The notes under the pieces are model-generated. The model saw only the letters and a list, made by a program, of their open reading frames with translations. It searched no databases and had not been told where the DNA came from. This document shows positions 1 to 64,000 of a DNA stretch of 64,000 nt, one piece after another. The stretch is taken from assembly GCF_017894385.1 (NCBI RefSeq), contig NZ_CP059560.1:5216501-5280500 (forward strand). The letters are read 5' to 3'. This DNA comes from Aromatoleum petrolei. GTDB lineage: Bacteria; Pseudomonadota; Gammaproteobacteria; Burkholderiales; Rhodocyclaceae. Each line of letters starts with the position of its first letter. Positions within the stretch are counted from its first letter, which is position 1. Position numbers and translations under genes: made by a program.

Positions 1-194
1 GCCTCCTCGACGCTCGTCATTTCGCGCCACGGCAAGCGGAATAGCTTTCGAGAACAACCCGACCGCACAGGCGCTACGGCTCGATACTCTCATTCGTGTC
101 AGCGAGTCTAGAATACAAACAGGGTTGGATTGATATTGCTCACGCCTAGAAGCATCGCTGTACTGTTCAGCGGCTTTGCTTCGTCTGGCTGTCG

Positions 195-215
195 CCATTT
201 TTCTGTTAAAAATGG
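195..215. repeat. AT-rich inverted repeat in a gene-free stretch
   Basis: Perfect 8-bp stem (CCATTTTT pairing with AAAAATGG) around a 5-base loop. It lies downstream of the minus-strand DUF6351 gene, in a 386-base stretch (1-386) where I find no convincing gene. The stretch is clearly more AT-rich than the rest of the window, especially around 260-300. The hairpin could be a terminator for DUF6351 or part of a promoter for a gene to the left; neither is proven. Confidence 0.35.
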
Positions 216-386
216 TGCCATCTTTCTGTAACCCGTCGACAAGAGGATTGTAGTCGCACGCTTGATACATTATATAGTTAACATAATACCAATTATGGTG
301 GTTTTAGATGCGCCGGCCGATCGCCGGGCGACGGTCGTGACACCACTGCACTCGACCCGAACAAGTCTTCGTTGTCGCCAAGGAAC

Positions 387-2618
387 CTATCTCACCACCT
401 CGCCGCCCATCACATCATTTGGACGTCCCTGGTCGGGTTGGCGGTAATCGCACACACCATCGGGAAAAATCTGCTCGAGCTGTGCCTTGTACGGCTGCAT
501 GTCCACCGGCTTGTAGACGCCACGGTCGAGCGCGGACGATACGCTTTGCAGTGCGCACTTGAAGCGGTCGCCACGGATCCCGTCCCCGGCGACCATGCGG
601 GAGTTCGCGTAGATCGGATAGACGCGCATGCACGCGCCCGTCGGGAGCTCGTTCCAGTCGCCGTCCCAGACCCGGTCGCCCTTGAACATGATCCGCCCGC
701 GAGCGTCGAAACAGCGGTCACTGGCGCTCTCCGGGCGCGCTTCCGCCCACGAAAGCTGGGGACGCGCGTGTTTCGCACGCAGCCACTGATCGATCGTGGT
801 GAAGGCCTTGGGTGTCGGATCGTAAGCCTTGTCGCTCACCCAGATCGCCTGGTTCCCGGCATCGCCCTGGGCTGCAATCATCCGGGCCCGAGCGGAAAAC
901 GATGCGGCAGTGTGATGCATGTCGAGCTCGGCTTCGAGATACAGCCGCTCGTCGATGACGGGAATATCGATGCTGCCAAGGAAAACCTGCCCCGAACGGT
1001 AGGCGGCCGCGATCGCTTCGAGGCCCCCGGCAAAGCGCGGCGCCGGGTGATCGCGGTTTCGACCCATGTTCATGTTGTGGGCGCTCCACGGTGAAAAGTC
1101 GCGCAGTTCGCTCTCGCCGCCGTCGATCAGCCAGTAGCGTTCGGGCTGCATGTCCGCGGGTGACTTCCAGCTGCCGATACTTGCGTTCAGGCGCAGGAAC
1201 TGCTCCGGACCGATCTGTTTCCGCTGCAGCGCACGGAGGCCGTACTGCACACCGACATTGTCCCACGGAATGCGTGCGTACCCCCTCGCGTCGGTGCCGA
1301 AGAAACGTTTGAGGTCCTCGAAGTAGCTCCAGCGCACCTGCTGGAAAACGTCGCGTGCCAGATGCGACTCGAAATGCGCAAACCGCGGATTCAGGACCAG
1401 CGGCGTCAGGCCCCGCCAGCCGACCACGCACTCGGTTTCGCCCTTGCGGTCGTGTACGGTTTCGCCGCGCATCATGAAGGCAACCCTGGACGCGACCTGG
1501 ATCCGCATCAGCCCGCCGGAGCTTTCATGGCGATTGCTGGCGTTGAAACCTTCTATCCAGCGCCGGTTCTCGGCCTTGCGCCAGGTGCGGTTGTCCCTGT
1601 CGGTAACGTCGAAGTAATACTCGAGCAGTTCGCAGTCGAACACTGGAATCGTCTGCGTGATCATGTCCGGATAGGAATATTGGGCGATGGCCGCATCGAT
1701 GAGGCCGGGGCGGTTCTGCGCCAGCAGATATTGCTGGATGGCGCCGCCCGAAGCGCCCACGCCCACCGTGTAAGCGGGCTCGCCGTAAAGCGCGACGAAC
1801 TGCCGTTTGACGCGCAGCGCGGTGTCCTCCGCGAGCCAGATGTCGAAGTGGTTGCGGCTGGTGGTTCCGGTCGATGCGACGACCGCGTAGCCCTGCGCGA
1901 GCTGATCGCGGCGATCGTCGAGGACGGCCTTCACGTTCGCCCTGCCCTGTCGATGACCGATTCCGACGCCTCCATAAAACTGGTAGATCAAACGACGGTT
2001 CCAACGATCGGCGGCGGGACTGTCGATGAATTCGCGCGCGCCCTTGATCGCGGCGATGAGGTAGATGAAGCGGTTGATCGTGCCTATCTCGACACGGACG
2101 ATGAAGGGCACGCGGGCGCCATTGATGGTGACCGTGTCGACCTCCTCCGACTGCCCGTTCCACCGCGCGAAGTGCTTCTCCCCGACCGGTTTGTAGAAAT
2201 ACCAGGCCTTCGTGGGCGCAAGGCAATCCTTGCTGAACGCCCGTGCCGTCGGCCTGTCCCCGGCGGCGTCAGCGGCGGAGACAACCGGTGTGCCGGTCCC
2301 CGCCGTATTGTCCGCCAGGGGCTGGCCCAAGCCTGAACTGGCGGTGTCGCAGATGAAGGGATATTGATTCGGTCCGGCGAACAAGGGTTCGCTCGGGCCG
2401 ACCTGCCCGAGCATGATCGGGAAACGGAAGGTTTCGGCCGGTCGTTCGAGGCGCGAAGGGTGCGGTCCCGCATACGGCTCGGTGGGCGCCCCGGCGTCGA
2501 ACCCTGGCGGCAAGCCGGCGACCTTCCGATGGCCAAGCTGTCCGCCCCCGTCGGACTGGCCACCAAGAGCGACGCCAACGAGGATCAGCCCCGGCCACAG
2601 CCACCTTCTTCGCTTCAT
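387..2618 (-). CDS. DUF6351 family secreted protein, alpha/beta-hydrolase-like
   Basis: A 743-residue protein. The start chosen is the ATG followed by KRRRWLWPGLILVGVALGG, which looks like a signal peptide (basic start, hydrophobic core); an upstream ATG would only add a poor Arg/Gly-rich leader. The mature part resembles the DUF6351 family, whose members are exported and have no settled function. The stretch VGVGASGGAIQQY has the G-x-S-G-G shape of a serine-hydrolase nucleophile elbow, with a His/Asp-containing NHFDIWLAED segment before it. Six or more Cys in the second half suggest disulfides after export. It stands alone, divergent from the sulfur-carrier operon. The family call is reasonably firm; hydrolase activity is inference. 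Confidence 0.75.
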   Translation of the reverse strand: MKRRRWLWPGLILVGVALGGQSDGGGQLGHRKVAGLPPGFDAGAPTEPYAGPHPSRLERPAETFRFPIMLGQVGPSEPLFAGPNQYPFICDTASSGLGQPLADNTAGTGTPVVSAADAAGDRPTARAFSKDCLAPTKAWYFYKPVGEKHFARWNGQSEEVDTVTINGARVPFIVRVEIGTINRFIYLIAAIKGAREFIDSPAADRWNRRLIYQFYGGVGIGHRQGRANVKAVLDDRRDQLAQGYAVVASTGTTSRNHFDIWLAEDTALRVKRQFVALYGEPAYTVGVGASGGAIQQYLLAQNRPGLIDAAIAQYSYPDMITQTIPVFDCELLEYYFDVTDRDNRTWRKAENRRWIEGFNASNRHESSGGLMRIQVASRVAFMMRGETVHDRKGETECVVGWRGLTPLVLNPRFAHFESHLARDVFQQVRWSYFEDLKRFFGTDARGYARIPWDNVGVQYGLRALQRKQIGPEQFLRLNASIGSWKSPADMQPERYWLIDGGESELRDFSPWSAHNMNMGRNRDHPAPRFAGGLEAIAAAYRSGQVFLGSIDIPVIDERLYLEAELDMHHTAASFSARARMIAAQGDAGNQAIWVSDKAYDPTPKAFTTIDQWLRAKHARPQLSWAEARPESASDRCFDARGRIMFKGDRVWDGDWNELPTGACMRVYPIYANSRMVAGDGIRGDRFKCALQSVSSALDRGVYKPVDMQPYKAQLEQIFPDGVCDYRQPDQGRPNDVMGGEVVR

Positions 2619-2834
2619 CTTCGATGTCCTGCCGTGCGCCCTGCCCCGTCCGGCTGAGCCGTCCATGATTCAGATATAGATCACGGGCGATTGGCCGCAA
2701 TGAACGACGACCGGTGTGCCACTCCGACCGAAATTTGCTCCGCGAGGGCGCGCGTCGCGAACTCAGGCGGCCCGATCGCATTCCAAAGTAGACGGATTTA
2801 GTCGGTTATTGCGTTCTGTAACGAGGGTCCCGCC

Positions 2835-3251
2835 ATGGCGAGCTTGCGACTGCCTCCCCCTCTGCGCGACACGATCATCGCCGCCGCGCAGACGGGCTAC
2901 CCCGATGAGGTGTGCGGAATCCTGCTGGGGCGGCAGGACGGCGAAGCCGTGACTGTGTGCGCGGTCCGTGCCGCCCGCAATGTTCACCCGGAGCGCACCG
3001 CGGATCGGTTCCTGATCGAACCGCAGGATTATCTCGATGCCGAGTACGCGGCGGCCGCCAGCGGACTGCAGGTGGTTGGCGTTTGGCATTCCCATCCCGA
3101 CCACCCGCCCCACCCTTCGGTTACGGACCGGGAATTCGCGTGGGCGGGTTGGTCCTATCCGATCGTCTCGGTCAAGGCCGGCGTGGCCACCGAGTTGCGC
3201 TCATGGCGGCTCGAGGGCCAAACGTTCGGCGAAGAGGAGGTGTTGTCATGA
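2835..3251 (+). CDS. JAMM/MPN metallopeptidase (Mec-like)
   Basis: A 138-residue single-domain Mov34/MPN (M67) protein. The full JAMM zinc site is present: Glu25 (DEVCGILLG), then His85-x-His87 and Ser95-x2-Asp98 in HSHPDHPPHPSVTD. In Mycobacterium the related Mec peptidase releases cysteine from the C-terminus of the sulfur carrier CysO; in Pseudomonas QbsD trims a carrier tail. The stop codon overlaps the next start (ATGA at 3248-3251), so translation is coupled to the carrier-rhodanese-E1 fusion, with a cysteine synthase after it. The likely job is therefore cleavage after a carrier Gly-Gly: either releasing a cysteine adduct or freeing the carrier from the fusion. A GAGGG ribosome site precedes the ATG. 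Family firm; substrate inferred from context. Confidence 0.88.
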   Translation: MASLRLPPPLRDTIIAAAQTGYPDEVCGILLGRQDGEAVTVCAVRAARNVHPERTADRFLIEPQDYLDAEYAAAASGLQVVGVWHSHPDHPPHPSVTDREFAWAGWSYPIVSVKAGVATELRSWRLEGQTFGEEEVLS

Positions 3252-4699
3252 GCCATGTCATCGTTCGCATTCCGACTCCCTTGCGCGCTTACACCGGTGG
3301 CGCAGACGAAGTCGAGGTCGACGCCGCCACGGTCGGCGACGCGCTGCAGGCTCTGGCCCATCGTCACGAAGGACTGCTGCCGCGCGTGTGCGCGGGGGAC
3401 GGATCACTGCGCCCCTTCGTGAACATCTACCTCGGATCGGACAATGTACGAGACTTGGGTGGACTCGCTGCCCCCCTGCCCCATGACGGCGCAGTGCTCG
3501 CGATCGTTCCGGCGGTAGCCGGTGGGGCCGGCGGCGCACGCGAGCGGCGGATCGCGGAACTGAGGGCGAGCATACCGGAGATCGATCCGCGCGAAGCTTT
3601 CGCCCTGCAAGCGCAAGGGGCGGCGCTGATCGACGTGCGCGAGGCGGACGAGATCGCGCAGGGCAGCCCCCGCGACGCTTTGCGCATCGGCCGCGGATTT
3701 CTCGAGCTGCGCGTGGAGGAAGCCATCCCCGATACCGAGCGGACGCTGCTCGTGCTGTGCGGCGGTGGTGTGCGCTCCCTGTTCGCCGCCGAAGGCCTGC
3801 AGCGGCTCGGTTATCGCAAGGTCGCGTCGGTGGCGGGCGGTTTCTCCCGCTGGAAGGCCGAAGGCCTGCCCTTCGAGACCCCGCGCGGCCTCGATTCGCA
3901 CGCACGCGAGCGCTATGCGCGGCATCTGGCGATGCCGGAGGTCGGGGAAGCCGGGCAGCGACGGCTGCTGGACAGCCGCGTGCTGCTGGTCGGCGCCGGA
4001 GGCCTCGGGTCTCCGGCGGCCCTGTACCTCGCCGCGGCCGGCGTCGGCACCCTCGGCATCGTCGATCACGACATCGTCGATCGCTCCAACCTGCAGCGGC
4101 AGATCCTCCACAACGACGAGCGCATCGGCCAGCCCAAGGTCGACTCCGCGCGCCGCACGCTGCAAGGCCTCAATCCCGCGGTGAAGGTCGCGACCTACCT
4201 CGAGCGCCTGAGTGCGTCCAACGTCGAGCGCATTCTCGAAGGTTACGACGTGGTGGTCGACGGCTCGGACAACTTCCCTACCCGCTACCTCGTCAACGAC
4301 GCCAGCGTGCGCCTGCAGATTCCGTGCGTGCATGGCTCGGTGTACCGCTTCGAGGGCCAGGTGACGGTATTCTGGCCGCATTACCCGGCCCGCCGCGGCC
4401 CGTGCTATCGCTGTCTCTATCCGGAACCGCCGCCCGCCGAGTTCGCGCCCTCGTGCGCCGACGCGGGCGTGCTGGGCGTGCTGCCCGGGGTCGTGGGGCT
4501 GCTCGAAGCGGTCGAGACGATCAAGCTGCTGCTGGATCTGGGCGACCCGCTGGTCGGGCGGCTGCTGCATTACGACGCCTTGCGCGCCCGATTCGACGAG
4601 TATCGGCTATCCGCAAGGCCGGATTGCGAGCTGTGCGCCGAAGGGCGTGCATTCCCCGGCTACGTCGACTACGAAGCGTTCTGCGCGACGGCGGTTTAA
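3248..4699 (+). CDS. Fusion: ThiS/MoaD-type sulfur carrier + rhodanese + MoeB/ThiF-type E1
   Basis: One 483-residue chain with three sulfur-transfer modules. Residues 1-96 are a ubiquitin-like carrier ending AIVPAVAGGAGG; the VAGG at 90-93 matches the C-terminus of CysO-type carriers, but here the di-glycine is internal. Residues about 100-212 are a rhodanese with loop CGGGVRS (Cys171 as persulfide site). Residues about 218-483 are an adenylating E1: nucleotide loop GAGGLGSP (249-256), zinc pairs Cys386/Cys389 and Cys460/Cys463, and Cys403 in SCADAGVLG where ThiF forms its acyl-disulfide link. Known relatives adenylate a carrier C-terminus and convert it to a thiocarboxylate; that needs a free Gly-Gly end, so this carrier must be cut or must work on a second carrier. 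The upstream JAMM peptidase (4-base overlap) and downstream CysM-like enzyme point to protein-bound sulfide for cysteine synthesis. Confidence 0.88.
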   Translation: MSHVIVRIPTPLRAYTGGADEVEVDAATVGDALQALAHRHEGLLPRVCAGDGSLRPFVNIYLGSDNVRDLGGLAAPLPHDGAVLAIVPAVAGGAGGARERRIAELRASIPEIDPREAFALQAQGAALIDVREADEIAQGSPRDALRIGRGFLELRVEEAIPDTERTLLVLCGGGVRSLFAAEGLQRLGYRKVASVAGGFSRWKAEGLPFETPRGLDSHARERYARHLAMPEVGEAGQRRLLDSRVLLVGAGGLGSPAALYLAAAGVGTLGIVDHDIVDRSNLQRQILHNDERIGQPKVDSARRTLQGLNPAVKVATYLERLSASNVERILEGYDVVVDGSDNFPTRYLVNDASVRLQIPCVHGSVYRFEGQVTVFWPHYPARRGPCYRCLYPEPPPAEFAPSCADAGVLGVLPGVVGLLEAVETIKLLLDLGDPLVGRLLHYDALRARFDEYRLSARPDCELCAEGRAFPGYVDYEAFCATAV

Positions 4700-4722
4700 G
4701 CGCGTCGCAAGGGAAGACGGAC

Positions 4723-5691
4723 ATGGCAGCGATCCCGATCCGCGAATCCGCCCTGCTCTCCGGCGTCGGTCACGTCCCGCTGGTCGAGATCCACGCCGTA
4801 CGTGAGCAGGCGCCGGGTTGCCGCGTGTTCGCCACGCTCGAAGCCGTCAATCCCGGCGGATCGATCAAGGACCGACCAGTCGTGCGCATGCTGATGAAGG
4901 CCCTGCAGACCGGCCGCCTCGACGCCGGCCGGCGACTGCTCGATTCGTCGTCCGGCAACGCGGGCATCTCGTACGCGCTGTACGGTGCGGCCTTGGGTGT
5001 GCCGGTTACGCTCGTCGTGCCGGGCAACGCCAGCCGCGAACGCCTCGACCGCATCCGCGCCAGCGGCGCCGAACTGATCCTCACCGATCCGCTCGAAGGC
5101 TACGACTTTGCAGTGGCCGAGGCGCGCCGCCTCGCGCGCGATCACCCCGAGCGCTACTGGTACTGCGATCAGTATTCGAATCCTGAGAACTGGCGTGCAC
5201 ATTACGACACTACCGGTCCGGAACTGCTGCGGGGCGTTATGGCGAGCACCGGCAGGCCGCCGGATGCGTTCGTTGCCGGCATCGGCACCGGCGGCACGCT
5301 CACGGGCGTCGCGCGCCGGCTGAAGGAAGCGCATCCGGCAACGGTCGTGATCGCGGCGATCCCCGACGAATTCCCCGGCATCGAGGGCCTCAAGCCGCTC
5401 GGCCATCCGGGCGACATGGTGCCGGCGATCCTCGACGAGAGCCTGATCGACCGCCGTCTGCCGGTGTGCATGGAGGATGCGATCCCGATGTGCCGGAAGC
5501 TGGCCAAGACCGGCCTGTTCGTCGGCCCGTCCGCAGGCGCGCTGGTGCATGTCGCATGCCGGGTCGCGCTCGAAGATCGCTTGCGCTGCATTGCCACGCT
5601 GCTGCCGGATACCGGCGAACGCTACGTATCGACCGGGCTCTGGGCGGGCACAGACGTACAACAGGAGACGGGAAGGACAGGGAGCCACTAA
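4723..5691 (+). CDS. PLP-dependent cysteine synthase, CysM-like
   Basis: A 322-residue fold-type II PLP enzyme. Lys49 in NPGGSIKDRP should carry the PLP; SSGNAG is the substrate-carboxylate loop, and GIGTGGTLTGVAR holds the PLP phosphate. The length fits O-acetylserine or O-phosphoserine sulfhydrylases. The gene starts 23 bases after the carrier-rhodanese-E1 fusion and is presumably cotranscribed. In Mycobacterium CysM uses thiocarboxylated CysO rather than free sulfide, with O-phosphoserine as the other substrate. The same gene company here suggests this enzyme also takes sulfur from a carrier protein. Whether it prefers O-acetyl- or O-phosphoserine cannot be told by eye. A plain free-sulfide cysteine synthase remains possible. 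Confidence 0.85.
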   Translation: MAAIPIRESALLSGVGHVPLVEIHAVREQAPGCRVFATLEAVNPGGSIKDRPVVRMLMKALQTGRLDAGRRLLDSSSGNAGISYALYGAALGVPVTLVVPGNASRERLDRIRASGAELILTDPLEGYDFAVAEARRLARDHPERYWYCDQYSNPENWRAHYDTTGPELLRGVMASTGRPPDAFVAGIGTGGTLTGVARRLKEAHPATVVIAAIPDEFPGIEGLKPLGHPGDMVPAILDESLIDRRLPVCMEDAIPMCRKLAKTGLFVGPSAGALVHVACRVALEDRLRCIATLLPDTGERYVSTGLWAGTDVQQETGRTGSH

Positions 5692-5707
5692 TGCGTGGAG
5701 GTTTGCC

Positions 5708-6367
5708 ATGGCATTGCGATTAGGCGACGACGCGCCGGACTTCACGGCGGAAACGACGCGGGGAACGATCCGGTTTCATGAGTGGATCGGGGACGGGTGG
5801 GCAATCCTGTTCTCGCATCCGAAGGACTTCACCCCTGTCTGCACCACGGAACTCGGGTATATGGCGGGACTCAAGGAGGAATTCGACAAGCGCAACACCA
5901 AGATCATCGGTCTGAGTGTGGACTGCGTCAGTGACCACGACCGCTGGTCGAAGGATATCGAGGAGACGCAGGGGCATCGCATCAATTACCCGCTGATCGG
6001 CGACCCGGACCTCAAGGTGGCCAAGCTTTACGACATGATCCACCCCAACGCCAGCGGCAGCGCTCAGGACCGAACGGCGCAGGACAACCTGACGGTGCGT
6101 TCGGTGTTCGTGATCGGGCCGGACAGGAAGATCAAGCTGATGCTCACCTACCCGATGAGTACCGGCCGCAACTTCGACGAGGTCCTGCGGGTGCTGGACT
6201 CGATCCAGCTCACCGCGAAGTACAAGGTGGCGACGCCGGTCAACTGGAAACCGGGCGAGGACGTGATAATCGTGCCGTCGGTCTCCGACGAGGAAGCAAA
6301 AACCCGCTTCCCGGACGGATGGGAGGCACCCAAGCCCTATTTGCGCATCGTTCCGCAGCCCAGATAG
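5708..6367 (+). CDS. 1-Cys peroxiredoxin (Prx6/AhpC-TSA family)
   Basis: A 219-residue peroxiredoxin reducing H2O2 and organic peroxides in the cytoplasm. The peroxidatic site reads HPKDFTPVCTTELG, and the C-terminal extension (VNWKPGEDVIIVPSVSDEE) is typical of the Prx6 group. I see no conserved resolving Cys in the second half, consistent with a 1-Cys mechanism. A strong GGAGG precedes the ATG. It follows the cysteine synthase by 16 bases, so it probably shares the sulfur-carrier transcript; a peroxidase beside thiol synthesis suggests a link to redox stress, but that is inference. Confidence 0.92.
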   Translation: MALRLGDDAPDFTAETTRGTIRFHEWIGDGWAILFSHPKDFTPVCTTELGYMAGLKEEFDKRNTKIIGLSVDCVSDHDRWSKDIEETQGHRINYPLIGDPDLKVAKLYDMIHPNASGSAQDRTAQDNLTVRSVFVIGPDRKIKLMLTYPMSTGRNFDEVLRVLDSIQLTAKYKVATPVNWKPGEDVIIVPSVSDEEAKTRFPDGWEAPKPYLRIVPQPR

Positions 6368-6464
6368 CGCACGTGCGGCCACTCAGCCCTTGGGCAACGC
6401 TTGCTGTCGGTCAATGATTTGCTCTATACAGGAAATTGCCAATCCCGATGCAGAGGAGCCGACC

Positions 6465-6893
6465 ATGCCGAAGAAAGCCGTAGCCCACGAGTCCGCACAT
6501 GCCCCCCCTGTCGACGCCACTTCCGACGAATCCCGCGCTGCATGGCCATTCGGCGATATTGCTGCAGTGTGGACGGGGATGCCGTGGATCAACCTATGGA
6601 TACAGTCCTGGGCAACATGGCTCGGACAGCACGGGCCGGAAATCGAGCGGACGCCTGCTACCGGGCGAGTGCGTGCGCCACGCCCCGAACGTCGACAGGT
6701 CGAGCTCCCGTGGGTACCCAAGATCGAGTCCACGGTAATCCCGTTCTGCCGCTCGGAGGACGAGCCCGGCGCCGAGGCGACGAGGCTTTCGATGCGCCTG
6801 CGCGTCCCGACCCTGCCGTGGATGGGTGGCAGCAACGTGATTTCGATCGATACCGTGATGCCTCACGGATTCGACAAGAAGCGCGGCGACTGA
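6465..6893 (+). CDS. Hypothetical protein, 142 residues
   Basis: Not recognised. The start is the ATG followed by PKKAVAHESAH, preceded by GAGGAG at good spacing. The protein is rich in Ala, Pro, Arg and Trp, with a Trp-rich amphipathic segment in the middle (WINLWIQSWATWLGQ). There is no signal peptide, membrane helix or Cys cluster. The middle segment loosely recalls small granule- or membrane-associated proteins, but I would not assign one. It lies between the sulfur-carrier operon and lemA in the same direction, with 97 bases before it and 151 after. Confidence 0.6.
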   Translation: MPKKAVAHESAHAPPVDATSDESRAAWPFGDIAAVWTGMPWINLWIQSWATWLGQHGPEIERTPATGRVRAPRPERRQVELPWVPKIESTVIPFCRSEDEPGAEATRLSMRLRVPTLPWMGGSNVISIDTVMPHGFDKKRGD

Positions 6894-7044
6894 GCGGCCA
6901 AGGGGTCGGCGCGCTTATCCCACCGGTGCAAGCGGCACGCGGCGGGGTATCATTACTCCCGCATATCGGGTGTGACGTCCGACATTGGCGGTGCGCCACA
7001 CCGCGCGCCGCCTTGCGCGGCAAACCTGATCCTGGGAGTGTGAC

Positions 7045-7665
7045 GTGTCGAGATCCTTTCTGCGCCGACTGGCTTCGGTCGCCGCCGTCGCGGTTGCGCT
7101 GAGCACCGCGGGCTGCGGTTATAACGATTTCCAGCGGCTTGACGAGCAAAGCAAGGCAGCCTGGGCCGAGGTGCTGAACCAGTACCAGCGGCGGGCCGAC
7201 CTTATTCCCAACCTTGTCGCCACCGTCAAGGGTGAGGCGAACTTCGAGCAGGAAACGCTCACGAAGGTGATCGAAGCGCGGGCGAAGGCGACTTCGATCC
7301 AAGTCACCCCCGAAATGCTTGCCGACCCGCAGGCGATGGAACGCTTCCAGCAAGCACAGGGCCAGCTGGGCAGCGCCCTGTCGCGCCTGCTCGTCGTCGC
7401 CGAAAACTACCCGAACCTGAAGGCCAACCAGGCCTTCCAGGACCTGCGGGTCCAGCTCGAAGGCACCGAGAACCGCATCACCGTCGCGCGCAACGGTTAC
7501 ATCAAGGCCATCCAGGAATACAACGTCCTCGCTCGCAGCTTTCCGACCAATCTGACGGCGATGGTCTTCAGCTACGCTCCCAAGGCAGGGTTCACCGTCG
7601 CGAACGAGCAGGCGATTTCGAGCCCTCCCGCAGTCGATTTCAGTGGCAGTGCGCCCAAGCGTTGA
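7045..7665 (+). CDS. lemA: LemA family lipoprotein
   Basis: A 206-residue protein starting with GTG (GGGAG upstream). The N-terminus is a signal ending in a lipobox-like LSTAGC, so it is probably a lipoprotein. The following helical region is typical LemA: YNDFQRLDEQSKAAWAEVLNQYQRRADLIPNLV and the GTENRITVARNGYI segment. LemA proteins are membrane-anchored helical bundles of unclear role, very often followed by a TPM-domain gene, as here. Size and gene order match the family. Confidence 0.92.
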   Translation: MSRSFLRRLASVAAVAVALSTAGCGYNDFQRLDEQSKAAWAEVLNQYQRRADLIPNLVATVKGEANFEQETLTKVIEARAKATSIQVTPEMLADPQAMERFQQAQGQLGSALSRLLVVAENYPNLKANQAFQDLRVQLEGTENRITVARNGYIKAIQEYNVLARSFPTNLTAMVFSYAPKAGFTVANEQAISSPPAVDFSGSAPKR

Positions 7666-7687
7666 AGCGCCCACTCCCCTGCCCTTG

Positions 7688-8602
7688 ATGCCGGCCCTCC
7701 TCCCTTCCATGCGCGCGATCGGATGCGCCCTGCGCCTCGCCTTGTGCATGCTCGCGCTGGGGTTCTGGGCGGGCGCTGCCGGCGCGCAGGAATTGATCCC
7801 CGTTCCGAAGCTGACGGCGCGCGTCATCGACCAGACGGGAACACTGTCGTCCGCCGAACGGCAAGCGCTCGAAGACAAGCTTGGCCGATTCGAAACCGAG
7901 CGCGGCAGCCAGATTGTCGTCCTGATCGTGGCGACGACCGCGCCCGAGGATATCGCCGCCTTCGCCAATCGCGTGGCGGCCGAATGGAGGATCGGCCGAC
8001 GCGATATCGGTGACGGCCTCCTGCTGGTAGTCGCCAAGGATGACCGGCGCGTGCGCATCGAGGTCGCCCGCGCCCTCGAAGGAGCGGTTCCCGACCTGGC
8101 AGCCTTCCACATCATCGACCGCGCCATCACGCCGGCCTTCCGCCAAGGTCAGTTCGCCGCCGGTATCGAGGCCGGTGTCGAGGCCTTGTTCGCACGCATC
8201 CGCGGCGAGAACCTGGCCCTGCCGGAACCGGACGGACGCGACTCGGGCGGATCGGGATCGTTTCAGGACATCGGAGTCCTGCTCATGTTCGGCGTGCCCA
8301 TAGTCGGCGGCATGCTCGTCGCGGTGCTTGGCCGCAAGCTCGGCGCATTGGCAACCGGGGGCGTCTTCGGCTTCCTCGCCAAATTTCTGCTCGGCAGCCT
8401 CGTGCTGGGCATCATCGTCGGTGTGCTCGCCATCATCTTCGTCTTCGTGCTCGGCACCGGCGGGGGCGGACGCGGTGGCCGCGGCGGTCCCGGCGGACCG
8501 ATCATCTGGGGCGGCAGAGGTCGTGGCGGCTTCGGGGGCGGGGGCTTCGGTTCGGGCGGAGGCGGCAGCTTTGGCGGCGGAGGCGCGTCGGGTCGATGGT
8601 AA
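7688..8602 (+). CDS. TPM-domain membrane protein with Gly-rich tail (YgcG-like)
   Basis: About 304 residues, 22 bases after lemA. An N-terminal signal peptide (to GAAGAQE) leads into a TPM domain (TARVIDQTGTLSSAERQALEDKL...VVLIVATTAPEDIAAFANRVAAEWRIGRRDIGDGLLLVVAKDDRRVRIEVA), then two hydrophobic segments and a long Gly-rich tail ending GGGGASGRW. TPM proteins are exported or anchored; some relatives have been reported to hydrolyse phosphate esters, but the role here is unknown. Start choice is uncertain: ATG 7688 and ATG 7709 both lack a clear ribosome site. Confidence 0.88.
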   Translation: MPALLPSMRAIGCALRLALCMLALGFWAGAAGAQELIPVPKLTARVIDQTGTLSSAERQALEDKLGRFETERGSQIVVLIVATTAPEDIAAFANRVAAEWRIGRRDIGDGLLLVVAKDDRRVRIEVARALEGAVPDLAAFHIIDRAITPAFRQGQFAAGIEAGVEALFARIRGENLALPEPDGRDSGGSGSFQDIGVLLMFGVPIVGGMLVAVLGRKLGALATGGVFGFLAKFLLGSLVLGIIVGVLAIIFVFVLGTGGGGRGGRGGPGGPIIWGGRGRGGFGGGGFGSGGGGSFGGGGASGRW

Positions 8603-8633
8603 CGAGGATCAACGCCATGACGGAGGGATGGTG

Positions 8634-9173
8634 ATGAGCGCCCTCGCCCGCCTGTTCCGTCACCTTTGGCTGGACGCCGGCGACGCCCGGCGGATCGTCG
8701 GGCCGGACACGCTGCAGCGCCTGGAGGTGCGCGTGCGCGACAGCGAACGGCAGCACACGGGGGAAATCTGCGTGTGCGTGGAGGCCAGTCTGCCGTTGAG
8801 CTATCTGTGGCGCCATCTGAGGGGCGCCCCGATCGCCACCGTCGTGCGGGAACGGGCAGTGACGCTGTTCGGAAAATTGCGCGTGTGGGATACCGAACTC
8901 AATAATGGCGTCCTGATCTACCTGCAGCTCGCCGAGCACCGCATCGAGATTGTGGCCGACCGCGCCGTGGCGCGGACCGTGAGCGAAGACGAATGGCGAC
9001 GCATGATCGACGAGGCCACTCCGGATTTTCGCGCCGGTCGCTACGCGGCAGGATTGGAACGCACGATCGACGCAGTGGATGCGGTGCTACGCATGGCTTT
9101 TCCCTCGACGGAAGCCGGTGCCGAAGGCAGCGGGCGTGCAAACCAGTTGCCGAACCAACCCGTGGTGCGCTGA
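8634..9173 (+). CDS. Second TPM-domain protein, no signal peptide
   Basis: A 179-residue protein and third member of the lemA operon. It carries a TPM-like domain (QHTGEICVCVEASLPLSYLWRHL...VWDTELNNGVLIYLQLAEHRIEIVADRAVAR) but no signal peptide or tail, unlike the gene before it. ATG 8634 is chosen because GGAGG at 8622-8626 sits seven bases upstream; ATG 8628 in the same frame is too close to it. Such short TPM proteins often accompany lemA and the longer TPM gene. Function unknown. Confidence 0.85.
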   Translation: MSALARLFRHLWLDAGDARRIVGPDTLQRLEVRVRDSERQHTGEICVCVEASLPLSYLWRHLRGAPIATVVRERAVTLFGKLRVWDTELNNGVLIYLQLAEHRIEIVADRAVARTVSEDEWRRMIDEATPDFRAGRYAAGLERTIDAVDAVLRMAFPSTEAGAEGSGRANQLPNQPVVR

Positions 9174-9182
9174 GCAGCGTCC

Positions 9183-9539
9183 CTATCCGCGCAGCGCCCG
9201 CCACGCGAGGAGCAGCCAGCCGGCGATCATCAGCGTGCCGCCAATCGGGGTGATCATTCCCAGCATTCGCCAGCCGCTCAGTGCCATGACGTAGAGGCTG
9301 CCGGAAAAGACGAGGGTGCCGAGCACCAGCAGAACCGCGGCAGACCCCGCGTTCGGTAGCCGCCAGGCACCGAGCGCGAGCAGGCCGGTCGCGTGCCACA
9401 TCTGGTATTGCACTGCGGTGTTCCACCACCCGAGCTCGGCTGCCCCGAGCACGTTGCGCAGGCCGTGGGCGCCGAAGGCTCCGAGGGCTACCCCGAGCGC
9501 GGCGAGCAGGCTGCCCGCAATCAGGATGGATCGATTCAT
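9183..9539 (-). CDS. DUF423 (YgdD-like) small membrane protein
   Basis: A 118-residue protein with four predicted transmembrane helices. The opening LLAALGVALGAFGAHGL and the FSGSLYVMALSG motif are typical of DUF423/YgdD. It sits in the inner membrane with no established function. It converges with the lemA-TPM operon, only 9 bases apart. The start is the Met before NRSILIAG; the ORF upstream of it looks like non-coding extension. Confidence 0.9.
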   Translation of the reverse strand: MNRSILIAGSLLAALGVALGAFGAHGLRNVLGAAELGWWNTAVQYQMWHATGLLALGAWRLPNAGSAAVLLVLGTLVFSGSLYVMALSGWRMLGMITPIGGTLMIAGWLLLAWRALRG

Positions 9540-9750
9540 GGTTTCGTGATGAGTCGGTTTTCCGCACGGCGCGCACCGCGCAGCTAAAGACGGGCCGATG
9601 CAAGGACAAGGGCTACGCCGGAGGACGATAGTGTCCGCCGACCTCGTCACCTGCGCAATGCCTGGCCGGTAGCAGCCGGTTCCTGAATCTCTGCGCCCTG
9701 GTGCGGATCGCGTGCGACATGCGGGGTGCGGGCCAGACCCCCAAATGCAT

Positions 9751-9786
9751 GAAGCTGCCCGCCCTAGCCATCGGGCGAGCAGCTTC
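9751..9786 (-). terminator. Probable terminator of the bzd transport genes
   Basis: Hairpin just downstream of bzdK (stop at 9794). GAAGCTGC at 9751-9758 pairs with GCAGCTTC at 9779-9786; after one mismatch, CGCCC pairs with GGGCG, leaving an 8-base loop. On the minus strand it is followed by only a short T run (ATTT). It probably ends the long bzd transcript. The rest of 9540-9750 holds no gene I can support. Confidence 0.55.
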
Positions 9787-9793
9787 GCCGTTC

Positions 9794-11152
9794 TTACTCG
9801 GTCACGACGCCGAGTTCACCGGCAAAGGCGAGCGGCTCCTCTTCATCGGGCGCATGCAGCGCATTGCGCGCGATCAGCGACACTGCGAACGCCGCAATCG
9901 CTCCGGGAATCGCAAAGAACAGGAAATTGAAGTGCAGCGGCATCGCCATGGCGAGCAGCGTGCCGCCGACGATGGGACCGAGAATCGCACCGCTGCGGCC
10001 CACGCCCGAGGCCCAGCCGATGCCGGTCGAGCGGATCGCCATCGGATAGAACTGCGCCGCATACGCGTACAGCAGGATCTGCGAACCGATGGTGGTCGCT
10101 CCGGCGAGCGCGACAAGCACGTACAGCACCGAGGTGGGGCTCTTGTAGCCGAGCAGGCTGATCGACACAGAGCCGATCACGAAGAAGATCATCAACACCG
10201 TCTTCAGGTGCAGACGATCCGCTACGACACCGCCTCCCACTGCGCCGAAGATGGCTCCGAGGTTCAGCACCAACAGGAAGGACAGGCTGGAGCCGAGACC
10301 ATACCCCGCCTGCGTCATCAGCTTCGGCAGCCACGACGCTAGCGCGTAAACCATCAGCAGGCACATGAAGAAGGCCACCCAGAACATGATCGTACTTAGC
10401 GCGCGGCCGTGCTTGAACAGCGCCACCAAGGGCACATGGCCGGTCTTTCCGGTCGGGAAGTCGTAACGGTCTCCGGGCTGAGGAACGAAGCGCTCTTCGA
10501 CGCGCGCGAGCAGGATGGCCGCCTCCCGGTCACGTTTGGCGTGCAGCAGGAAACCAATGGATTCGGGCAGCAGGTAGAAGATCACCGGCAGCAACAGCAG
10601 CGGGAGCCCCGCAACGAAGAACACGGATGACCAGCCGTACGCCGGGATTAGGTACATCCCCAGCCCCGCCGACAGCATGCCGCCCACGGAGTAGCCGCTG
10701 AACATGATCGCGACCAGCGTGGTGCGCAACTTCTTCGGTGAATACTCGGTCATCAGGGCGACGACGTTCGGCATCACGCCGCCAATTCCCAGTCCTGCGA
10801 TGAAGCGACAGACCGCGAATTCGGTGGCGTCACGTGCGAAGCCGTTGATAAACGTGAACAGGCTGAAGAGGGTCACGCACAGCGCAATCACCCTCTTGCG
10901 TCCAAAGCGGTCGGACATCGGACCGAAGATCAGTGCGCCGAACATCATGCCGAACAAGGCGTAGCTGCCGAGCGTCCCGGCCTGGATCGGCGTCAGCCCC
11001 CATTCCTTCATCAGCACCGGCAGCACCACGCCGTAGATGACGAGGTCGTAGCCGTCGAAGATGATGATCAGGGCACACCAGAACAGGACCTGCCAGTGGA
11101 AGCGATTGAACTTCGCTTCGTCTATCAGCTTATGTACATCGATGTTTCTCAT
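9794..11152 (-). CDS. bzdK: MFS aromatic acid:H+ symporter, probable benzoate transporter
   Basis: A 452-residue major facilitator with 12 predicted helices. The first helix holds FDGYDLVIYGVVLP, the AAHS (BenK/PcaK type) signature that includes a conserved acidic residue, followed by the family loop GPMSDRFGRKRV. It should import benzoate or a related aromatic acid with a proton. It is the last gene of the minus-strand bzd array, 73 bases after the ABC ATPase gene, and is followed by a hairpin. Azoarcus bzd clusters include an MFS gene called bzdK; the symbol rests on that context. Having both MFS and ABC systems suggests uptake at different benzoate concentrations. Confidence 0.9.
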   Translation of the reverse strand: MRNIDVHKLIDEAKFNRFHWQVLFWCALIIIFDGYDLVIYGVVLPVLMKEWGLTPIQAGTLGSYALFGMMFGALIFGPMSDRFGRKRVIALCVTLFSLFTFINGFARDATEFAVCRFIAGLGIGGVMPNVVALMTEYSPKKLRTTLVAIMFSGYSVGGMLSAGLGMYLIPAYGWSSVFFVAGLPLLLLPVIFYLLPESIGFLLHAKRDREAAILLARVEERFVPQPGDRYDFPTGKTGHVPLVALFKHGRALSTIMFWVAFFMCLLMVYALASWLPKLMTQAGYGLGSSLSFLLVLNLGAIFGAVGGGVVADRLHLKTVLMIFFVIGSVSISLLGYKSPTSVLYVLVALAGATTIGSQILLYAYAAQFYPMAIRSTGIGWASGVGRSGAILGPIVGGTLLAMAMPLHFNFLFFAIPGAIAAFAVSLIARNALHAPDEEEPLAFAGELGVVTE

Positions 11153-11225
11153 GCCGCCGTGTCTCCAGATATCGTTGTAATACCGCTGGGCTTCTCGCGG
11201 AGCCGCGCAGTTCTGTGATGGGCGG

Positions 11226-11942
11226 TCAGCTCACGCCCAGATGTTTGTGAAGCAGCTCCGGGTTCGCGCGCAGTTCGGCGCTGCTCGCCTCGTGGGCCAC
11301 CTTGCCCTTCACGAGGATGACGTTGCGATCGGAGATTGAGGTAACCGCAGCGTGATTCTTGTCGATCACGATGGTGGCGATGCCGGTGGCACGGATCTGG
11401 CGAACGATGTACCAGATCTCCTTGGCGATCAGCGGCGCCAGCCCCTCGGTGGCCTCGTCGAGGATCAGGAGGTCCGGATTCGTCATCAGCGCGCGCCCGA
11501 TCGTCAGCATCTGCTGCTCGCCGCCGGAAAGCTGGTTACCGCCGTTCGTGATCCGTTCGCCCAGCCGCGGGAAGGTATCCAGCACGCGCTCGTAGGTCCA
11601 GTCGCGCCGCCCATCGACGCCCGCTTTCGCCGCCATGATCAGGTTCTCGCGCACCGACAGGTTCGGGAAGATCCCCCTGCCCTCGGGCACGTAGGCGACG
11701 CCCTTGCGCGCGATGAGATAGGGCCGCGCGCCAGTCATCGTCTTGCCGCGCACCGCAACCCGACCGTGGCGCGGGCGCACGTGACCGAGCATGCTGCGGA
11801 TGAGCGTGGTCTTGCCCATGCCGTTGCGCCCCATCAGGCCGACCGTCTCGCCGCGGCTGATACGGAAATCGATGCCGTGCAGGATGTGGCTGCTGCCGTA
11901 GAAGGTGTGCAGCCCTTCCGCCTCCAGAAGTACATCACTCAT
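11226..11942 (-). CDS. ABC transporter ATP-binding protein, LivF type (bzd-associated)
   Basis: A 238-residue ATPase. Walker A GRNGMGKTTL, signature LSGGEQQ and Walker B LLILDEATEGLAP are intact. The start (ATG then SDVLLEAEGLHTFYG) overlaps the preceding ATPase gene by 8 bases, so the two are translationally coupled. With its LivG-type partner it would energise the two permeases of a HAAT-family importer. The set lies directly behind bzdA, so the substrate is likely benzoate or a related aromatic acid rather than an amino acid; in Azoarcus such genes are called bzdB. Confidence 0.9.
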   Translation of the reverse strand: MSDVLLEAEGLHTFYGSSHILHGIDFRISRGETVGLMGRNGMGKTTLIRSMLGHVRPRHGRVAVRGKTMTGARPYLIARKGVAYVPEGRGIFPNLSVRENLIMAAKAGVDGRRDWTYERVLDTFPRLGERITNGGNQLSGGEQQMLTIGRALMTNPDLLILDEATEGLAPLIAKEIWYIVRQIRATGIATIVIDKNHAAVTSISDRNVILVKGKVAHEASSAELRANPELLHKHLGVS

Positions 11943-12696
11943 CGTCCGGCTCCCCTTCACCCAGGTAGGCTTCCTGAACGGCGACACTGTCGCGGATCTG
12001 GTCCGGGGGGCCGCTTTCGAGCACCTGCCCCGTCACCATCACCGTGATCACGTCGGCGACCGCAAAGACCGCATCCATGTCATGCTCGACGAGCAGGATG
12101 GCGTGATCCGGCGTGAGCTTCTTGAGCAGTGCGACCATCGACTGCGACTCCTCGGGGCCCATGCCTGCAAGGGGCTCGTCAAGCAGCAGCACCGATGGCG
12201 CGGTCGCGAGCACCATCGCGATTTCCAGCTGTCGCTGCTCGCCATGGCTGAGGGTCGCCGCGACCACGTCGCGCCGCGCGGCAAGGCCGGCCTGCTCGAT
12301 GGCGCGGTCAGCAGCGTCGCACAGGTCGGCGAACGATACGGCTTTCGAGAAAACGCGCAGCGCGCGCGGTGCCCGCGACTGTGCGGCGAGGCGGCAGTTC
12401 TCGAATACCGTGAAGGCGGGAAAGATATTGGTGCGCTGGTAGCTGCGGCCGATCCCGGCACGCGAACGCTTGTCCGGACTCCAGCCCGAGATGTCCTGGC
12501 CGCGGTAGAGGATCTGCCCCGCCGTCGGGGGCAGGTCGCCGGACAGCAGGTTGATCAGCGTCGACTTGCCGGCGCCGTTCGGCCCGAGGACGGCGTGCAG
12601 CATGCCCTTGTGCATGTCCAGCGAGACATCCCGGTTGGCGTACAGACCGCCGAAGCGGCGCGACATGCCGCGCGCCGAGAGAACGAGCTCAGCCAT
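11935..12696 (-). CDS. ABC transporter ATP-binding protein, LivG type (bzd-associated)
   Basis: A 253-residue ATPase with Walker A GPNGAGKSTL, signature LSHGEQRQLE (a His in place of the usual second Gly, common in LivG) and Walker B VLLLDEPLAGM. It overlaps the upstream permease gene by 8 bases and the downstream LivF-type gene by 8 bases. It forms the ATPase pair of the bzd-linked aromatic acid importer. Confidence 0.9.
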   Translation of the reverse strand: MAELVLSARGMSRRFGGLYANRDVSLDMHKGMLHAVLGPNGAGKSTLINLLSGDLPPTAGQILYRGQDISGWSPDKRSRAGIGRSYQRTNIFPAFTVFENCRLAAQSRAPRALRVFSKAVSFADLCDAADRAIEQAGLAARRDVVAATLSHGEQRQLEIAMVLATAPSVLLLDEPLAGMGPEESQSMVALLKKLTPDHAILLVEHDMDAVFAVADVITVMVTGQVLESGPPDQIRDSVAVQEAYLGEGEPDDE

Positions 12697-13666
12697 TGCG
12701 GTTGCCTCCCCCGATCAGCAGGCCCTTGAGGCGCTTGGGAAGGCTCGACAGCCCCCCCGGCAGCACCATTACCACGGTCACGATGACGGCGCCCATCAGC
12801 AGTTGCCAGTGCTTCGTCAGCGCAGAGAACACCTCCTGCAGCACGACGAAGGCGAAGGCTCCGATCGCGGCGCCGTTGAGGGTGCCCATGCCTCCCAGGA
12901 TCACCATCAGCAGCACGTTGCCCGACTGGTGCCAGGAGAGGATTTCCGGAGTGACGAAACCGTACTGGCAGGCGGAGAAGAAGCCGGCCAGCCCGGCGAT
13001 TCCGCCCGCCGTCACGAAACCAGCGAGCTTGTACAGGAAAACCGGAAAGCCCAGCGACAGCATGCGGTGCTCGTTGCTGCGGATGCCCGCAAGCGCGTGC
13101 CCGAGCGGCGAACGCAGCAGCACGCGCAGGAACACGTAGGCCACGACCAGGAAGGCCAGCACGACGTAGTAGAACTGCATCGGCTCGTTGAGGTCGAGCA
13201 GCACCGTTTCGCCGATGCGCAGCTCCGGTTTCACGTTGAGGAAGGCGCCGTCCGAGCCCCCGCCCAGCGGCGTATCGTGAAACACGAAGTAGATCATCTG
13301 CGCGAAGGCGAGCGTGACCATGATGAAGTAGATCCCCTTCGTGCGTAGCACGAAGAGCCCTACGACAAAGGCGACCGCGGCACCGGTGAGGATGGCCGCG
13401 GGCAGCACCAGCCATAGATTTGCGGGATCGTACTTTGGCGACAGCAGCACCACGCTGTAGGCGGCCACCCCGAAAAACGCCGCGTGGCCGAAACTCACGA
13501 GCCCCGTGAAGCCGACCAACAGGTCCAGACTCATCGCGAAGATCGTCATGATCATGATCTTTGCGATCAACTCGTTGTAGTAGCCCGAGCCGAACATCGG
13601 GAACAGGGCCAGCACCAGCAGCACGAGCGGCAGGTAGTTGCGCTTCTTCCTTGCGGGCAGCGGCAT
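12689..13666 (-). CDS. ABC transporter permease, LivM type (bzd-associated)
   Basis: A 325-residue inner-membrane permease. The start is the ATG followed by PLPARKKRNYLPLVLLVLAL; the ORF upstream is Arg-rich and looks non-coding. About nine or ten hydrophobic segments and the SLDLLVGFTGLVSFGHAAFFGVAAY motif mark the LivM type. It begins 2 bases after the LivH-type gene ends and overlaps the LivG-type gene. It would form the channel for the aromatic acid importer. Confidence 0.9.
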   Translation of the reverse strand: MPLPARKKRNYLPLVLLVLALFPMFGSGYYNELIAKIMIMTIFAMSLDLLVGFTGLVSFGHAAFFGVAAYSVVLLSPKYDPANLWLVLPAAILTGAAVAFVVGLFVLRTKGIYFIMVTLAFAQMIYFVFHDTPLGGGSDGAFLNVKPELRIGETVLLDLNEPMQFYYVVLAFLVVAYVFLRVLLRSPLGHALAGIRSNEHRMLSLGFPVFLYKLAGFVTAGGIAGLAGFFSACQYGFVTPEILSWHQSGNVLLMVILGGMGTLNGAAIGAFAFVVLQEVFSALTKHWQLLMGAVIVTVVMVLPGGLSSLPKRLKGLLIGGGNRNG

Positions 13667-13668
13667 GG

Positions 13669-14535
13669 TCAGATCCTCCGGAAGATGCCTTCGGGCCGCC
13701 ACAGCAGCACCGCGGCCATCAGCACATAGACGGCGAGGCCCGCGTAATCGGGTGCGATCACCTTGCCGAAAGTGTCGGCCAGGCCGATTAGCAGCGCCGC
13801 CACCAGCGCCCCCCATACGGAACCCACGCCGCCGATCACGACGACCACGAAGCAAATGATCAGCACCTGGTTGCCCATGCCGGGATAAACCGATGACACC
13901 GGGGCAGCGAGCATCCCCGCGAATGCCGCGAGGGTGACGCCGAGTCCGAATACGATGCGGTAGATCAGGTCGATGTTGATGCCCAGCGCCTGCACCATCT
14001 CGCGGTTCGAACTGCCCGCGCGGATCATCATCCCGAGGCGGGTGTAGCGGATCAACCAGTACATGACGATCGCAAGCAGGATGCAGACGGCGGACATGAA
14101 CAGGCGATACACCGGATAATTCAGCGTGTCGCTCAGCTGGATCGACGCCGACAGCAGCTCGGGGATCGGTACGCCATGCACGTCGTCGCCGACGAGCAGG
14201 CTGCGAAGTTCCTCGAAGATCAGGATCAAGCCATAGGTGAGGAGGACCTGATCGAGGTGGTCGCGTTTATACAATCTGCTGAACAGCGCCCATTCCAGAA
14301 GGAAGCCGATCAGCACGCTCAGCACGATTCCCACCAGAATTGCGACGAGGAGATTCCCCGAGAGGGACGTGAGCGAGAACGCCATGTAGGCGCCCATCAT
14401 GTAGAAGCTGCCGTGGGCGAGGTTGATGATGCCCATGATGCCGAAGATCAGCGTCAGTCCGCTGGCCACCAGGAACAGCAGCAGCCCGTATTGAAGCGAG
14501 TTCAGCAGCTGGATCAGGAAGGTCGAGAAATCCAT
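13669..14535 (-). CDS. ABC transporter permease, LivH type (bzd-associated)
   Basis: A 288-residue permease with the LivH opening YGLLLFLVASGLTLIFGIMGIINLAHG. ATG 14535 is preferred because GGAGG sits eight bases upstream; ATG 14541 two codons earlier is too close to it. About eight hydrophobic segments. It follows the substrate-binding protein gene after a 180-base gap containing two hairpins, which may keep the permease less expressed than the binding protein. Confidence 0.9.
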   Translation of the reverse strand: MDFSTFLIQLLNSLQYGLLLFLVASGLTLIFGIMGIINLAHGSFYMMGAYMAFSLTSLSGNLLVAILVGIVLSVLIGFLLEWALFSRLYKRDHLDQVLLTYGLILIFEELRSLLVGDDVHGVPIPELLSASIQLSDTLNYPVYRLFMSAVCILLAIVMYWLIRYTRLGMMIRAGSSNREMVQALGINIDLIYRIVFGLGVTLAAFAGMLAAPVSSVYPGMGNQVLIICFVVVVIGGVGSVWGALVAALLIGLADTFGKVIAPDYAGLAVYVLMAAVLLWRPEGIFRRI

Positions 14536-14549
14536 CGCCATATCCCTCC

Positions 14550-14615
14550 GGGTGCCTCTGGCACCCGAGTGAAGGTGAAGCGGAGCGGGCGTTCGCCACC
14601 ACACGGGCGAACGCC
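14550..14615 (-). repeat. Two hairpins between the binding-protein and permease genes
   Basis: Hairpin A: GGGTGCC (14550-14556) pairs with GGCACCC (14560-14566) around 3 bases, just upstream of the permease ribosome site. Hairpin B: GGCGTTCGCC (14588-14597) pairs perfectly with GGCGAACGCC (14606-14615) around 8 bases. No T run follows either. In other ABC operons such hairpins stabilise the upstream binding-protein message or cause partial termination; that role is inferred here. The rest of 14616-14715 is GC-rich and gene-free. Confidence 0.6.
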
Positions 14616-14715
14616 TGACGAGGCAGTGGTGCCGCGCCGGCGAGGCTTATTCCGCGCGGGGGCGCCCCCTTTGTTGCACGCGCCCGCACAAGCCCCGCCG
14701 GGGCTGGCAACCGGG

Positions 14716-15903
14716 TTACATCCGGCAGCCGCGTGCCGGATCGGCCAGTGCCTTCGCAGCGACCGAAACAACCTTGTTCTGCTTCGCCTCCACCTTGCGG
14801 AGATAGATGTCCTGCACGGGGTTGTGCGCCTTCGACAATGTGAAGCGTCCGCGCGGGCTGTCGATGGTCGCCTTCTCCATCGCCGCGATCAGCGCCTCGC
14901 GCTTCGTGACGTCGCCGCCAGCGCCGGCCAGGCCCGCGGCGAAGAGCTGCGCCGCGTCATAGCCCTGCACGGAATACACATCGGGCTGCATCCTGTACGC
15001 CATCGCGTAGGCGGTACGGAAAGCCTTGTCCTTCGCGATGTCGAGCCCGTCCGCGTAATGCAGGGTGGTCAGGATGCCTTCGGCCGAATCGCCCTGCGCT
15101 TCCAGCGTCCCGTCGGTGAGGAAACCGGAGCCATACAGCGGAATGGTCTTCTTCAGACCCGCGGCGTCGTAGTCCTTCACGAACTTGACCGCTCCACCAC
15201 CCGCGAAGAACACGAACACGGCGTCGGGCTTGAGCGCAGCGATTTCGGTCAGATAGGGCTGGAATTCGACGTTCGGGAAGGGCAGGTACATTTCCTTCAC
15301 GACCTTGCCCCCCGCCTTCTCGAAGGCCTCCTTGAAGCCCGCGACCGACTGCTCCCCGAAGGAGTATTTCCAGCTCAGCGTGACGACGTTCTTGTGCTTT
15401 TTCTCGGCCATCACTTGCCCCATCGCGTAGGCAGGCTGCCAGGCGGAGAAGGACGTACGGAAGATGTTGGGCGAACACAGCGGACCGGTAATCTCGTCCG
15501 CGCCGGCGTTCGGCACGATCAGCAGCGTCTTGGTCTCGCGCGCCACGCGCGTCATCGCGAGCGCCACGCCCGAATGCACCGTGCCGATGAGGACGTCGAC
15601 GTTGTCGCGCTTGATCAGCTTATTGGCGTTCTCGGGCGCCTTTGCCGCGTCGGATTCGTCATCGACGGTGAAGTACTCGATCTCACGCCCGCCGAGCTTG
15701 CCCCCGCCCTGCTCCACGGCGAGTTTGAACCCGTTGGTGATCGCATTTCCCAGTGCCGCGTAGGTTCCCGTGTACGGCAGCATCAGGCCGACGCGGATCT
15801 TGTTGGCGCTCTGGGCGAACAGTGGTGCCCCGGGCAGGGCGAGGCCCCCCGCGATACCGGCAGTGGACAGCAGGAAACGACGGCGATTGAATCCTTGCTC
15901 CAT
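14716..15903 (-). CDS. Periplasmic substrate-binding protein, HAAT family, Tat signal (bzd-associated)
   Basis: A 395-residue type I periplasmic binding protein. The N-terminus NRRRFLLSTAGIAGGLALPG looks like a twin-arginine signal, so it may be exported folded. The mature part starts NKIRVGLMLPYTGTYAALG and continues as a LivJ/AmiC-like bilobal fold (KYSFGEQSVAGFKEAF, SVQGYDAAQLF). It lies 63 bases after bzdA and heads the importer genes. Sequence relatives bind aromatic acids as well as amino acids; position suggests benzoate or a close analogue. Confidence 0.88.
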   Translation of the reverse strand: MEQGFNRRRFLLSTAGIAGGLALPGAPLFAQSANKIRVGLMLPYTGTYAALGNAITNGFKLAVEQGGGKLGGREIEYFTVDDESDAAKAPENANKLIKRDNVDVLIGTVHSGVALAMTRVARETKTLLIVPNAGADEITGPLCSPNIFRTSFSAWQPAYAMGQVMAEKKHKNVVTLSWKYSFGEQSVAGFKEAFEKAGGKVVKEMYLPFPNVEFQPYLTEIAALKPDAVFVFFAGGGAVKFVKDYDAAGLKKTIPLYGSGFLTDGTLEAQGDSAEGILTTLHYADGLDIAKDKAFRTAYAMAYRMQPDVYSVQGYDAAQLFAAGLAGAGGDVTKREALIAAMEKATIDSPRGRFTLSKAHNPVQDIYLRKVEAKQNKVVSVAAKALADPARGCRM

Positions 15904-15966
15904 TTCACACTCCTCCTTTGGTGAGGCCGCTTGAGCGGCTCTGGTTATGTTTTTTTCGCGCGGGAT

Positions 15967-17568
15967 CTACGCCCCTGACAGCGAACGCAGCTTGAATCGC
16001 TGGATCTTTCCGGTGGCCGTCTTGGGCAGCTCGTCGACGAATTCCAGCCAACGGGGGTACTTGTACGGCGCGAGCTTGCTCTTGACGTGGAGCTTCAGCT
16101 CGTCCGCCAGCTCGGATGCGGGCATGCGGCCGGGCTTGAGCACGACGAAAGCCAGCGGCTTGATCAGGCCGTCATCGTCCGCCTTCCCGACCACGGCCGC
16201 TTCGAGCACCGCGGCATGCGTGATGAGGGCAGACTCGACCTCGATCGGCGAGACGTAGATGCCGCCGACCTTGAGCATGTCGTCGTTGCGCCCGGCGTAC
16301 ACGTAGTTGCCTTCTGCGTCCTGGCTGTACTTGTCGCCGCTGCGCGTCCATTGGCCGACGAAGGTCTCGCGGCTCTTCGTACGGTTGTTCCAATAAAGAG
16401 CGGCGCTAGTCGGGCCGCGCACCTGGAGTTCGCCCGCTTCGCCCTGAGCCACGTCCTCCCCATCATCGCCGATCAGGCGCAGCTCATAGCCCGGCACCGG
16501 CCTGCCGCTGGTGCCGTAATGAACGTCCCCCGACCTGTTCGACAAGAAGATGTGCAGCATCTCGGTCGAACCCAGTCCGTCGAGGATCTCGACGCCGAAA
16601 TGCTCAGTCCAGCGATTGCCCACTTCGGCGGGGAGGGCTTCGCCGGCGGAGGTACAGCGCCGGATCGACAGCTCCTCGCGTCCCGGCAGGATCGGGCTCG
16701 CCAACATCGATGCATATAGCGTCGGCACGCCGCAATAGATCGTCGGCTGGTGCTCGCGCAGCACGCGGAAAACCGCATCCGGCGTCGGACGTTCATCCAT
16801 GAGCACGGCCGTGGCACCCACCGCGAACGGGAAGGTCAGGCCATTGCCCAGTCCGTAAGCGAAAAACAGCTTCGCAGCCGAGAATACGACATCGTTCTCG
16901 CACACGCCAAGGATCGGCTTCGCGTAAAGCTCGGCCGTCTGGATCAGGCTGGAATGTAGATGCACAGTGCCTTTGGGCGCACCGGTGGAACCCGACGAAT
17001 ACAGCCAGAAACAGGGATCGTCGCAACAGGTTTGTGCCGCCTCATACGGCGGCCGCGGGGCAGCGATGAGTTCGGCGAAGTCGACATGCCCGCCACGCGT
17101 GCCCGAATCGCCGCCGGAAACGACGACGTTCTTGATGAAGGGGCTCGCCTCGATCGCATTGGCAAAGGCCGGCAAGAGGGCCGACGAAACCACGAGGCCG
17201 CGCGCACGACTGTCGCGCAGCATGTAGGTGTAATCGGATGCCGTCAGCAGTGTGTTGACGGGAATCGGCACGACCCCGGCCTTGATACAGCCAAGGAAGG
17301 CCGTCGGAAAATCGATGGTGTCGAGCAGGCACAGCAGTACCCGCTCTTCCATGCGCATGCCCATTTCGCCCAAGGCGTGCGCAAAGCGATCGACGCGCTC
17401 GGCAAGTTGCGCATAGGTATAGCTTCCCGCGCGGTCGATCACTGCGGTCTTGCCGCCACGGCCCGCGCGCAGGTTGCGCTCGATGAGGTCGTGCGCGGCG
17501 TTGTACTCGCGCGGGATGGTGATGCGCGGAGGACTGACACTTTGATCCGCGACGCTGAGTTCTGCCAT
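15967..17568 (-). CDS. bzdA: Benzoate-CoA ligase
   Basis: A 533-residue ANL-superfamily ligase that activates benzoate to benzoyl-CoA with ATP and CoA, the first step of the pathway. Seen: P-loop-like YSSGSTGAPKG (A3), LGSTEMLHIFLSN (A5), YGTSGRPVPGYE, RSGDKYSQDAEGNYVYAGRNDDMLKVGG (A7-A8) and the catalytic Lys near the end in LPKTATGKIQR. The ATG (MAELSVADQ) is preceded by GAGGAGGAG; the ORF upstream runs through a palindromic repeat and is not coding. It follows bzdZ and is last in the catabolic series before the transport genes, as in Azoarcus. Confidence 0.95.
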   Translation of the reverse strand: MAELSVADQSVSPPRITIPREYNAAHDLIERNLRAGRGGKTAVIDRAGSYTYAQLAERVDRFAHALGEMGMRMEERVLLCLLDTIDFPTAFLGCIKAGVVPIPVNTLLTASDYTYMLRDSRARGLVVSSALLPAFANAIEASPFIKNVVVSGGDSGTRGGHVDFAELIAAPRPPYEAAQTCCDDPCFWLYSSGSTGAPKGTVHLHSSLIQTAELYAKPILGVCENDVVFSAAKLFFAYGLGNGLTFPFAVGATAVLMDERPTPDAVFRVLREHQPTIYCGVPTLYASMLASPILPGREELSIRRCTSAGEALPAEVGNRWTEHFGVEILDGLGSTEMLHIFLSNRSGDVHYGTSGRPVPGYELRLIGDDGEDVAQGEAGELQVRGPTSAALYWNNRTKSRETFVGQWTRSGDKYSQDAEGNYVYAGRNDDMLKVGGIYVSPIEVESALITHAAVLEAAVVGKADDDGLIKPLAFVVLKPGRMPASELADELKLHVKSKLAPYKYPRWLEFVDELPKTATGKIQRFKLRSLSGA

Positions 17569-17607
17569 TTGCTCCTCCTCTGCTTGGTCTGGGTCGACAG
17601 ACAACTG

Positions 17608-17667
17608 CCGTTCGGGCTGAGCATGTCGAAGCCCACCACCGCCCTTCGACAAGCTCAGGGCGAACGG
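17608..17667. repeat. REP-like imperfect palindrome between bzdZ and bzdA
   Basis: Two 26-base arms (17608-17633 and 17642-17667) pair with five mismatches around an 8-base loop. The core GCCCTTCGACAAGCTCAGGG is a repeat very common between genes in GC-rich proteobacteria. In the transcript it would form a strong hairpin just ahead of the bzdA ribosome site. Probably a scattered extragenic palindrome. Confidence 0.7.
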
Positions 17668-17713
17668 ATGTCTTAACAACCGGATCACTGACCCGGGCGG
17701 CGCTGCGGATATC

Positions 17714-18460
17714 TCAGTGAATCGTCAATCCACCGTCCGCTGCCAGGATCTGTCCTGTCACATAGCCCGACGCGTCGGATGCGAAGAACACGAACACCGG
17801 AGTGATTTCCTCCGGTTCGGCCCAGCGCCCGAGGGGAATTCGGTCGAGGTACTTTTCCTTGAATCGTTCGTCCGTGCGGATCGTCTCGGTCATCGGCGTG
17901 GCCGCTCCGGGCGCGATCGCATTCGCGGTGATGTTGTAGCGCGCGAGCTCCTTCGCGGTGCTCTTGGTCATGCCGAGCACGCCGGCCTTGGCCGCGCTGT
18001 AGTTGATTTGTCCGATCGTGCCGAGCACGCCGGCGGTGGAAGTCACGTAGATGATGCGTCCGTACTGGCGCTCGATCATGCCGCCGACCACGGCCTGCAG
18101 GCAGTTGAACGCCCCGGTAAGGTGAACCCCCAGCACCTGGTTCCACTGGTCCGGCGTCATCTTGTTGAGCATCGCCGTGCGCGTGATGCCGGCGTTATTG
18201 ACGAGGATGTCGATGCGGCCCCATTCGGCATTGACCTTCGCGGCCATCGCTTCCACCTGCTCGCGATTCGAAACGTCGCAGGCTACGCCGATCGCCTGTC
18301 CGCCGGCTTCGACGATCTGTCCGGCCACGCGGTCTGCGGTCGCCTGATCGAGATCGATCACCGCAACCTTCGCACCTTCTTTTGCATAGGCCTTCGCAAC
18401 GGCCGCCCCGATGCCCTGTCCCGCTCCGGTCACAACTGCGACCCTGTCCTTCAACTGCAT
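17714..18460 (-). CDS. bzdZ: Short-chain dehydrogenase/reductase, bzd cluster
   Basis: A 248-residue classical SDR. NAD(P) loop TGAGQGIG, NNAG motif, catalytic Ser (VTSTAGVLG), Tyr-x3-Lys in YSAAKAG, and a C-terminus GYVTGQILAADGG. The match to 3-oxoacyl-ACP reductase-like enzymes is strong. It occupies the bzdZ place between the ring hydrolase and the ligase; its role in benzoate degradation is not firmly known, and a beta-oxidation-type dehydrogenation downstream of ring opening is plausible. Confidence 0.9.
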   Translation of the reverse strand: MQLKDRVAVVTGAGQGIGAAVAKAYAKEGAKVAVIDLDQATADRVAGQIVEAGGQAIGVACDVSNREQVEAMAAKVNAEWGRIDILVNNAGITRTAMLNKMTPDQWNQVLGVHLTGAFNCLQAVVGGMIERQYGRIIYVTSTAGVLGTIGQINYSAAKAGVLGMTKSTAKELARYNITANAIAPGAATPMTETIRTDERFKEKYLDRIPLGRWAEPEEITPVFVFFASDASGYVTGQILAADGGLTIH

Positions 18461-18533
18461 GCGAGTCCCCTATCACTGCATGGCGGTCGTCAAACCGCCG
18501 GTGAACTGCAATGCTCCCCCGGTAGAGAAAAGG

Positions 18534-18576
18534 CCGGGGTGGGAAGAGGCAGCCGATGCTGCATCCACCACCCCGG
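18534..18576 (-). repeat. Nested hairpin between bzdY and bzdZ
   Basis: CCGGGGTGG (18534-18542) pairs with CCACCCCGG (18568-18576); inside it GCAGC (18549-18553) pairs with GCTGC (18558-18562) around 4 bases. It lies in the 155-base gap between bzdY and bzdZ, the longest between catabolic genes here. There is no T run. It may act as a message-stability element or mark a processing point. Confidence 0.55.
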
Positions 18577-18615
18577 GAAGGGAGAGACCTTATAAAACGT
18601 TTAGCTGCCCAGGCA

Positions 18616-19749
18616 TCAGGCCTTGGGCTTTGCCAGGACCTGCTCGGCGAAGTTGTCGTCGAACATGGCGCCTTCGGCGACAAGCTGGCGGAACTTGATG
18701 AAATCGATGACGTCCTTGCCGGTCGCCTTCTTGTTGTTGAAGGCAGTGAAGCCGAGGTACGCCTCGTGGTTCATGTTCGCCGCGAGCCAATGCCGGTTGG
18801 CGAGCTTCAGCTGGTCCCAGAAGAACTTCTTCTTGCCGCGGATGCCGTCGATCGACTTGATCAGGCACTGCGGGAAGAGGTTCGTGAACTTCCACACGAG
18901 TGCATTGACTTCCGCGTCGAGGCGCGAGAAATCGGTCGTGCATTGGCCGATCAGCTCCTTTGCCGCCTGGACCTTGTCGGCCGCGACCGGCTCGCCGTAG
19001 ACCAGCTCGCCGTCATCGACGTAGGCATCGGTGCGGACGAGCGGGTTGCGGACCCATTCGCCGTCCTTGTTCTTCAGCACCGGCACGACCTTGGTGATGA
19101 GGTTCTTCGACTTCATCTTGTACGCGCTCCACGGCTCGCACGAGATGCAGTTGTACATCGCGTCTTCCATGTTGAGCATCCACGGCAGGAAGTCCGTGGA
19201 GCCACCGTCCGGCGCGCTGCCGTGCTTCGGGCCGGCCTGGCCGAACACCGCCATGTCGGACGTGATCGTGATGTCGGTCGCCATGCCGATTTCCTGGCCG
19301 CCGCCGACGCGCATGCCATTGACGCGGCAGATCACCGGCTTCTTGCAGTTCAGGATGCCGTCGACCATGGCGTTGAACAGATCCATGTACTCGCCGTACT
19401 CGTTCGGGCGGCGGGCATAGTAGGACGCGTATTCCTCGGTGTTGCCGCCGGTGCAGAACGCCTTGTCGCCCATCGCGGTGAACACCACCGCCGTGACCGT
19501 GCGATCCCCGGAGGCACGCTGGAACCCGGCGATGACGCCCTTGACCATCTCGGTCGTGTAGGAGTTGTACTGCTTCGGGTTGTTGAGAATGATCCACGCG
19601 GCGTACAGGCCCGGAACCTGATTACCCTGGGGGTCCGTCACGGGACGCTTTTCGAAGATGACCGAGGGCGCCTCGGTGCCGAAATGCTCGTGACCGAGCA
19701 GGGCGTGATCCTTGGTTTCGTTGTCGCGGGGCAGCCAATCGAGTGCCAT
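18616..19749 (-). CDS. bzdY: 6-oxocyclohex-1-ene-1-carbonyl-CoA hydrolase (ring-opening)
   Basis: A 377-residue enoyl-CoA hydratase/isomerase-family enzyme that hydrates and opens the ring to 3-hydroxypimelyl-CoA. The ORF begins before the true start; the Met of MALDWLPRDNETKDHALLGHEHFG is chosen, as in known Oah/BzdY proteins. Crotonase features include FCTGGNTEEYASYYARRP and VICRVNGMRVGGGQEIGMATD. The length (about 377) is typical and longer than ordinary crotonases. It follows bzdX by 35 bases. Confidence 0.95.
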   Translation of the reverse strand: MALDWLPRDNETKDHALLGHEHFGTEAPSVIFEKRPVTDPQGNQVPGLYAAWIILNNPKQYNSYTTEMVKGVIAGFQRASGDRTVTAVVFTAMGDKAFCTGGNTEEYASYYARRPNEYGEYMDLFNAMVDGILNCKKPVICRVNGMRVGGGQEIGMATDITITSDMAVFGQAGPKHGSAPDGGSTDFLPWMLNMEDAMYNCISCEPWSAYKMKSKNLITKVVPVLKNKDGEWVRNPLVRTDAYVDDGELVYGEPVAADKVQAAKELIGQCTTDFSRLDAEVNALVWKFTNLFPQCLIKSIDGIRGKKKFFWDQLKLANRHWLAANMNHEAYLGFTAFNNKKATGKDVIDFIKFRQLVAEGAMFDDNFAEQVLAKPKA

Positions 19750-19784
19750 GTGATGTCTCCTGTTATATCCAGTGGTGTGCGTGA

Positions 19785-20852
19785 TCAGAAATCGGGCGTC
19801 AGGATGACCCGGCGCTTGAGCTTGCCGTGGTGCGCCTCGTCGAACACTTGCTCGATCTGGCTCATCGGACGCGTTTCGACGAAAGGTCCGAGCTTGATGC
19901 GGCCGTCCAGGCACATGTCGCGCACCGCGGCGTAGCGGTCCGGCGGGCAGCCCCAGGTACCGATGATTTCCGCATCGAAAGCCATCAGCTTCGACAGCAT
20001 GTAGGTGGTTTCGGCGGTGCCGTAACCAACGATCACGAGCTTGCCGGTGAAGGACAGCAACGACAGCGCGAGCTCCTGGCCGGGCTTGCTTCCGGTGACC
20101 TCGAAGATCTTCCAGCCGTAGTTCGACGGCAGGCCGCGCTCCTTGCAGAAGCCCTTGAACAGCTCCTTGACGTCCTTCGCGCTCTTGTCCTTCGGGTTGA
20201 TGATGAAGTCGGCACCGAAGTCCTTCATCATCGTCAGCTTTTCTTCATTGATGTCGATGCCGATGACGGCCTTCGCACCCATGCCCTTGGCCGTCTGCAC
20301 CATGAAGCTGCCGACGCCACCTGCTGCGCCGATGACGATCACGAGATCGTCCTTCTTCAGGTCCGCGCGCACCGCTGCCTGATAAGGCGTGGTGACTGCG
20401 TCCGCAACCACCGCAAGGTGCTCCAGCGGCGTGGTACCACGATTCTCGACCACGCACAGATACTTGGACTGCGCGACGATGTGGCTCGAATACCCGCCAT
20501 AGATGCCCATCGAGTTGCCCGGCATCTTCTGCGAAAGGCAGCGGTTGCCGCGGCCGGTCTTGCACAGCTCGCACTCGCCGCACGGGATCACCGCGGGCAC
20601 GATCACTTCCTTGCCGATCATCGACGGCTCGCCGCCGATCACGGTGCCGGAGATCTCGTGTCCCAGCGACAGCGGGGGCTTCTGCACCGTCGGCACGCCC
20701 ATGTAGTAGTACGACAGGTCGGTGTGACACACGCCACAGCCTGCAATCTTCACCACCACATCGCCCGCTTGCAGCTCGGGCATCGGTACTCGGGTCTTCA
20801 GCAGCTTGCCGGGCTCGGTCATCTGCCAGGTATCGATGAATTCCGGAATCAC
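19785..20852 (-). CDS. bzdX: 6-hydroxycyclohex-1-ene-1-carbonyl-CoA dehydrogenase
   Basis: A 355-residue zinc-type medium-chain dehydrogenase starting with GTG (GGAGA upstream). Catalytic zinc ligands lie in GCGVCHTDLSYYY and GHEISG; the structural zinc loop is CGECELCKTGRGNRC; the NAD loop is GAAGGVGSFMVQ. It oxidises the hydroxyl produced by the dienoyl-CoA hydratase, giving the substrate of BzdY. Gene order W-X-Y matches Azoarcus. Confidence 0.95.
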   Translation of the reverse strand: MIPEFIDTWQMTEPGKLLKTRVPMPELQAGDVVVKIAGCGVCHTDLSYYYMGVPTVQKPPLSLGHEISGTVIGGEPSMIGKEVIVPAVIPCGECELCKTGRGNRCLSQKMPGNSMGIYGGYSSHIVAQSKYLCVVENRGTTPLEHLAVVADAVTTPYQAAVRADLKKDDLVIVIGAAGGVGSFMVQTAKGMGAKAVIGIDINEEKLTMMKDFGADFIINPKDKSAKDVKELFKGFCKERGLPSNYGWKIFEVTGSKPGQELALSLLSFTGKLVIVGYGTAETTYMLSKLMAFDAEIIGTWGCPPDRYAAVRDMCLDGRIKLGPFVETRPMSQIEQVFDEAHHGKLKRRVILTPDF

Positions 20853-20909
20853 GCTTGTCTCCGTTTGTGAATGTCGTTCGTGAGTGGGGAAATGATTGGG
20901 ATTACCGGA

Positions 20910-21689
20910 TCAGGAATTGCGCCATACCGGCTTGCGCTTCTCGAGGAAGGCCGCGAGCCCCTCCTTCGCGTCGTCGGTATTCATCAGTTCCTTCAGATAG
21001 ATGTTCTCGGCGGTGTCCAGCGCAGCACCGAAGGGCTTGTCTGCAACAGCGCGGATCGTCTTGCGGGTGCTCGCCAGCGCGGCACGACTCAGTCCCATGA
21101 AGGGGGCAACAAAGGCCTGCACGTCGGCCGCAAACGTTTCCTTGGCGAACACGCGATTCACCAGGCCGATCGCCTTCGCCTCGTCGGCCCCGATGTTCTC
21201 GCCGCCCAGCAGCAGTTCGAGGGCACGGGCCGGCGGCACCAGGCGCGGCAGCAGCACCGCCGCGATCGGCGGGAACACCGCCAGTTTGATCTCGGGCTGG
21301 CCGAACTTCGCGTTGGACGCGGCGACGAGCATGTCGCACGCGATCGCCACTTCCATGCCGCCACCCAGTGCCACGCCGTTTACCGCCGCCAGCGTCGGGA
21401 TCTGCAGTTGCTGCATGCGGCGGAAAATGCCATGGAAGACTTCGATCATGCGATCGACCTTGTCCGGCGTGTGGTCGGCCACTTCGACGCCGGCCGAGAA
21501 GGCCTTCTCACCCGCACCGGTGAGCATCAGCAGCTTCACGCTGTTGTCGGCCAGACACAGGTCCAGCGCGACGTTCATTTCCTCCATCGTCGGGATGTCG
21601 AGGACGTTGAACGGCGGACGGTTGATCGTCAGCGTCGCAAGGCCGTCGGCCACGCCGTAGGTGATGAACTGGAATTGCGCATTACTCAT
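20910..21689 (-). CDS. bzdW: Cyclohexa-1,5-diene-1-carbonyl-CoA hydratase
   Basis: A 259-residue crotonase-family enzyme adding water to the dienoyl-CoA made by the reductase. The start is MSNAQFQFITYG; the frame upstream is non-coding. Oxyanion-hole segments are KAFSAGVEVADH and AVNGVALGGGMEVAIACD. It lies between the small Cys-rich ORF and bzdX, in the usual order. Confidence 0.94.
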   Translation of the reverse strand: MSNAQFQFITYGVADGLATLTINRPPFNVLDIPTMEEMNVALDLCLADNSVKLLMLTGAGEKAFSAGVEVADHTPDKVDRMIEVFHGIFRRMQQLQIPTLAAVNGVALGGGMEVAIACDMLVAASNAKFGQPEIKLAVFPPIAAVLLPRLVPPARALELLLGGENIGADEAKAIGLVNRVFAKETFAADVQAFVAPFMGLSRAALASTRKTIRAVADKPFGAALDTAENIYLKELMNTDDAKEGLAAFLEKRKPVWRNS

Positions 21690-21736
21690 TGATGTGTCCC
21701 CTCGTTCTCGTTCGCTCAGCGCGTGTTCGCGTAACT

Positions 21737-21919
21737 TCAGTTCTCGTTCTTCATCTGCAGCCGGTACGGACACACCGCATCGCAGTCCGCACAGCACACC
21801 TCGCCGTCGCAGCGGATGTGCCACAGATCCGCGCCGCAGTTCGTGCACCGGCACTTGGCTTCCGGCTTGATGGCCGGGCGGACCTCCTCCGCCGACCAGA
21901 AATCGATGACCTGTCCCAT
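21737..21919 (-). CDS. Small Cys-rich protein (60 residues) inside the bzd operon
   Basis: Not recognised, but well supported as a gene: a clear GGAGG lies seven bases before its ATG, it sits 12 bases after bzdV and 47 before bzdW, and it has eight Cys in 60 residues (23, 25, 28, 37, 42, 43, 46, 50). The pattern CxCxxC...C...CCxxCxxxC suggests a zinc ribbon or a small iron-sulfur site. No signal peptide. Its place next to bzdV, itself packed with iron-sulfur motifs, hints at electron transfer or metal handling, but this is inference. Confidence 0.72.
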   Translation of the reverse strand: MGQVIDFWSAEEVRPAIKPEAKCRCTNCGADLWHIRCDGEVCCADCDAVCPYRLQMKNEN

Positions 21920-21931
21920 GGCGGCCTCCGA

Positions 21932-24481
21932 TCAGAACAGATCGTCGAGTTCGTCGGATCCTCCGCCCGGCATCTTCCCGTACTGCTGCAGGTAGGCCTG
22001 GATCATCTGGCTCTCGCGGGAAGTGAAGAGCGCTGCTTCCTCGAACACGAAGTTCGTCGCGTCACCGCCGCGTTCGAGCTGTTCCATCAGCCCGTCGCGC
22101 AGGTTCTCGACGCCCTTGATCATCAGCACATTCTTCTCGGCATCGAGGAGCTGGAACACACCCGACTCGGTCGGCACCGACGCAATCGTCGCCTCGTCGA
22201 ACTTCAGCGAAGACTCGGGCGGCAGCACCGCCTCAGCGATCTTCGGCGCGAGGTTGCACTTGAAGCAGCGTGCTGCCTCTGCCCGGGCAGTCGCGTCGTC
22301 AAAGCCCAGCTCGACCTCGTCCCAGCCGGTGCGCTGCTCGGGCGCCAGCATGATCGGGTGGAACTTGCGGATCTTGTTGAAACCTTCCTTGCGACCGATG
22401 TACGGGCTGGTGTCCCAACCGTCGCGCAACAGCACTTCGGAGATGTCTCCGTCGCCACCGAGCACGATGTCCATCGCGGAAGCCGCGACACGCCCTTGGG
22501 CGACCGACTCGATCAGCGTCGACGGTCCGAGCACGCAGTCGCCACCGGCATAGACCTTGGGCCGGCTCGTCAGCATCGAATCCTCGCGCACCGTGATACG
22601 GCCCTTGCGGTCGGTCTCGACGCCGAAGCCTTCGAAGCGGTTCGGGAACTGTCCGATCGCGGCGATCACCAGATCCACGCCTTCGACCACCTCCTCGCCG
22701 GTCTCGACCGGCTTGCGGCGGCCCGACGCATCGGCCTCGCCGAGCGCCATCTTCGCGTAGGTGATCTGCAGCCGGAAGCCGTTGGTGCCCGGCTCGATCT
22801 TCTTCGGTGCGAGCAGGTAGCGGATATTCACGCCCTCCTCCACGCAGCCCTCGAATTCCTCCAGGCGCGCCGGCATCTCTTCGCGAGTGCGGCGATACAC
22901 CATGTCCACATCGGCGCCGAAGCGGCGCGAGGAACGCGCGTTGTCGGTCGCGACGTTGCCGCCGCCGATCACCGCCACCTTCTTGCCGGTCTGGATGCCC
23001 TCGGGCGTATTCACGAGACCCATCGTCACGGCTTTCAGGTAGGTCGGGCTGTCGACCACGCCCGGCAGGTCATCGCCCGGGATACCGAGCCTGTCGCCGC
23101 CCTGTGCGCCGATACCGACAAACACCGCACCGTAGCCGTCATTGAACAGCGTATCGACGCTTTCCACTTTGGCGCCGTAGCGGAACTCGACGCCGAGCGC
23201 AGACACTTCCGCGACCTCGTTGTCGATCACTTCGGCCGGCACGCGGTACGACGGGATGCCATAGCGCGCCATGCCGCCCGCGGCCGGCTGTGCGTCGAAG
23301 ATGGTCACGCCGTGCCCCTGCTTGGCGAGGTAATACGCCACCGTCAGGCCGGCAGGGCCAGCGCCGATCACCGCGGCCTTCTTGCCGGTCGCCGGCAGCT
23401 TCTTCGCATGCTCGCGCCAGATTCCCGTGTCGTTGTCGGCGGCGATGCGCTTCAGGTTGCGGATCGACAGCGGATCGTCCAGATCCTTGCGGCGGCAGGC
23501 CGATTCGCACATCGCGAAACAGGCGCGGCCGAGGATGCCCGGGAACGGGAGCTTCTCGCGAACGACCGCGATCGCCTCGCCGTACTTGCCTTCTGCGGCG
23601 AGCTGTACGTAGCGCGGCACGTCAATGCCGGCCGGACAGGCGCTCTTGCACGGCACCATCGACTCCTCGCGCTTCGCGGGGTCGAGGGTGCGGTCCATCA
23701 GTGCGCCGGTCGGACACACGGTCACACAGGCCTGGCAGAAGGTACAGCCGGATTCGATCAGCGTCGGTGCGATGGTGCCGACATAGGTGCGTTTGCCCTG
23801 CGGCGTCTCAACTTCCTTCACTTCCAGACAGCCCACGCCCCGCACGTCGTTACAAGCGACGAGGCAGCGGCGGCAGTCGATGCACAGGTTGTAGTCGCGG
23901 TCGAAGAAGGGCTCGTCCTTGATGATCGGCAGCTGAACGGGCTTGTATGGCGGGGTCGTGTTGGGAATACCGATGTAGTCGGAAACCTTGCGCAACTCAC
24001 AGGACGAGAAGATCGTGCAGCAGCGCGTCTCCTGCGGGTTGCCGTAGGAGCACTGCGAGCGCGAACAGCCGTCGCGCTGCGGACAGGTCAGGCAGACATG
24101 GGGGTGCGGGCCGAGGATCTTCGCGAGGCTGGTCTGGCGCACTTCCTGGATTGCCTGCGACTTCGTGGTGACGACCATGCCGGCCGTGACAGCGGTCGAA
24201 CAAGCTTTCACCACTCCGTCGACGCCTGCGATCTCGACCATACAGAGATTGCAGCCGCCGTCGCCGGCGCCACGTTGGCCGGCAGGCGGGAGGTCGGGGT
24301 GCGCGCACAGCGCAGGAATGTAGAGACCCGCGGCGGTCGCGGCGTTAAGGACCGACGCACCTGCCGGCGCCTCGACCTCGACGCCATCGATGCTCAGTTT
24401 CACCGGCGCGCCGAACTCGGCCATCTCGACCGGCTTGCTCGCCTTCCACCACCTGATTTCCGATGTCTGTACGGCTTCCAT
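21932..24481 (-). CDS. bzdV: Iron-sulfur flavoprotein, putative NAD(P)H:ferredoxin oxidoreductase
   Basis: An 849-residue multi-domain electron-transfer protein. In order: plant-type 2Fe-2S domain (Cys59, 77, 80, 94), NuoG-like 4Fe-4S motif (His126-Cys130-x2-Cys133-x5-Cys139), two ferredoxin clusters (NLCIDCRRCLVAC and SGCTFCQACVTVCP, about 200-260), a GltD-type Cys-rich linker (CFAMCESACRRKDLDDPLS), then FAD loop GAGPAGL (about 370) and NAD(P) loop GGGNVATD (about 505). The C-terminus adds a CFKC motif. In Azoarcus BzdV is proposed to reduce the ferredoxin BzdM that feeds benzoyl-CoA reductase; the two lie in the same operon here. The exact electron donor is not proven. Confidence 0.9.
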   Translation of the reverse strand: MEAVQTSEIRWWKASKPVEMAEFGAPVKLSIDGVEVEAPAGASVLNAATAAGLYIPALCAHPDLPPAGQRGAGDGGCNLCMVEIAGVDGVVKACSTAVTAGMVVTTKSQAIQEVRQTSLAKILGPHPHVCLTCPQRDGCSRSQCSYGNPQETRCCTIFSSCELRKVSDYIGIPNTTPPYKPVQLPIIKDEPFFDRDYNLCIDCRRCLVACNDVRGVGCLEVKEVETPQGKRTYVGTIAPTLIESGCTFCQACVTVCPTGALMDRTLDPAKREESMVPCKSACPAGIDVPRYVQLAAEGKYGEAIAVVREKLPFPGILGRACFAMCESACRRKDLDDPLSIRNLKRIAADNDTGIWREHAKKLPATGKKAAVIGAGPAGLTVAYYLAKQGHGVTIFDAQPAAGGMARYGIPSYRVPAEVIDNEVAEVSALGVEFRYGAKVESVDTLFNDGYGAVFVGIGAQGGDRLGIPGDDLPGVVDSPTYLKAVTMGLVNTPEGIQTGKKVAVIGGGNVATDNARSSRRFGADVDMVYRRTREEMPARLEEFEGCVEEGVNIRYLLAPKKIEPGTNGFRLQITYAKMALGEADASGRRKPVETGEEVVEGVDLVIAAIGQFPNRFEGFGVETDRKGRITVREDSMLTSRPKVYAGGDCVLGPSTLIESVAQGRVAASAMDIVLGGDGDISEVLLRDGWDTSPYIGRKEGFNKIRKFHPIMLAPEQRTGWDEVELGFDDATARAEAARCFKCNLAPKIAEAVLPPESSLKFDEATIASVPTESGVFQLLDAEKNVLMIKGVENLRDGLMEQLERGGDATNFVFEEAALFTSRESQMIQAYLQQYGKMPGGGSDELDDLF

Positions 24482-24539
24482 GTCTCTCTCGTCCTCTGTT
24501 TTGCTCCGGGCTTAGCGTTTGCCCGGTCCGAGCTGTTTC

Positions 24540-25181
24540 TTACGCCGCCTGTGCAAGCTGCAGATAGCCCGGGTAGTAACTCCCCTGGCAGGCTCCCGCG
24601 CGTACAGCCGCGATGAAACTCGCCATGTCGGTGACGGGCTGCGAGAACTTCGTCGCGCACTTCCCGACCGCAATCGTCTTGTGGCAATCGCTGCCGCCCA
24701 GCGCTGGCAGGGTCATGTGGCGAGCGGCACTGATTGCCAGATCGTTGTCGCTGTCGAGATTGCCGCCGTTATGCGTTTCAACGGCCGCAATCCCGGTGAT
24801 GTCGAGCAGCCCGTGGAGCAGGCTCGCGACCCCGACCTCGCGGAACGGATGGGCCGGCACGCAGATTCCGCCAATGCTGTTGATATGCTCGATGACTTCG
24901 TTGATCGGGAGGTAGTTGTCGCGCCCCCAGATGTTCCAGCCGTCATCCTGCATACCGTAAGCCAGCATGTGCCCGCGATCGGTCGCGATCTCCACGCCGC
25001 GCAACACCAGGAAACCCTCGTCGCGCCCCACCTGCTCGACAGGCAGCGACGCTTCATACGAGTAATGCTCGGTGATGCACACCCCGTCGAGTCCCAGCTC
25101 CTTCGCGCGGCGGATCAGATCCACCGGCTCCAGCCAGTTGTCGTAGGAGTACTTGGTATGGCAATGGCAATCGATCCACAT
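24540..25181 (-). CDS. bzdU: PHP-domain metal-dependent hydrolase, bzd cluster
   Basis: A 213-residue PHP-family protein. Metal-binding motifs are all present: DCHCHTKYSYD at the start, CITEH, AHPF and GGSDCH. PHP enzymes are mostly phosphoesterases (histidinol phosphatase, polymerase-associated domains). It holds the bzdU position between bzdT and bzdV. No role in benzoate degradation is established. No signal peptide, so cytoplasmic. Confidence 0.85.
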   Translation of the reverse strand: MWIDCHCHTKYSYDNWLEPVDLIRRAKELGLDGVCITEHYSYEASLPVEQVGRDEGFLVLRGVEIATDRGHMLAYGMQDDGWNIWGRDNYLPINEVIEHINSIGGICVPAHPFREVGVASLLHGLLDITGIAAVETHNGGNLDSDNDLAISAARHMTLPALGGSDCHKTIAVGKCATKFSQPVTDMASFIAAVRAGACQGSYYPGYLQLAQAA

Positions 25182-25211
25182 GGGACGGACTCCGCGCGCC
25201 GGCCTGGCCGC

Positions 25212-25664
25212 TCAGGAAACGGTGTATTCGAGGTTGATGCGCTTGGACGGCGAGAAACGCTGACGGGAGAAGAATTTCTCCAGCGCGAAGTCGTCCCAGT
25301 TCACCAGCGTGTAGACCTTCTTCACGCCCGCCGCCTTCATGTTCATCATGAACTGGTCCAGCAGCTCGCTTGCCACGCCGCGGTTCTGGAAGCGCGGATC
25401 GACGCCGATGGTGTCGATGGTTGCGGTGGATTCGGGAATGCCGAATTCGCCGAAATACACGTCGCCCATCACGAAACCGGCGATCTTGCCGTCAATCTCG
25501 CACACGAGGGAGGAGTTGATGTTGTGCTGCGGGTTGAGAACCCCTTCCAGCTTCCGCTCGTAGTACTCGCGACGATTCTGCTTGGAGCCTGCAGCGTCGA
25601 TCTCGACGATCGCATTCAGGTCTTCCTTCTTCAGCACCCGCATCACACGCTTCTGGTCAGACAT
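25212..25664 (-). CDS. bzdT: GNAT-family N-acetyltransferase, bzd cluster
   Basis: A 150-residue GNAT protein. The acetyl-CoA loop is seen in IDTIGVDPRFQNRGVASELLDQFM (V/I-x-P-x-x-Q-x-R-G-x-A form). Close RimI-like relatives acetylate protein or small-molecule amines. It lies between bzdS and bzdU; its function in the pathway is unknown, with enzyme or CoA-ligase modification as one possibility. Confidence 0.85.
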   Translation of the reverse strand: MSDQKRVMRVLKKEDLNAIVEIDAAGSKQNRREYYERKLEGVLNPQHNINSSLVCEIDGKIAGFVMGDVYFGEFGIPESTATIDTIGVDPRFQNRGVASELLDQFMMNMKAAGVKKVYTLVNWDDFALEKFFSRQRFSPSKRINLEYTVS

Positions 25665-25715
25665 TTACCTATCTCCTTTGGTTGGCAGTTCCGCGTCCGT
25701 TCGCGTCACCGCCTC

Positions 25716-26015
25716 TCAGAACAGTTCGTCTTCCTGCTGGGGCGCGGCCGAACGGCGGGTATATACCGTGCCGATGACCTTCCCCATTTCCTGGTCGGTG
25801 TCGAGGCAGGTCGTGCAACCGTCACCCTCGGTCTGGTAGCTCTCGACGTGCACCTCGAAGCCCATGCCCCGGTACGCTTCGGCGATTTCCGACAACCGCG
25901 GCTCGCCGATTGTCGTCAGGCGCTTCCAGCCTTCCCGCAACAGGCGCTCCTCGACATCCTCTTCGCGCGATGCGGCACCGGCCAGCTTGATCGGGATCGT
26001 CTTCTTCGTGCTCAT
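25716..26015 (-). CDS. bzdS: Small protein of the bzd operon, unknown role
   Basis: A 99-residue protein. ATG 26015 (MSTKKTIPIKL) is preferred over two upstream Mets because GGAGGG sits eight bases before it. It has one CxxC (GDGCTTCLD) and an alpha/beta pattern (EERLLREGWKRLTTIGEPRLSEIAEAYRGMGFEVHVE), and ends in acidic EDELF. No domain recognised by eye. Its place behind bzdM matches BzdS of Azoarcus. Confidence 0.8.
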   Translation of the reverse strand: MSTKKTIPIKLAGAASREEDVEERLLREGWKRLTTIGEPRLSEIAEAYRGMGFEVHVESYQTEGDGCTTCLDTDQEMGKVIGTVYTRRSAAPQQEDELF

Positions 26016-26055
26016 CTTGGAACCCTCCGTCATCGCCGGGAACATGGCTTACTCC

Positions 26056-26340
26056 TTACCAGGAATGCTTGATCGCGCCCGGCGTGCAGGCGGTGGTACA
26101 GGGCAGGCTGGTGTAGCCGCCGGCCGGCTTGCACGCGGCACAGTCATAGGCGAGTGCCCGGGTCTTTTCCTTCTTCACCCACGCCACTTCATCGTCGTAG
26201 TCATCGGTGATGATTTCGAACATCTGCTGCGGACAGGCCTTCAGACAAGCCCGCTCGGCCGCACAGTCGATGCACTTGTCCGTGTCGATGCTGATGTAGT
26301 ACTCGCCGGAACCGTCCTTGTAACCGTAGTTCGCGATCAT
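26056..26340 (-). CDS. bzdM: Two-cluster ferredoxin, electron donor to benzoyl-CoA reductase
   Basis: A 94-residue ferredoxin with eight Cys in two sets (23, 26, 32, 36 and 67, 70, 81, 85), fitting two 4Fe-4S clusters; the CxxC-x5-C-x3-C first motif and the long insert before the last Cys are as in benzoyl-CoA reductase ferredoxins. It carries low-potential electrons to BzdNOPQ. It follows bzdQ by 62 bases. Confidence 0.93.
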   Translation of the reverse strand: MIANYGYKDGSGEYYISIDTDKCIDCAAERACLKACPQQMFEIITDDYDDEVAWVKKEKTRALAYDCAACKPAGGYTSLPCTTACTPGAIKHSW

Positions 26341-26402
26341 TTCCCTCTCCTGGATTCAATGCGCCGCGGCGCCCTTGCGGATCGCCGCGGCCTTCGCGCC
26401 AA

Positions 26403-27308
26403 TTACTTGGCGGCCTGCTTCTGCATCAGCGTGTAGCCGAACAGCGCGGCGCCCAGCGCGCCAGCGATCTGGCTGTCGATCTTGGTATCGATCTGCTTGA
26501 TGCCCAGCAGACGCTCGATCCGCTTCACAACGCCGGGGTTCTTCGCGATACCGCCGGTGATGAAGAAGCCCTCTTCCACACCGATCCGCTCGAGCAGGCT
26601 CACGACGCGCTCGGCCATCGCCTGGCAGTAGGCGGCGATAACCATGTTCTTCGTGTAGCCGGCCTTGAGCAGACCCAGCGCTTCCGACTTCGCGAACACG
26701 ACGCAGATCGACGACACGGCTTCCGGCTCGGTTTCGACGTCGAACGAACGCGGGCCCAGCTCGGCGATGGGGATCTGCATCAGGTCGGAGATGACTTCCA
26801 TGCCGCGGCCGGTACCGGCTGCGCACTTGTCGTTCATCAGGAAGTTCGTGACCTTGCCCTTGTCATCGCAGTGGATGGCCTTGCAGTCCTGGCCGCCCAT
26901 GTCGAGGATGGTGCGCACCTTGTTGCCGCCCATGTAGTTCGCGCCGCGGGCGTGGCACGCGATCTCGGTGATCGCCTTGTGGGCGAAGGGCACGTTCACC
27001 CGGCCGTAACCGGTGCCGACGACATAGTTGATGTCCTCAAGCTTCATGCCGATCTTGTCCATGATGCCCTGCAGCGCATTCTTGGCCGAGTCCGGCGAGT
27101 TGTTGCCGGTGCGCATGCTGTTGTAGCCGTACAGCTCGCCATCACAGACCAGCACCGCCTGCGAGGACACCGAACCCACGTCGATACCGCAGGTGATGAT
27201 CTTGGCGTCCTTCCAGTTCTTCGACTCGTCGTACCAGGTGTTTTCCTGCCAGCGCCAGAATTCCTTCTTCTCGGGGGCGGCGGTGGCGGCAGCAACTTCT
27301 GCATTCAT
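26403..27308 (-). CDS. bzdQ: Benzoyl-CoA reductase ATPase subunit
   Basis: A 301-residue ASKHA-fold ATPase of the HgdC/BcrA family. The Met of MNAEVAAATAAPEKKEF is preceded by AAGGAG. ATP loops: CGIDVGSVSSQAVL (about 40-53) and ILDMGGQDCKAI (134-145). Cys162 (DKCAAGTGRG) and Cys202 (SSICVVFAKSEA) should hold one half of the 4Fe-4S cluster shared with the partner subunit BzdP. ATP hydrolysis drives electrons to the aromatic ring. It lies between bzdP and bzdM. Confidence 0.95.
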   Translation of the reverse strand: MNAEVAAATAAPEKKEFWRWQENTWYDESKNWKDAKIITCGIDVGSVSSQAVLVCDGELYGYNSMRTGNNSPDSAKNALQGIMDKIGMKLEDINYVVGTGYGRVNVPFAHKAITEIACHARGANYMGGNKVRTILDMGGQDCKAIHCDDKGKVTNFLMNDKCAAGTGRGMEVISDLMQIPIAELGPRSFDVETEPEAVSSICVVFAKSEALGLLKAGYTKNMVIAAYCQAMAERVVSLLERIGVEEGFFITGGIAKNPGVVKRIERLLGIKQIDTKIDSQIAGALGAALFGYTLMQKQAAK

Positions 27309-27346
27309 TTGATCGCTCCTTAATCCGTATCTGTTCGCGTTTCGGT

Positions 27347-28156
27347 TCAGTGCACTCGCTCGGCTGCAATCAGCGCGCAACCCAGGGCGCTGACGAACTC
27401 GGGCAGTTCGGGCAGAAGAACCTCATCGACGTCCATTGCGGTCTTCAGCGACTGGACGAAACCGGGGTTGTGGCCCATGCCGCCGATCAGCACCACGTTG
27501 CCTTCGATGCCGACGCGACGGACCATCGCGCAGACACGGCTCGCCACTGCATCCAGCACCGCCTTGGCGATGTCTTCCTTCGGCGTCGAGGAGTGGATCA
27601 GCGACACCACTTCCGACTCGGCGAACACCGTGCATTGCGCGTTCATCGGGATGCTCTTGTCGGACTTGAGGCTGGCCTCGCCGAACTCCTTGAGCGTGAG
27701 CTGCAGCGCGCGGCTCATCGCCTCGGCGAAGGAACCGGCACCCGCGGCGCACTTCTCGTTACCGGCGAAGTCGATCGCCTTGCCGTCCGGATCGGTCTTG
27801 ATGCCGCGGCCTTCCTCGGCACCGACGTCAACCACCGTGCGAGCTTGCGGGTACATGTACACCGCACCGCGCGCTCCGGCCGTCATCTCGGTGATGCCTT
27901 CGGTAGCGAAGGCCACTTGGCCACGGCCGGCGCCGGTCGCAAAGATCGACTTCACCTGGTCACGCGTCACGCCAGCCTCGGCGAGAGCGGCATCGAAGGC
28001 CTTCTCGGCAGCCTGGTCGGCGTCGAGGTCACCCGGCAGCATCAGGTGAGCCTTCTTGACCGCGAAGCTCGGCTCCTTGGCGCCTTCAACCTTGATTTGC
28101 TCCAGCAGCACAACCTTCACGCTGCGGGACCCCATATCGATTCCAGCGGTAATCAT
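27347..28156 (-). CDS. bzdP: Benzoyl-CoA reductase ATPase subunit
   Basis: A 269-residue ASKHA ATPase, partner of BzdQ. ATP loops: AGIDMGSRSVKVVLL at the start and VVDVGAEEGRGIK (108-120). Cluster Cys136 (EKCAAGAGSF) and Cys175 (AQCTVFAESEV). The second phosphate loop reads GAEEG rather than GGQD as in BzdQ, the usual asymmetry between the two ATPase subunits. Starts 28 bases after bzdO. Confidence 0.95.
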   Translation of the reverse strand: MITAGIDMGSRSVKVVLLEQIKVEGAKEPSFAVKKAHLMLPGDLDADQAAEKAFDAALAEAGVTRDQVKSIFATGAGRGQVAFATEGITEMTAGARGAVYMYPQARTVVDVGAEEGRGIKTDPDGKAIDFAGNEKCAAGAGSFAEAMSRALQLTLKEFGEASLKSDKSIPMNAQCTVFAESEVVSLIHSSTPKEDIAKAVLDAVASRVCAMVRRVGIEGNVVLIGGMGHNPGFVQSLKTAMDVDEVLLPELPEFVSALGCALIAAERVH

Positions 28157-28184
28157 TCTCGTCTCCTCTTGGCTCTGTTACCGA

Positions 28185-29510
<1,326 letters not shown>

Positions 29511-29515
29511 TCAGT

Positions 29516-30655
29516 TCAGAACAGCTCTTCTTCGCTCAGCGTCTCGAGGAATGCCTCGATACGGATGCGGAAGGGCCCGATCGGATTGGTGATGTCGAAT
29601 TCCAGGAACAGCGTCGGAATCCCGTTATCTTCCAGATGACGCTTCAGATCCGGGTAATCGCCCTCGTGCGGATCGCAGAACTTCTGCTGCAGGAAGATCG
29701 CGCCCTCGACGCCGTAGTCCTTGGCCAGACCGAGAACGTGGTCGAAACGGGTGTGCGCGGGGTAATCCTTCGTCGGACAGGCCGGACGATCGCAGTAACG
29801 ATCGGCAATGGCCTTGATGACGTCGTCTTCGGGCTTCGAGGCGTTCCAGAAGTAGCGGCTGCCCGAGCACTGGTCATCAACGACGATGGTCGCACCGACC
29901 GACTCCACCATGCCCATGAACGCGATGTCGTCGTTCTCGGAACCGATGGTCATGAAGCGGGCACCGGTCTTGCGCTCGACCTTGCGGGTCGGCAGCGCAG
30001 CGAGCACCTTCTTCAGCATCTCGTTGTGCTCGCGCTTGTCGATGAACTGAGCGGTCAGCGATGCGTACAGAGCTTCGACGCCGGTCACCTTCGGGTCGGC
30101 TTCCTTGCGGAATTCATACAGCTCGCGCAGCAGGCGGCGGTTCTCGTCGCACACGGCCAACGCATCCTTCAGCATCGCATCGGTGATTTCCTTGCCGATC
30201 AGCGTCTGCAGGAACACGCGGAAGGACTGCACTTCTGCGTGGTGAGCCTTGCGCGAATGTTGCGACTGGACCTCGTTGGGCATCGGCACGTAGTAGTCCC
30301 ACTTGACGGTGGGAACGTGCAGGCGCCAGGAGCCAAAGGTCTGGCGATACTGGATGCAGGACTGGGTCAGCGTGACGCCTTCCGCGTAGTCGAAGCGGCC
30401 CAGCAGACCCTGCGCGAGCGAGTCGCGGCAGAACGGGCAGAACATGCCGAAGATGTGCGGCTCGGTCACGTTCTGCGGCTCGTGCGCACCGAGGACGCGC
30501 ACCGGCAACATGCCGGCCGCGATCAGCAGCTCTTCCGGCGTGTAGGTGCACATCGTTGCCACCACCTGGCCACCTGTCCGCGCCTTCCAGTCGCGTGCAT
30601 AATCGTGGCGCTTCTCGTACCAGGTCTTGAACTGGTCGAACAAACCATCGCTCAT
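29516..30655 (-). CDS. bzdN: Benzoyl-CoA reductase substrate-binding subunit, first gene of the operon
   Basis: A 379-residue HgdB-like subunit. The ATG of MSDGLFDQFKTWYEKRHDYARDW is chosen because AGAGGAG precedes it. Features: MCTYTPEELLIAAGMLPVRVLG, MFCPFCRDSLAQ, DDQCSGSRYFWN and KFCDPHEGDYP, with Cys likely binding iron-sulfur. Together with BzdO it holds the ring during reduction to the cyclohexadiene. It heads the long catabolic transcript and is preceded by a promoter region with an FNR-like site and many TGCA words. Confidence 0.95.
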   Translation of the reverse strand: MSDGLFDQFKTWYEKRHDYARDWKARTGGQVVATMCTYTPEELLIAAGMLPVRVLGAHEPQNVTEPHIFGMFCPFCRDSLAQGLLGRFDYAEGVTLTQSCIQYRQTFGSWRLHVPTVKWDYYVPMPNEVQSQHSRKAHHAEVQSFRVFLQTLIGKEITDAMLKDALAVCDENRRLLRELYEFRKEADPKVTGVEALYASLTAQFIDKREHNEMLKKVLAALPTRKVERKTGARFMTIGSENDDIAFMGMVESVGATIVVDDQCSGSRYFWNASKPEDDVIKAIADRYCDRPACPTKDYPAHTRFDHVLGLAKDYGVEGAIFLQQKFCDPHEGDYPDLKRHLEDNGIPTLFLEFDITNPIGPFRIRIEAFLETLSEEELF

Positions 30656-30707
30656 CGAACTATCTCCTCTGATGTGTTGCGGATCCCGTCCCTGAGTCCG
30701 CCTTTGC

Positions 30708-30865
30708 TGCATTATCTTGCCGGTCCTGCATGATGTCGCATGTTACGCACTGCAGTGCAGGCGATGTTGACTTAAGTCAAACCCGAAGCAGGTTTGCATG
30801 CATTGGACTGCAGTTTTTATCGGCAAAATTCGAGGCTTTAATGCCGCAGTGCACCAATAAGTGCA
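30708..30865 (-). promoter_or_regulatory. Putative bzd operon promoter (PN-like): FNR-type box plus TGCA operators
   Basis: The palindrome TTGACTTAAGTCAA (30767-30780) resembles an FNR/AcpR site. On the minus strand TAACAT (30745-30740) is a fair -10; a start near 30733 would put the palindrome at about -41, the class II activator position. Nine TGCA words lie at 30708, 30727, 30751, 30756, 30795, 30799, 30809, 30850 and 30862. Published BzdR operators are built on TGCA repeats, and the three groups here fall near the start, near -65 to -80 and near -120 to -130. So: repressed by BzdR without benzoyl-CoA and activated when oxygen is absent. Between about 30866 and 31234 I see no gene, only three further TGCA words and a hairpin. 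Confidence 0.8.
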
Positions 30866-31084
30866 CTACGGTTCAATATAGAACTCGATTTATGGGAAAA
30901 CAAACGTCGAATTCCGACCGATAGCCGGCCAAAAACCCAGTCCGGGCAAGATCTTCAGGAAAAATGGGGCGATAGGGGAAAGGACTGGAGACGGCTCATG
31001 CACGATGTTGCACTGCCGCACCGAGTTTTCCGGAGATTTGCAGGCACGCGGTGGTTCCGCGTCGTTGCGCCCTTCTTCCGACAT

Positions 31085-31111
31085 CGTTCCGCACCCGGCA
31101 GGTGCGGAACG
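31085..31111. terminator. Strong hairpin between bzdR and bzdN
   Basis: Perfect 11-bp stem (CGTTCCGCACC with GGTGCGGAACG) around a 5-base loop, downstream of bzdR and upstream of the bzdN promoter. No T run follows on either strand, so intrinsic termination is only partly supported. Its likely effect is to separate the bzdR message from the catabolic operon. Confidence 0.5.
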
Positions 31112-31234
31112 GCGAGGGCTTAGACAGAAGGCAATCAAGGAGCGCCGGTCGTTCGAATCGCGTCGAAGGACAACAACCGGAATACAGCGGGCTCGGCCCG
31201 AGCGGCGTCCGGCTACCGGATCATCGACGCACGC

Positions 31235-32131
31235 TCAGCGCGAAAGGACATCGATGATGTCCAGGAAAGATTGTTCGACCGTTCGGCCGGAGGTATCGAT
31301 GATGGCGTCTGCCTTGCTGTACATGGCCGTCCGGCCCGCAAGGATGCGCTTCAGGTCGTCCATCGCCTCCTGGTTGCCGTGCATGGGGCGGTAATCCCCC
31401 TGCGCCATGACGCGGGCCATATGCTCCTCGGGGGACGCACACAGCCAGATCGTGAAACACGACGACAGCAGCAGGTCGAAGTTCGCGGGCTCGGAGACGA
31501 TGCTGCCGCCAGCGATCAGCACGAAGGCTTCGTTGTTCGCAACCACCGACTCCAGCCCGCGGCGCTCATAGCGGCGGTAGGCCGATTGTCCATAGAGCGA
31601 AAAGATCTCCGACAGGTCGGCACCCGCCTCCTGCTCGATCACTTTTGCAAGTTCGAGGAAAGGCACGCCGAGATGCTCCGCGAGCATCGTGCCGAGCGTC
31701 GTCTTCCCGGCCCCGCGCAAGCCAATGAAGGCGATGCGCTGCCTGCGCGCACTGCGCCCGGACGATTCGAGCTCGTTCTGCAGCAGTCGGCGCGCCCATT
31801 CATGCGTCTTAGGCGGGAAACGGCTCAGGTACTGGATCAGCAGCGTCAGCTCGGGCGACTGCTCCGCCTCCTCCCGCACCAGATCCACGATCGAAAACCC
31901 GAGCCCCTGCGCGATCTGCCGCAATAGGATGATGGAGATGTTCCCGTGCCCCGTTTCGAGTTGGGCCAGGTAGCGCTCCGACACCCCTGATTGATGGGCC
32001 AGCATCTTGCGCGTCATGCCCCGTTGCGCACGCAGGTCGCGAATGCGGTCCCCGAGCATCAGCAGGTAATTGTTCTCTTCCAGCGACAGGTCCGGGCGTT
32101 TTAGCCGTGACGAGTTCTCATCGTTGGACAT
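31235..32131 (-). CDS. bzdR: BzdR transcriptional repressor (HTH + shikimate-kinase-like domain)
   Basis: A 298-residue regulator, the exact length of BzdR in Azoarcus. The ATG of MSNDENSSRLKRPD is chosen; the frame upstream runs through the promoter. Residues about 25-85 are an XRE-type helix-turn-helix (MTRKMLAHQSGVSERYLAQLETG); a linker follows; residues about 125-298 resemble shikimate kinase with P-loop FIGLRGAGKTTLG and GGSIVSEP. In the known protein the C-terminal domain binds benzoyl-CoA and releases the repressor from DNA. It precedes bzdN in the same direction, as in Azoarcus, and probably also represses itself. Confidence 0.96.
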   Translation of the reverse strand: MSNDENSSRLKRPDLSLEENNYLLMLGDRIRDLRAQRGMTRKMLAHQSGVSERYLAQLETGHGNISIILLRQIAQGLGFSIVDLVREEAEQSPELTLLIQYLSRFPPKTHEWARRLLQNELESSGRSARRQRIAFIGLRGAGKTTLGTMLAEHLGVPFLELAKVIEQEAGADLSEIFSLYGQSAYRRYERRGLESVVANNEAFVLIAGGSIVSEPANFDLLLSSCFTIWLCASPEEHMARVMAQGDYRPMHGNQEAMDDLKRILAGRTAMYSKADAIIDTSGRTVEQSFLDIIDVLSR

Positions 32132-32171
32132 TGGCGCTACCCCTATTTGAGCGGCAATAAAGTGCCGGTGA

Positions 32172-32215
32172 ATTATAGTGCTCAAGGTTGGGCGCGATTG
32201 CAACATGCAGTTGCA
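32172..32215 (-). promoter_or_regulatory. Putative bzdR promoter with TGCA operator
   Basis: On the minus strand a perfect TATAAT lies at 32177-32172, 41 bases before the bzdR start. Three TGCA words (32199, 32206, 32212) cover the -35 zone, where the best hexamer is poor. That layout would let BzdR block its own promoter, as reported for PR in Azoarcus. Confidence 0.65.
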
Positions 32216-32330
32216 TCAAGAGGCATTCGTATTATCCGCAAAAATTCCACAAACGCCTCCGTGATCGCGCGCACGCGACGTGGAAAAATGCTTATGGCAT
32301 TATGTGCATTCTCGCCAATTCACTATCGTC

Positions 32331-32798
32331 ATGAGCCGCGGAAAACTGCATGCCATTGCTGTCGTCGCGACGGCGTTCGCCCTTGTGCCCGCCGCGAGCC
32401 GGGCGCAAGTTTTCAAGTGCGTGTCGGCCAGCGGGCAGGCCAGCTATCAGGCGCTCCCGTGCGAAAACGATGGGGCGCGTGTCGATCTCCCCGCGCACGC
32501 CCCCACCGCACGGGAACGCGCCGCCGCCCAGGCTCGTGCACGCAAGGAGCAAGGTTTCGTCTCCGAAATCGAGTCCGGACGGGAAGCCGCGAAGCGCAGC
32601 GCACGTGTGGAACTCAAGCGGCGCGACGACGAGCGTCAGGCACACGCCGCGCGCTGTGCGAGCTATCAGGAACGCGCTGAGCGAGCCGATGCCGACGCGA
32701 GGATGCATCTGCGGCGAAACCGCTACAAACGCGACCATGAATCGCGTGCGCGCGCGCTGCGGGACCGCTACTTCAGCGAGTGTTTCGCGGCCGACTGA
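32331..32798 (+). CDS. DUF4124-type exported protein
   Basis: A 155-residue protein with a signal peptide (HAIAVVATAFALVPAASRAQ). The mature start VFKCVSASGQASYQALPC is a typical DUF4124 opening with two Cys likely paired. The remainder is a charged, Arg/Ala-rich helix, probably coiled coil, with one further Cys pair (ARCASY, SECFAAD). Function unknown; periplasmic. It is divergent from bzdR and shows no link to benzoate. Confidence 0.75.
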   Translation: MSRGKLHAIAVVATAFALVPAASRAQVFKCVSASGQASYQALPCENDGARVDLPAHAPTARERAAAQARARKEQGFVSEIESGREAAKRSARVELKRRDDERQAHAARCASYQERAERADADARMHLRRNRYKRDHESRARALRDRYFSECFAAD

Positions 32799-32892
32799 AG
32801 GCCGGCCGCCGACCGGGGCGACAGCATCACCGCCTTGCGGCGAACGAATCCCGCGGTCGATACTTAGGGCGGCGATTTGTCGCCGGCGGGCC

Positions 32893-33963
32893 TTATTTGG
32901 CGGTCCGTTCCTCGATGATGCGCCAACTGCCTGTCACCCTGCCGAATACGACGATCTTCTGGTCTACCGAATTCAGCGCCTCGCTGCGGTAATCCTGGCG
33001 GAATTGCGCGATCGCTCGCTTTCCGTCGAGCAGAATCTTCACTTCCGCCAGCTTCACGTCGATGGATGACGCACCACCGATGCGTTCGCGCCGCAGGGTG
33101 CGCCATTGCTCGAGCGGCCGTCCGTCGGCAGGTCGGAAGTCGGGTGCATAATGATTCAGATAGGAATCGATGTCGCGTGCGGACCACGCATGGGCCCATG
33201 CCTCCAGCGCCTCGCGTACGGCCGTTTCGGCCTGCAGCGGATCGTTGGCCCGCCCCTCGCCCGACGGCGACTCGTCACCCGCACTCGCAACCGGAGCGGA
33301 AACCTGCCCCTCGCCCGCCTGGCCCCCCTCGGGCTGCACGACCTTCACCGGCCCCTTGGCTTCCGCATCGTCGAGCATGCTCCCGATCTTCTCCACCCCG
33401 ACGCGCAGGGGATCGATGCGGTATGCCGTGAAATTCAACAACTCGCCAAGTGCCGTACGCCCCTTCGCATTGCGCAGTCGGGCGTCGGTTCCGGCCTTGA
33501 TGAGGGACTCGACGATCGCCACGTCGGAATCCATGCGCCGGCGCATCGCCACAAGATGCATCGGAGCATTCCCCGCAGCGTCTACGGCATCGGGACGCGC
33601 GCCGGCGGCCAGCAGTGCGTCAACCCCCTCCCGGTCGCCACGCTGGGCGGCGTGATGGAGTGCTGTCCGACCATGAAGCGGTTTGTGCGAATCCGTCGCG
33701 GCAAGGTCGGCGCCCTCGGCAATGCGGGCGCGCAGGCGGACCATGTCCCCGCAAGCCGCCGCGTCGATCAGGTTTCGCGGCAAGGGTCCCGATTGCGGGC
33801 AGGACACGCGGGCGACGGGATTGAACTCCGGCCGGAACGGTTTGACGAACGTGGCGTTGCCAGCGGTCGCGAGCGCCAGACCGTTGAATCCGAACAACGC
33901 GATGCCGGCGAACACCGCGATTGGACGCAGGTTTGCGCGACGATGCAAGGCTTTGGGTTGCAT
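32893..33963 (-). CDS. Exported ankyrin-repeat protein with C-terminal SnoaL/NTF2-like domain
   Basis: A 356-residue protein. The Met before QPKALHRRANLRPIAVFAGIALFGF is chosen; an N-terminal hydrophobic segment suggests export. Residues about 65-195 hold ankyrin repeats (GRTALHHAAQRGDREGVDALLAAGARPDAVDAAGNAPMHL). A Gly/Glu/Pro-rich linker follows, then a domain (about 245-356) with ALEAWAHAWSARDIDSYLNHYAPDF and GSWRIIEERTAK, like the NTF2/SnoaL fold at the end of some L,D-transpeptidases and secreted proteins. The ribosome site is weak. Ligand and role unknown. Confidence 0.75.
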   Translation of the reverse strand: MQPKALHRRANLRPIAVFAGIALFGFNGLALATAGNATFVKPFRPEFNPVARVSCPQSGPLPRNLIDAAACGDMVRLRARIAEGADLAATDSHKPLHGRTALHHAAQRGDREGVDALLAAGARPDAVDAAGNAPMHLVAMRRRMDSDVAIVESLIKAGTDARLRNAKGRTALGELLNFTAYRIDPLRVGVEKIGSMLDDAEAKGPVKVVQPEGGQAGEGQVSAPVASAGDESPSGEGRANDPLQAETAVREALEAWAHAWSARDIDSYLNHYAPDFRPADGRPLEQWRTLRRERIGGASSIDVKLAEVKILLDGKRAIAQFRQDYRSEALNSVDQKIVVFGRVTGSWRIIEERTAK

Positions 33964-34114
33964 TTTGTTACCAATAGCGGGAGGGGCGGATTCTAACAAA
34001 TGCCGAAACGCCTCTTGCACCTGCGAACGGCCCGATGTGCGGCGTGGAGACGGGGAAATTGCCGACATCTTGATCGTCGTCAACCGTGCCGGCCGCGGCC
34101 GGTCAATACAACGC

Positions 34115-34140
34115 GACAGGGGCGCCTTGGCGCCCCTGTC
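34115..34140. terminator. Perfect hairpin downstream of gltX
   Basis: GACAGGGGCGCC (34115-34126) pairs with GGCGCCCCTGTC (34129-34140), effectively a 10-bp stem with a short loop. It lies 58 bases past the gltX stop on the minus strand and about 150 bases before the next minus-strand gene. The following T content is low, so termination is plausible but not certain. Confidence 0.55.
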
Positions 34141-34197
34141 GGAGAGATGACGGTTCGCGGGGCAGCCTTTTTTGTCGACTGCCTCCGCAGGCTAGCG

Positions 34198-35595
34198 TCA
34201 GATGTAGCGTGCCATGCGCGCGAGCACGCGCTCGCGCCCGAGAACCTCGAGCACTGCGTCGATGGCCGGGGTCTGCGCAACACCCAGGGTCGCCACGCGG
34301 AGCGGAATTGCGACTTGCGGCATCTTCAGCCCATGCTCGGCCATCGTGTCCTTGATCGCCTGATTGAGCGCAGCCTTCTCCCATGCGGCGGCCTCGAGGC
34401 GCCCTTTCAGCGCGGCGAGCGCGGCACGCGCGCCCTCGCTCAAGTGCTGGGCAATGAGTTCGGGCGCCGGATGCACTTCGATGCAGTACAGCTCCGCCGA
34501 GTCGGTCAGTTCGTTCAGATTGGCGACGCGTTCCTTGTATAGCGCGACGATCGATTCCAGCGCGGGCCCGGCTTCGGGATCCACCCCGCGACGTGCGAGC
34601 CGGCGCGCGACCTCGGCCGCAAGACGCGTGTTGTCGGCCTGCTTGATGTAATGGGCGTTCAGCCAGTTGAGCTTCTCGGTGTTGAACTGCGCGGCCGAAG
34701 GCGTGATGTGGTCGAGATCGAACCACCCTACGAACTGTTCGCGCGAAAAGATCTCGTCGTCGCCATGGCTCCAGCCCAGACGGCCAAGGTAATTCACGAC
34801 CGCCTCGGGCAGATAGCCGTCGTCGTCGTACTGCATCACGCTCACCGCGCCATGCCGCTTCGACAGTTTGGTGCCGTCGTCGCCGAGGATCATCGACAGG
34901 TGGGCGTACAACGGCACCTGGGCACCGAGCGCGCGCAGGATGTTGATTTGCCGCGGCGTGTTATTGACATGATCGTCGCCGCGGATGACGTGGGTGATGC
35001 CCATGTCGAGGTCATCGACCACGACGCAGAAGTTGTAGGTGGGGGTGCCGTCGGCACGTGCGATCACAAGATCGTCGAGTTCGGAATTGGCGATCTCGAT
35101 GCGTCCCTTGACGAGATCGTCCCACGCTACGACGCCGTCCGCCGGGTTGCGGAAACGCACGACCGGACTCGCGCCTTCGGGCGGCGTTGGCAGCACCTTG
35201 CCCGGTTCGGGCCGCCAGCGGCCGTCGTACCGCGGTTTCTCGCCCCGTGTACGCTGCTCCTCGCGAATGCGGTCGAGTTCCTCTGGCAAGGTGTAGCAGT
35301 AGTATGCGGCGCCGGCAGCCAGCATCTGCTGGATGACTTCCTTGTAGCGTTCCATCCGCTGCATCTGGTAGAACGGGCCCTCGTCGGCATCGAGCCCCAA
35401 CCACGCCATGCCGTCGAGAATCGCCTGCACCGCTTCGGGCGTCGAGCGCGCCACGTCGGTGTCCTCGATGCGGAGGATGAAGGTACCGCCATGGCGACGC
35501 GCAAAGGCCCACGAGAAGAGCGCGGTACGCGCGCCGCCGATATGGAGGTAGCCGGTGGGGCTGGGGGCGAAACGGGTGCGAACGTTGGAAGCCAT
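34198..35595 (-). CDS. gltX: Glutamate-tRNA ligase
   Basis: A 465-residue class I aminoacyl-tRNA synthetase charging tRNA-Glu. Motifs: [20 protein letters not shown] (HIGH form) and [10 protein letters not shown] (KMSKS form). ATP- and glutamate-site segments [12 protein letters not shown] and [16 protein letters not shown] are present. The Met of [15 protein letters not shown] is the family start. It lies downstream of two tRNA-Val genes on the same strand, separated by a terminator-like hairpin. Confidence 0.97.
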
Positions 35596-35698
35596 CGATG
35601 AGGACTCTGGACCGGATCTAAAGACGCGGATTCTACGCCATCGGCCCTCCTTCACCACGCGAAGGCGGTGACGGCTGCAATCCGCACGCAAAATAACA

Positions 35699-35728
35699 AA
35701 GGCCCTGAAACGGGAGTTCCAGGGCCTT
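35699..35728 (-). terminator. Rho-independent terminator after the tRNA-Val genes
   Basis: On the minus strand AAGGCCCTG (35728-35720) pairs with CAGGGCCTT (35707-35699) around a 12-base loop, followed by TGTTATTTT. It lies 6 bases past the 3' end of the second tRNA and would end the tRNA transcript before gltX. Confidence 0.75.
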
Positions 35729-35733
35729 GCATG

Positions 35734-35808
35734 TGGTGGGCGGTACTGGGATCGAACCAGTGACCCCTGCCGTGTGAAGGCAGTGCTCTACCGCTGAGCT
35801 AACCGCCC
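35734..35808 (-). tRNA. tRNA-Val (CAC), copy 2
   Basis: 75 bases including encoded CCA. Acceptor arm GGGCGG/CCGCCC, D arm AGCTCAGCGGTAGAGC, anticodon stem CTGCC/GGCAG with loop TTCACAC (anticodon CAC, reads GUG), T arm CTGGTTCGATCCCAG. Identical to the copy 27 bases upstream in the transcript. Confidence 0.95.
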
Positions 35809-35835
35809 GGAATTCCGTGCGTCTTCGTCATCGAC

Positions 35836-35910
35836 TGGTGGGCGGTACTGGGATCGAACCAGTGACCCCTGCCGTGTGAAGGCAGTGCTCTACCGCTGAG
35901 CTAACCGCCC
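35836..35910 (-). tRNA. tRNA-Val (CAC), copy 1
   Basis: 75 bases including encoded CCA; the same sequence as the copy at 35734-35808, with anticodon CAC. The two lie in tandem, presumably transcribed together and ending at the hairpin at 35699-35728. Confidence 0.95.
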
Positions 35911-36110
35911 AGTGTGGCGAAGAGGCGCGATTGTAGAGGGACGCGAATTCCTTCGTCAAGCATGGCGGGAGACTTTTCTTATTGCCGGCGACCGGAGCCC
36001 TGCCTGCGGCATCCTGCCACCGGCAACTCTCGCTGCATGGACAGAAGTCATGCCAGAATCGCGTTGCGCCCCTCGACGGACGTTGCACACAGAATAAACA
36101 GGAGACATTG

Positions 36111-36620
36111 ATGGGAGTGGTATTCGCCAAGACCGAGAAAGGGCAAGAGGAGATCGCCAGCCGAAGCGGGGAACTCTCGCCCCGGGTGCGCCGAGTCCTG
36201 ATTCTCGTGGATGGTCGCAGGACGGTGTCCGAACTGCGCGACCTGGTCTCGGCCAACGATTTGACGCACACGCTTGGTACGCTCGAAGAGCTGGGCCTCA
36301 TCGAGGTGAAGAAGCTCCGAGCGGCCGACGGCGCCGAGGCAGAGCCTTCCGGCCCGATGCCGTCCATCACGGCATTCCGGTCGCTGCCGACGCCCCCCAA
36401 TCCAAAGGAACTGGAGATGGCGCGCAATTTCATGTTGAACACGCTGAAGACGTTCAGCAGCATCCATGCGCCGGTCTCGCTGATGACCAGCATCAACGGG
36501 GCACGAACGCATGAGGAGCTGCGCGCGCACTACCCCGCGTGGTTTCGCATGATCATGGAGAGCCGTTCCGGCCAGCGGCGTGCAGAAGACCTCCGCACCG
36601 ACCTGCTGAAGGTGCTCTGA
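36111..36620 (+). CDS. Hypothetical protein, possible winged-helix-like N-terminus
   Basis: A 169-residue protein, start ATG after AGGAGA. Residues about 20-70 (ELSPRVRRVLILVDGRRTVSELRDLV...THTLGTLEELGLIEVKK) read like a winged-helix fold that ends in a wing. The rest is helical with no known motif. No signal peptide or Cys. It converges on the HDOD gene, 9 bases away. I cannot name a function; a DNA-binding or signalling adaptor role is a guess. Confidence 0.75.
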   Translation: MGVVFAKTEKGQEEIASRSGELSPRVRRVLILVDGRRTVSELRDLVSANDLTHTLGTLEELGLIEVKKLRAADGAEAEPSGPMPSITAFRSLPTPPNPKELEMARNFMLNTLKTFSSIHAPVSLMTSINGARTHEELRAHYPAWFRMIMESRSGQRRAEDLRTDLLKVL

Positions 36621-36629
36621 GCCGGCCGG

Positions 36630-37565
36630 TCAATCCACCCAGGACGATGGCAGGGCCGTGATCGCGGGCTTGGGCAGGCGCACGAGATCGGTCCACATCG
36701 GTAGTTCGGCGAGGGCATCCATTGCGAGCTTGCGCGTCTCTTCCGGCGTGAGGTCGAGGATCGCGGCGCGCAGGTAGATCGTCGCCACCGAATCCGGATC
36801 GGGCTGCGCGGCGAGGCAGGTGTCGGCGAGCTTGGTCGCCAACTGCAGGCCGCAAGCGAGACGATAGGAACGCGAATCGGGCTCGAAGCCGCCCCCTTCG
36901 GGATCGCATTGCCAGTAAACGACGTCGGCGAGCGAGGTCGGCAGCCCCCAGTCGGCCAGCAGGACTGCGGACAGTTCGTGACGATCGAAGCCGAAGGTGG
37001 CGATTTCCACTGTTTCGACCGGCTCGGCGCCGCGCGCAGCCTGCTCCAGCGTCAGGTCGTAGGTTGCCGGGGCCCCCGTGGCGAATGCGAGCGTTCCGAT
37101 CTCGCTCAGCAGGCCCAGCGTGAATGCTTCCGCCGCCGGGAGGTCGCCGCGGTGGCGGGCCAGCGCTTCCATCACGGCCGCATTGAGCAGCGACGATGTC
37201 CAGAAGGCGTTGTAGTTGAAGCGCTTCGATGTGACCTTCGGGCGGTTCGTGACCAGCGACAACGCGACTGCATGCGCACGTACGATGTTCATGCCCAGCC
37301 TGATCACTGCCTGCTGCAGGTCGAGGGAGCGTTCCGTGCGCCCGAAGCGTGCTGCGGACGCAGCGCGCAGCACGAAACCCGACAATGCAGGATCGGATCG
37401 GATCACGCGCACGACGGCGTCGATGCGCACGTCGGGATCGCGCGCGAGCTCGATGAGCTGTAGCGCGGCGCCGCGCGGACTGGGCAGTTCGTCGGCAGCG
37501 AGCAGGAAGTCGCGGATGTTTCCGGTCACCTGGCGGCGGTCTCGCTGGTTGCTGGCTGAATTCAT
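36630..37565 (-). CDS. HDOD-domain protein
   Basis: A 311-residue protein with an HDOD domain (HD-related output domain) spanning about 20-220: LPSPRGAALQLIELARDPDVRIDAVVRVIRSDPALSGFVLRAA...LQQAVIRLGMNIVRAHAV. HDOD proteins lack the HD metal residues and usually act in signalling, often with c-di-GMP or two-component proteins. It follows the DUF1631 gene by 113 bases in the same direction. Confidence 0.85.
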   Translation of the reverse strand: MNSASNQRDRRQVTGNIRDFLLAADELPSPRGAALQLIELARDPDVRIDAVVRVIRSDPALSGFVLRAASAARFGRTERSLDLQQAVIRLGMNIVRAHAVALSLVTNRPKVTSKRFNYNAFWTSSLLNAAVMEALARHRGDLPAAEAFTLGLLSEIGTLAFATGAPATYDLTLEQAARGAEPVETVEIATFGFDRHELSAVLLADWGLPTSLADVVYWQCDPEGGGFEPDSRSYRLACGLQLATKLADTCLAAQPDPDSVATIYLRAAILDLTPEETRKLAMDALAELPMWTDLVRLPKPAITALPSSWVD

Positions 37566-37678
37566 TCCCTTTACCTCTCATGCAGCGCAGTCGGGCGAGT
37601 GTTTCCGTGATGTCGCCGGCTTGATTGCCCGCCTGCTGGATTCTGTGTGATTTCGTCCCGGTTCGGACGCTCCCGGGA

Positions 37679-39844
37679 TCAGCCCCGCAATTCGTCGAGT
37701 ACGTCGTCCACGACACGATCCAGGAGGGGTTCCTGATCGGCGGTCGATGCTTCGCCGCTCGCGAAACGCCGCCCCAGTTCGGTGCGAGTCAGCGCGAGCG
37801 CGCGCTGCCCCTGCCGGTTGGCGAACAGGTACATCGTCCGAGCGGGACTGATCCAGGTCAGGCGCACGCGCCGCACCTCGCCGGATTCGTCCCGGAGTTC
37901 CAGCCAGCTGCCACGGGTGAGCAGATCGAGTTCGAGCATTTCCGGCGTGGGCTCCTCGCCGATCGGTTGCAGGCCGGGCAAGGGGCCGGAGGGTCGCGCG
38001 GGCGCATTGGGAGCGGGACGGGCCGGTGCCTGCGCGGCCCCGACCGGTGCCTTCAGGGCTGCCGCATGGCATTTCACGAGTTCCGAGAAAAAAGCCTTCT
38101 GGCTTGCTTCCTCGATCCCTGCGCCATTCATGCTCGCCTTCAGGTTGCGCAGAATCACCGGGAGCTGCTTCACCATGCGCTGGCGCTCTTCCATGCTCTC
38201 TTTTGGAAGGACGCTCCACACAAGCTCGTCGACAGCGGCCATCGCGTTGGACCAGCGCTCGCTCCTGACGGGGGCCGCCGTTGCGCCGACCTCGAGGGCT
38301 GCATGCCCCAGCACCCGTGTCCAGCTGTCGCGGATGAAGTCGCGCACGACATCGGGGATGTCTTCGTTGCCGAGGTGCGCGGACAGAGCGTCTTCGCCGA
38401 GCTTGCGCGCGAGATCGATGCGCTCGCGCTCGCGCAGGCGCTCCGTCAGGGTGGCCGCGCGTGCATCGGCATAGCGCTCCTGCTCGACGAGATAGTTCTC
38501 GAATTCCTGCAGGCAGCCGGCGAAGACGCTTGGGTCGTCGGCAAACTGGTTCTGGATGCGGACGACGATGCCTTCGGCAATTCGGTAAAGCGAGCTGTCC
38601 TCGGCCAGAGGGCCGTCCCAGGTGACGCTTGCCTGTGCCAGCAGGTTGATCAGGCGACGGGCCGGATGCGTGCGATTGGAGAAGAAGCCGTGATCCATCA
38701 TCGCCAGCTTCAGGACAGGGATCTGCAGGCGCCCGATGAGCCCCTTCATCGCGTCGGGTACGCGCGAGTCGTCGAAGATGTAGTCGAACAAAGTCGCGAC
38801 GACGTCGATGACGATGCCGTCGATGGAACTCGCCTGTTTGCTGAGTCCGGCTTCGATGAGGGCGTTGATGACATTGCCGGAGGGCTGGCCGTCGGGCGGG
38901 AGGGCAAAGTTTTGCCCGCCGAACTGCAAGTCTGCACGTCCTTGCTGCAGGCCATCGAGAAGCTGCATCAGGTCGACCGTACCTGCGCGTTGCCGCCAAT
39001 CGGCCCTTTCGGCCGCTGCGGCGCGGGCCGTGAAGATCTCCTTCACGACATCGGACGGATCGGGCTCGCCGGGAAGTGCCGCGCTCTTGCGCATGGCCAT
39101 GCGCTCCGAGGCCTTGCCGCGTCGCGCGCGCGGGCGGACATTGGGCATCACGCGCCGTGCGACGAGCAGCGCATTGACGTCGTGATAAACGTTGGAAAGC
39201 TCCCCCGCCAACCTGCCGATGAGCAATTCGAGGGCAGTGGCGCGCAGGCCGCCGGATGCCTCTTGCCCCCAGCAAATGTCCTTGAGCGCTTCGCAGATCG
39301 CAGTCGGGCCGATCGGGTTCGTGGCGTTGTCGACGTCGCTTTCGCCCAGAATGAAGGCGACGCGCGTCTGCAGATCCTGGTTTTCGGCCTCGCAGGCCCG
39401 TTCGAGCCGGGTTGCGAGGTTCTTCACGGCCAGCGTTTCGTCGATTTCCGTTTCATCGACGAGAGAGAGTTCCGGGAAGAAGCCGTTGTCACCCTCGTAG
39501 AACGAGCCGCTGACGTTCGAACTCTTGGCGCGCTCCTGGAATTGATCCTCGAAGCCGGCGCTGAAAGCCCGGTCGATGTCGGCGCCGATGCCGCGCAGGA
39601 GTGCCTGCAACTCGATCAGTTTCTGCGCTTCGTCGGCGGTCTTCGCGCCCAGGCGACGAGCCTGGAGTTCATCTCCGAGTTCGCCGACAGCCCGGGCGAG
39701 CGCTTCGCGTACGCGCTGGCTGACGAAGTCGCGGCATTCGAGCAGCACCCCCTGATGCGGACGGAATGCATCGGAAGCTCCGGTATGGCGCGATGGTTGT
39801 AGGGTGGTCACGAGACGCTCCGCTTCGATGGCGGTACGGGACAA
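37679..39844 (-). CDS. DUF1631 family protein
   Basis: A protein of about 710-721 residues matching DUF1631, a large helical proteobacterial family of unknown function. Typical segments: RMAMRKSAALPGEPDP and SSIDGIVIDVVATLFDYIFDDSRVPDAMKGLIGRLQIPVLKLA. The last 100 residues (SWLELRDESGEVRRVRLTWISPARTMYLFANRQGQ) form a PilZ-like beta domain. The start is uncertain: TTG 39844 is the most distal possible start (an in-frame TGA lies three codons before it), while GTG 39811 has GGAG at better spacing and may be the true start. Neighbouring HDOD gene suggests a signalling role. Confidence 0.85.
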   Translation of the reverse strand: MSRTAIEAERLVTTLQPSRHTGASDAFRPHQGVLLECRDFVSQRVREALARAVGELGDELQARRLGAKTADEAQKLIELQALLRGIGADIDRAFSAGFEDQFQERAKSSNVSGSFYEGDNGFFPELSLVDETEIDETLAVKNLATRLERACEAENQDLQTRVAFILGESDVDNATNPIGPTAICEALKDICWGQEASGGLRATALELLIGRLAGELSNVYHDVNALLVARRVMPNVRPRARRGKASERMAMRKSAALPGEPDPSDVVKEIFTARAAAAERADWRQRAGTVDLMQLLDGLQQGRADLQFGGQNFALPPDGQPSGNVINALIEAGLSKQASSIDGIVIDVVATLFDYIFDDSRVPDAMKGLIGRLQIPVLKLAMMDHGFFSNRTHPARRLINLLAQASVTWDGPLAEDSSLYRIAEGIVVRIQNQFADDPSVFAGCLQEFENYLVEQERYADARAATLTERLRERERIDLARKLGEDALSAHLGNEDIPDVVRDFIRDSWTRVLGHAALEVGATAAPVRSERWSNAMAAVDELVWSVLPKESMEERQRMVKQLPVILRNLKASMNGAGIEEASQKAFFSELVKCHAAALKAPVGAAQAPARPAPNAPARPSGPLPGLQPIGEEPTPEMLELDLLTRGSWLELRDESGEVRRVRLTWISPARTMYLFANRQGQRALALTRTELGRRFASGEASTADQEPLLDRVVDDVLDELRG

Positions 39845-40052
39845 GGGCGATCACCGTCGCCGGACTGAGGGCGAATCTCAAACAAGATCAGTTTGACACA
39901 ATTCTTTCGCCGCTTGGATGCTTCAAACAACGCTGCGACGGGGGATTCCGACGATCGGCCCGCCTTGCGGCACGAATGGCGGACGCGTACCGGCGCATCG
40001 AAGCTTTCCTTATACTTACGGCTCTGCGAGCGATCTCTTTAGCTTTTTCCCC

Positions 40053-40481
40053 ATGCCACGAATCAAAGTCGAACTGCCCGAACGCTTCATTTACCATGAC
40101 CAGCTTCCCGTCCGGACTGAACACGTTAACCGCGCCGGTCACGTCGACAATGCGCAAATGGTGGTGCTGATTTCGAATGCGCGCGAGGCGTTCTTCGTCG
40201 ACCTGGGTTACACGCATATCGAAGTGGAAGGGGTCGGCACCGTGATTACCGACGCAGCGTTCCAATACGTTTCCGAAGCCTTCGAGGGCGAGACGCTGGT
40301 GTTCCGGTTCGCGGCCAACGATTTCAACAAGTACGGCGGGGACATCGTCTGCCAGGTCAGCGAGCGCGAATCCGGGCGCGAGGTCGCGCGGGCGAAGCTG
40401 GGCTTCGTGTTCTTCGATTACACGACGCGCAAGGTTGCCCCGATTCCGCCGCGTTTCCTCGAGCGACTCGCTGCCGCGTGA
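40053..40481 (+). CDS. Hotdog-fold acyl-CoA thioesterase
   Basis: A 142-residue 4HBT-type thioesterase. It shows VRTEHVNRAGHVDNAQMVVLISNAREAFF, where the family usually has Asp-x-(D/N) near a long helix. It hydrolyses an acyl-CoA of unknown kind in the cytoplasm; aromatic or fatty acyl groups are possible. Divergent from DUF1631 with a TTGACA hexamer at 39893-39898, though the matching -10 is weak. Only 15 bases separate it from the convergent sugar dehydrogenase. Confidence 0.85.
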   Translation: MPRIKVELPERFIYHDQLPVRTEHVNRAGHVDNAQMVVLISNAREAFFVDLGYTHIEVEGVGTVITDAAFQYVSEAFEGETLVFRFAANDFNKYGGDIVCQVSERESGREVARAKLGFVFFDYTTRKVAPIPPRFLERLAAA

Positions 40482-40496
40482 CGCGCCACCCCGGCA

Positions 40497-41687
40497 TCAG
40501 CCCGGATCGAGCCGGAGGATACGGCCCTCGCTCTCGTCGAGGAGGTAGAGCCTCCCGTCGGGGCCCTGGCGAACGTCGCGGATGCGGCTGCCCAGCTCCG
40601 TGAGCAGGCGTTCCTCGCGAACAAATTTTTCGCCGTCCAGCTCGATCCGCACGAGAACCTGTCCGCGCAGGGCGCCGACGAAAAGGTTGCCCTTCCACTT
40701 GGGAAATGCGTCCCCGGTATAGAAGGCCATGCCGGAGGGCGCGATCGAAGGGACCCAATAGCGAACCGGGGCGATGACGTCGGCCCGCTGCGTTCCCTCG
40801 CCGATGCTGAAGCCGGTGACGTATTCCTTGCCGTACGCGATCACGGGCCAGCCGTAATTGGCGCCGGCACGCACGACATTGACCTCGTCGCCGCCCTGCG
40901 GCCCGTGCTCGTGCGCCCACAGTTTGCCGCTGACCGGATGCAGCGCCGCGCCCTGGACGTTGCGGTGACCGTAGGACCAGATTTCGGGCAAGGCGCCGCT
41001 CGTGCCGACGAACGGGTTATCGGCGGGAATGCTGCCGTCGGGTGCGATCCGCACGATCTTGCCGAGATGGCTGCCCACGTCCTGCGCGCTGTCGCGATAG
41101 GACTGGCGGTCGCCCAGGGTGACGAAGAGCCTACCCTCGCGGTCGAAAACGAGACGCGATCCCCAGTGATTGCGCCCGTCCGGATCTTCGCGTTGCGCAA
41201 AGACGATGTCTACGTTCTGCAGGCTCTCGGCGGATTCGTCCAGTCGCGCCCGGGCAACCGCGGTGCGGGCCCCCTTCTGTGTGGGTTGGGCGAAAGAGAG
41301 CCAGATGAGGCGGTCGCGTGCGAAATTCGATCCGACCACGACGTCGAGCAATCCGCCCTGTCCGGTCGCATGCACACGGGGCACGTTCTGGAGCGGTGGC
41401 GAGAGCCTGCCCTCCGGCGTCACGACGCGCAGGCGACCGGGCCTTTCGGTGACAAGCATGTTGCCGTCCGGGAGGAAGGCAAGCGACCACGGGGTATCGA
41501 GACCGCGCGCGACCTCGGTCACGCGGACCGGCCCCGCTTCGCTCCGAACCACCGTCTGCGCCGAGGCGGGCGACAGGCAGATGACGGACGCCATCAGCAC
41601 CGCGACCATGATGCGTGCGATGTGCGGCTTGACGCGAGAAGCGGCTCCCTCGGCAAGACGCGACAGCGAAGACAAGAAGTGCGTCAT
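40497..41687 (-). CDS. PQQ-dependent sugar (aldose) dehydrogenase, Asd/YliI type
   Basis: A 396-residue beta-propeller protein with a signal peptide (IARIMVAVLMASVICLSPASAQ), so periplasmic. Motifs: GLDTPWSLAFLPDGNMLVTERPGRLR, NHWGSRLVFDREGRLFVTLGD, SYGHRNVQGAALHPVSGKLWAHEHGPQGGDEVN and NYGWPVIAYG, all typical of the GDH/aldose sugar dehydrogenase family. It oxidises sugars or other alcohols with PQQ. No PQQ synthesis genes are in the window. Confidence 0.92.
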   Translation of the reverse strand: MTHFLSSLSRLAEGAASRVKPHIARIMVAVLMASVICLSPASAQTVVRSEAGPVRVTEVARGLDTPWSLAFLPDGNMLVTERPGRLRVVTPEGRLSPPLQNVPRVHATGQGGLLDVVVGSNFARDRLIWLSFAQPTQKGARTAVARARLDESAESLQNVDIVFAQREDPDGRNHWGSRLVFDREGRLFVTLGDRQSYRDSAQDVGSHLGKIVRIAPDGSIPADNPFVGTSGALPEIWSYGHRNVQGAALHPVSGKLWAHEHGPQGGDEVNVVRAGANYGWPVIAYGKEYVTGFSIGEGTQRADVIAPVRYWVPSIAPSGMAFYTGDAFPKWKGNLFVGALRGQVLVRIELDGEKFVREERLLTELGSRIRDVRQGPDGRLYLLDESEGRILRLDPG

Positions 41688-41874
41688 GAAATCCCCCGAT
41701 CCATTCGAACCACCCGCAAGCCCTCACTCGCCAACGGCCGGTTGATGGGCATCAATGAGACGAGTGCAGCCTTGCTGAGATCCTTGCGTGATACAGGAAG
41801 TTGCACCACTGCGCCCCATACGGTCAGGACACCGGACGGGGCTTTTCCCGAAACGCAAGGATAAGAGGTCTGAA

Positions 41875-42486
41875 ATGAGGTTCCCCGACTTTTTTGCCGA
41901 AGTGCGTCGCATCGAGCTGCGCGACCCGCTCGCTGCCTTCCTCGGTGCGAGCGAGGGCGGCGTCATCGAGTATGGCTACGAGGATGCGGTGAAGCTCGCC
42001 GGCCATTCGTGCCCGACGGTGGCGTCGGCCTACTTGCTGTGCGTGCATGCGCTGCGCGCGCTCTACCCGGACCGCCTGCCCGAGCGCGGCGGCCTGCGGG
42101 TTGCGTTTCGCGGGCGCTTGGATGAGGGCGTGACGGGCGTGATCGCGAGCGTGATCACCTTGCTCACCGGGGCGGCGCAGGACGGCGGTTTCAAGGGCCT
42201 GGGCGGTCGCTTTGTGCGGCGTGGCCTGCTCGATTTTGCGGCCGATCAGCCCCTGGCGATGCGTTTCACCCGCCTCGACATCGGGGCGGCCGTCGACGCA
42301 CAGGCCGACCTCTCGTCGGTCCCGGCCGATCCGCAAACGCCCGAGCTGCTCGCGCGGTGCCTGCAGGCGCCGGACGACCTGGAGCTGTCCGCCCGCTTCG
42401 GCCGGCTGTGGCAGGAGCGGGTGCGCAGGATCCTGATCGAGCACGGCGACGACCCGGCGGTCTTTCGCATCGAACCGGCGAGCTGA
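41875..42486 (+). CDS. FmdE-like (formylmethanofuran dehydrogenase subunit E region) protein
   Basis: A 203-residue protein. The segment KLAGHSCPTVASAYLLC (His44, Cys46) and GAAQDGGFKGLGGRF resemble the FmdE fold, whose members bind zinc or iron-sulfur; here the second half lacks the Cys-rich zinc ribbon of the archaeal form. No signal peptide. It precedes a thioredoxin-like gene by 136 bases in the same direction. Role unknown. Confidence 0.7.
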   Translation: MRFPDFFAEVRRIELRDPLAAFLGASEGGVIEYGYEDAVKLAGHSCPTVASAYLLCVHALRALYPDRLPERGGLRVAFRGRLDEGVTGVIASVITLLTGAAQDGGFKGLGGRFVRRGLLDFAADQPLAMRFTRLDIGAAVDAQADLSSVPADPQTPELLARCLQAPDDLELSARFGRLWQERVRRILIEHGDDPAVFRIEPAS

Positions 42487-42622
42487 GGCGAACGCTCCCC
42501 CGCCGGCGGGCTGGAACCGGCCGGGCTCGACGTCCGGCCGACTCAGACTGCGGAATGCGCATGAGGTGTGCCGTCGTGCCGGATGTGCTAGCCTCGGGCC
42601 GCCCGCTTACGAATCTCTTCCG

Positions 42623-43021
42623 ATGAACGCCCTGCCGCTTCCCGAACTTCTTGTCGTCTGCCTGTGCGCCGAATGGTGCGGCACGTGCCGCGAATACCGG
42701 GCCGGATTCGAGGGGCTCGCGGCGCAGTGGCCGCAGGCCGGCTTTCATTGGGTGGACGTCGAGGACGATGCGGAGGTCGTGGGCGACCTCGACATCGAGA
42801 ACTTCCCCACGCTGCTGATCCAGCGCGGGGACCTGGTGCTCTTCTTCGGCACCATGCTGCCGCAGCATGTCTTCCTCCAGCGCACGCTGGAGACCCTCAC
42901 GGCCCTCGACGATGACGAGGCGCGTGCGTATGCCTCCGCCAATGAGGAGCGGCGCTCCTGGCAACGGGAATGCAATCTCCGCCCTGCGCTGGCAGAGCAT
43001 CTCGTGCGCAAGGCGGCCTGA
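42623..43021 (+). CDS. Thioredoxin-fold protein, cytoplasmic
   Basis: A 132-residue thioredoxin-like protein. The active site WCGTC (Cys19, Cys22) is close to the thioredoxin WCGPC; the cis-Pro loop is NFPTLL. No signal peptide. It has a helical C-terminal extension of about 35 residues. It lies between the FmdE-like and small Cys-containing genes and could reduce one of them; that is inference. Confidence 0.88.
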   Translation: MNALPLPELLVVCLCAEWCGTCREYRAGFEGLAAQWPQAGFHWVDVEDDAEVVGDLDIENFPTLLIQRGDLVLFFGTMLPQHVFLQRTLETLTALDDDEARAYASANEERRSWQRECNLRPALAEHLVRKAA

Positions 43022-43051
43022 GTCCGCGCCGCCCTCCTCCGCCTCACTTCA

Positions 43052-43264
43052 ATGCCTGTCCAACCCGCCGACCGCAAGCGCTGCGTCTCCTGCAAGCGTT
43101 GGGGCGGCGCGCGCAAGCCTGGCGTCAATCCCGGCGAGGTGGAATACGAGGACGATGCACGCGGCCCATGCAACGAGGGACCATGGCACGGCACCCAGCG
43201 CAGCCCGCGCAACGCCTGCGGCCAGTGGGTCATGTGGGCCGAACTGAAGCTCCCCGAGGGCTGA
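43052..43264 (+). CDS. Small Cys-containing hypothetical protein (70 residues)
   Basis: Not recognised. Four Cys (11, 14, 40, 56), the first pair as CVSCKRWGG, suggest a zinc site. It starts 30 bases after the thioredoxin-like gene, but without a clear ribosome site. Residue composition is compact and unlike the Arg-rich shadow frames. I think it is real, not certain. Confidence 0.5.
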   Translation: MPVQPADRKRCVSCKRWGGARKPGVNPGEVEYEDDARGPCNEGPWHGTQRSPRNACGQWVMWAELKLPEG

Positions 43265-43309
43265 TCCGCCCGCTCGATATCTCGCGGGCACATCGGTAAA
43301 TTTCGATAT

Positions 43310-43374
43310 TGCAGTGCAGCTTGCATTCCGTTACGCGGGGAGGTATTTTCGCGCCTCTCCGTATAACGTATACG
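43310..43374 (+). promoter_or_regulatory. TGCA-rich element and GTATAC palindrome upstream of the GntR regulator
   Basis: TGCAGTGCAG at 43310-43319 and a further TGCA at 43322-43325; the 10-base word also occurs in the bzdN promoter (30751-30760). Downstream, the palindrome CGTATACG (43367-43374) has the GTATAC core common in operators of FCD-type GntR regulators and ends 20 bases before the regulator start. Suggests self-regulation plus possible BzdR- or BoxR-type control. Confidence 0.5.
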
Positions 43375-43393
43375 ATCTTACACAAGACCATCC

Positions 43394-44092
43394 ATGGCAT
43401 TGTCACTCGATCAACTCGCAGTCCCGCGTGTCTTGCGTCTCTCGGCATCAGATCAGATTGCCGGTTCGCTGCGCGACGCGATTGTCGGGGGGCATCTCGC
43501 GACCGGCGTGGTGCTCCGCCAGGATGAGATCGCATCCCGCTTCCATGTCAGCAAGATTCCGGTGCGAGAGGCACTGAAGCGGCTGGAAGCGGAGGGCCTC
43601 GTACGCTTCACGAAAAACCGTGGTGCAGTGGTGGCCGGCCTGTCGCCGGCCGAGATCCTCGAATACATGGATATCCGCGCGATGCTCGAGGCACGCGCGG
43701 CTGGGCTGGCTGCAGCCCGCATCAGCGACGAACGCCTGAACGACGCCCGCCAGAAGCTGGCCGAATTCGGTGCGTCGCAGGACCCCGGACGCTGGGGCGA
43801 ACTGAACTGGTTGTTCCATTCGACGCTTTACGCCGACGCCGACCGGCCCATACTGCTGGCCGAGATCCGCGCGCTCTACGACAAGCTGGAGCGCTATGTG
43901 CGCGCGCTGCTGGCGATGACGGCGCAGACCGAAATGCCCAAGACGCAGAGCGAGCACGCCGCCATTCTGGATGCGTTTGCCCGGCGCGACCCCGACGCTG
44001 CGGCGTCCCTGACGCGGGCCCATGTGCTCGACGCAGGGGCGTCGCTCGTGCAGTACCTGAAGGACCACAGACACCACGGAGGAAACACATGA
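43394..44092 (+). CDS. GntR family regulator, FCD type
   Basis: A 232-residue regulator. Residues about 15-80 are a GntR winged helix (SLRDAIVGGHLATGVVLRQDEIASRFHVSKIPVREALKRLEAEGLV); about 90-220 are an all-helical FCD ligand domain. Its stop overlaps the start of the binding protein (ATGA), so it is translated together with the transporter it probably controls. The effector is unknown. The CGTATACG palindrome upstream is its likely operator. Confidence 0.92.
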   Translation: MALSLDQLAVPRVLRLSASDQIAGSLRDAIVGGHLATGVVLRQDEIASRFHVSKIPVREALKRLEAEGLVRFTKNRGAVVAGLSPAEILEYMDIRAMLEARAAGLAAARISDERLNDARQKLAEFGASQDPGRWGELNWLFHSTLYADADRPILLAEIRALYDKLERYVRALLAMTAQTEMPKTQSEHAAILDAFARRDPDAAASLTRAHVLDAGASLVQYLKDHRHHGGNT

Positions 44093-45186
44093 AGAAGACC
44101 CTGATTGCGACCGCCTTCCTCGCGCTCGGCGCGCAGGCCCAGCTCGCCCACGCCGACCTGACGGTGGCGATCGCGGGCCCGATGACCGGCCAGTACGCCT
44201 CGGCCGGCGACCAGATCCGCCGCGGCGCGGAAATGGCAATCGCCGACATCAATGCCAAGGGTGGAGTGCTCGGGCAGAAGCTGAAGCTGGAAGTCGGCGA
44301 TGACGCCTGCGACCCGAAGCAGGCCGTGTCGGTCGCGAACACCATGGTCAACAAGAAGATCGTGTTCATGCACGGACACTGGTGCTCGAGCTCGACCATC
44401 CCGGCGTCGGAAGTCTATGCGGAAGCCGACATCCCGATGGCGACGGTGTCGACCAACCCGCAGGTGACCGAGCGGGGCCTGAAGAACATCTTCCGCATCA
44501 TGGGGCGCGACGACCAGCAGGGCATGGTCGCGGGCGGCTACATCGCCGACAAGTTCAAGGGCAAGAAGGTCGCCGTGCTCGACGACAAGAGCGCCTACGG
44601 CAAGGGGCTGGCCGACGAGATGGCCAAGGCGATGACCGCCAAGGGGCTGAAGCCGACGCTGCGCGAGTCGATCACCGCGGGCGAGAAGGACTATTCGGGC
44701 ATCGTGACCAAGCTCAAGCAGGCCGGCGTCGAAGTGCTGGCCTACGGCGGCTATCACACCGAAGTCGCGCTGATCCTGCGCCAGGCGCAGCAGGCCGGCC
44801 TGAAGCTGACCGTGATGGGCGGCGACACCATGACCAACTCCGAGCTCGTCACCGCGGCCGGCGCCGCCGCCGACAACGTGATGTTCACGTTCTCGCCCGA
44901 CCCGCGCAAGAACCCGGATGCCGCGCCGATCGTCAAGCGCTTCCGCGACGCCAAGGTCGAGCCGGAAGGCTACGTGATGTATGCCTACGCGGCGATGCAG
45001 CTCTTCGCCGACGCCGCGACCCAGGCCAAGAGCACCAAATACGCGGATCTCGAGAAGACGCTGCGCGGCGGCAACTTCAAGACCGTGATCGGCGATCTCG
45101 CCTTCGACGCCAAGGGCGACCAGAAGCAGCCGGGCTTCGTCGTGTATCAGTGGAAGGGCGGCCAGTACGACTACGCCGCCAAGTAA
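44089..45186 (+). CDS. Periplasmic branched-chain amino acid-type binding protein
   Basis: A 365-residue protein with a signal peptide (KKTLIATAFLALGAQAQLAHA). The mature part starts DLTVAIAGPMTGQYASAGDQIRRGAEMAIADINAKGG and contains DACDPKQAVSVANTMV, as in LivJ/LivK, with the expected Cys pair. It delivers branched-chain amino acids or a related ligand to the permeases. A strong GGAGG precedes the ATG, and the start overlaps the regulator stop. Confidence 0.92.
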   Translation: MKKTLIATAFLALGAQAQLAHADLTVAIAGPMTGQYASAGDQIRRGAEMAIADINAKGGVLGQKLKLEVGDDACDPKQAVSVANTMVNKKIVFMHGHWCSSSTIPASEVYAEADIPMATVSTNPQVTERGLKNIFRIMGRDDQQGMVAGGYIADKFKGKKVAVLDDKSAYGKGLADEMAKAMTAKGLKPTLRESITAGEKDYSGIVTKLKQAGVEVLAYGGYHTEVALILRQAQQAGLKLTVMGGDTMTNSELVTAAGAAADNVMFTFSPDPRKNPDAAPIVKRFRDAKVEPEGYVMYAYAAMQLFADAATQAKSTKYADLEKTLRGGNFKTVIGDLAFDAKGDQKQPGFVVYQWKGGQYDYAAK

Positions 45187-45201
45187 TCCTCCGTTTCAAA
45201 T

Positions 45202-45254
45202 GGCCGGGTAACCAGCCCGGCCTGCGCGCCGCCGGTCCATAAGGCCGGCGGCGC
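45202..45254 (+). repeat. Two hairpins after the binding-protein gene
   Basis: GGCCGGG (45202-45208) pairs with CCCGGCC (45216-45222); GCGCCGCCGG (45226-45235) pairs with CCGGCGGCGC (45245-45254). Neither is followed by a T run. They sit in the 157-base gap before the permease, as in the bzd transporter operon, and may lower permease expression relative to the binding protein. Confidence 0.6.
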
Positions 45255-45343
45255 ACTCTCGCCGAACGGTTCCCGGCACGGGCTGCCGCCCTGCCCGTCT
45301 GCGCCGCTCGCGCGACACACGCAAAACGACAAAGGAGACTGCT

Positions 45344-46257
<914 letters not shown>

Positions 46258-46258
<1 letters not shown>

Positions 46259-47559
46259 TGAGCGCCGTGATCATCGCGCGCCATGCGCGCACGCCCGCAG
46301 AACGCTTCAAGGACGCTGCCTGGGTCGCCTTCATCGCCCTGCTGCTGGGCATCCCGATGGTCGGACTGACGACCGTGGACGAGGGGGGCGCACTGACCGT
46401 GCAGACCCGCTTCGGCATGCTCGGCGCCTTCGTCGGCGCGTCCTTCGTCGGCCGGTTCATCTTCCGCTGGATCATAGACATGGTCCGCAACCGTCGTGCG
46501 GCGAAGCCCGCGGTGGCGAAGGCCGACCGCACCCCGCAAGCGGTGAAAGTGATCGGCTGGGCCGTCCTCGGCGCGTCGATCGCCCTGCCGATCGTCTTTT
46601 CCGACAACCGCTACGTCATCGACACGGCGACGACGGTGCTGATCTACGTGATGCTCGGCTGGGGCCTGAACGTGGTGGTCGGCCTGGCAGGCCTGCTCGA
46701 CCTCGGCTACGTCGCGTTCTACGCGGTCGGCGCCTACACCTACGCGCTGCTCTTCTCGCACTTCGGCTGGACCTTCTGGGAGGCGTTGCTGGTGGCCGGC
46801 GCAATGGCCGCCGCGTTCGGCATCCTGCTCGGCTATCCGATCCTGCGCCTGCGCGGCGATTATCTCGCGATCGTGACGCTGGGCTTCGGCGAGATCATCC
46901 GCGTGATCCTGGTGAACTGGACCGAGCTTTCCAACGGCCCCAACGGCATCGGCTCGATCCCGCGCCCGACTCTGTTCGGCCTCCCCTTCGAGCGCAACCC
47001 GGCAGAAGGCACGCAGAGTTTCGCGACCTTCTTCGGGCTCGAGTTCTCGGGGATGCACCGCATCGTCTTCCTCTACTACCTGATCCTGGTACTGGCGCTG
47101 CTGACCAACGTCTTCGTGGCGCGCTTGCGCAAGCTGCCGGTCGGTCGCGCCTGGGAAGCACTGCGCGAGGACGAGATCGCCTGCAAGGCGATGGGCATGA
47201 ACGTCACCAACGTCAAGCTCTCGGCCTTCGCGATCGGCGCGATGCTGGGCGGCTTCGCAGGCGTGTTCTTCGCTGCGCGCCAGGGCTTCATCTCGCCCGA
47301 GAGCTTCACCTTTACGGAGTCGGCGACGATCCTCGCGATCGTCGTGCTGGGCGGGATGGGCAGCCAGCTCGGCGTCGTGCTCGCGGCGCTGGTGCTGGTG
47401 CTGCTGCCCGAACTGGGACGCAACTTCTCCGAGTACCGCATGCTGCTGTTCGGCACCGCGATGGTGCTGATCATGGTGTGGAAACCAGGCGGCCTGCTCG
47501 CCTCGCGCGAGCCGACGATCCGTCTAAAACAGGCTGCCATCAAGGGAGGTGAGGCATGA
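46258..47559 (+). CDS. ABC transporter permease, LivM type
   Basis: A 433-residue permease longer than the bzd copy because it has an N-terminal region of about 100 residues with two helices, as in E. coli LivM. Core motif GWGLNVVVGLAGLLDLGYVAFYAVGAY is intact, as is the EAA-like loop LREDEIACKAMGMN. Overlaps the LivG-type gene by 4 bases. Confidence 0.93.
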
Positions 47560-48386
47560 GCGCCGCGACCCTGCTCTCCGTCGAGAGCCTGACGATGCGC
47601 TTCGGCGGCCTGACGGCGATCGACGACCTGTCGGTGTCGGTGCCGGCGGGCAAGATCACCGCGATCATTGGCCCCAACGGCGCCGGCAAGACGACCTTCT
47701 TCAACTGCCTCACCGGCTTCTACAAACCGACCACGGGCAGCGTGCGCCTCGTGCATCCGAGGAAGGGCGAGATGCGTCTGGAGACGATGACCGGCCACCG
47801 CGTCGCGCGCGATGCGCAGGTCGTGCGCACCTTCCAGAACATCCGCCTGTTCCCGAAGATGACGGTGCTGGAGAACCTGATCGTCGCGCAGCACAACTTC
47901 CTGCAGAAGGCCTCCGGATTTTCGCTGGCGGGCATCTTCCGCCTGCCCTCCTACCGGACCGCCGAAGCGGCGGCGCTGAAGAAGGCGGCCCACTGGCTCG
48001 AACGCCTCGGGCTGACCGACATTGCCGACGTCGCCGCGGGCGACCTGCCCTACGGCACGCAGCGGCGCATCGAGATCGCGCGTGCGCTGTGCGTCGATCC
48101 GGTGCTGCTGTGCCTGGACGAGCCGGCGGCGGGTCTCAACCCGCGCGAATCGGCCGAGCTCAACACGCTGCTGCTGTCGCTGTGCCGCGAGGAAGGCATC
48201 GCCATCCTGCTGATCGAGCACGACATGAGCGTCGTGATGAACGTCTCGGACCACATCTGCGTGCTGAATTACGGCCGCAAGATCGCCGAGGGCACGCCGG
48301 AGGAAATCCGCAACGATCCGCAAGTCATCAAGGCCTATCTCGGCGAGGATGACGAGGAAACCGCATCCGGGGAGAAAGCCGCATGA
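47556..48386 (+). CDS. ABC transporter ATP-binding protein, LivG type
   Basis: A 276-residue ATPase. Walker A GPNGAGKTTF; the signature region reads LPYGTQRRIEIARAL instead of LSGGQ, a known LivG variant; Walker B VLLCLDEPAAGLNP. Overlaps both neighbours by 4 bases, so the transporter set is tightly coupled. Confidence 0.93.
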   Translation: MSAATLLSVESLTMRFGGLTAIDDLSVSVPAGKITAIIGPNGAGKTTFFNCLTGFYKPTTGSVRLVHPRKGEMRLETMTGHRVARDAQVVRTFQNIRLFPKMTVLENLIVAQHNFLQKASGFSLAGIFRLPSYRTAEAAALKKAAHWLERLGLTDIADVAAGDLPYGTQRRIEIARALCVDPVLLCLDEPAAGLNPRESAELNTLLLSLCREEGIAILLIEHDMSVVMNVSDHICVLNYGRKIAEGTPEEIRNDPQVIKAYLGEDDEETASGEKAA

Positions 48387-49096
48387 TGCTGCACATGGAG
48401 GGCGTGCACGCCCATTACGGCCATATTCACGCGCTGCGCGGCGTCGATGTCACGGTGCAGGTCGGCGAGATCGTCACCCTGATCGGCGCCAACGGTGCCG
48501 GCAAGTCGACCCTGATGATGAGCCTGTTCGGCAAGCCCGGGGCCTCCTCGGGGCGCATCGTGTTCGACGGCGAGGACATCACCCGCGTGCCGAGCCACCT
48601 GATCTCGCGCCGCGGCATCGCAATCGTACCGGAAGGCCGGCGCATCTTCCCGCGCATGACGGTGCTGGAGAACCTGCTCATGGGCACGGCCTTTGCCGAC
48701 CCGGCGAACTTCAACGCCGACATCAAGCGCGTGTATGCGATGTTCCCCATCCTCGAGGAGCGGGCGTCGCAGCGCGCGGGCACCTTGTCCGGCGGCGAAC
48801 AGCAGATGCTCGCGATCGGACGTGCGCTGATGAGCCGCCCCAAGCTGCTGCTGCTCGACGAACCATCGCTGGGCCTCGCGCCGATCTACATCAAGCGCAT
48901 TTTTCAAATCGTCCGCGAACTCAACACCGAGCACGGCATGACGGTTTTGCTCGTCGAGCAGAACGCCCACCACGCGCTGCGCGTCGCCCATCGCGGCTAC
49001 GTGCTGCAGCACGGCGAGATCGTGCTGGCGGGGACGGGTCAGGAGTTGCTCGCGAGCGAAGAAGTGCGCGCGGCCTATCTGGAGGGCGGGCATTGA
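48383..49096 (+). CDS. ABC transporter ATP-binding protein, LivF type
   Basis: A 237-residue ATPase with Walker A GANGAGKSTL, signature LSGGEQQ and Walker B LLLLDEPSLGLAP. It closes the Liv-type set; its stop overlaps the TTG start of the EamA permease. Confidence 0.93.
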   Translation: MMLHMEGVHAHYGHIHALRGVDVTVQVGEIVTLIGANGAGKSTLMMSLFGKPGASSGRIVFDGEDITRVPSHLISRRGIAIVPEGRRIFPRMTVLENLLMGTAFADPANFNADIKRVYAMFPILEERASQRAGTLSGGEQQMLAIGRALMSRPKLLLLDEPSLGLAPIYIKRIFQIVRELNTEHGMTVLLVEQNAHHALRVAHRGYVLQHGEIVLAGTGQELLASEEVRAAYLEGGH

Positions 49097-49998
49097 TTGA
49101 GCGCGCCGATGCCCCGCCACGCTGGTTACCCTTCGTCGTGCTGGGCATCGGGCTCATGGCGGTGTCCTTCGGTGCGATCTTCGCGCGCTTCGCGCAGGCT
49201 GAGGGGGTCCCCTCGCTCGCGGTGGCGTGCTGGCGGCTGGGGCTGGCGGCTCTGGTCGTCACGCCGATCGCGCTGTGGCAGTCCGGTCACGCGCTCGCGC
49301 GTATCAACTGCCGCCAGGGGCTTCTCGCCCTGGCGGCAGGCTTCTTCCTTGCGTTGCATTTCGGCACGTGGATCACCTCGCTAGAGTACACCTCGGTCGC
49401 CTCCAGCACTGCGCTGGTCACCACGAACCCCTTGTGGATCGGCTTGGCGTCCTTCGTGCTGTTCGGCGAGCGCCCGAGCCGGATGATGCTGGGCGGAATC
49501 GCCCTTTCCTTCGGCGGCAGCCTGCTGATTTTCTGGAGCGACAGCCAGAACACCGGCGCCGGCTCGAACCCGATGCTCGGCAACCTGCTCGCGCTGGTCG
49601 GCTCATGGTGCTTTTCCGCCTATCTGCTGATCGGGCGGCGGCTGCGCGCGGGACTACCGCTGCCTGCCTATGTATGGCTTGCCTACGGTGTCGCCGCACT
49701 GTTCCTCGCCGTGGTGAATGGCGGCAGCGGCTCCCCGCTTAGCGGCTTCAGCCTTACCGCGTGGGCGGTACTTGCCGGCATGGCGCTCGGGCCGCAGCTA
49801 CTTGGGCACACCGCCTACAACTGGTCGCTGCGCCATGTCTCGGCGACTTTCGTTGCAGTCGTCACGCTCGGTGAACCCGTAGCCAGCGCGGCGATGGCCT
49901 TCGTCATCTTTGGCGAGGAATTCGCGCCGCTTCAGTTCGGCGGTTTTGCGTTGCTGCTTGCAGGCATCTATCTCGCGGCACGCGGCGAGAAGTCCTGA
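49093..49998 (+). CDS. EamA/DMT family permease
   Basis: A 301-residue membrane protein with ten predicted helices in two EamA repeats. The start is TTG 49093, overlapping the LivF-type stop (TTGA) with GGAGGG ahead of it; no earlier in-frame start gives a sensible protein. It is probably an amino acid or metabolite exporter. Coupling to a Liv importer suggests a related substrate. Confidence 0.88.
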   Translation: MIERADAPPRWLPFVVLGIGLMAVSFGAIFARFAQAEGVPSLAVACWRLGLAALVVTPIALWQSGHALARINCRQGLLALAAGFFLALHFGTWITSLEYTSVASSTALVTTNPLWIGLASFVLFGERPSRMMLGGIALSFGGSLLIFWSDSQNTGAGSNPMLGNLLALVGSWCFSAYLLIGRRLRAGLPLPAYVWLAYGVAALFLAVVNGGSGSPLSGFSLTAWAVLAGMALGPQLLGHTAYNWSLRHVSATFVAVVTLGEPVASAAMAFVIFGEEFAPLQFGGFALLLAGIYLAARGEKS

Positions 49999-50013
49999 GT
50001 TTCATCCCCGCCG

Positions 50014-50658
50014 CTAGCCCCTGATCCAGCCGCGTTTCAGCGCGTAGCTGGCGAGACCTGCAGCCGTCTCGATTCCGAGTTTGCGGCGCAAGTTGAGGCG
50101 GTGCGTCTCGACGGTACGCACGCTGACGTCCAGCTTCTGCGCAATGCGCTTGTTGCTGTCGCCCTGGGCGACGAGGATAAGCACTTCCCTTTCGCGCTCC
50201 GTCAGAACTGCCGTGTCATCCGACTGTGTCGCGAGCGCGGCCGTCAGCGCACTGCTGAAGTAGGCGCCGCCGGCGGCGACCGCACGGATTGCCGCAATGA
50301 TCTCGGCCGATGGCGCGTCCTTGAGCACGTATCCGCGTGCGCCGGCACGCATCGCCGATATCACGTAGCCCTGGCTGTCGTACATGCTCAGGATCAGCAC
50401 GCGCAGCTCCGGACACCGCTGCGCGAGCGCCGTGGTCAGTTCGATGCCGTTGATGTCGGGCAGGCCGACATCGACCAATGCGAGGTCCGGGCGCAGGGTT
50501 TCCACGGCGGCCAGTGCCTGCGCGCCGTTGGCCGCTTCACCGACGATGTCGATCTCTGCGATGTCGCCCAGCCGTGCGCGCAGGCCATCGCGGACCAACT
50601 GATGATCATCGACCAACAGCAGACGAATCCGCGCGACGGAATCGGTCGTATCGCTCAT
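50014..50658 (-). CDS. NarL/LuxR-type response regulator
   Basis: A 214-residue response regulator. The receiver holds the phosphorylation Asp in LALVDVGLPDING, and the C-terminus is a LuxR helix-turn-helix (LTEREREVLILVAQGDSNKRIAQKLDVSVRTVETHRLNLRRKLG). It overlaps the kinase gene by 4 bases. It likely binds the palindrome between the kinase gene and cstA. Confidence 0.93.
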   Translation of the reverse strand: MSDTTDSVARIRLLLVDDHQLVRDGLRARLGDIAEIDIVGEAANGAQALAAVETLRPDLALVDVGLPDINGIELTTALAQRCPELRVLILSMYDSQGYVISAMRAGARGYVLKDAPSAEIIAAIRAVAAGGAYFSSALTAALATQSDDTAVLTEREREVLILVAQGDSNKRIAQKLDVSVRTVETHRLNLRRKLGIETAAGLASYALKRGWIRG

Positions 50659-52031
50659 GACATGCTTCCTTTCTTCGCATTCGGGCAAGGCAGCAGCGCA
50701 CTGAGCTCGGTATGGCCGGGCACGGAACTGACCGCAAGCTGCCCGCCATGATGCTCGATGCGCTCACGCATATTGCGCAGGCCGATGCCACCGCTACGCG
50801 GGTGGTCTATCCGGGACGTGTCGAAGCCGCGCCCGTCGTCGGCGATCACGAGCCGGACGGCCCCGCCACCCGACGCAAGCGCGAGACGGACGTGATGGGC
50901 GTCGGCGTGACGCTCGATGTTCGTCAATGCCTCCTGCGCAATGCGATACAGGGTGGTCGCCCCCGCCTCGTCGGCGAGCAGATCGACCTTGCCGATGTCG
51001 GCCTCGACGACGATGCCGGTGCGCAGGTGAAACTCGTCGAGCAGCTGTCGCAGGGCAGCGGACAGACCGAGGTTGTCGAGCAGCGAGGGGCGGAGATTGT
51101 GCGAGATGCTGCGGATCTCGCCGATCGCCACCCCCAGCCCGTCCAGGCCCTTGGTGATGTGCTCCGCGACGTCGTCACGCCCTGCCAGCGCGCGCTCCCT
51201 GGCGAGTTCGAGGTGGAACTTGACCGATACCAGCAGTTGGCTGAGGCCGTCGTGCAGGTCGCGTGCGACGCGCGTGCGCTCCTCCTCGTGCGAGGTCACG
51301 ATGCGCTGCGCGAGCGCCTTCAGCCGGCGGTCGGCGAGCTGGTGTTCACTGATGTTGAGCGCCATGCCGCCTGCAAACACGATGAGCGCCGCGACGATAC
51401 CCACGACGGTGAAGCCGACGACAGTCGTCGCGATGCGCGACGACATCCGCTCGCGCAACTTGCTGCGGATGCTCTCGACGTCATCGAGGTAGATGCCGGT
51501 CCCGAGCACCCAGCCCCAGCGGTCGAGCTTGACGACATAGCCCAGCTTGGCGGTTTCCATGCCCGTCGATGGCTTGTTCCACTTGTACTGGAGAAACCCG
51601 TCGCCGGAGACGGTTGCGGCGATCAGGCGCTGGATGACGGGGAGCCCCTCGGAATCCTGCTTGTCCCAAAGGTTGCGGCCGACCAGTTCTGACTGGCGCG
51701 GATGCACGACGTTGAGACCGGTGATGTCATAGGCGAAGAAGTAGCCGTCGTCGCCGTAGTTCATCTCGCTGAGGATGCGCTTCGCCTCGGCCTTGGTTGC
51801 CTCGTCGTCCCGACCCGACGAATACAGGTGGTCGATCGAGGTCTGCGCGAGTTGGACGTAATGCTGCAACTCCGCGCGCTTTGCCGCGAGCATCGCCTCG
51901 TTCAGCACGCTTTCCTGTTGCCGCTCGAGGTCGCGCGCCTGCATCGCAACGAGGATCGCGATCGCCGCCACTGCCGCGATGAGCGGAAGCACGGCCAGGA
52001 CGATCACTTTGTGCTTGAGCCGCAAGCCCAT
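50655..52031 (-). CDS. Sensor histidine kinase with Cache sensor, HisKA_3 type
   Basis: A 458-residue kinase. One N-terminal helix, then a single Cache domain outside the membrane (ILSEMNYGDDGYFFAYDITGLNVVHP, GRNLWDKQDSEG, GYVVKLDRWGWVLGTGIYLDD), a second helix (about 205-225), then HisKA_3 with His in VARDLHDGLSQ and an ATPase domain (DDGRGFD, GIGLRNM). Cache domains bind small organic acids. Divergent from cstA, suggesting that it senses pyruvate or another carboxylic acid that CstA moves. Confidence 0.92.
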   Translation of the reverse strand: MGLRLKHKVIVLAVLPLIAAVAAIAILVAMQARDLERQQESVLNEAMLAAKRAELQHYVQLAQTSIDHLYSSGRDDEATKAEAKRILSEMNYGDDGYFFAYDITGLNVVHPRQSELVGRNLWDKQDSEGLPVIQRLIAATVSGDGFLQYKWNKPSTGMETAKLGYVVKLDRWGWVLGTGIYLDDVESIRSKLRERMSSRIATTVVGFTVVGIVAALIVFAGGMALNISEHQLADRRLKALAQRIVTSHEEERTRVARDLHDGLSQLLVSVKFHLELARERALAGRDDVAEHITKGLDGLGVAIGEIRSISHNLRPSLLDNLGLSAALRQLLDEFHLRTGIVVEADIGKVDLLADEAGATTLYRIAQEALTNIERHADAHHVRLALASGGGAVRLVIADDGRGFDTSRIDHPRSGGIGLRNMRERIEHHGGQLAVSSVPGHTELSALLPCPNAKKGSMS

Positions 52032-52063
52032 TCTCCCCTGCTTTTCACCCGTTTCCCGCCCGC

Positions 52064-52135
52064 GATTGTAGTGCTACGCAGCAGTCCCCCGACATGTCTG
52101 CGTAGTACTACGCAGACGCGGAAAGTAGTAGTGCG
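52064..52135. promoter_or_regulatory. Operator array with a 22-bp perfect palindrome
   Basis: A perfect 22-bp palindrome at 52096-52117 with core TGCGTAGTACTACGCA. A degenerate copy at 52064-52081 (13 of 18 bases match, including CTACGCAG) lies 34 bases away, and a half-site-like GTAGTAGTGCG follows at 52125-52135. It lies between the divergent kinase and cstA genes and is the best candidate for the response regulator's binding site. Confidence 0.65.
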
Positions 52136-52177
52136 AATGGTTCCGCAGGCGCCGTTCCGCGACATTACCTAGTGATC

Positions 52178-52197
52178 CCCGGCACAGGTTTGCCGGG
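52178..52197 (+). repeat. Hairpin in the cstA leader
   Basis: CCCGGCA (52178-52184) pairs with TGCCGGG (52191-52197) around 6 bases, about 70 bases upstream of the cstA start. It may be part of the untranslated leader; role unknown. Confidence 0.4.
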
Positions 52198-52265
52198 CCC
52201 CGGAACCAGATCCGGTAAGACCAGAGCCTGATTCAACGGCCTATCCGGAGAGAGGAGGAGTATAG

Positions 52266-54335
52266 ATGGCCACGCTGTCGAGACACGCGCTGTGGGCGCT
52301 TGTCGGCATTTTCGGCGCTTTCGCGCTCGCATATATCGCACTCAATCGCGGTGAAACGATCAACGCCTTGTGGATCGTGGTCGCCGCGGTGTCCGTTTAC
52401 CTCATCGCGTATCGCTATTACAGCCTGTTCATCGCGAAGCGGGTGATGTCGCTGGATCCCGATCGCATGACGCCCGCGACGCGCCACAACGACGGCCTCG
52501 ACTACGTGCCGACCAACAAGTACGTGCTGTTCGGCCATCACTTTGCCGCCATTGCCGGCGCCGGCCCGCTCGTCGGCCCCGTGCTTGCGGCGCAGATGGG
52601 CTACCTGCCAGGCATGTTGTGGATCCTCGCGGGCGTCGTGCTCGCCGGGGCGGTGCAGGACTTCATGGTGCTGTTCGTATCCACGCGCCGCGACGGTCGC
52701 TCGCTCGGCGATCTGGTGAAATCCGAACTCGGCCCGATTCCTGGCGTGATCGCACTGTTCGGCACCTTCATGATCATGGTGATCATCCTCGCAGTGCTCG
52801 CGCTGATCGTCGTGAAGGCCCTGGCCGAAAGCCCGTGGGGCACCTTCACGGTGGCCGCGACCATCCCGATCGCGATCTTCATGGGCATCTACGCGCGCTA
52901 CATCCGCCCCGGCCGCATCGGCGAGATCTCGGTGATCGGCTTCGTGCTGCTGATCTGGGCGATCGTGGGCGGCGGCAAGGTCGCTGCCGATCCCACGCTG
53001 GCGGCGCTATTCACCTTCTCGGGTACGCAACTCACCTGGATGCTGATCGGCTACGGCTTCGTTGCCTCCGTGCTCCCCGTGTGGCTGCTGCTCGCACCGC
53101 GTGACTACCTGTCGACCTTCCTCAAGATCGGCGCGATCCTCGCGCTCGCGGTCGGCATCCTGTTCGTCGCGCCCGACCTCGAGATGCCGGCGGTCACGCG
53201 CTTCATCGACGGCACCGGCCCCGCCTGGTCGGGCAGCCTGTTCCCCTTCCTCTTCATCACCATCGCCTGCGGCGCGGTATCCGGCTTCCATGCGCTGATC
53301 TCGTCCGGCACCACCCCGAAGATGATCGAGAACGAGTCGCACATGCCGCTGATCGGCTATGGCGGCATGCTGATGGAATCGTTCGTCGCGATCATGGCGC
53401 TCGTCGCCGCGTCGATCATCGACCCGGGCGTGTATTTCGCGATGAACAGCCCGCTCGCGGTGCTCGGGCCCACGGCCGAGAGTGCAGCACAGGTGATCTC
53501 GAACTGGGGCTTTGTGGTGACGCCGGAAACACTCACCGACACCGCCGCGGCGGTCGGCGAAAATTCGATCATCGCGCGAGCCGGCGGCGCGCCGACCTTG
53601 GCGGTGGGCATGGCACAGATCTTCTCGAAGATGTTCGGCGGAACCGCAATGATGGGCTTCTGGTACCACTTCGCGATCCTGTTCGAGGCGCTCTTCATCC
53701 TCACCGCGGTCGATGCGGGCACGCGTGCGGGTCGCTTCATGCTGCAGGATCTGCTCGGCACCTTCGTACCCGCGATGAAACGCACCGACTCCTGGGCCGG
53801 CAATGCGATCGCGACCGCACTGTGCGTCACCGCATGGGGCTACTTCCTCTACCAAGGCGTGGTCGATCCGCTGGGCGGCATCAATACCCTGTGGCCGCTG
53901 TTCGGCATTGCCAACCAGATGCTGGCCGCCGTCGCGCTGGTCCTCTGCACGGTCGTGCTGTTCAAGATGAAGCGCGAGCGCTTCGCGTGGGTAACGGTCC
54001 TGCCGATGGTGTGGTTGCTCGCCTGCACGCTCACGGCCGGATGGCAGAAGGTGTTCGACGCCAACCCCAAGATCGGCTTCCTCGCCCAATCGTCCCGCTA
54101 TCAGGACGCCCTCGCCCGCGGCGAACTGCTCGCACCGGCCAAGACGCTGGACCAGATGCACCAGATCATTCTCAACAACCAAATCGATGCCGGCCTGACC
54201 GCGTTCTTCATGCTCGTCGTCCTCAGCATCCTGGTGTTCGGCGCACGCACCTGCCTCCACGCCTATCGCGCGGCGCACCCGACCACGCAGGAAGTCGGTG
54301 CGCCGGTCACGAGTTCGCAGGGCGCCGCAGCCTAA
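52266..54335 (+). CDS. cstA: CstA family pyruvate/peptide transporter
   Basis: A 689-residue membrane protein of the carbon-starvation CstA family, with about 16 to 18 hydrophobic segments; near the 701 residues of the E. coli protein. Family segments: [44 protein letters not shown] and [16 protein letters not shown]. coli relatives import pyruvate and perhaps peptides. Strong GGAGGAG before the ATG. It is followed by ybdD- and yjiA-like genes, the same set as in E. coli. Confidence 0.95.
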
Positions 54336-54339
54336 GCCC

Positions 54340-54534
54340 GTGTTCAACGATCTCTCCAAACTCGGCAAGTATCTCGGCCAGGCCGCACGTCTGATGGTAG
54401 GCCTGCCCGACTACGACACCTACGTCGCGCACATGAAGGCGACGCACCCGGACCGGCCGGTGATGAGCTACGAGGAATTCTTCCGCGAACGTCAGGAAGC
54501 ACGTTACGGCGGCGGCGCTGGCCGCTGCTGCTGA
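54340..54534 (+). CDS. YbdD/YjiX family small protein
   Basis: A 64-residue protein, GTG start four bases after the cstA stop. The motif [29 protein letters not shown] is characteristic of this family, which always follows cstA-like genes. The C-terminus is Gly-rich and ends in two Cys. In E. coli it is needed for pyruvate uptake by the CstA-type partner. Confidence 0.92.
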
Positions 54535-54557
54535 GACACTACTAAAAGGTGCCGGAC

Positions 54558-55589
54558 ATGAGCGCCCCCAACCCCAGCCCTCGACTCCCGATCCCCGTCA
54601 CCGTGCTCACCGGCTTCCTCGGTGCCGGCAAGACGACGCTGCTGAACCGCATCCTGACGACGGCCCACGGCCACCGCATCGCGGTGATCGAGAATGAGTT
54701 CGGGCCGGTCAATATCGACAGCGAACTGCTGGTCCAACAGAGCGCCGAGGTCGTCGAGATGACCAACGGCTGCCTGTGCTGCACCGTGCGCGGCGACCTG
54801 GCGAAAAACCTCCTCGATCTGAAGTCGCGACGCGATGCGGGCGAGCTCGCCTTCGACCGCATCGTCATCGAAACCACCGGCCTCGCCGATCCCGGGCCGG
54901 TGATCCAGACATTCTTCGCGGAGCCCGAACTCGCCGAAGCCTACCTGCTCGATGCGGTGCTCACGGTGGTGGATGCCGTGCATGCCCCGCGCCAGCTCGA
55001 TGAGCATCCCGTACTGTTGAAGCAGATCGGTTTTGCCGACCGACTGCTCGTCTCCAAGAGCGAGGGCATCGCGGCCGATGCGCTCGGAGCACTGCTCAAT
55101 CGGCTCACGCGCATCAATCCACGGGCGCCGATCCGCCCGCTGGTCGCCGGCGAGCTCGATTTCGGCTTCCTGCTCGACATTCGCGGCTTCAACCTGAACG
55201 AAAGTCTGCTCGCCGACGAAACCGCCGCGACGCCGCGTTTTCGCCCTGCCGCAAAGCCGGGAACGATATTCGGCGGGGCTGCACACAACGACGAGATCGG
55301 CTCGCTGCTGCTCGAACATTTGGGCGACGTCGACCTCGAGCGCATCGGCACCTTCGTGCAAGGGCTCCTCGACCGCCACGGCGACGATCTGCTCCGCTAC
55401 AAGGGCGTGCTAGCGATTCCCGACCAGGAGAGCCGACTGGTGTTCCAAGGCGTGCACCGTCTCGCCGGTTTCGACTACGGTGCTGCATGGAACGACGACA
55501 TCCGCCGCTCGCGCATCGTCGTGATCGGCCGCCGGCTGCAGGAAGACGAATTGCGCGCCGGCTTTGCGGAGTGTGTGATCAACGCCTAG
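54558..55589 (+). CDS. CobW/YjiA family GTPase
   Basis: A 343-residue G3E GTPase. P-loop TGFLGAGKTTL, metal-binding CLCC (NGCLCCTVRGDL), and switch/guanine motifs ETTGLADP and SKSE. Members are metal chaperones. It is third in the cstA operon as in E. coli yjiA. The ATG 54558 has AAAGG at suitable spacing; GTG 54549 is an alternative. Confidence 0.92.
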   Translation: MSAPNPSPRLPIPVTVLTGFLGAGKTTLLNRILTTAHGHRIAVIENEFGPVNIDSELLVQQSAEVVEMTNGCLCCTVRGDLAKNLLDLKSRRDAGELAFDRIVIETTGLADPGPVIQTFFAEPELAEAYLLDAVLTVVDAVHAPRQLDEHPVLLKQIGFADRLLVSKSEGIAADALGALLNRLTRINPRAPIRPLVAGELDFGFLLDIRGFNLNESLLADETAATPRFRPAAKPGTIFGGAAHNDEIGSLLLEHLGDVDLERIGTFVQGLLDRHGDDLLRYKGVLAIPDQESRLVFQGVHRLAGFDYGAAWNDDIRRSRIVVIGRRLQEDELRAGFAECVINA

Positions 55590-55668
55590 CCAAAACCGCC
55601 TGTGTGGCAACCTGTGTCATTGACGACGCGGATGAGCGGCCGGGCAATGCTTGCGACTGGAACTCCGT

Positions 55669-56871
55669 TCAGGACCTGAATTCCACAACCGTCGGGCGCC
55701 GCACCTCCCAGTCGGCGATCCAGTCCGCGATTTGATCGTGCGGCAATGCCTTGGCGATGAACCAGCCTTGCGCCAGCTCGCAGCCGCTGTTGCGAAGGAA
55801 GTCCCAGTCCTCCCTGTCTTCCACCCCTTCCGCAACCGTTTTCATGCCGAGCTGGCGTGCCATCCCGAGGCTCGCCTCCAGGATCGCGCGCAGCGAGGCG
55901 TCGCGCCATGCACCATGAACAAAGCCGCGGTCGATTTTCAGTTCGCTGAACGGGATGTCGCGCAATTGCGCAAGCGACGAGTGTCCGGTGCCAAAATCAT
56001 CAATCGACAATCCGACGCGTTTGAGCCGCAGGCGCGCCAGCACCTCCAGCGGCGTCAGCGGATCCTTCATCAGGCGGCTTTCCGTAACCTCCAGCAATAG
56101 GCCGCTTGCCGCGATCCCGGCCTCGCCCAGCGCGCGCTCGACGAAATCCGGGAAGTCCAGCGACACCAGGTTATCCATCGACACGTTGACCGCCACCTGA
56201 AGCGCGTAGCCGTCATCGCCCCACGCGCGCGCATGACGCAAGGCCGTGCGCAGCACGGAACGCGTGAGTTCGTTGATCAGTCCGCTCTCTTCGGCGAGGG
56301 GAATGAACTGGTCGGGGAGAATCAATCCGTCCTGCGGGTGCCGCCAACGCACCAGGGTCTCGAATCCGGCGACGGCGCCCGATGCAAACTCGACCTTGGG
56401 CTGGTAGTAATTGACCAGTTCGCCATCGGCAATCGCGCACCGCAAGCGCTCTGCAGAGTACGTCTTGCGCTCCTTGTGCCCTTGTGCAGGGCCCTGGGCC
56501 ACGTCACCGGCAAGAATCTGCTTCAGTGTCTCGATCGACACCGGCTTGGTCAGCGCGCCCAACACCTTGAGATTGTGCGCCCGGGCAAGTTTCGCAGCGG
56601 TTTGCACGACCCGCTCGTCTTCGCCGCTGACCAGCACCAGCCCACCCTCATAGCCCACACGCACCAGATGGCGCACGAACTCGACTCCGTCCATCTCCGG
56701 CATCTGCAAGTCGCAGAAAATCAGCTCGGGTTTGGCTCCACCCCCTTCAAGCACCGACAAGGCCTCCTGAGCACTCGCGCAAGCTTGCACGCGCTCGAAA
56801 CCCATGCGACCGAGCTGATGGATGAGGAGCTTGCGCACGAAGGGCTCGTCATCGATCACGAGTATGTTCAT
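55669..56871 (-). CDS. Response regulator with EAL domain (probable c-di-GMP phosphodiesterase)
   Basis: A 400-residue protein. Residues 1-120: receiver with Asp in LIFCDLQMPEMDG. Residues about 145-390: EAL domain where the name motif reads ETLVRW; the other catalytic residues are present (NVSMDN, LEVTES, IDDFGTGHSS, ELKIDRGFV, VAEGVED), so it is probably active in degrading c-di-GMP. It overlaps the hybrid kinase gene (ATGA), so the kinase is the likely partner. Confidence 0.93.
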   Translation of the reverse strand: MNILVIDDEPFVRKLLIHQLGRMGFERVQACASAQEALSVLEGGGAKPELIFCDLQMPEMDGVEFVRHLVRVGYEGGLVLVSGEDERVVQTAAKLARAHNLKVLGALTKPVSIETLKQILAGDVAQGPAQGHKERKTYSAERLRCAIADGELVNYYQPKVEFASGAVAGFETLVRWRHPQDGLILPDQFIPLAEESGLINELTRSVLRTALRHARAWGDDGYALQVAVNVSMDNLVSLDFPDFVERALGEAGIAASGLLLEVTESRLMKDPLTPLEVLARLRLKRVGLSIDDFGTGHSSLAQLRDIPFSELKIDRGFVHGAWRDASLRAILEASLGMARQLGMKTVAEGVEDREDWDFLRNSGCELAQGWFIAKALPHDQIADWIADWEVRRPTVVEFRS

Positions 56872-59800
56872 CCCGAGCCCCCGATCCGGGTCGCTTCATT
56901 CAACTGTCTGTCGAGTGCGGCTTGGACCGCGCCAACCACCTCGTCAAAGCGGCTCATTGCCTGCTCCAGTTCCCCCTGGTCCGCCGCCTGCACGGCCGCC
57001 TCGATGCGGTTGCACAACTCTCCGAGCTCGAGAGCACCCACCGTGCGCGAGGAAGACTTCAACTTGTGCGCACTACCGGCCACTGCACCCATGTCACCGG
57101 CGACGAACGTCCGCCGCACATCCGCGGTCAGGAGCGCGACCGAAGCGCGATAGTCACACAGGAATTCGTGAACCACCGCGGGATCATCACCCACCAGCCC
57201 GGTGAGGACCGACACGTTCAGGATCGGCAGTTCGGCCGCAGAGGCAGCCACCACGGTCGCGCACCCCTGCGGAGGCACCGTCCCCGGCACCGGCATTTCC
57301 TGCAAGGGCAGCCAGGTCGCGAGTTTCGCATCGAGCGCATCTAGCCTGACCGGTTTGGTAAGGTACGCGTCCATCCCTGCATCCAGTGCCCGGCGCGCTT
57401 CCCCCTGCAACACGTTTGCCGTGAGCGCGACGATGAGTGTGCGTGCCGTGGGCCCCTCCGCCTCGCGAACCGCTTTCGTCAGGCTGTATCCGTCCATGTT
57501 CGGCATGTGGAGGTCGGTCAGTATCAATGCGTAATTCCCCACTTGCCACATCCGCAGCGCCTCGGCCCCGTCGCTGGCAACCTCCGCCGCGTAACCGAGC
57601 AGCCGCAGTTGTTCGAGGATCACCTTCCTGTTGATCTCATCATCGTCCGCGACGAGGATCAGCCGCCCCTGCTTCCGCGCGTCTTCCACACTCGGTGCCG
57701 TTTTGCCACGCTGAATTGCGCCTTCCGTGAATCCGGCTTGGAAGATTTCAGGCGATGCCCGCCCCGCCGCGACCGCCACTGCCCGCAGCAAGGACTGGCG
57801 ACGCAGCACATTGCCGTCGACCACTACAGTGTCAGGCGCAGCAATACGCGGCCGACGGCGCCTGCCATGAGTGATCCTGACGCGAGCGACAGCGTGCGCA
57901 GCCACACCTTCCGGACGGCCCGCCGGCGCCCTTTCGTTGCCGAACCCGATCAGGACCACCGGCGGCTCCAGGTCGGCGAGTAACGCCCCTGTCGCGTCCT
58001 CGTTGTCGGTCCGGAACACCCGCGCGCCGGCGTACTCCAGGTACGCGCACAAGTCGTCGATATCGAATTCGGCCCCCTCCGCCAGAACGCAACTCACGCC
58101 GCCGAGCTCGGTCAACGCCCGCGCAGGCTGTTCGGCGGAAACCACGAACGGAATCGTCACGGTAAACGTCGCACCCTCACCCGGTTCGCTGGAAACCTCG
58201 ATCTGGCCTCCCATCATGTCCACCAAGCGACGGCAAATCGCCAATCCCAGCCCAGTGCCGCCATAACGGCGGGTGGTCGATGTCTCAGCCTGTGTGAAAG
58301 GATGGAACAACTCCTTGATCTGTGCCGGATCGATACCGATTCCGTTGTCCGCAATCGTAAAGGCGAGTCTCGTGGGCGCAGTGCCTGCAGCGACCACGCG
58401 GACGGAGACGCGGCCGCGGATTTGCGGACGGCCCGCAGAAAACTTGATCGCATTTCCCACGAGGTTGTACAGGATCTGCCGCAGACGGATTTCGTCACCC
58501 TGAAGACGACCGGGTATGTCCGGGGCGACGAACACAGACAGGTCGACATTGCGACGCGCCGCCACGGGAAGCAGCGAACCCGCGAGGCCCTCGACCAGCT
58601 CTTCGATCGACACCGGCCCGATATCGAGTTCCATCCGTCCTGCCTCGATCTTCGAGAAATCGAGGATATCGTCGATGATGCGCAGCAGCGTGTTCGACGA
58701 CTCGCGAACGGTCGCCACCAGATCCGCCTGATGTTCGGACAAGTGAGTGCGCGCCAGCACCTCGACCAATCCGAGCACCCCGTTCATGGGAGTTCGAATC
58801 TCATGGCTCATCGCGGCCAGGAAGGCCGATTTCGCCACGTTTGCCTGCTCGGCGTCCTCACGCGCCTGCGTCAGTGCCTCGATCAAGGCCTTGCGCTCGC
58901 CGATGTCCCGAAGTGTGCCGATGAAGAACGGTTCGTCATGCACGCGGTACTCGGCCACGCTGAGTTCCAGCACGATGGGGTGGCCCAGCTTGTGCAGCCC
59001 CTCGACCACCCGCGTCGTGCCGATGATGTACCTCTGACCGCTCGCCAGGTAGCGCGAGAGGTAATCGTCGTGATGCTCGCGGTGCGGTGACGGCATCAGC
59101 ATCGACACGTTCCGGCCGATGACCTCCTCGCTGCGATAGCCGAACACGGTCTCGACCGCCGGATTGGCTGCCTGCACGATCCCACGCGAATTGATCGTAA
59201 CGACGCACTCGAGCAGGTTGTCCACGACCGCTCGAATTTCTTCCTTCTTTGCGTTGAGGGCATTCAACGCCGCCTCGCGCTCACCGACGCGACGGCTCAA
59301 TTCTGCGTTCAGATCGCGCAGATGCTGGGCGCGCTCGTGCCGCGTCGTGCAGTCGTGCGCCGTCACGAGCATCAGTCCGTCCGGCAGCGGCAAGGCCTTC
59401 CACTCCAGCCAGCGCCATGTACCGTCCTTGCAGCGATAACGATTCTCGAAGCCCACCGTCGTTTGCCCGTGGGCAATGCGATCCACTTCGGCGAGCGTTG
59501 CCTCGACATCGTCCGGATGCACGAAATCGAGGAAGGGGCGCGACAAGAACTCCTCGTCGCTCCATCCGAGGGTCCGACCGAATGCCGGGTTCACTCGCCT
59601 GAAATAACCGTCCACGCCTGCGAGGCCGAGCAGGTCGAGCGACAAGTCGAAAATGCGGTCACGTTCATCCTCAGCGGCAAGCCGTGCATCCAGCGCGCGC
59701 CGGAGATCGGCAGTCCGTTGCGTTACCTCGGCCTCGATGGCCGCGGTATGGCCGGCATTGCTCAAGCCGACATAGGCCACGAGCAATGCCGCCAACACGG

Positions 59801-61376
59801 AAAATATCTGATAGATCTGCTCCTCTATCCGGTAACCGGAATAGCTCGTAGCATCTTCTGGCGCCATTTCCAGTCTCAGCGTCCGCCCGCCGAGTCCGAT
59901 TTCCCTGCGCGCCAGCGGTGTTGCATCCGCAGGCATTTCATCGAGCAAGGTCTGCACGGGATCGCCAGTCGTCACATCGGAAATGCGGAAACCGATGTTC
60001 CGTGCGCGTGCCACTGCTGCCAAGGGCTCAAACAGCTGCTCGACGTCGAACACGCCGACCACATAGCCGAGCAGGTCACGAGTTCCAACCCGCCCGGGGC
60101 TGACCCATGATCCACGCACAATCCCATGCACAGGCTGGAACACGAGCAGCGATTGCCGCTCGGTGCGAAGCAGCGGCGTGGTTCGGACAAGGTGTGGCGC
60201 GCCGCTCTCCCGTGCGTGCCGCATCTCCACGCGCCGATGCGTATCGGATGCATGGTCGAGCCCGAGAATGTCGCGCCCAGCCTCCTGCGGCTCGCTAAAC
60301 AGAATCGGGAAATACTCGGCTCGAAGGGCGGGCCTCTTACGACCACCATTGACACCGAGCTCAAACACATGGAAATCCCGGACACCTTCGGCTCGAACCT
60401 CACGCTCGAATCCTTCGCGCTCCCCGCTCAACACTCGCGGCGCCCAATCGATCGACATCAGCGCCGGATGCCGGGTGATCCAGCGCGTGAAGATCGCGAA
60501 CTCCTCCCGGGTGAATTGCTCGCTGGCGTTGATAAAGCGCTCGACACCCTCGAGCGGCGCGATGACGCCGGGTACCGGAAGCAAGCCGTTCTCGAACACC
60601 TGGTCCATCGCTCCGGAGATCTCGATGTTCTTTCGGTAGCTGGCCAGCCGGTCGACGCCAAAACTGCCCGCCGAGAGCAGCACCACCACGACGAGCAGCA
60701 GAATGGAAATTCTCGCCTTGCCCCCCATGCGCGCCCACTCGGACCCAGCGCCCGGCCAGACGAGGAGCACAAGTGGCGTGAACAACAGCACGCCGAGCGT
60801 GTCGCCGGCCCACCATGCCAGCCAGACGCCTGCCGCCTCCGCCACCGATATCCGTCCAAAGGTCAGCAGAGTGGCCACAGCGATGCTAGACGCCACCAGG
60901 CATGCAGCCGGCCCCACAAGCAGGAGAAATCGCACCAGATCGCGAGCGCGCGCAACATCGATCGACATACGCAGGAAACGTCTGGCCAGCCGGCACGCGA
61001 ACAATGCCTGTGCCGTCGCCCCCGTGGCGATCAGCGCTGCCACCACCGCGCCAACGGGCGTTCGGTCGAGCAGGAAGACGACGATGAACGCGCCCAGCCA
61101 GACACCGGGCCAGCAACGCCGCCCCCAGCCGATCAGACAGCCCAGTGCGACGCCCGCCGCTGGCCAAACCGGAGATGCATAGCCGGCAGAGGACGTCAGG
61201 ACGCCGGCCAGCAGACCCGCAAGGATGTACATCGCGGCGAGCGCTGCGATGCGCGAAAAGAAAGCGGCAGGCCCGATTGAAACGGCCATTTGCACGCCAG
61301 CCGCAGGCTTTGCCGCTAGCGAAGCAGGACCAGGGTGATCGAGCTCGGCCCGCAGCCGGGGATCGGAATCGGCCAT
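56868..61376 (-). CDS. Hybrid sensor kinase: MASE1, CHASE, two PAS, HK, REC, HPt
   Basis: A 1502-residue multi-domain kinase. An N-terminal MASE1 membrane region, then a CHASE-type periplasmic domain (EFAIFTRWITRHPALMSIDWAPRVL) and another helix, two PAS domains (GYFRRVNPAFGRTLGWSDEEFL and GIVQAANPAVETVFGYRSEEVIG), HisKA with MSHEIRTPMNGVLG, an ATPase domain, a degenerate receiver-like segment, a receiver with Asp near 1288 (LILTDLHMPNMDG), and an HPt with His near 1437 (AHKLKSSSRTVGALELG). Signal passes His-Asp-His, probably to the overlapping REC-EAL protein, so an outside cue sets c-di-GMP. Confidence 0.93.
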   Translation of the reverse strand: MADSDPRLRAELDHPGPASLAAKPAAGVQMAVSIGPAAFFSRIAALAAMYILAGLLAGVLTSSAGYASPVWPAAGVALGCLIGWGRRCWPGVWLGAFIVVFLLDRTPVGAVVAALIATGATAQALFACRLARRFLRMSIDVARARDLVRFLLLVGPAACLVASSIAVATLLTFGRISVAEAAGVWLAWWAGDTLGVLLFTPLVLLVWPGAGSEWARMGGKARISILLLVVVVLLSAGSFGVDRLASYRKNIEISGAMDQVFENGLLPVPGVIAPLEGVERFINASEQFTREEFAIFTRWITRHPALMSIDWAPRVLSGEREGFEREVRAEGVRDFHVFELGVNGGRKRPALRAEYFPILFSEPQEAGRDILGLDHASDTHRRVEMRHARESGAPHLVRTTPLLRTERQSLLVFQPVHGIVRGSWVSPGRVGTRDLLGYVVGVFDVEQLFEPLAAVARARNIGFRISDVTTGDPVQTLLDEMPADATPLARREIGLGGRTLRLEMAPEDATSYSGYRIEEQIYQIFSVLAALLVAYVGLSNAGHTAAIEAEVTQRTADLRRALDARLAAEDERDRIFDLSLDLLGLAGVDGYFRRVNPAFGRTLGWSDEEFLSRPFLDFVHPDDVEATLAEVDRIAHGQTTVGFENRYRCKDGTWRWLEWKALPLPDGLMLVTAHDCTTRHERAQHLRDLNAELSRRVGEREAALNALNAKKEEIRAVVDNLLECVVTINSRGIVQAANPAVETVFGYRSEEVIGRNVSMLMPSPHREHHDDYLSRYLASGQRYIIGTTRVVEGLHKLGHPIVLELSVAEYRVHDEPFFIGTLRDIGERKALIEALTQAREDAEQANVAKSAFLAAMSHEIRTPMNGVLGLVEVLARTHLSEHQADLVATVRESSNTLLRIIDDILDFSKIEAGRMELDIGPVSIEELVEGLAGSLLPVAARRNVDLSVFVAPDIPGRLQGDEIRLRQILYNLVGNAIKFSAGRPQIRGRVSVRVVAAGTAPTRLAFTIADNGIGIDPAQIKELFHPFTQAETSTTRRYGGTGLGLAICRRLVDMMGGQIEVSSEPGEGATFTVTIPFVVSAEQPARALTELGGVSCVLAEGAEFDIDDLCAYLEYAGARVFRTDNEDATGALLADLEPPVVLIGFGNERAPAGRPEGVAAHAVARVRITHGRRRRPRIAAPDTVVVDGNVLRRQSLLRAVAVAAGRASPEIFQAGFTEGAIQRGKTAPSVEDARKQGRLILVADDDEINRKVILEQLRLLGYAAEVASDGAEALRMWQVGNYALILTDLHMPNMDGYSLTKAVREAEGPTARTLIVALTANVLQGEARRALDAGMDAYLTKPVRLDALDAKLATWLPLQEMPVPGTVPPQGCATVVAASAAELPILNVSVLTGLVGDDPAVVHEFLCDYRASVALLTADVRRTFVAGDMGAVAGSAHKLKSSSRTVGALELGELCNRIEAAVQAADQGELEQAMSRFDEVVGAVQAALDRQLNEATRIGGSG

Positions 61377-61506
61377 CAGGGTGCGCCTCGCGAACCGGAG
61401 AGCACAGGGACGAAAATGCTGCTGTAATTCAGTATTCGCGCAATGCTATCACCCATTCAACATCAGTGGGTGAAATTCCTCACACATCGAACGCTATCAG
61501 CGATCG

Positions 61507-61752
61507 CTACAATTTGCTGTGGGTCCCGTCACAGTACGGCTTGTTGCCCGTACGCTTGCATCCGCAGAGATAGGCTGTGCCGGTCGCAGCAGCCTGGAAC
61601 TTTACCGGCACGAACGGCCCGCCCTTGTGCGAGCCGTCGCAGAAAGGCTGATGTTTGCTGTTGCCGCACGCACACCAGAAATAGTCCTTGCCGGCCTCGA
61701 GCTCAACGGCGTAAGGCCCCTTCTGCGCGATGTTCGGAACGGGATCGTTCAT
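61507..61752 (-). CDS. CDGSH iron-sulfur protein, two clusters
   Basis: An 81-residue protein with two CDGSH motifs: Cys27, Cys29, Cys38, His42 (CACGNSKHQPFCDGSH) and Cys63, Cys65, Cys74, His78 (CGCKRTGNKPYCDGTH). Each should hold a 2Fe-2S cluster bound by three Cys and one His. Cytoplasmic; role unknown, redox or cluster transfer likely. GAGGAG precedes the ATG. Confidence 0.93.
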   Translation of the reverse strand: MNDPVPNIAQKGPYAVELEAGKDYFWCACGNSKHQPFCDGSHKGGPFVPVKFQAAATGTAYLCGCKRTGNKPYCDGTHSKL

Positions 61753-61831
61753 GGCATTCTCCTCGATATGCATGCGGACAACCTCGATGCGATCCGCACA
61801 CTCCAATCTAGTCCAGTGCCCCAAAAACGGC

Positions 61832-62035
61832 TCAGTAGTGCGGCGGAATTTCCTCGCGCAGGTCACGCCGCTCGCCGGGCGGAGCGGATGCGATCTGGCG
61901 GTGCAGTTCGACGATCTGCTTCTGCAAGCGGTCGATGAGCTGCTGCTGGCGGAACACCGTCATGTTGAGCTCGTCGATCGCGTCCTCGGCGAGTGCGAGC
62001 TTGCTCTCGATGCGATCCAGGCGGTCTTCCGTCAT
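61832..62035 (-). CDS. slyX: SlyX family protein
   Basis: A 67-residue protein, almost all coiled coil (RIESKLALAEDAIDELNMTVFRQQQLIDRLQKQIVEL) and ending in the family tail EEIPPHY. Function unknown. Starts within the stop of the FAD-protein gene (ATGA). Confidence 0.92.
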   Translation of the reverse strand: MTEDRLDRIESKLALAEDAIDELNMTVFRQQQLIDRLQKQIVELHRQIASAPPGERRDLREEIPPHY

Positions 62036-63657
62036 GCCTCCTCCTCCACGACGGTCACGTCGCCCAAGACGGACTTGGCGACCGCTTCGGCAACGCGAAT
62101 GCCATCGACGCCGGCCGAAAGAATGCCCCCAGCGTAGCCTGCTCCCTCGCCCGCGGGATAAAGTCCCTTCACGTTCAGGCTCTGGCAATCCACGTCACGC
62201 GTAATACGCAGCGGCGACGAGGTGCGTGTCTCGACCCCCGTTAGCACCGCATCGCGCATGGAGAAGCCCTTGATCTGGCGCTCGAAGGCGGGCAGCGCCT
62301 CGCGCACCGCGGCGATCGCGTAGTCCGGCAGACTCGTCGACAGGTCGCCGAGCTTCACGCCCGGCTTGTACGAGGGCTCAACCGAGCCGAGCACGCTGGA
62401 CGGCTGACCCTTGATGAAGTCGCCGACGAGCTGGCCCGGCGCGATGTAGTCGCCGCCGCCCAGCTCGTAGGCGCGCGATTCCCAGTGGCGCTGGAACGCG
62501 ATGCCGGCAAGCGGCCCACCCGGGTAATCGCCGGGCGTGATGCCGACGACGATGCCGGCGTTGGCATTGCGCTCGTTGCGCGAATACTGGCTCATGCCGT
62601 TCGTGACCACGCGGTTCGGCTCGGAGGTCGCCGCGACCACCGTCCCGCCCGGGCACATGCAGAAGCTGTAGACCGAGCGGCCGTTCTTCGCATGATGGAC
62701 CAGCTTGTAGTCCGCGGCGCCCAGCACGGGATGCCCTGCATTGGGGCCGAAGCGCGCCTTGTCGATGAGCGATTGCGGATGCTCGACGCGGAACCCCACC
62801 GAGAACGGCTTGGCCTCCATAAACACGCCGCGCTCGTGCAGCATCTCGAAAGTGTCGCGCGCGCTGTGACCCAGCGCGAGGATGACGTGGTCCGAGCGGA
62901 TCTCTTCTCCGTTCGCGAGCACGACGCCGCGCAAGTGCCCGTCCTCGATGCGCACGTCGGCCACGCGCTGCTGAAAGCGGATTTCGCCGCCCAGCGCGAT
63001 GATCTCGGCGCGCATGGTCTCCACCATGCCGACGAGGCGGAAGGTGCCGATGTGCGGCTTGCTCACATACAGGATCTCTTCGGGAGCGCCCGCCTTCACG
63101 AACTCGGTGAGCACCTTCCTGCCGTAGTGCTTCGGGTCCTTGATCTGGCTGTAAAGCTTGCCGTCGGAAAAGGTGCCCGCCCCGCCCTCGCCGAACTGCA
63201 CGTTCGACTCCGGATTCAGCACGCTCTTGCGCCACAGCCCCCAGGTATCCTTGGTGCGCTCGCGCACGGCCTTGCCGCGCTCCAGCACGAGGGGGCGGAA
63301 GCCCATCTGCGCCAGGATCAGGGCCGCGAAGATGCCGCAAGGGCCGAAGCCGACGACGACCGGCCGATGGGCGAGCTGCTCGGGAGCCTTGCCGACAAAG
63401 CGGTAATTCGTGTCGGGCGTGGGCCCGATGTGCCGGTCGCCCGCGAATCTGGCCAGCACTGCCGCCTCGTCCGCGAGCACCAGGTCGATCGTGTAGCTCA
63501 GCGTGATCGAGCTCGGCTTGCGTGCATCGTAGCTGCGCTTGAACACGGTGAACGCGCCCAGGTCGGCGGACGTGATGCCAAGACGGGCGACGATGGCGTC
63601 CCTCAGTGCGTCCTCGGGGTGGTCGAGGGGCAGCCTGAGTTCGTTGATTCGCAGCAT
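62032..63657 (-). CDS. FAD-dependent oxidoreductase, uncharacterised
   Basis: A 541-residue protein; the Met of MLRINELRLPLDHPED is chosen. A short N-terminal domain (about 100 residues) precedes the FAD loop VVVGFGPCGIFAALIL; further family segments are FGEGGAGTFSDGKLYSQIKD and the C-terminal YPAGEGAGYAGGILSAGVDGI. Resembles the large family of bacterial FAD proteins annotated as dehydrogenases. Substrate unknown. Translationally coupled to slyX. Confidence 0.9.
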   Translation of the reverse strand: MLRINELRLPLDHPEDALRDAIVARLGITSADLGAFTVFKRSYDARKPSSITLSYTIDLVLADEAAVLARFAGDRHIGPTPDTNYRFVGKAPEQLAHRPVVVGFGPCGIFAALILAQMGFRPLVLERGKAVRERTKDTWGLWRKSVLNPESNVQFGEGGAGTFSDGKLYSQIKDPKHYGRKVLTEFVKAGAPEEILYVSKPHIGTFRLVGMVETMRAEIIALGGEIRFQQRVADVRIEDGHLRGVVLANGEEIRSDHVILALGHSARDTFEMLHERGVFMEAKPFSVGFRVEHPQSLIDKARFGPNAGHPVLGAADYKLVHHAKNGRSVYSFCMCPGGTVVAATSEPNRVVTNGMSQYSRNERNANAGIVVGITPGDYPGGPLAGIAFQRHWESRAYELGGGDYIAPGQLVGDFIKGQPSSVLGSVEPSYKPGVKLGDLSTSLPDYAIAAVREALPAFERQIKGFSMRDAVLTGVETRTSSPLRITRDVDCQSLNVKGLYPAGEGAGYAGGILSAGVDGIRVAEAVAKSVLGDVTVVEEEA

Positions 63658-63712
63658 GGTGATTCCGTTACAAGTTCGCGGGGACGTGCCGCGCACGTCG
63701 AAGGCCGCGATT

Positions 63713-64000
63713 TTAAACGGGATTGCCCGCCGTCACCGTGTTTTCGCGCCCGCGCGCGGCCATCACCCTGAGCACCAGGACGAGCACCGTCCCGACCGCC
63801 ATCACGCCCGCGGCCATGTAGAGCCCGTCGGCGTAGCTGCCACCATGCGCGGCAATCGTGCCGGTGACCGCCGGCCCGGCAATCTGCGCGACCCCGTAGG
63901 CGATGGTCATCTTGCCCATCATCTTCGCCGGACGGGTCGGGTAGTAGCGGCCGGCCATCGTCAGGACGAGGCTCACCGCGCCGATGAAATTGCCGCCGAA
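63713..64000 (-). CDS. MFS transporter, C-terminal part, cut by the window edge
   Basis: The last 95 or so residues of a major facilitator; the gene continues past 64000 and its start is not visible. Helices include KMTIAYGVAQIAGPAVTGTIAA and LYMAAGVMAVGTVLVLVLRVM. The MAGRYYPTRPAKMMGKMT segment is like YbfB/YjiJ-type MFS proteins. Substrate unknown. Not a pseudogene on the evidence seen. Confidence 0.75.
   Translation of the reverse strand, partial: FGGNFIGAVSLVLTMAGRYYPTRPAKMMGKMTIAYGVAQIAGPAVTGTIAAHGGSYADGLYMAAGVMAVGTVLVLVLRVMAARGRENTVTAGNPV

What the first reader, a model, noticed from the sequence alone, without database searches (positions are those of the whole stretch)
2835..5691. 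CysO/Mec/CysM-like cysteine route rebuilt around a carrier-rhodanese-E1 fusion
A JAMM peptidase, a 483-residue chain joining a CysO-like carrier (C-terminal VAGG now internal at 90-93), a rhodanese (Cys171) and an E1 (Cys403), and a CysM-like enzyme lie in one tightly coupled operon. In Mycobacterium these parts are separate proteins. Here the carrier's Gly-Gly is buried in the chain, so chemistry as known cannot start unless the chain is cut; the coupled JAMM peptidase is the obvious candidate. That would make cleavage an activation step, not only a release step.
Basis: partly seen in the sequence, partly recalled or inferred. Interest (0 to 1): 0.8.

Follow-up and report, generated by a model that had tools for sequence, protein, structure and literature searches.

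The report
Carrier fused to its activating enzyme
A bacterium makes a sulfur-carrying protein glued to the enzyme that must charge it, next to a gene for a protein-cutting enzyme that probably frees the carrier first; the cutting principle is known, but this particular fusion looks like a new variant.

Summary
A JAMM peptidase (2835-3251), a 483-residue CysO-type carrier/rhodanese/E1 fusion (3248-4699) and a cysteine-synthase-like enzyme (4723-5691) form one tight operon in an Aromatoleum genome. The fusion recurs in Pseudomonadota, Acidobacteriota and Planctomycetota and alternates with a split form in which carrier and rhodanese-E1 are neighbouring, often overlapping genes. In 121 fused proteins Pro88 and Ala-Gly-Gly 91-93 never vary, while the residues just after vary in letter and length; residues 91-95 are the only ones under pLDDT 50 in the AlphaFold model. 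Standalone carriers of this family mostly run past Gly-Gly too (100 of 119), unlike other ThiS-family carriers of the class (3 of 28). A JAMM gene lies beside every fused gene examined (24 rows, 23 distinct; split 19 of 26). So these carriers look like precursors, and cutting after Gly93 is probably the first step, with the JAMM enzyme the likely cutter. No cleavage was shown. JAMM activation of fused carriers was predicted in 2006 and shown for carrier-MoaE fusions, so the principle is not new; a carrier fused to its own E1 is the new variant. Cysteine as product is likely, not proven; the genome also has a second CysO-like carrier and ordinary CysK and CysM.

The parts
2835..3251 (+). JAMM/MPN+ metallopeptidase, 138 aa, predicted active (E25, H85, S86, H87, S95, D98)
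   Evidence: Prok-JAB 90.6 bits; E25, H85, H87, S95 and D98 identical in 43 of 43 aligned operon JAMMs, position 86 Ser (27) or Thr (16)
3248..3251 (+). ATGA overlap: start of the fusion gene and stop of the JAMM gene
   Evidence: the same -4 spacing in 25 of 39 related rows measured
3248..3526 (+). CysO/MoaD-type sulfur-carrier domain, residues 1-93, ending PAVAGG
   Evidence: ThiS Pfam 36.5 bits; PDB 4n6e_B 1.2e-13 and 3dwg_C 9e-12
3524..3529 (+). Predicted cleavage site, codons Gly93|Ala94
   Evidence: A91 G92 G93 invariant in 121 of 121; pLDDT under 50 only at 91-95
3527..3547 (+). Short variable linker, residues 94-100; no ATG, GTG or TTG in frame
   Evidence: no invariant column at 94-110; 4 to 19 residues between G93 and R101 among 121; codons read
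3608..3862 (+). Rhodanese domain (residues 121-205), Cys171
   Evidence: Pfam 43.8 bits; Cys171 121 of 121
3914..4630 (+). E1/MoeB/ThiF adenylating domain (residues 223-461), Cys403, Cys386/389/460/463
   Evidence: Pfam 272.4 bits; ThiF (1zud) and MoeB (1jw9) among the top Foldseek hits; all five cysteines invariant in 121
4723..5691 (+). Cysteine-synthase-like PLP enzyme, 322 aa, of an operon-specific type
   Evidence: PALP 197.5 bits; LDSSSGNAGI, GYD and FPGIEGLKPLG each conserved in at least 90% of 44 operon rows

Best explanation
The operon is a CysO-type protein-thiocarboxylate route in which the carrier is made as a precursor. Proposed steps. (1) The JAMM peptidase cuts the 483-residue chain after Gly93, giving a free carrier ending PAVAGG and a free rhodanese-E1 (inferred). 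(2) The E1 domain adenylates Gly93 with ATP, and sulfur from the rhodanese Cys171 persulfide turns it into a thiocarboxylate (inferred from family chemistry). (3) The cysteine-synthase-like PLP enzyme uses that sulfur on an activated serine, giving a carrier-cysteine adduct (inferred from M. tuberculosis CysO/CysM). (4) The same JAMM enzyme releases cysteine and regenerates the carrier, as Mec does, so the 1:1 carrier-to-E1 ratio fixed by the fusion is enough for a recycled carrier. The fusion is the extreme case of a tail that most standalone carriers of this family already bear; it arises when the overlap between carrier and rhodanese-E1 genes goes into one frame. Shown here: anatomy, conservation, recurrence, gene linkage, predicted flexibility of the site. 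Not shown: any reaction.
For: Gly-Gly is kept although internal: of the 93 carrier positions, 7 are invariant in 121 fused proteins and 4 of these are P88, A91, G92, G93; none of 94-110 is invariant. All 23 fused loci printed (22 distinct; the window apart) keep AGG. The only residues with pLDDT under 50 in the model (mean 89.5, pTM 0.63) are 91-95; 12 more lie at 50-70. Standalone carriers of the family: 100 of 119 run 2-54 residues past Gly-Gly and 23 of 25 split loci at least one, against 3 of 28 ThiS-family controls of the class (Fisher 2.5e-13) and 0 of 7 other carriers read in this genome. JAMM adjacent to 24 of 24 fused rows, and in all 5 fused genomes of an even class sample of 274. 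Catalytic JAMM residues 43 of 43. The window's fusion has no in-frame ATG/GTG/TTG from Ala94 up to Val130 (read), so a free whole rhodanese-E1 is not made by re-initiation there. CysM-like neighbour in 44 of 50 carrier-bearing rows, 0 of 47 rows scored carrier-less. JAMM-dependent activation of a linear carrier-enzyme fusion is established in vivo elsewhere.
Against: No experiment. A JAMM is also needed for the Mec-like release step, so its presence does not prove that it makes the first cut: two loci with tailless separate carriers (L116, L119) keep a JAMM, and five tailed split loci (L037, L052, L062, L074, L075) have none next door, only lower-scoring JAMM-family proteins elsewhere. With L116 and L119 added, tailed split loci are 23 of 27. 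The fused-versus-split JAMM contrast (Fisher 0.010) does not survive control for relatedness: 3 independent pairs, p 0.5-1; the carrier/JAMM and carrier/CysM links have 5 pairs each and also fall short. The tail survey used a tailed query and listed 120 of 147 matches, so it leans to that lineage. The next helix starts at 95, and CsRpn11 cut a folded DHFR fusion only when a short linker was added (PMC6043591, passages), so access may be hindered. The PLP enzyme is below all cysteine-synthase cut-offs listed, while the genome has canonical CysM and CysK above theirs; M. tuberculosis CysM is not its nearest PDB match.
Confidence: 0.64

Rival explanations
1. The fused carrier is not the substrate. 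A separate carrier in the genome, above all the CysO-like L008 protein, is activated by this rhodanese-E1; the fused domain only docks or regulates.
For: L008 ends at Gly-Gly, matches the fused carrier (34% over 90 residues, phmmer 1e-12) and needs no cut. Many rhodanese-E1 relatives have no carrier gene seen beside them (47 of 97 rows so scored). Iyer et al. note ThiF proteins with a fused Ub-like domain beside a standalone ThiS and infer another role for the fused domain (PMC1779556).
Against: A docking domain would not need an invariant Ala-Gly-Gly with a variable stretch right after it. Split relatives encode the same carrier as its own gene at the same place. L008 sits beside a Sortilin-Vps10/BNR-repeat protein, not in this operon.
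Confidence: 0.15
2. The chain is cut after Gly93, but by another protease; the operon JAMM serves only as the Mec-type enzyme that frees cysteine from the carrier.
For: Tailless carriers with a JAMM exist (L116, L119), and tailed carriers without an adjacent JAMM exist (L037, L052, L062, L074, L075). The MoaX protease was unidentified in 2015 (PMC4326299, abstract and Discussion).
Against: Other JAMM enzymes cut linear carrier fusions after Gly-Gly, and this is the only PF14464 match at E 0.001 in the genome.
Confidence: 0.1
3. The module delivers sulfur to something other than cysteine (for example molybdopterin, as the database name MoeB suggests), and the PLP enzyme makes another product.
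For: Databases name the protein MoeB; it passes two NCBIfam MoeB cut-offs (NF006444, and PRK05690 with 298.4 against 266) though not TIGR02355. The PLP enzyme is under every NCBIfam cysteine-synthase cut-off listed and has its own signature. Four fused rows lack it nearby (L032, L055, L056, L103). Canonical CysM and CysK are present elsewhere.
Against: 44 of 50 carrier-bearing rows have the PLP enzyme nearby, 0 of 47 scored carrier-less do. The best carrier matches in the PDB are of the CysO type (that label is partly recall). A separate MoeB (L011, 323.2 against 266 bits) and a MoaD-like carrier (L002) exist.
Confidence: 0.25
4. Free carrier and free E1 come from the ribosome (frameshift at the join or internal initiation), not from proteolysis.
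For: In split relatives the two genes often overlap with a frame change; some fused genes have a GTG or ATG within about ten codons of the join (L029, L030, L041, L063, L101, L102).
Against: No in-frame start near the join in the window's gene; Met between G93 and R101 in only 5 of 121. A frameshift product would still carry a tail past Gly-Gly.
Confidence: 0.04

Closest known systems
CysO / CysM / Mec / MoeZR cysteine route of Mycobacterium tuberculosis (PMC3227635, abstract and passages)
   Same: carrier of the CysO type, E1 with a rhodanese, cysteine-synthase-fold enzyme, JAMM peptidase (that Mec is a JAMM enzyme is recall); same proposed order of reactions
   Different: carrier, CysM and Mec are separate proteins there; the rhodanese is at the C-terminus of the E1; here carrier, rhodanese and E1 are one chain; the PLP enzyme is not closest to that CysM
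Iyer et al. 2006 operon class 4c: ThiS/MoaD, E1-rhodanese, JAB, cysteine synthase (PMC1779556, passages)
   Same: same four activities in one operon; the text also suggests that JAB could cut fused ThiS/MoaD to free a C-terminus
   Different: in the passages and table parts seen, the carrier of this class is a separate gene and a carrier-rhodanese-E1 chain is not mentioned (figures and the rest of the text not seen)
MoaX, and MoaD-MoaE or SAMP1-MoaE fusions (PMC4326299, PMC8832034, PMC4443979)
   Same: internal Gly-Gly in a linear fusion; cutting after it is needed for activity; JAMM does it for DRJAMM and HvJAMM1
   Different: the fused partner there is the sulfur acceptor MoaE; here it is the activating enzyme itself with its rhodanese, in a cysteine-type operon
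NF006444 / PRK08762 rhodanese-MoeB proteins
   Same: residues 98-482 match above the curated cut-off (620.7 against 449)
   Different: that model (387 positions) matches only the part after the carrier
CsRpn11 maturation of the archaeal ubiquitin precursor (PMC6043591, passages)
   Same: JAMM-family enzyme trims a tail after Gly-Gly as maturation
   Different: protein-tagging system, short tail of nine residues, no E1 fused

Membership tests
JAMM/MPN+ active metallopeptidase | E ... H-S/T-H-x7-S-x2-D motif | tested here: met
   E25, H85, S86, H87, S95, D98; E, H, H, S and D in 43 of 43 operon JAMMs
JAMM/MPN+ active metallopeptidase | cuts after a carrier's C-terminal Gly-Gly | not testable with these tools
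   needs purified protein
Desampylase, NCBIfam NF041370 | curated cut-off 130 bits | tested here: not met
   93.2 bits
CysO/MoaD/ThiS sulfur carriers | ThiS domain over the Pfam cut-off, with conserved Gly-Gly | tested here: met
   36.5 against 22.5 bits; Gly-Gly 121 of 121
CysO/MoaD/ThiS sulfur carriers | Gly-Gly at the free C-terminus as encoded | tested here: not met
   internal here; 100 of 119 standalone relatives also have a tail
SAMP1 (NF041918) and MoaD family (TIGR01687) | curated cut-offs 60 and 49.5 bits | tested here: not met
   49.8 and 31 bits
Rhodanese-MoeB NF006444 | curated cut-off 449 bits | tested here: met
   620.7 bits over residues 98-482
MoeB subfamily NF004281 / PRK05690 | curated cut-off 266 bits | tested here: met
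   298.4 bits
MoeB, TIGR02355 equivalog | curated cut-off 376.55 bits | tested here: not met
   224.4 bits; the genome's separate MoeB, L011, also misses it with 275.1
Cysteine synthase (TIGR01136 cysKM; TIGR01138 cysM; TIGR01139 cysK) | curated cut-offs 344.15, 394.2, 350.95 bits | tested here: not met
   262.7, 249.5, 236.6 bits; the genome's own CysM (L015) and CysK (L016) pass theirs
Fold-type II PLP enzyme of the cysteine-synthase superfamily | PALP domain and the SIKDR lysine motif | tested here: met
   197.5 bits; NPGGSIKDRPV in at least 90% of 44 operon rows
CysO cysteine pathway | PLP enzyme uses carrier thiocarboxylate, not sulfide | not testable with these tools
   genetic linkage only: 44 of 50 against 0 of 47 rows
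Iyer 2006 class 4c operon | ThiS/MoaD, E1+rhodanese, JAB and cysteine synthase together | tested here: met
   definition from PMC1779556

The most novel reading that the evidence does not exclude
The fusion is a true zymogen of an E1: uncut, the tethered carrier blocks or misplaces its own activation; the short linker makes JAMM cutting slow or signal-dependent, so the cysteine-type route is switched on by a single proteolytic step that also fixes one carrier per E1. Bacteria have entered or left this state repeatedly (7 changes on the best tree, 3 forced by starred branches).
Probability: 0.2. Interest if true: 0.72.

Novelty: new variant of a known kind. Interest (0 to 1): 0.52.

Why it matters
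Ubiquitin is made as a precursor and trimmed before use. This operon family suggests that a bacterial sulfur-metabolism route commonly does the same, with tails from a residue or two up to a whole fused E1, and that one JAMM enzyme may both mature the carrier and free the product. It gives a compact system (four activities in three genes) in which precursor maturation, activation and release can be tested, and it corrects the common annotation of such proteins as plain MoeB.

Tried and rejected
Considered and dropped. (a) Frame error or chance: rejected by the recurrence of the fusion. (b) Gly96 as the end: not conserved. (c) The 1-Cys peroxiredoxin downstream as a pathway part: directly downstream in the seven Aromatoleum/Azoarcus loci, but found in only three further loci (L031 far off; L064 just upstream of the operon; L072 just downstream on the other strand) of those scanned. 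The first try at this used a wrong reading frame and was redone. (d) Other recurring neighbours: every group recurring in five or more lineages was one of the four activities or a reading frame lying over them (read by eye). (e) JAMM adjacency as proof of cutting: does not survive control for relatedness. (f) No direct alignment with M. tuberculosis CysM active-site residues was made; its sequence was not at hand. (g) The third protein search and the second structure job were not used. (h) Literature: the listings (titles and starts of abstracts) show no paper on a carrier-rhodanese-E1 fusion; subscription papers are mostly not held; 'ThiS' matched the word 'this', and one search returned mainly unrelated 'MEC-like' papers. 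PMC12800425 was opened for passages only and gave nothing further. (i) Four minus-strand carrier loci were first read on the wrong strand and redone.

Rows dropped or relabelled. Of the 79 loci, one search left out those with partial E1 matches (L091, L094, L095, L097, L098); L127 and L128 were not entered, nor L099 (the window itself, entered as win_P0002). L120 was left out of the tree; L058, L070, L072 and L076 were given no state (contig edges or truncated loci); L074 and L075 were relabelled split by hand (the script's distance rule had scored them carrier-less). L116 stayed scored as carrier-less although one search shows a separate carrier upstream of its JAMM, so one of the 3 JAMM-bearing rows among those 47 is really split. 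The G-handle loci (L100-L126) hold about 1.5 kb of flank, less at contig ends, so only direct neighbours could be seen there. In one search, L153 was set aside as a mis-framed match (29 read, 28 used); whether any of the 28 controls has a JAMM was not checked. In one search, 1 of 120 proteins (P0228) had no recognisable motif and was left out. In one search, 7 of the 8 other ThiS matches were read; the weak ninth (22.4 bits) was not. The tree is a quick LG+G4 tree with warnings about long branches.
Full report
WHAT IS THERE. Three genes on the plus strand overlap or nearly abut: a 138-residue JAMM peptidase (2835-3251), a 483-residue protein (3248-4699; its ATG overlaps the JAMM stop) and a 322-residue PLP enzyme (4723-5691). 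Pfam finds Prok-JAB in the first; ThiS (6-93), Rhodanese (121-205) and ThiF (223-461) in the second; PALP in the third, all over their cut-offs. The carrier's nearest solved structures are 4n6e chain B (ThiS/MoaD family protein, 1.2e-13) and 3dwg chain C (9e-12), the latter from an entry whose chain A is cysteine synthase B; that both are CysO or CysO-like is my recall. The genome (5.4 Mb, one contig) is an Aromatoleum: the closest protein is 96% identical and listed under A. evansii.

HOW COMMON. Among 79 loci in named genomes, 19 have the fusion in one frame and 25 have the same carrier as a separate gene before a rhodanese-E1 gene, in 9 of the 25 with a four-base ATGA/GTGA overlap and in others with a deeper one; the rest have no carrier seen beside the E1 or are truncated. 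In an even sample of 274 genomes of the class, 5 have the fusion, all with a close JAMM (E 8.2e-39 or better) overlapping or within 11 bases of it; 24 genomes have a rhodanese-E1 match without the carrier (a 25th, G169, is broken over two contigs), and two of them (G155, G266) have a close JAMM beside it. These two turn out to have a tailless carrier gene on the other side of the JAMM.

EVOLUTION. On a quick tree of the rhodanese-E1 part (101 rows), the fused state needs at least 7 changes on the best tree and 3 if only well-supported branches are believed. So fused and split forms have interchanged more than once. Split carriers of the family are already tailed: 23 of 25 split loci (23 of 27 with L116 and L119) and 100 of 119 standalone proteins with a readable motif, out of 120 listed of 147 matches to a tailed query, continue past Gly-Gly. 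ThiS-family proteins drawn from 36 genomes of the class mostly do not: 25 of 28 end at Gly-Gly, as do 7 of 7 other carriers read in this genome. The contrast is large (Fisher 2.5e-13) but the rows are related, so the p-value is only descriptive.

IS THE BURIED GLY-GLY STILL USED? In 121 fused proteins, 7 of the first 93 positions never vary: G52, R55, N59, P88, A91, G92, G93. From 94 to 110 none is invariant, and 4 to 19 residues lie between G93 and R101. A carrier tail kept intact up to an exact point, followed by a stretch free to vary, is what one expects of a tail that ends there in its working form. The 120 relatives are the best-scoring ones; the 23 fused loci printed, some quite distant (L041, L063), also keep AGG. 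The AlphaFold model made from 63 aligned sequences has a mean pLDDT of 89.5 and pTM of 0.63; its only residues under 50 are 91-95, and the next helix starts at 95. Foldseek places the E1 with ThiF, MoeB and Uba4.

WHO CUTS? A free carboxylate on the terminal glycine is required for adenylation by E1 enzymes (established for MoaD/MoeB and ThiS/ThiF). The JAMM has all catalytic residues, as do all 43 aligned operon JAMMs, and is the only PF14464 match in the genome. It lies beside 24 of 24 fused rows (23 distinct) and 19 of 26 split rows. That difference (p 0.010) loses its weight once relatedness is considered: only three independent pairs exist. Split loci without an adjacent JAMM include both tailless (L035, L071) and tailed ones (L037, L052, L062, L074, L075); apart from L071, whose genome has only a marginal 27.5-bit match, their genomes hold lower-scoring JAMM-family proteins elsewhere. 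Because a Mec-type enzyme is needed for product release anyway, the gene's presence does not alone prove the first cut.

PRECEDENT. Iyer et al. 2006 list the operon class (4c) and suggest that JAB may cut fused ThiS/MoaD to free a C-terminus (PMC1779556, passages). A SAMP1-MoaE fusion is inactive for DMSO respiration unless HvJAMM1 is present, and cleavage in cells was not detected without the Gly-Gly (PMC4443979, passages and one section). DRJAMM cuts MoaD-MoaE (PMC8832034, abstract and introduction). MoaX is cut between Gly82 and Ser83 and needs it (PMC4326299, abstract and Discussion). CsRpn11 trims its ubiquitin precursor; it cut a lactalbumin fusion whether or not the partner was stabilised, but a folded DHFR fusion only when a short linker was added (PMC6043591, passages). 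So the activation principle is known; the partner being the carrier's own E1 is what differs. None of the nine paper searches listed such a fusion.

IS IT A CYSTEINE ROUTE? The PLP enzyme is nearby in 44 of 50 carrier-bearing rows and in 0 of 47 rows scored carrier-less, so the module hangs together, though independent pairs are too few for a test. It has its own signature (LDSSSGNAGI, GYD, FPGIEGLKPLG) and is under every NCBIfam cysteine-synthase cut-off listed. The genome's own CysM (L015, 461.5 against 394.2 bits) and CysK (L016, 452.8 against 350.95) pass theirs, so the organism does not depend on this route for cysteine in any obvious way. M. tuberculosis CysM is not the enzyme's nearest solved relative. 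Cysteine, or another sulfur amino acid made on the carrier, is the best guess.

RIVALS. The strongest against the fused carrier is that a separate carrier is the substrate: L008, at genome position 3141617-3141868, is 34% identical over 90 residues and ends at Gly-Gly. Against it stand the constraint on the internal Gly-Gly and the split relatives. The most open point is the product: the fusion passes two MoeB models, but a separate MoeB exists (L011). Others are another protease and ribosomal separation; see the rival list.

VERDICT. Observation confirmed; interpretation partly supported: probable, with good indirect evidence, not novel in principle. A new variant of a known kind.

Noticed in passing
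L008 (own genome 3141617-3141868, minus strand): A standalone CysO-like carrier ending ALSGG beside a protein with weak Sortilin-Vps10/BNR-repeat matches; its activating enzyme is unknown and could be this rhodanese-E1.
   Followed up: partly
L007 (own genome 4188899-4189096, minus strand): A ThiS-family carrier at the C-terminus of an aldehyde ferredoxin oxidoreductase (AFOR_C 306.7 bits), the fusion that Iyer et al. report for Azoarcus; it needs no cut because it ends at Gly-Gly.
   Followed up: partly
5708-6367: A 1-Cys peroxiredoxin starts 16 bases after the PLP enzyme's stop; same place in the seven Aromatoleum/Azoarcus loci; outside them a relative touches the operon only in L064 (upstream) and L072 (downstream, other strand).
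   Followed up: yes
L074, L075: Planctomycete relatives have two rhodanese domains before the E1.
   Followed up: no
L039, L059: Planctomycetota loci with a close JAMM directly before a rhodanese-E1 but no carrier recognised nearby.
   Followed up: partly
387-2666, minus strand: A 759-residue DUF6351 tannase-like protein, divergent from the operon.
   Followed up: no
7045-8602: LemA and TPM-domain genes, overlapping as reading frames.
   Followed up: no
56868-61376, minus strand: A 1502-residue hybrid sensor kinase (MASE1, CHASE, several PAS, HisKA, receiver, Hpt) followed by a receiver-EAL protein at 55669-56871 with overlapping ends.
   Followed up: no
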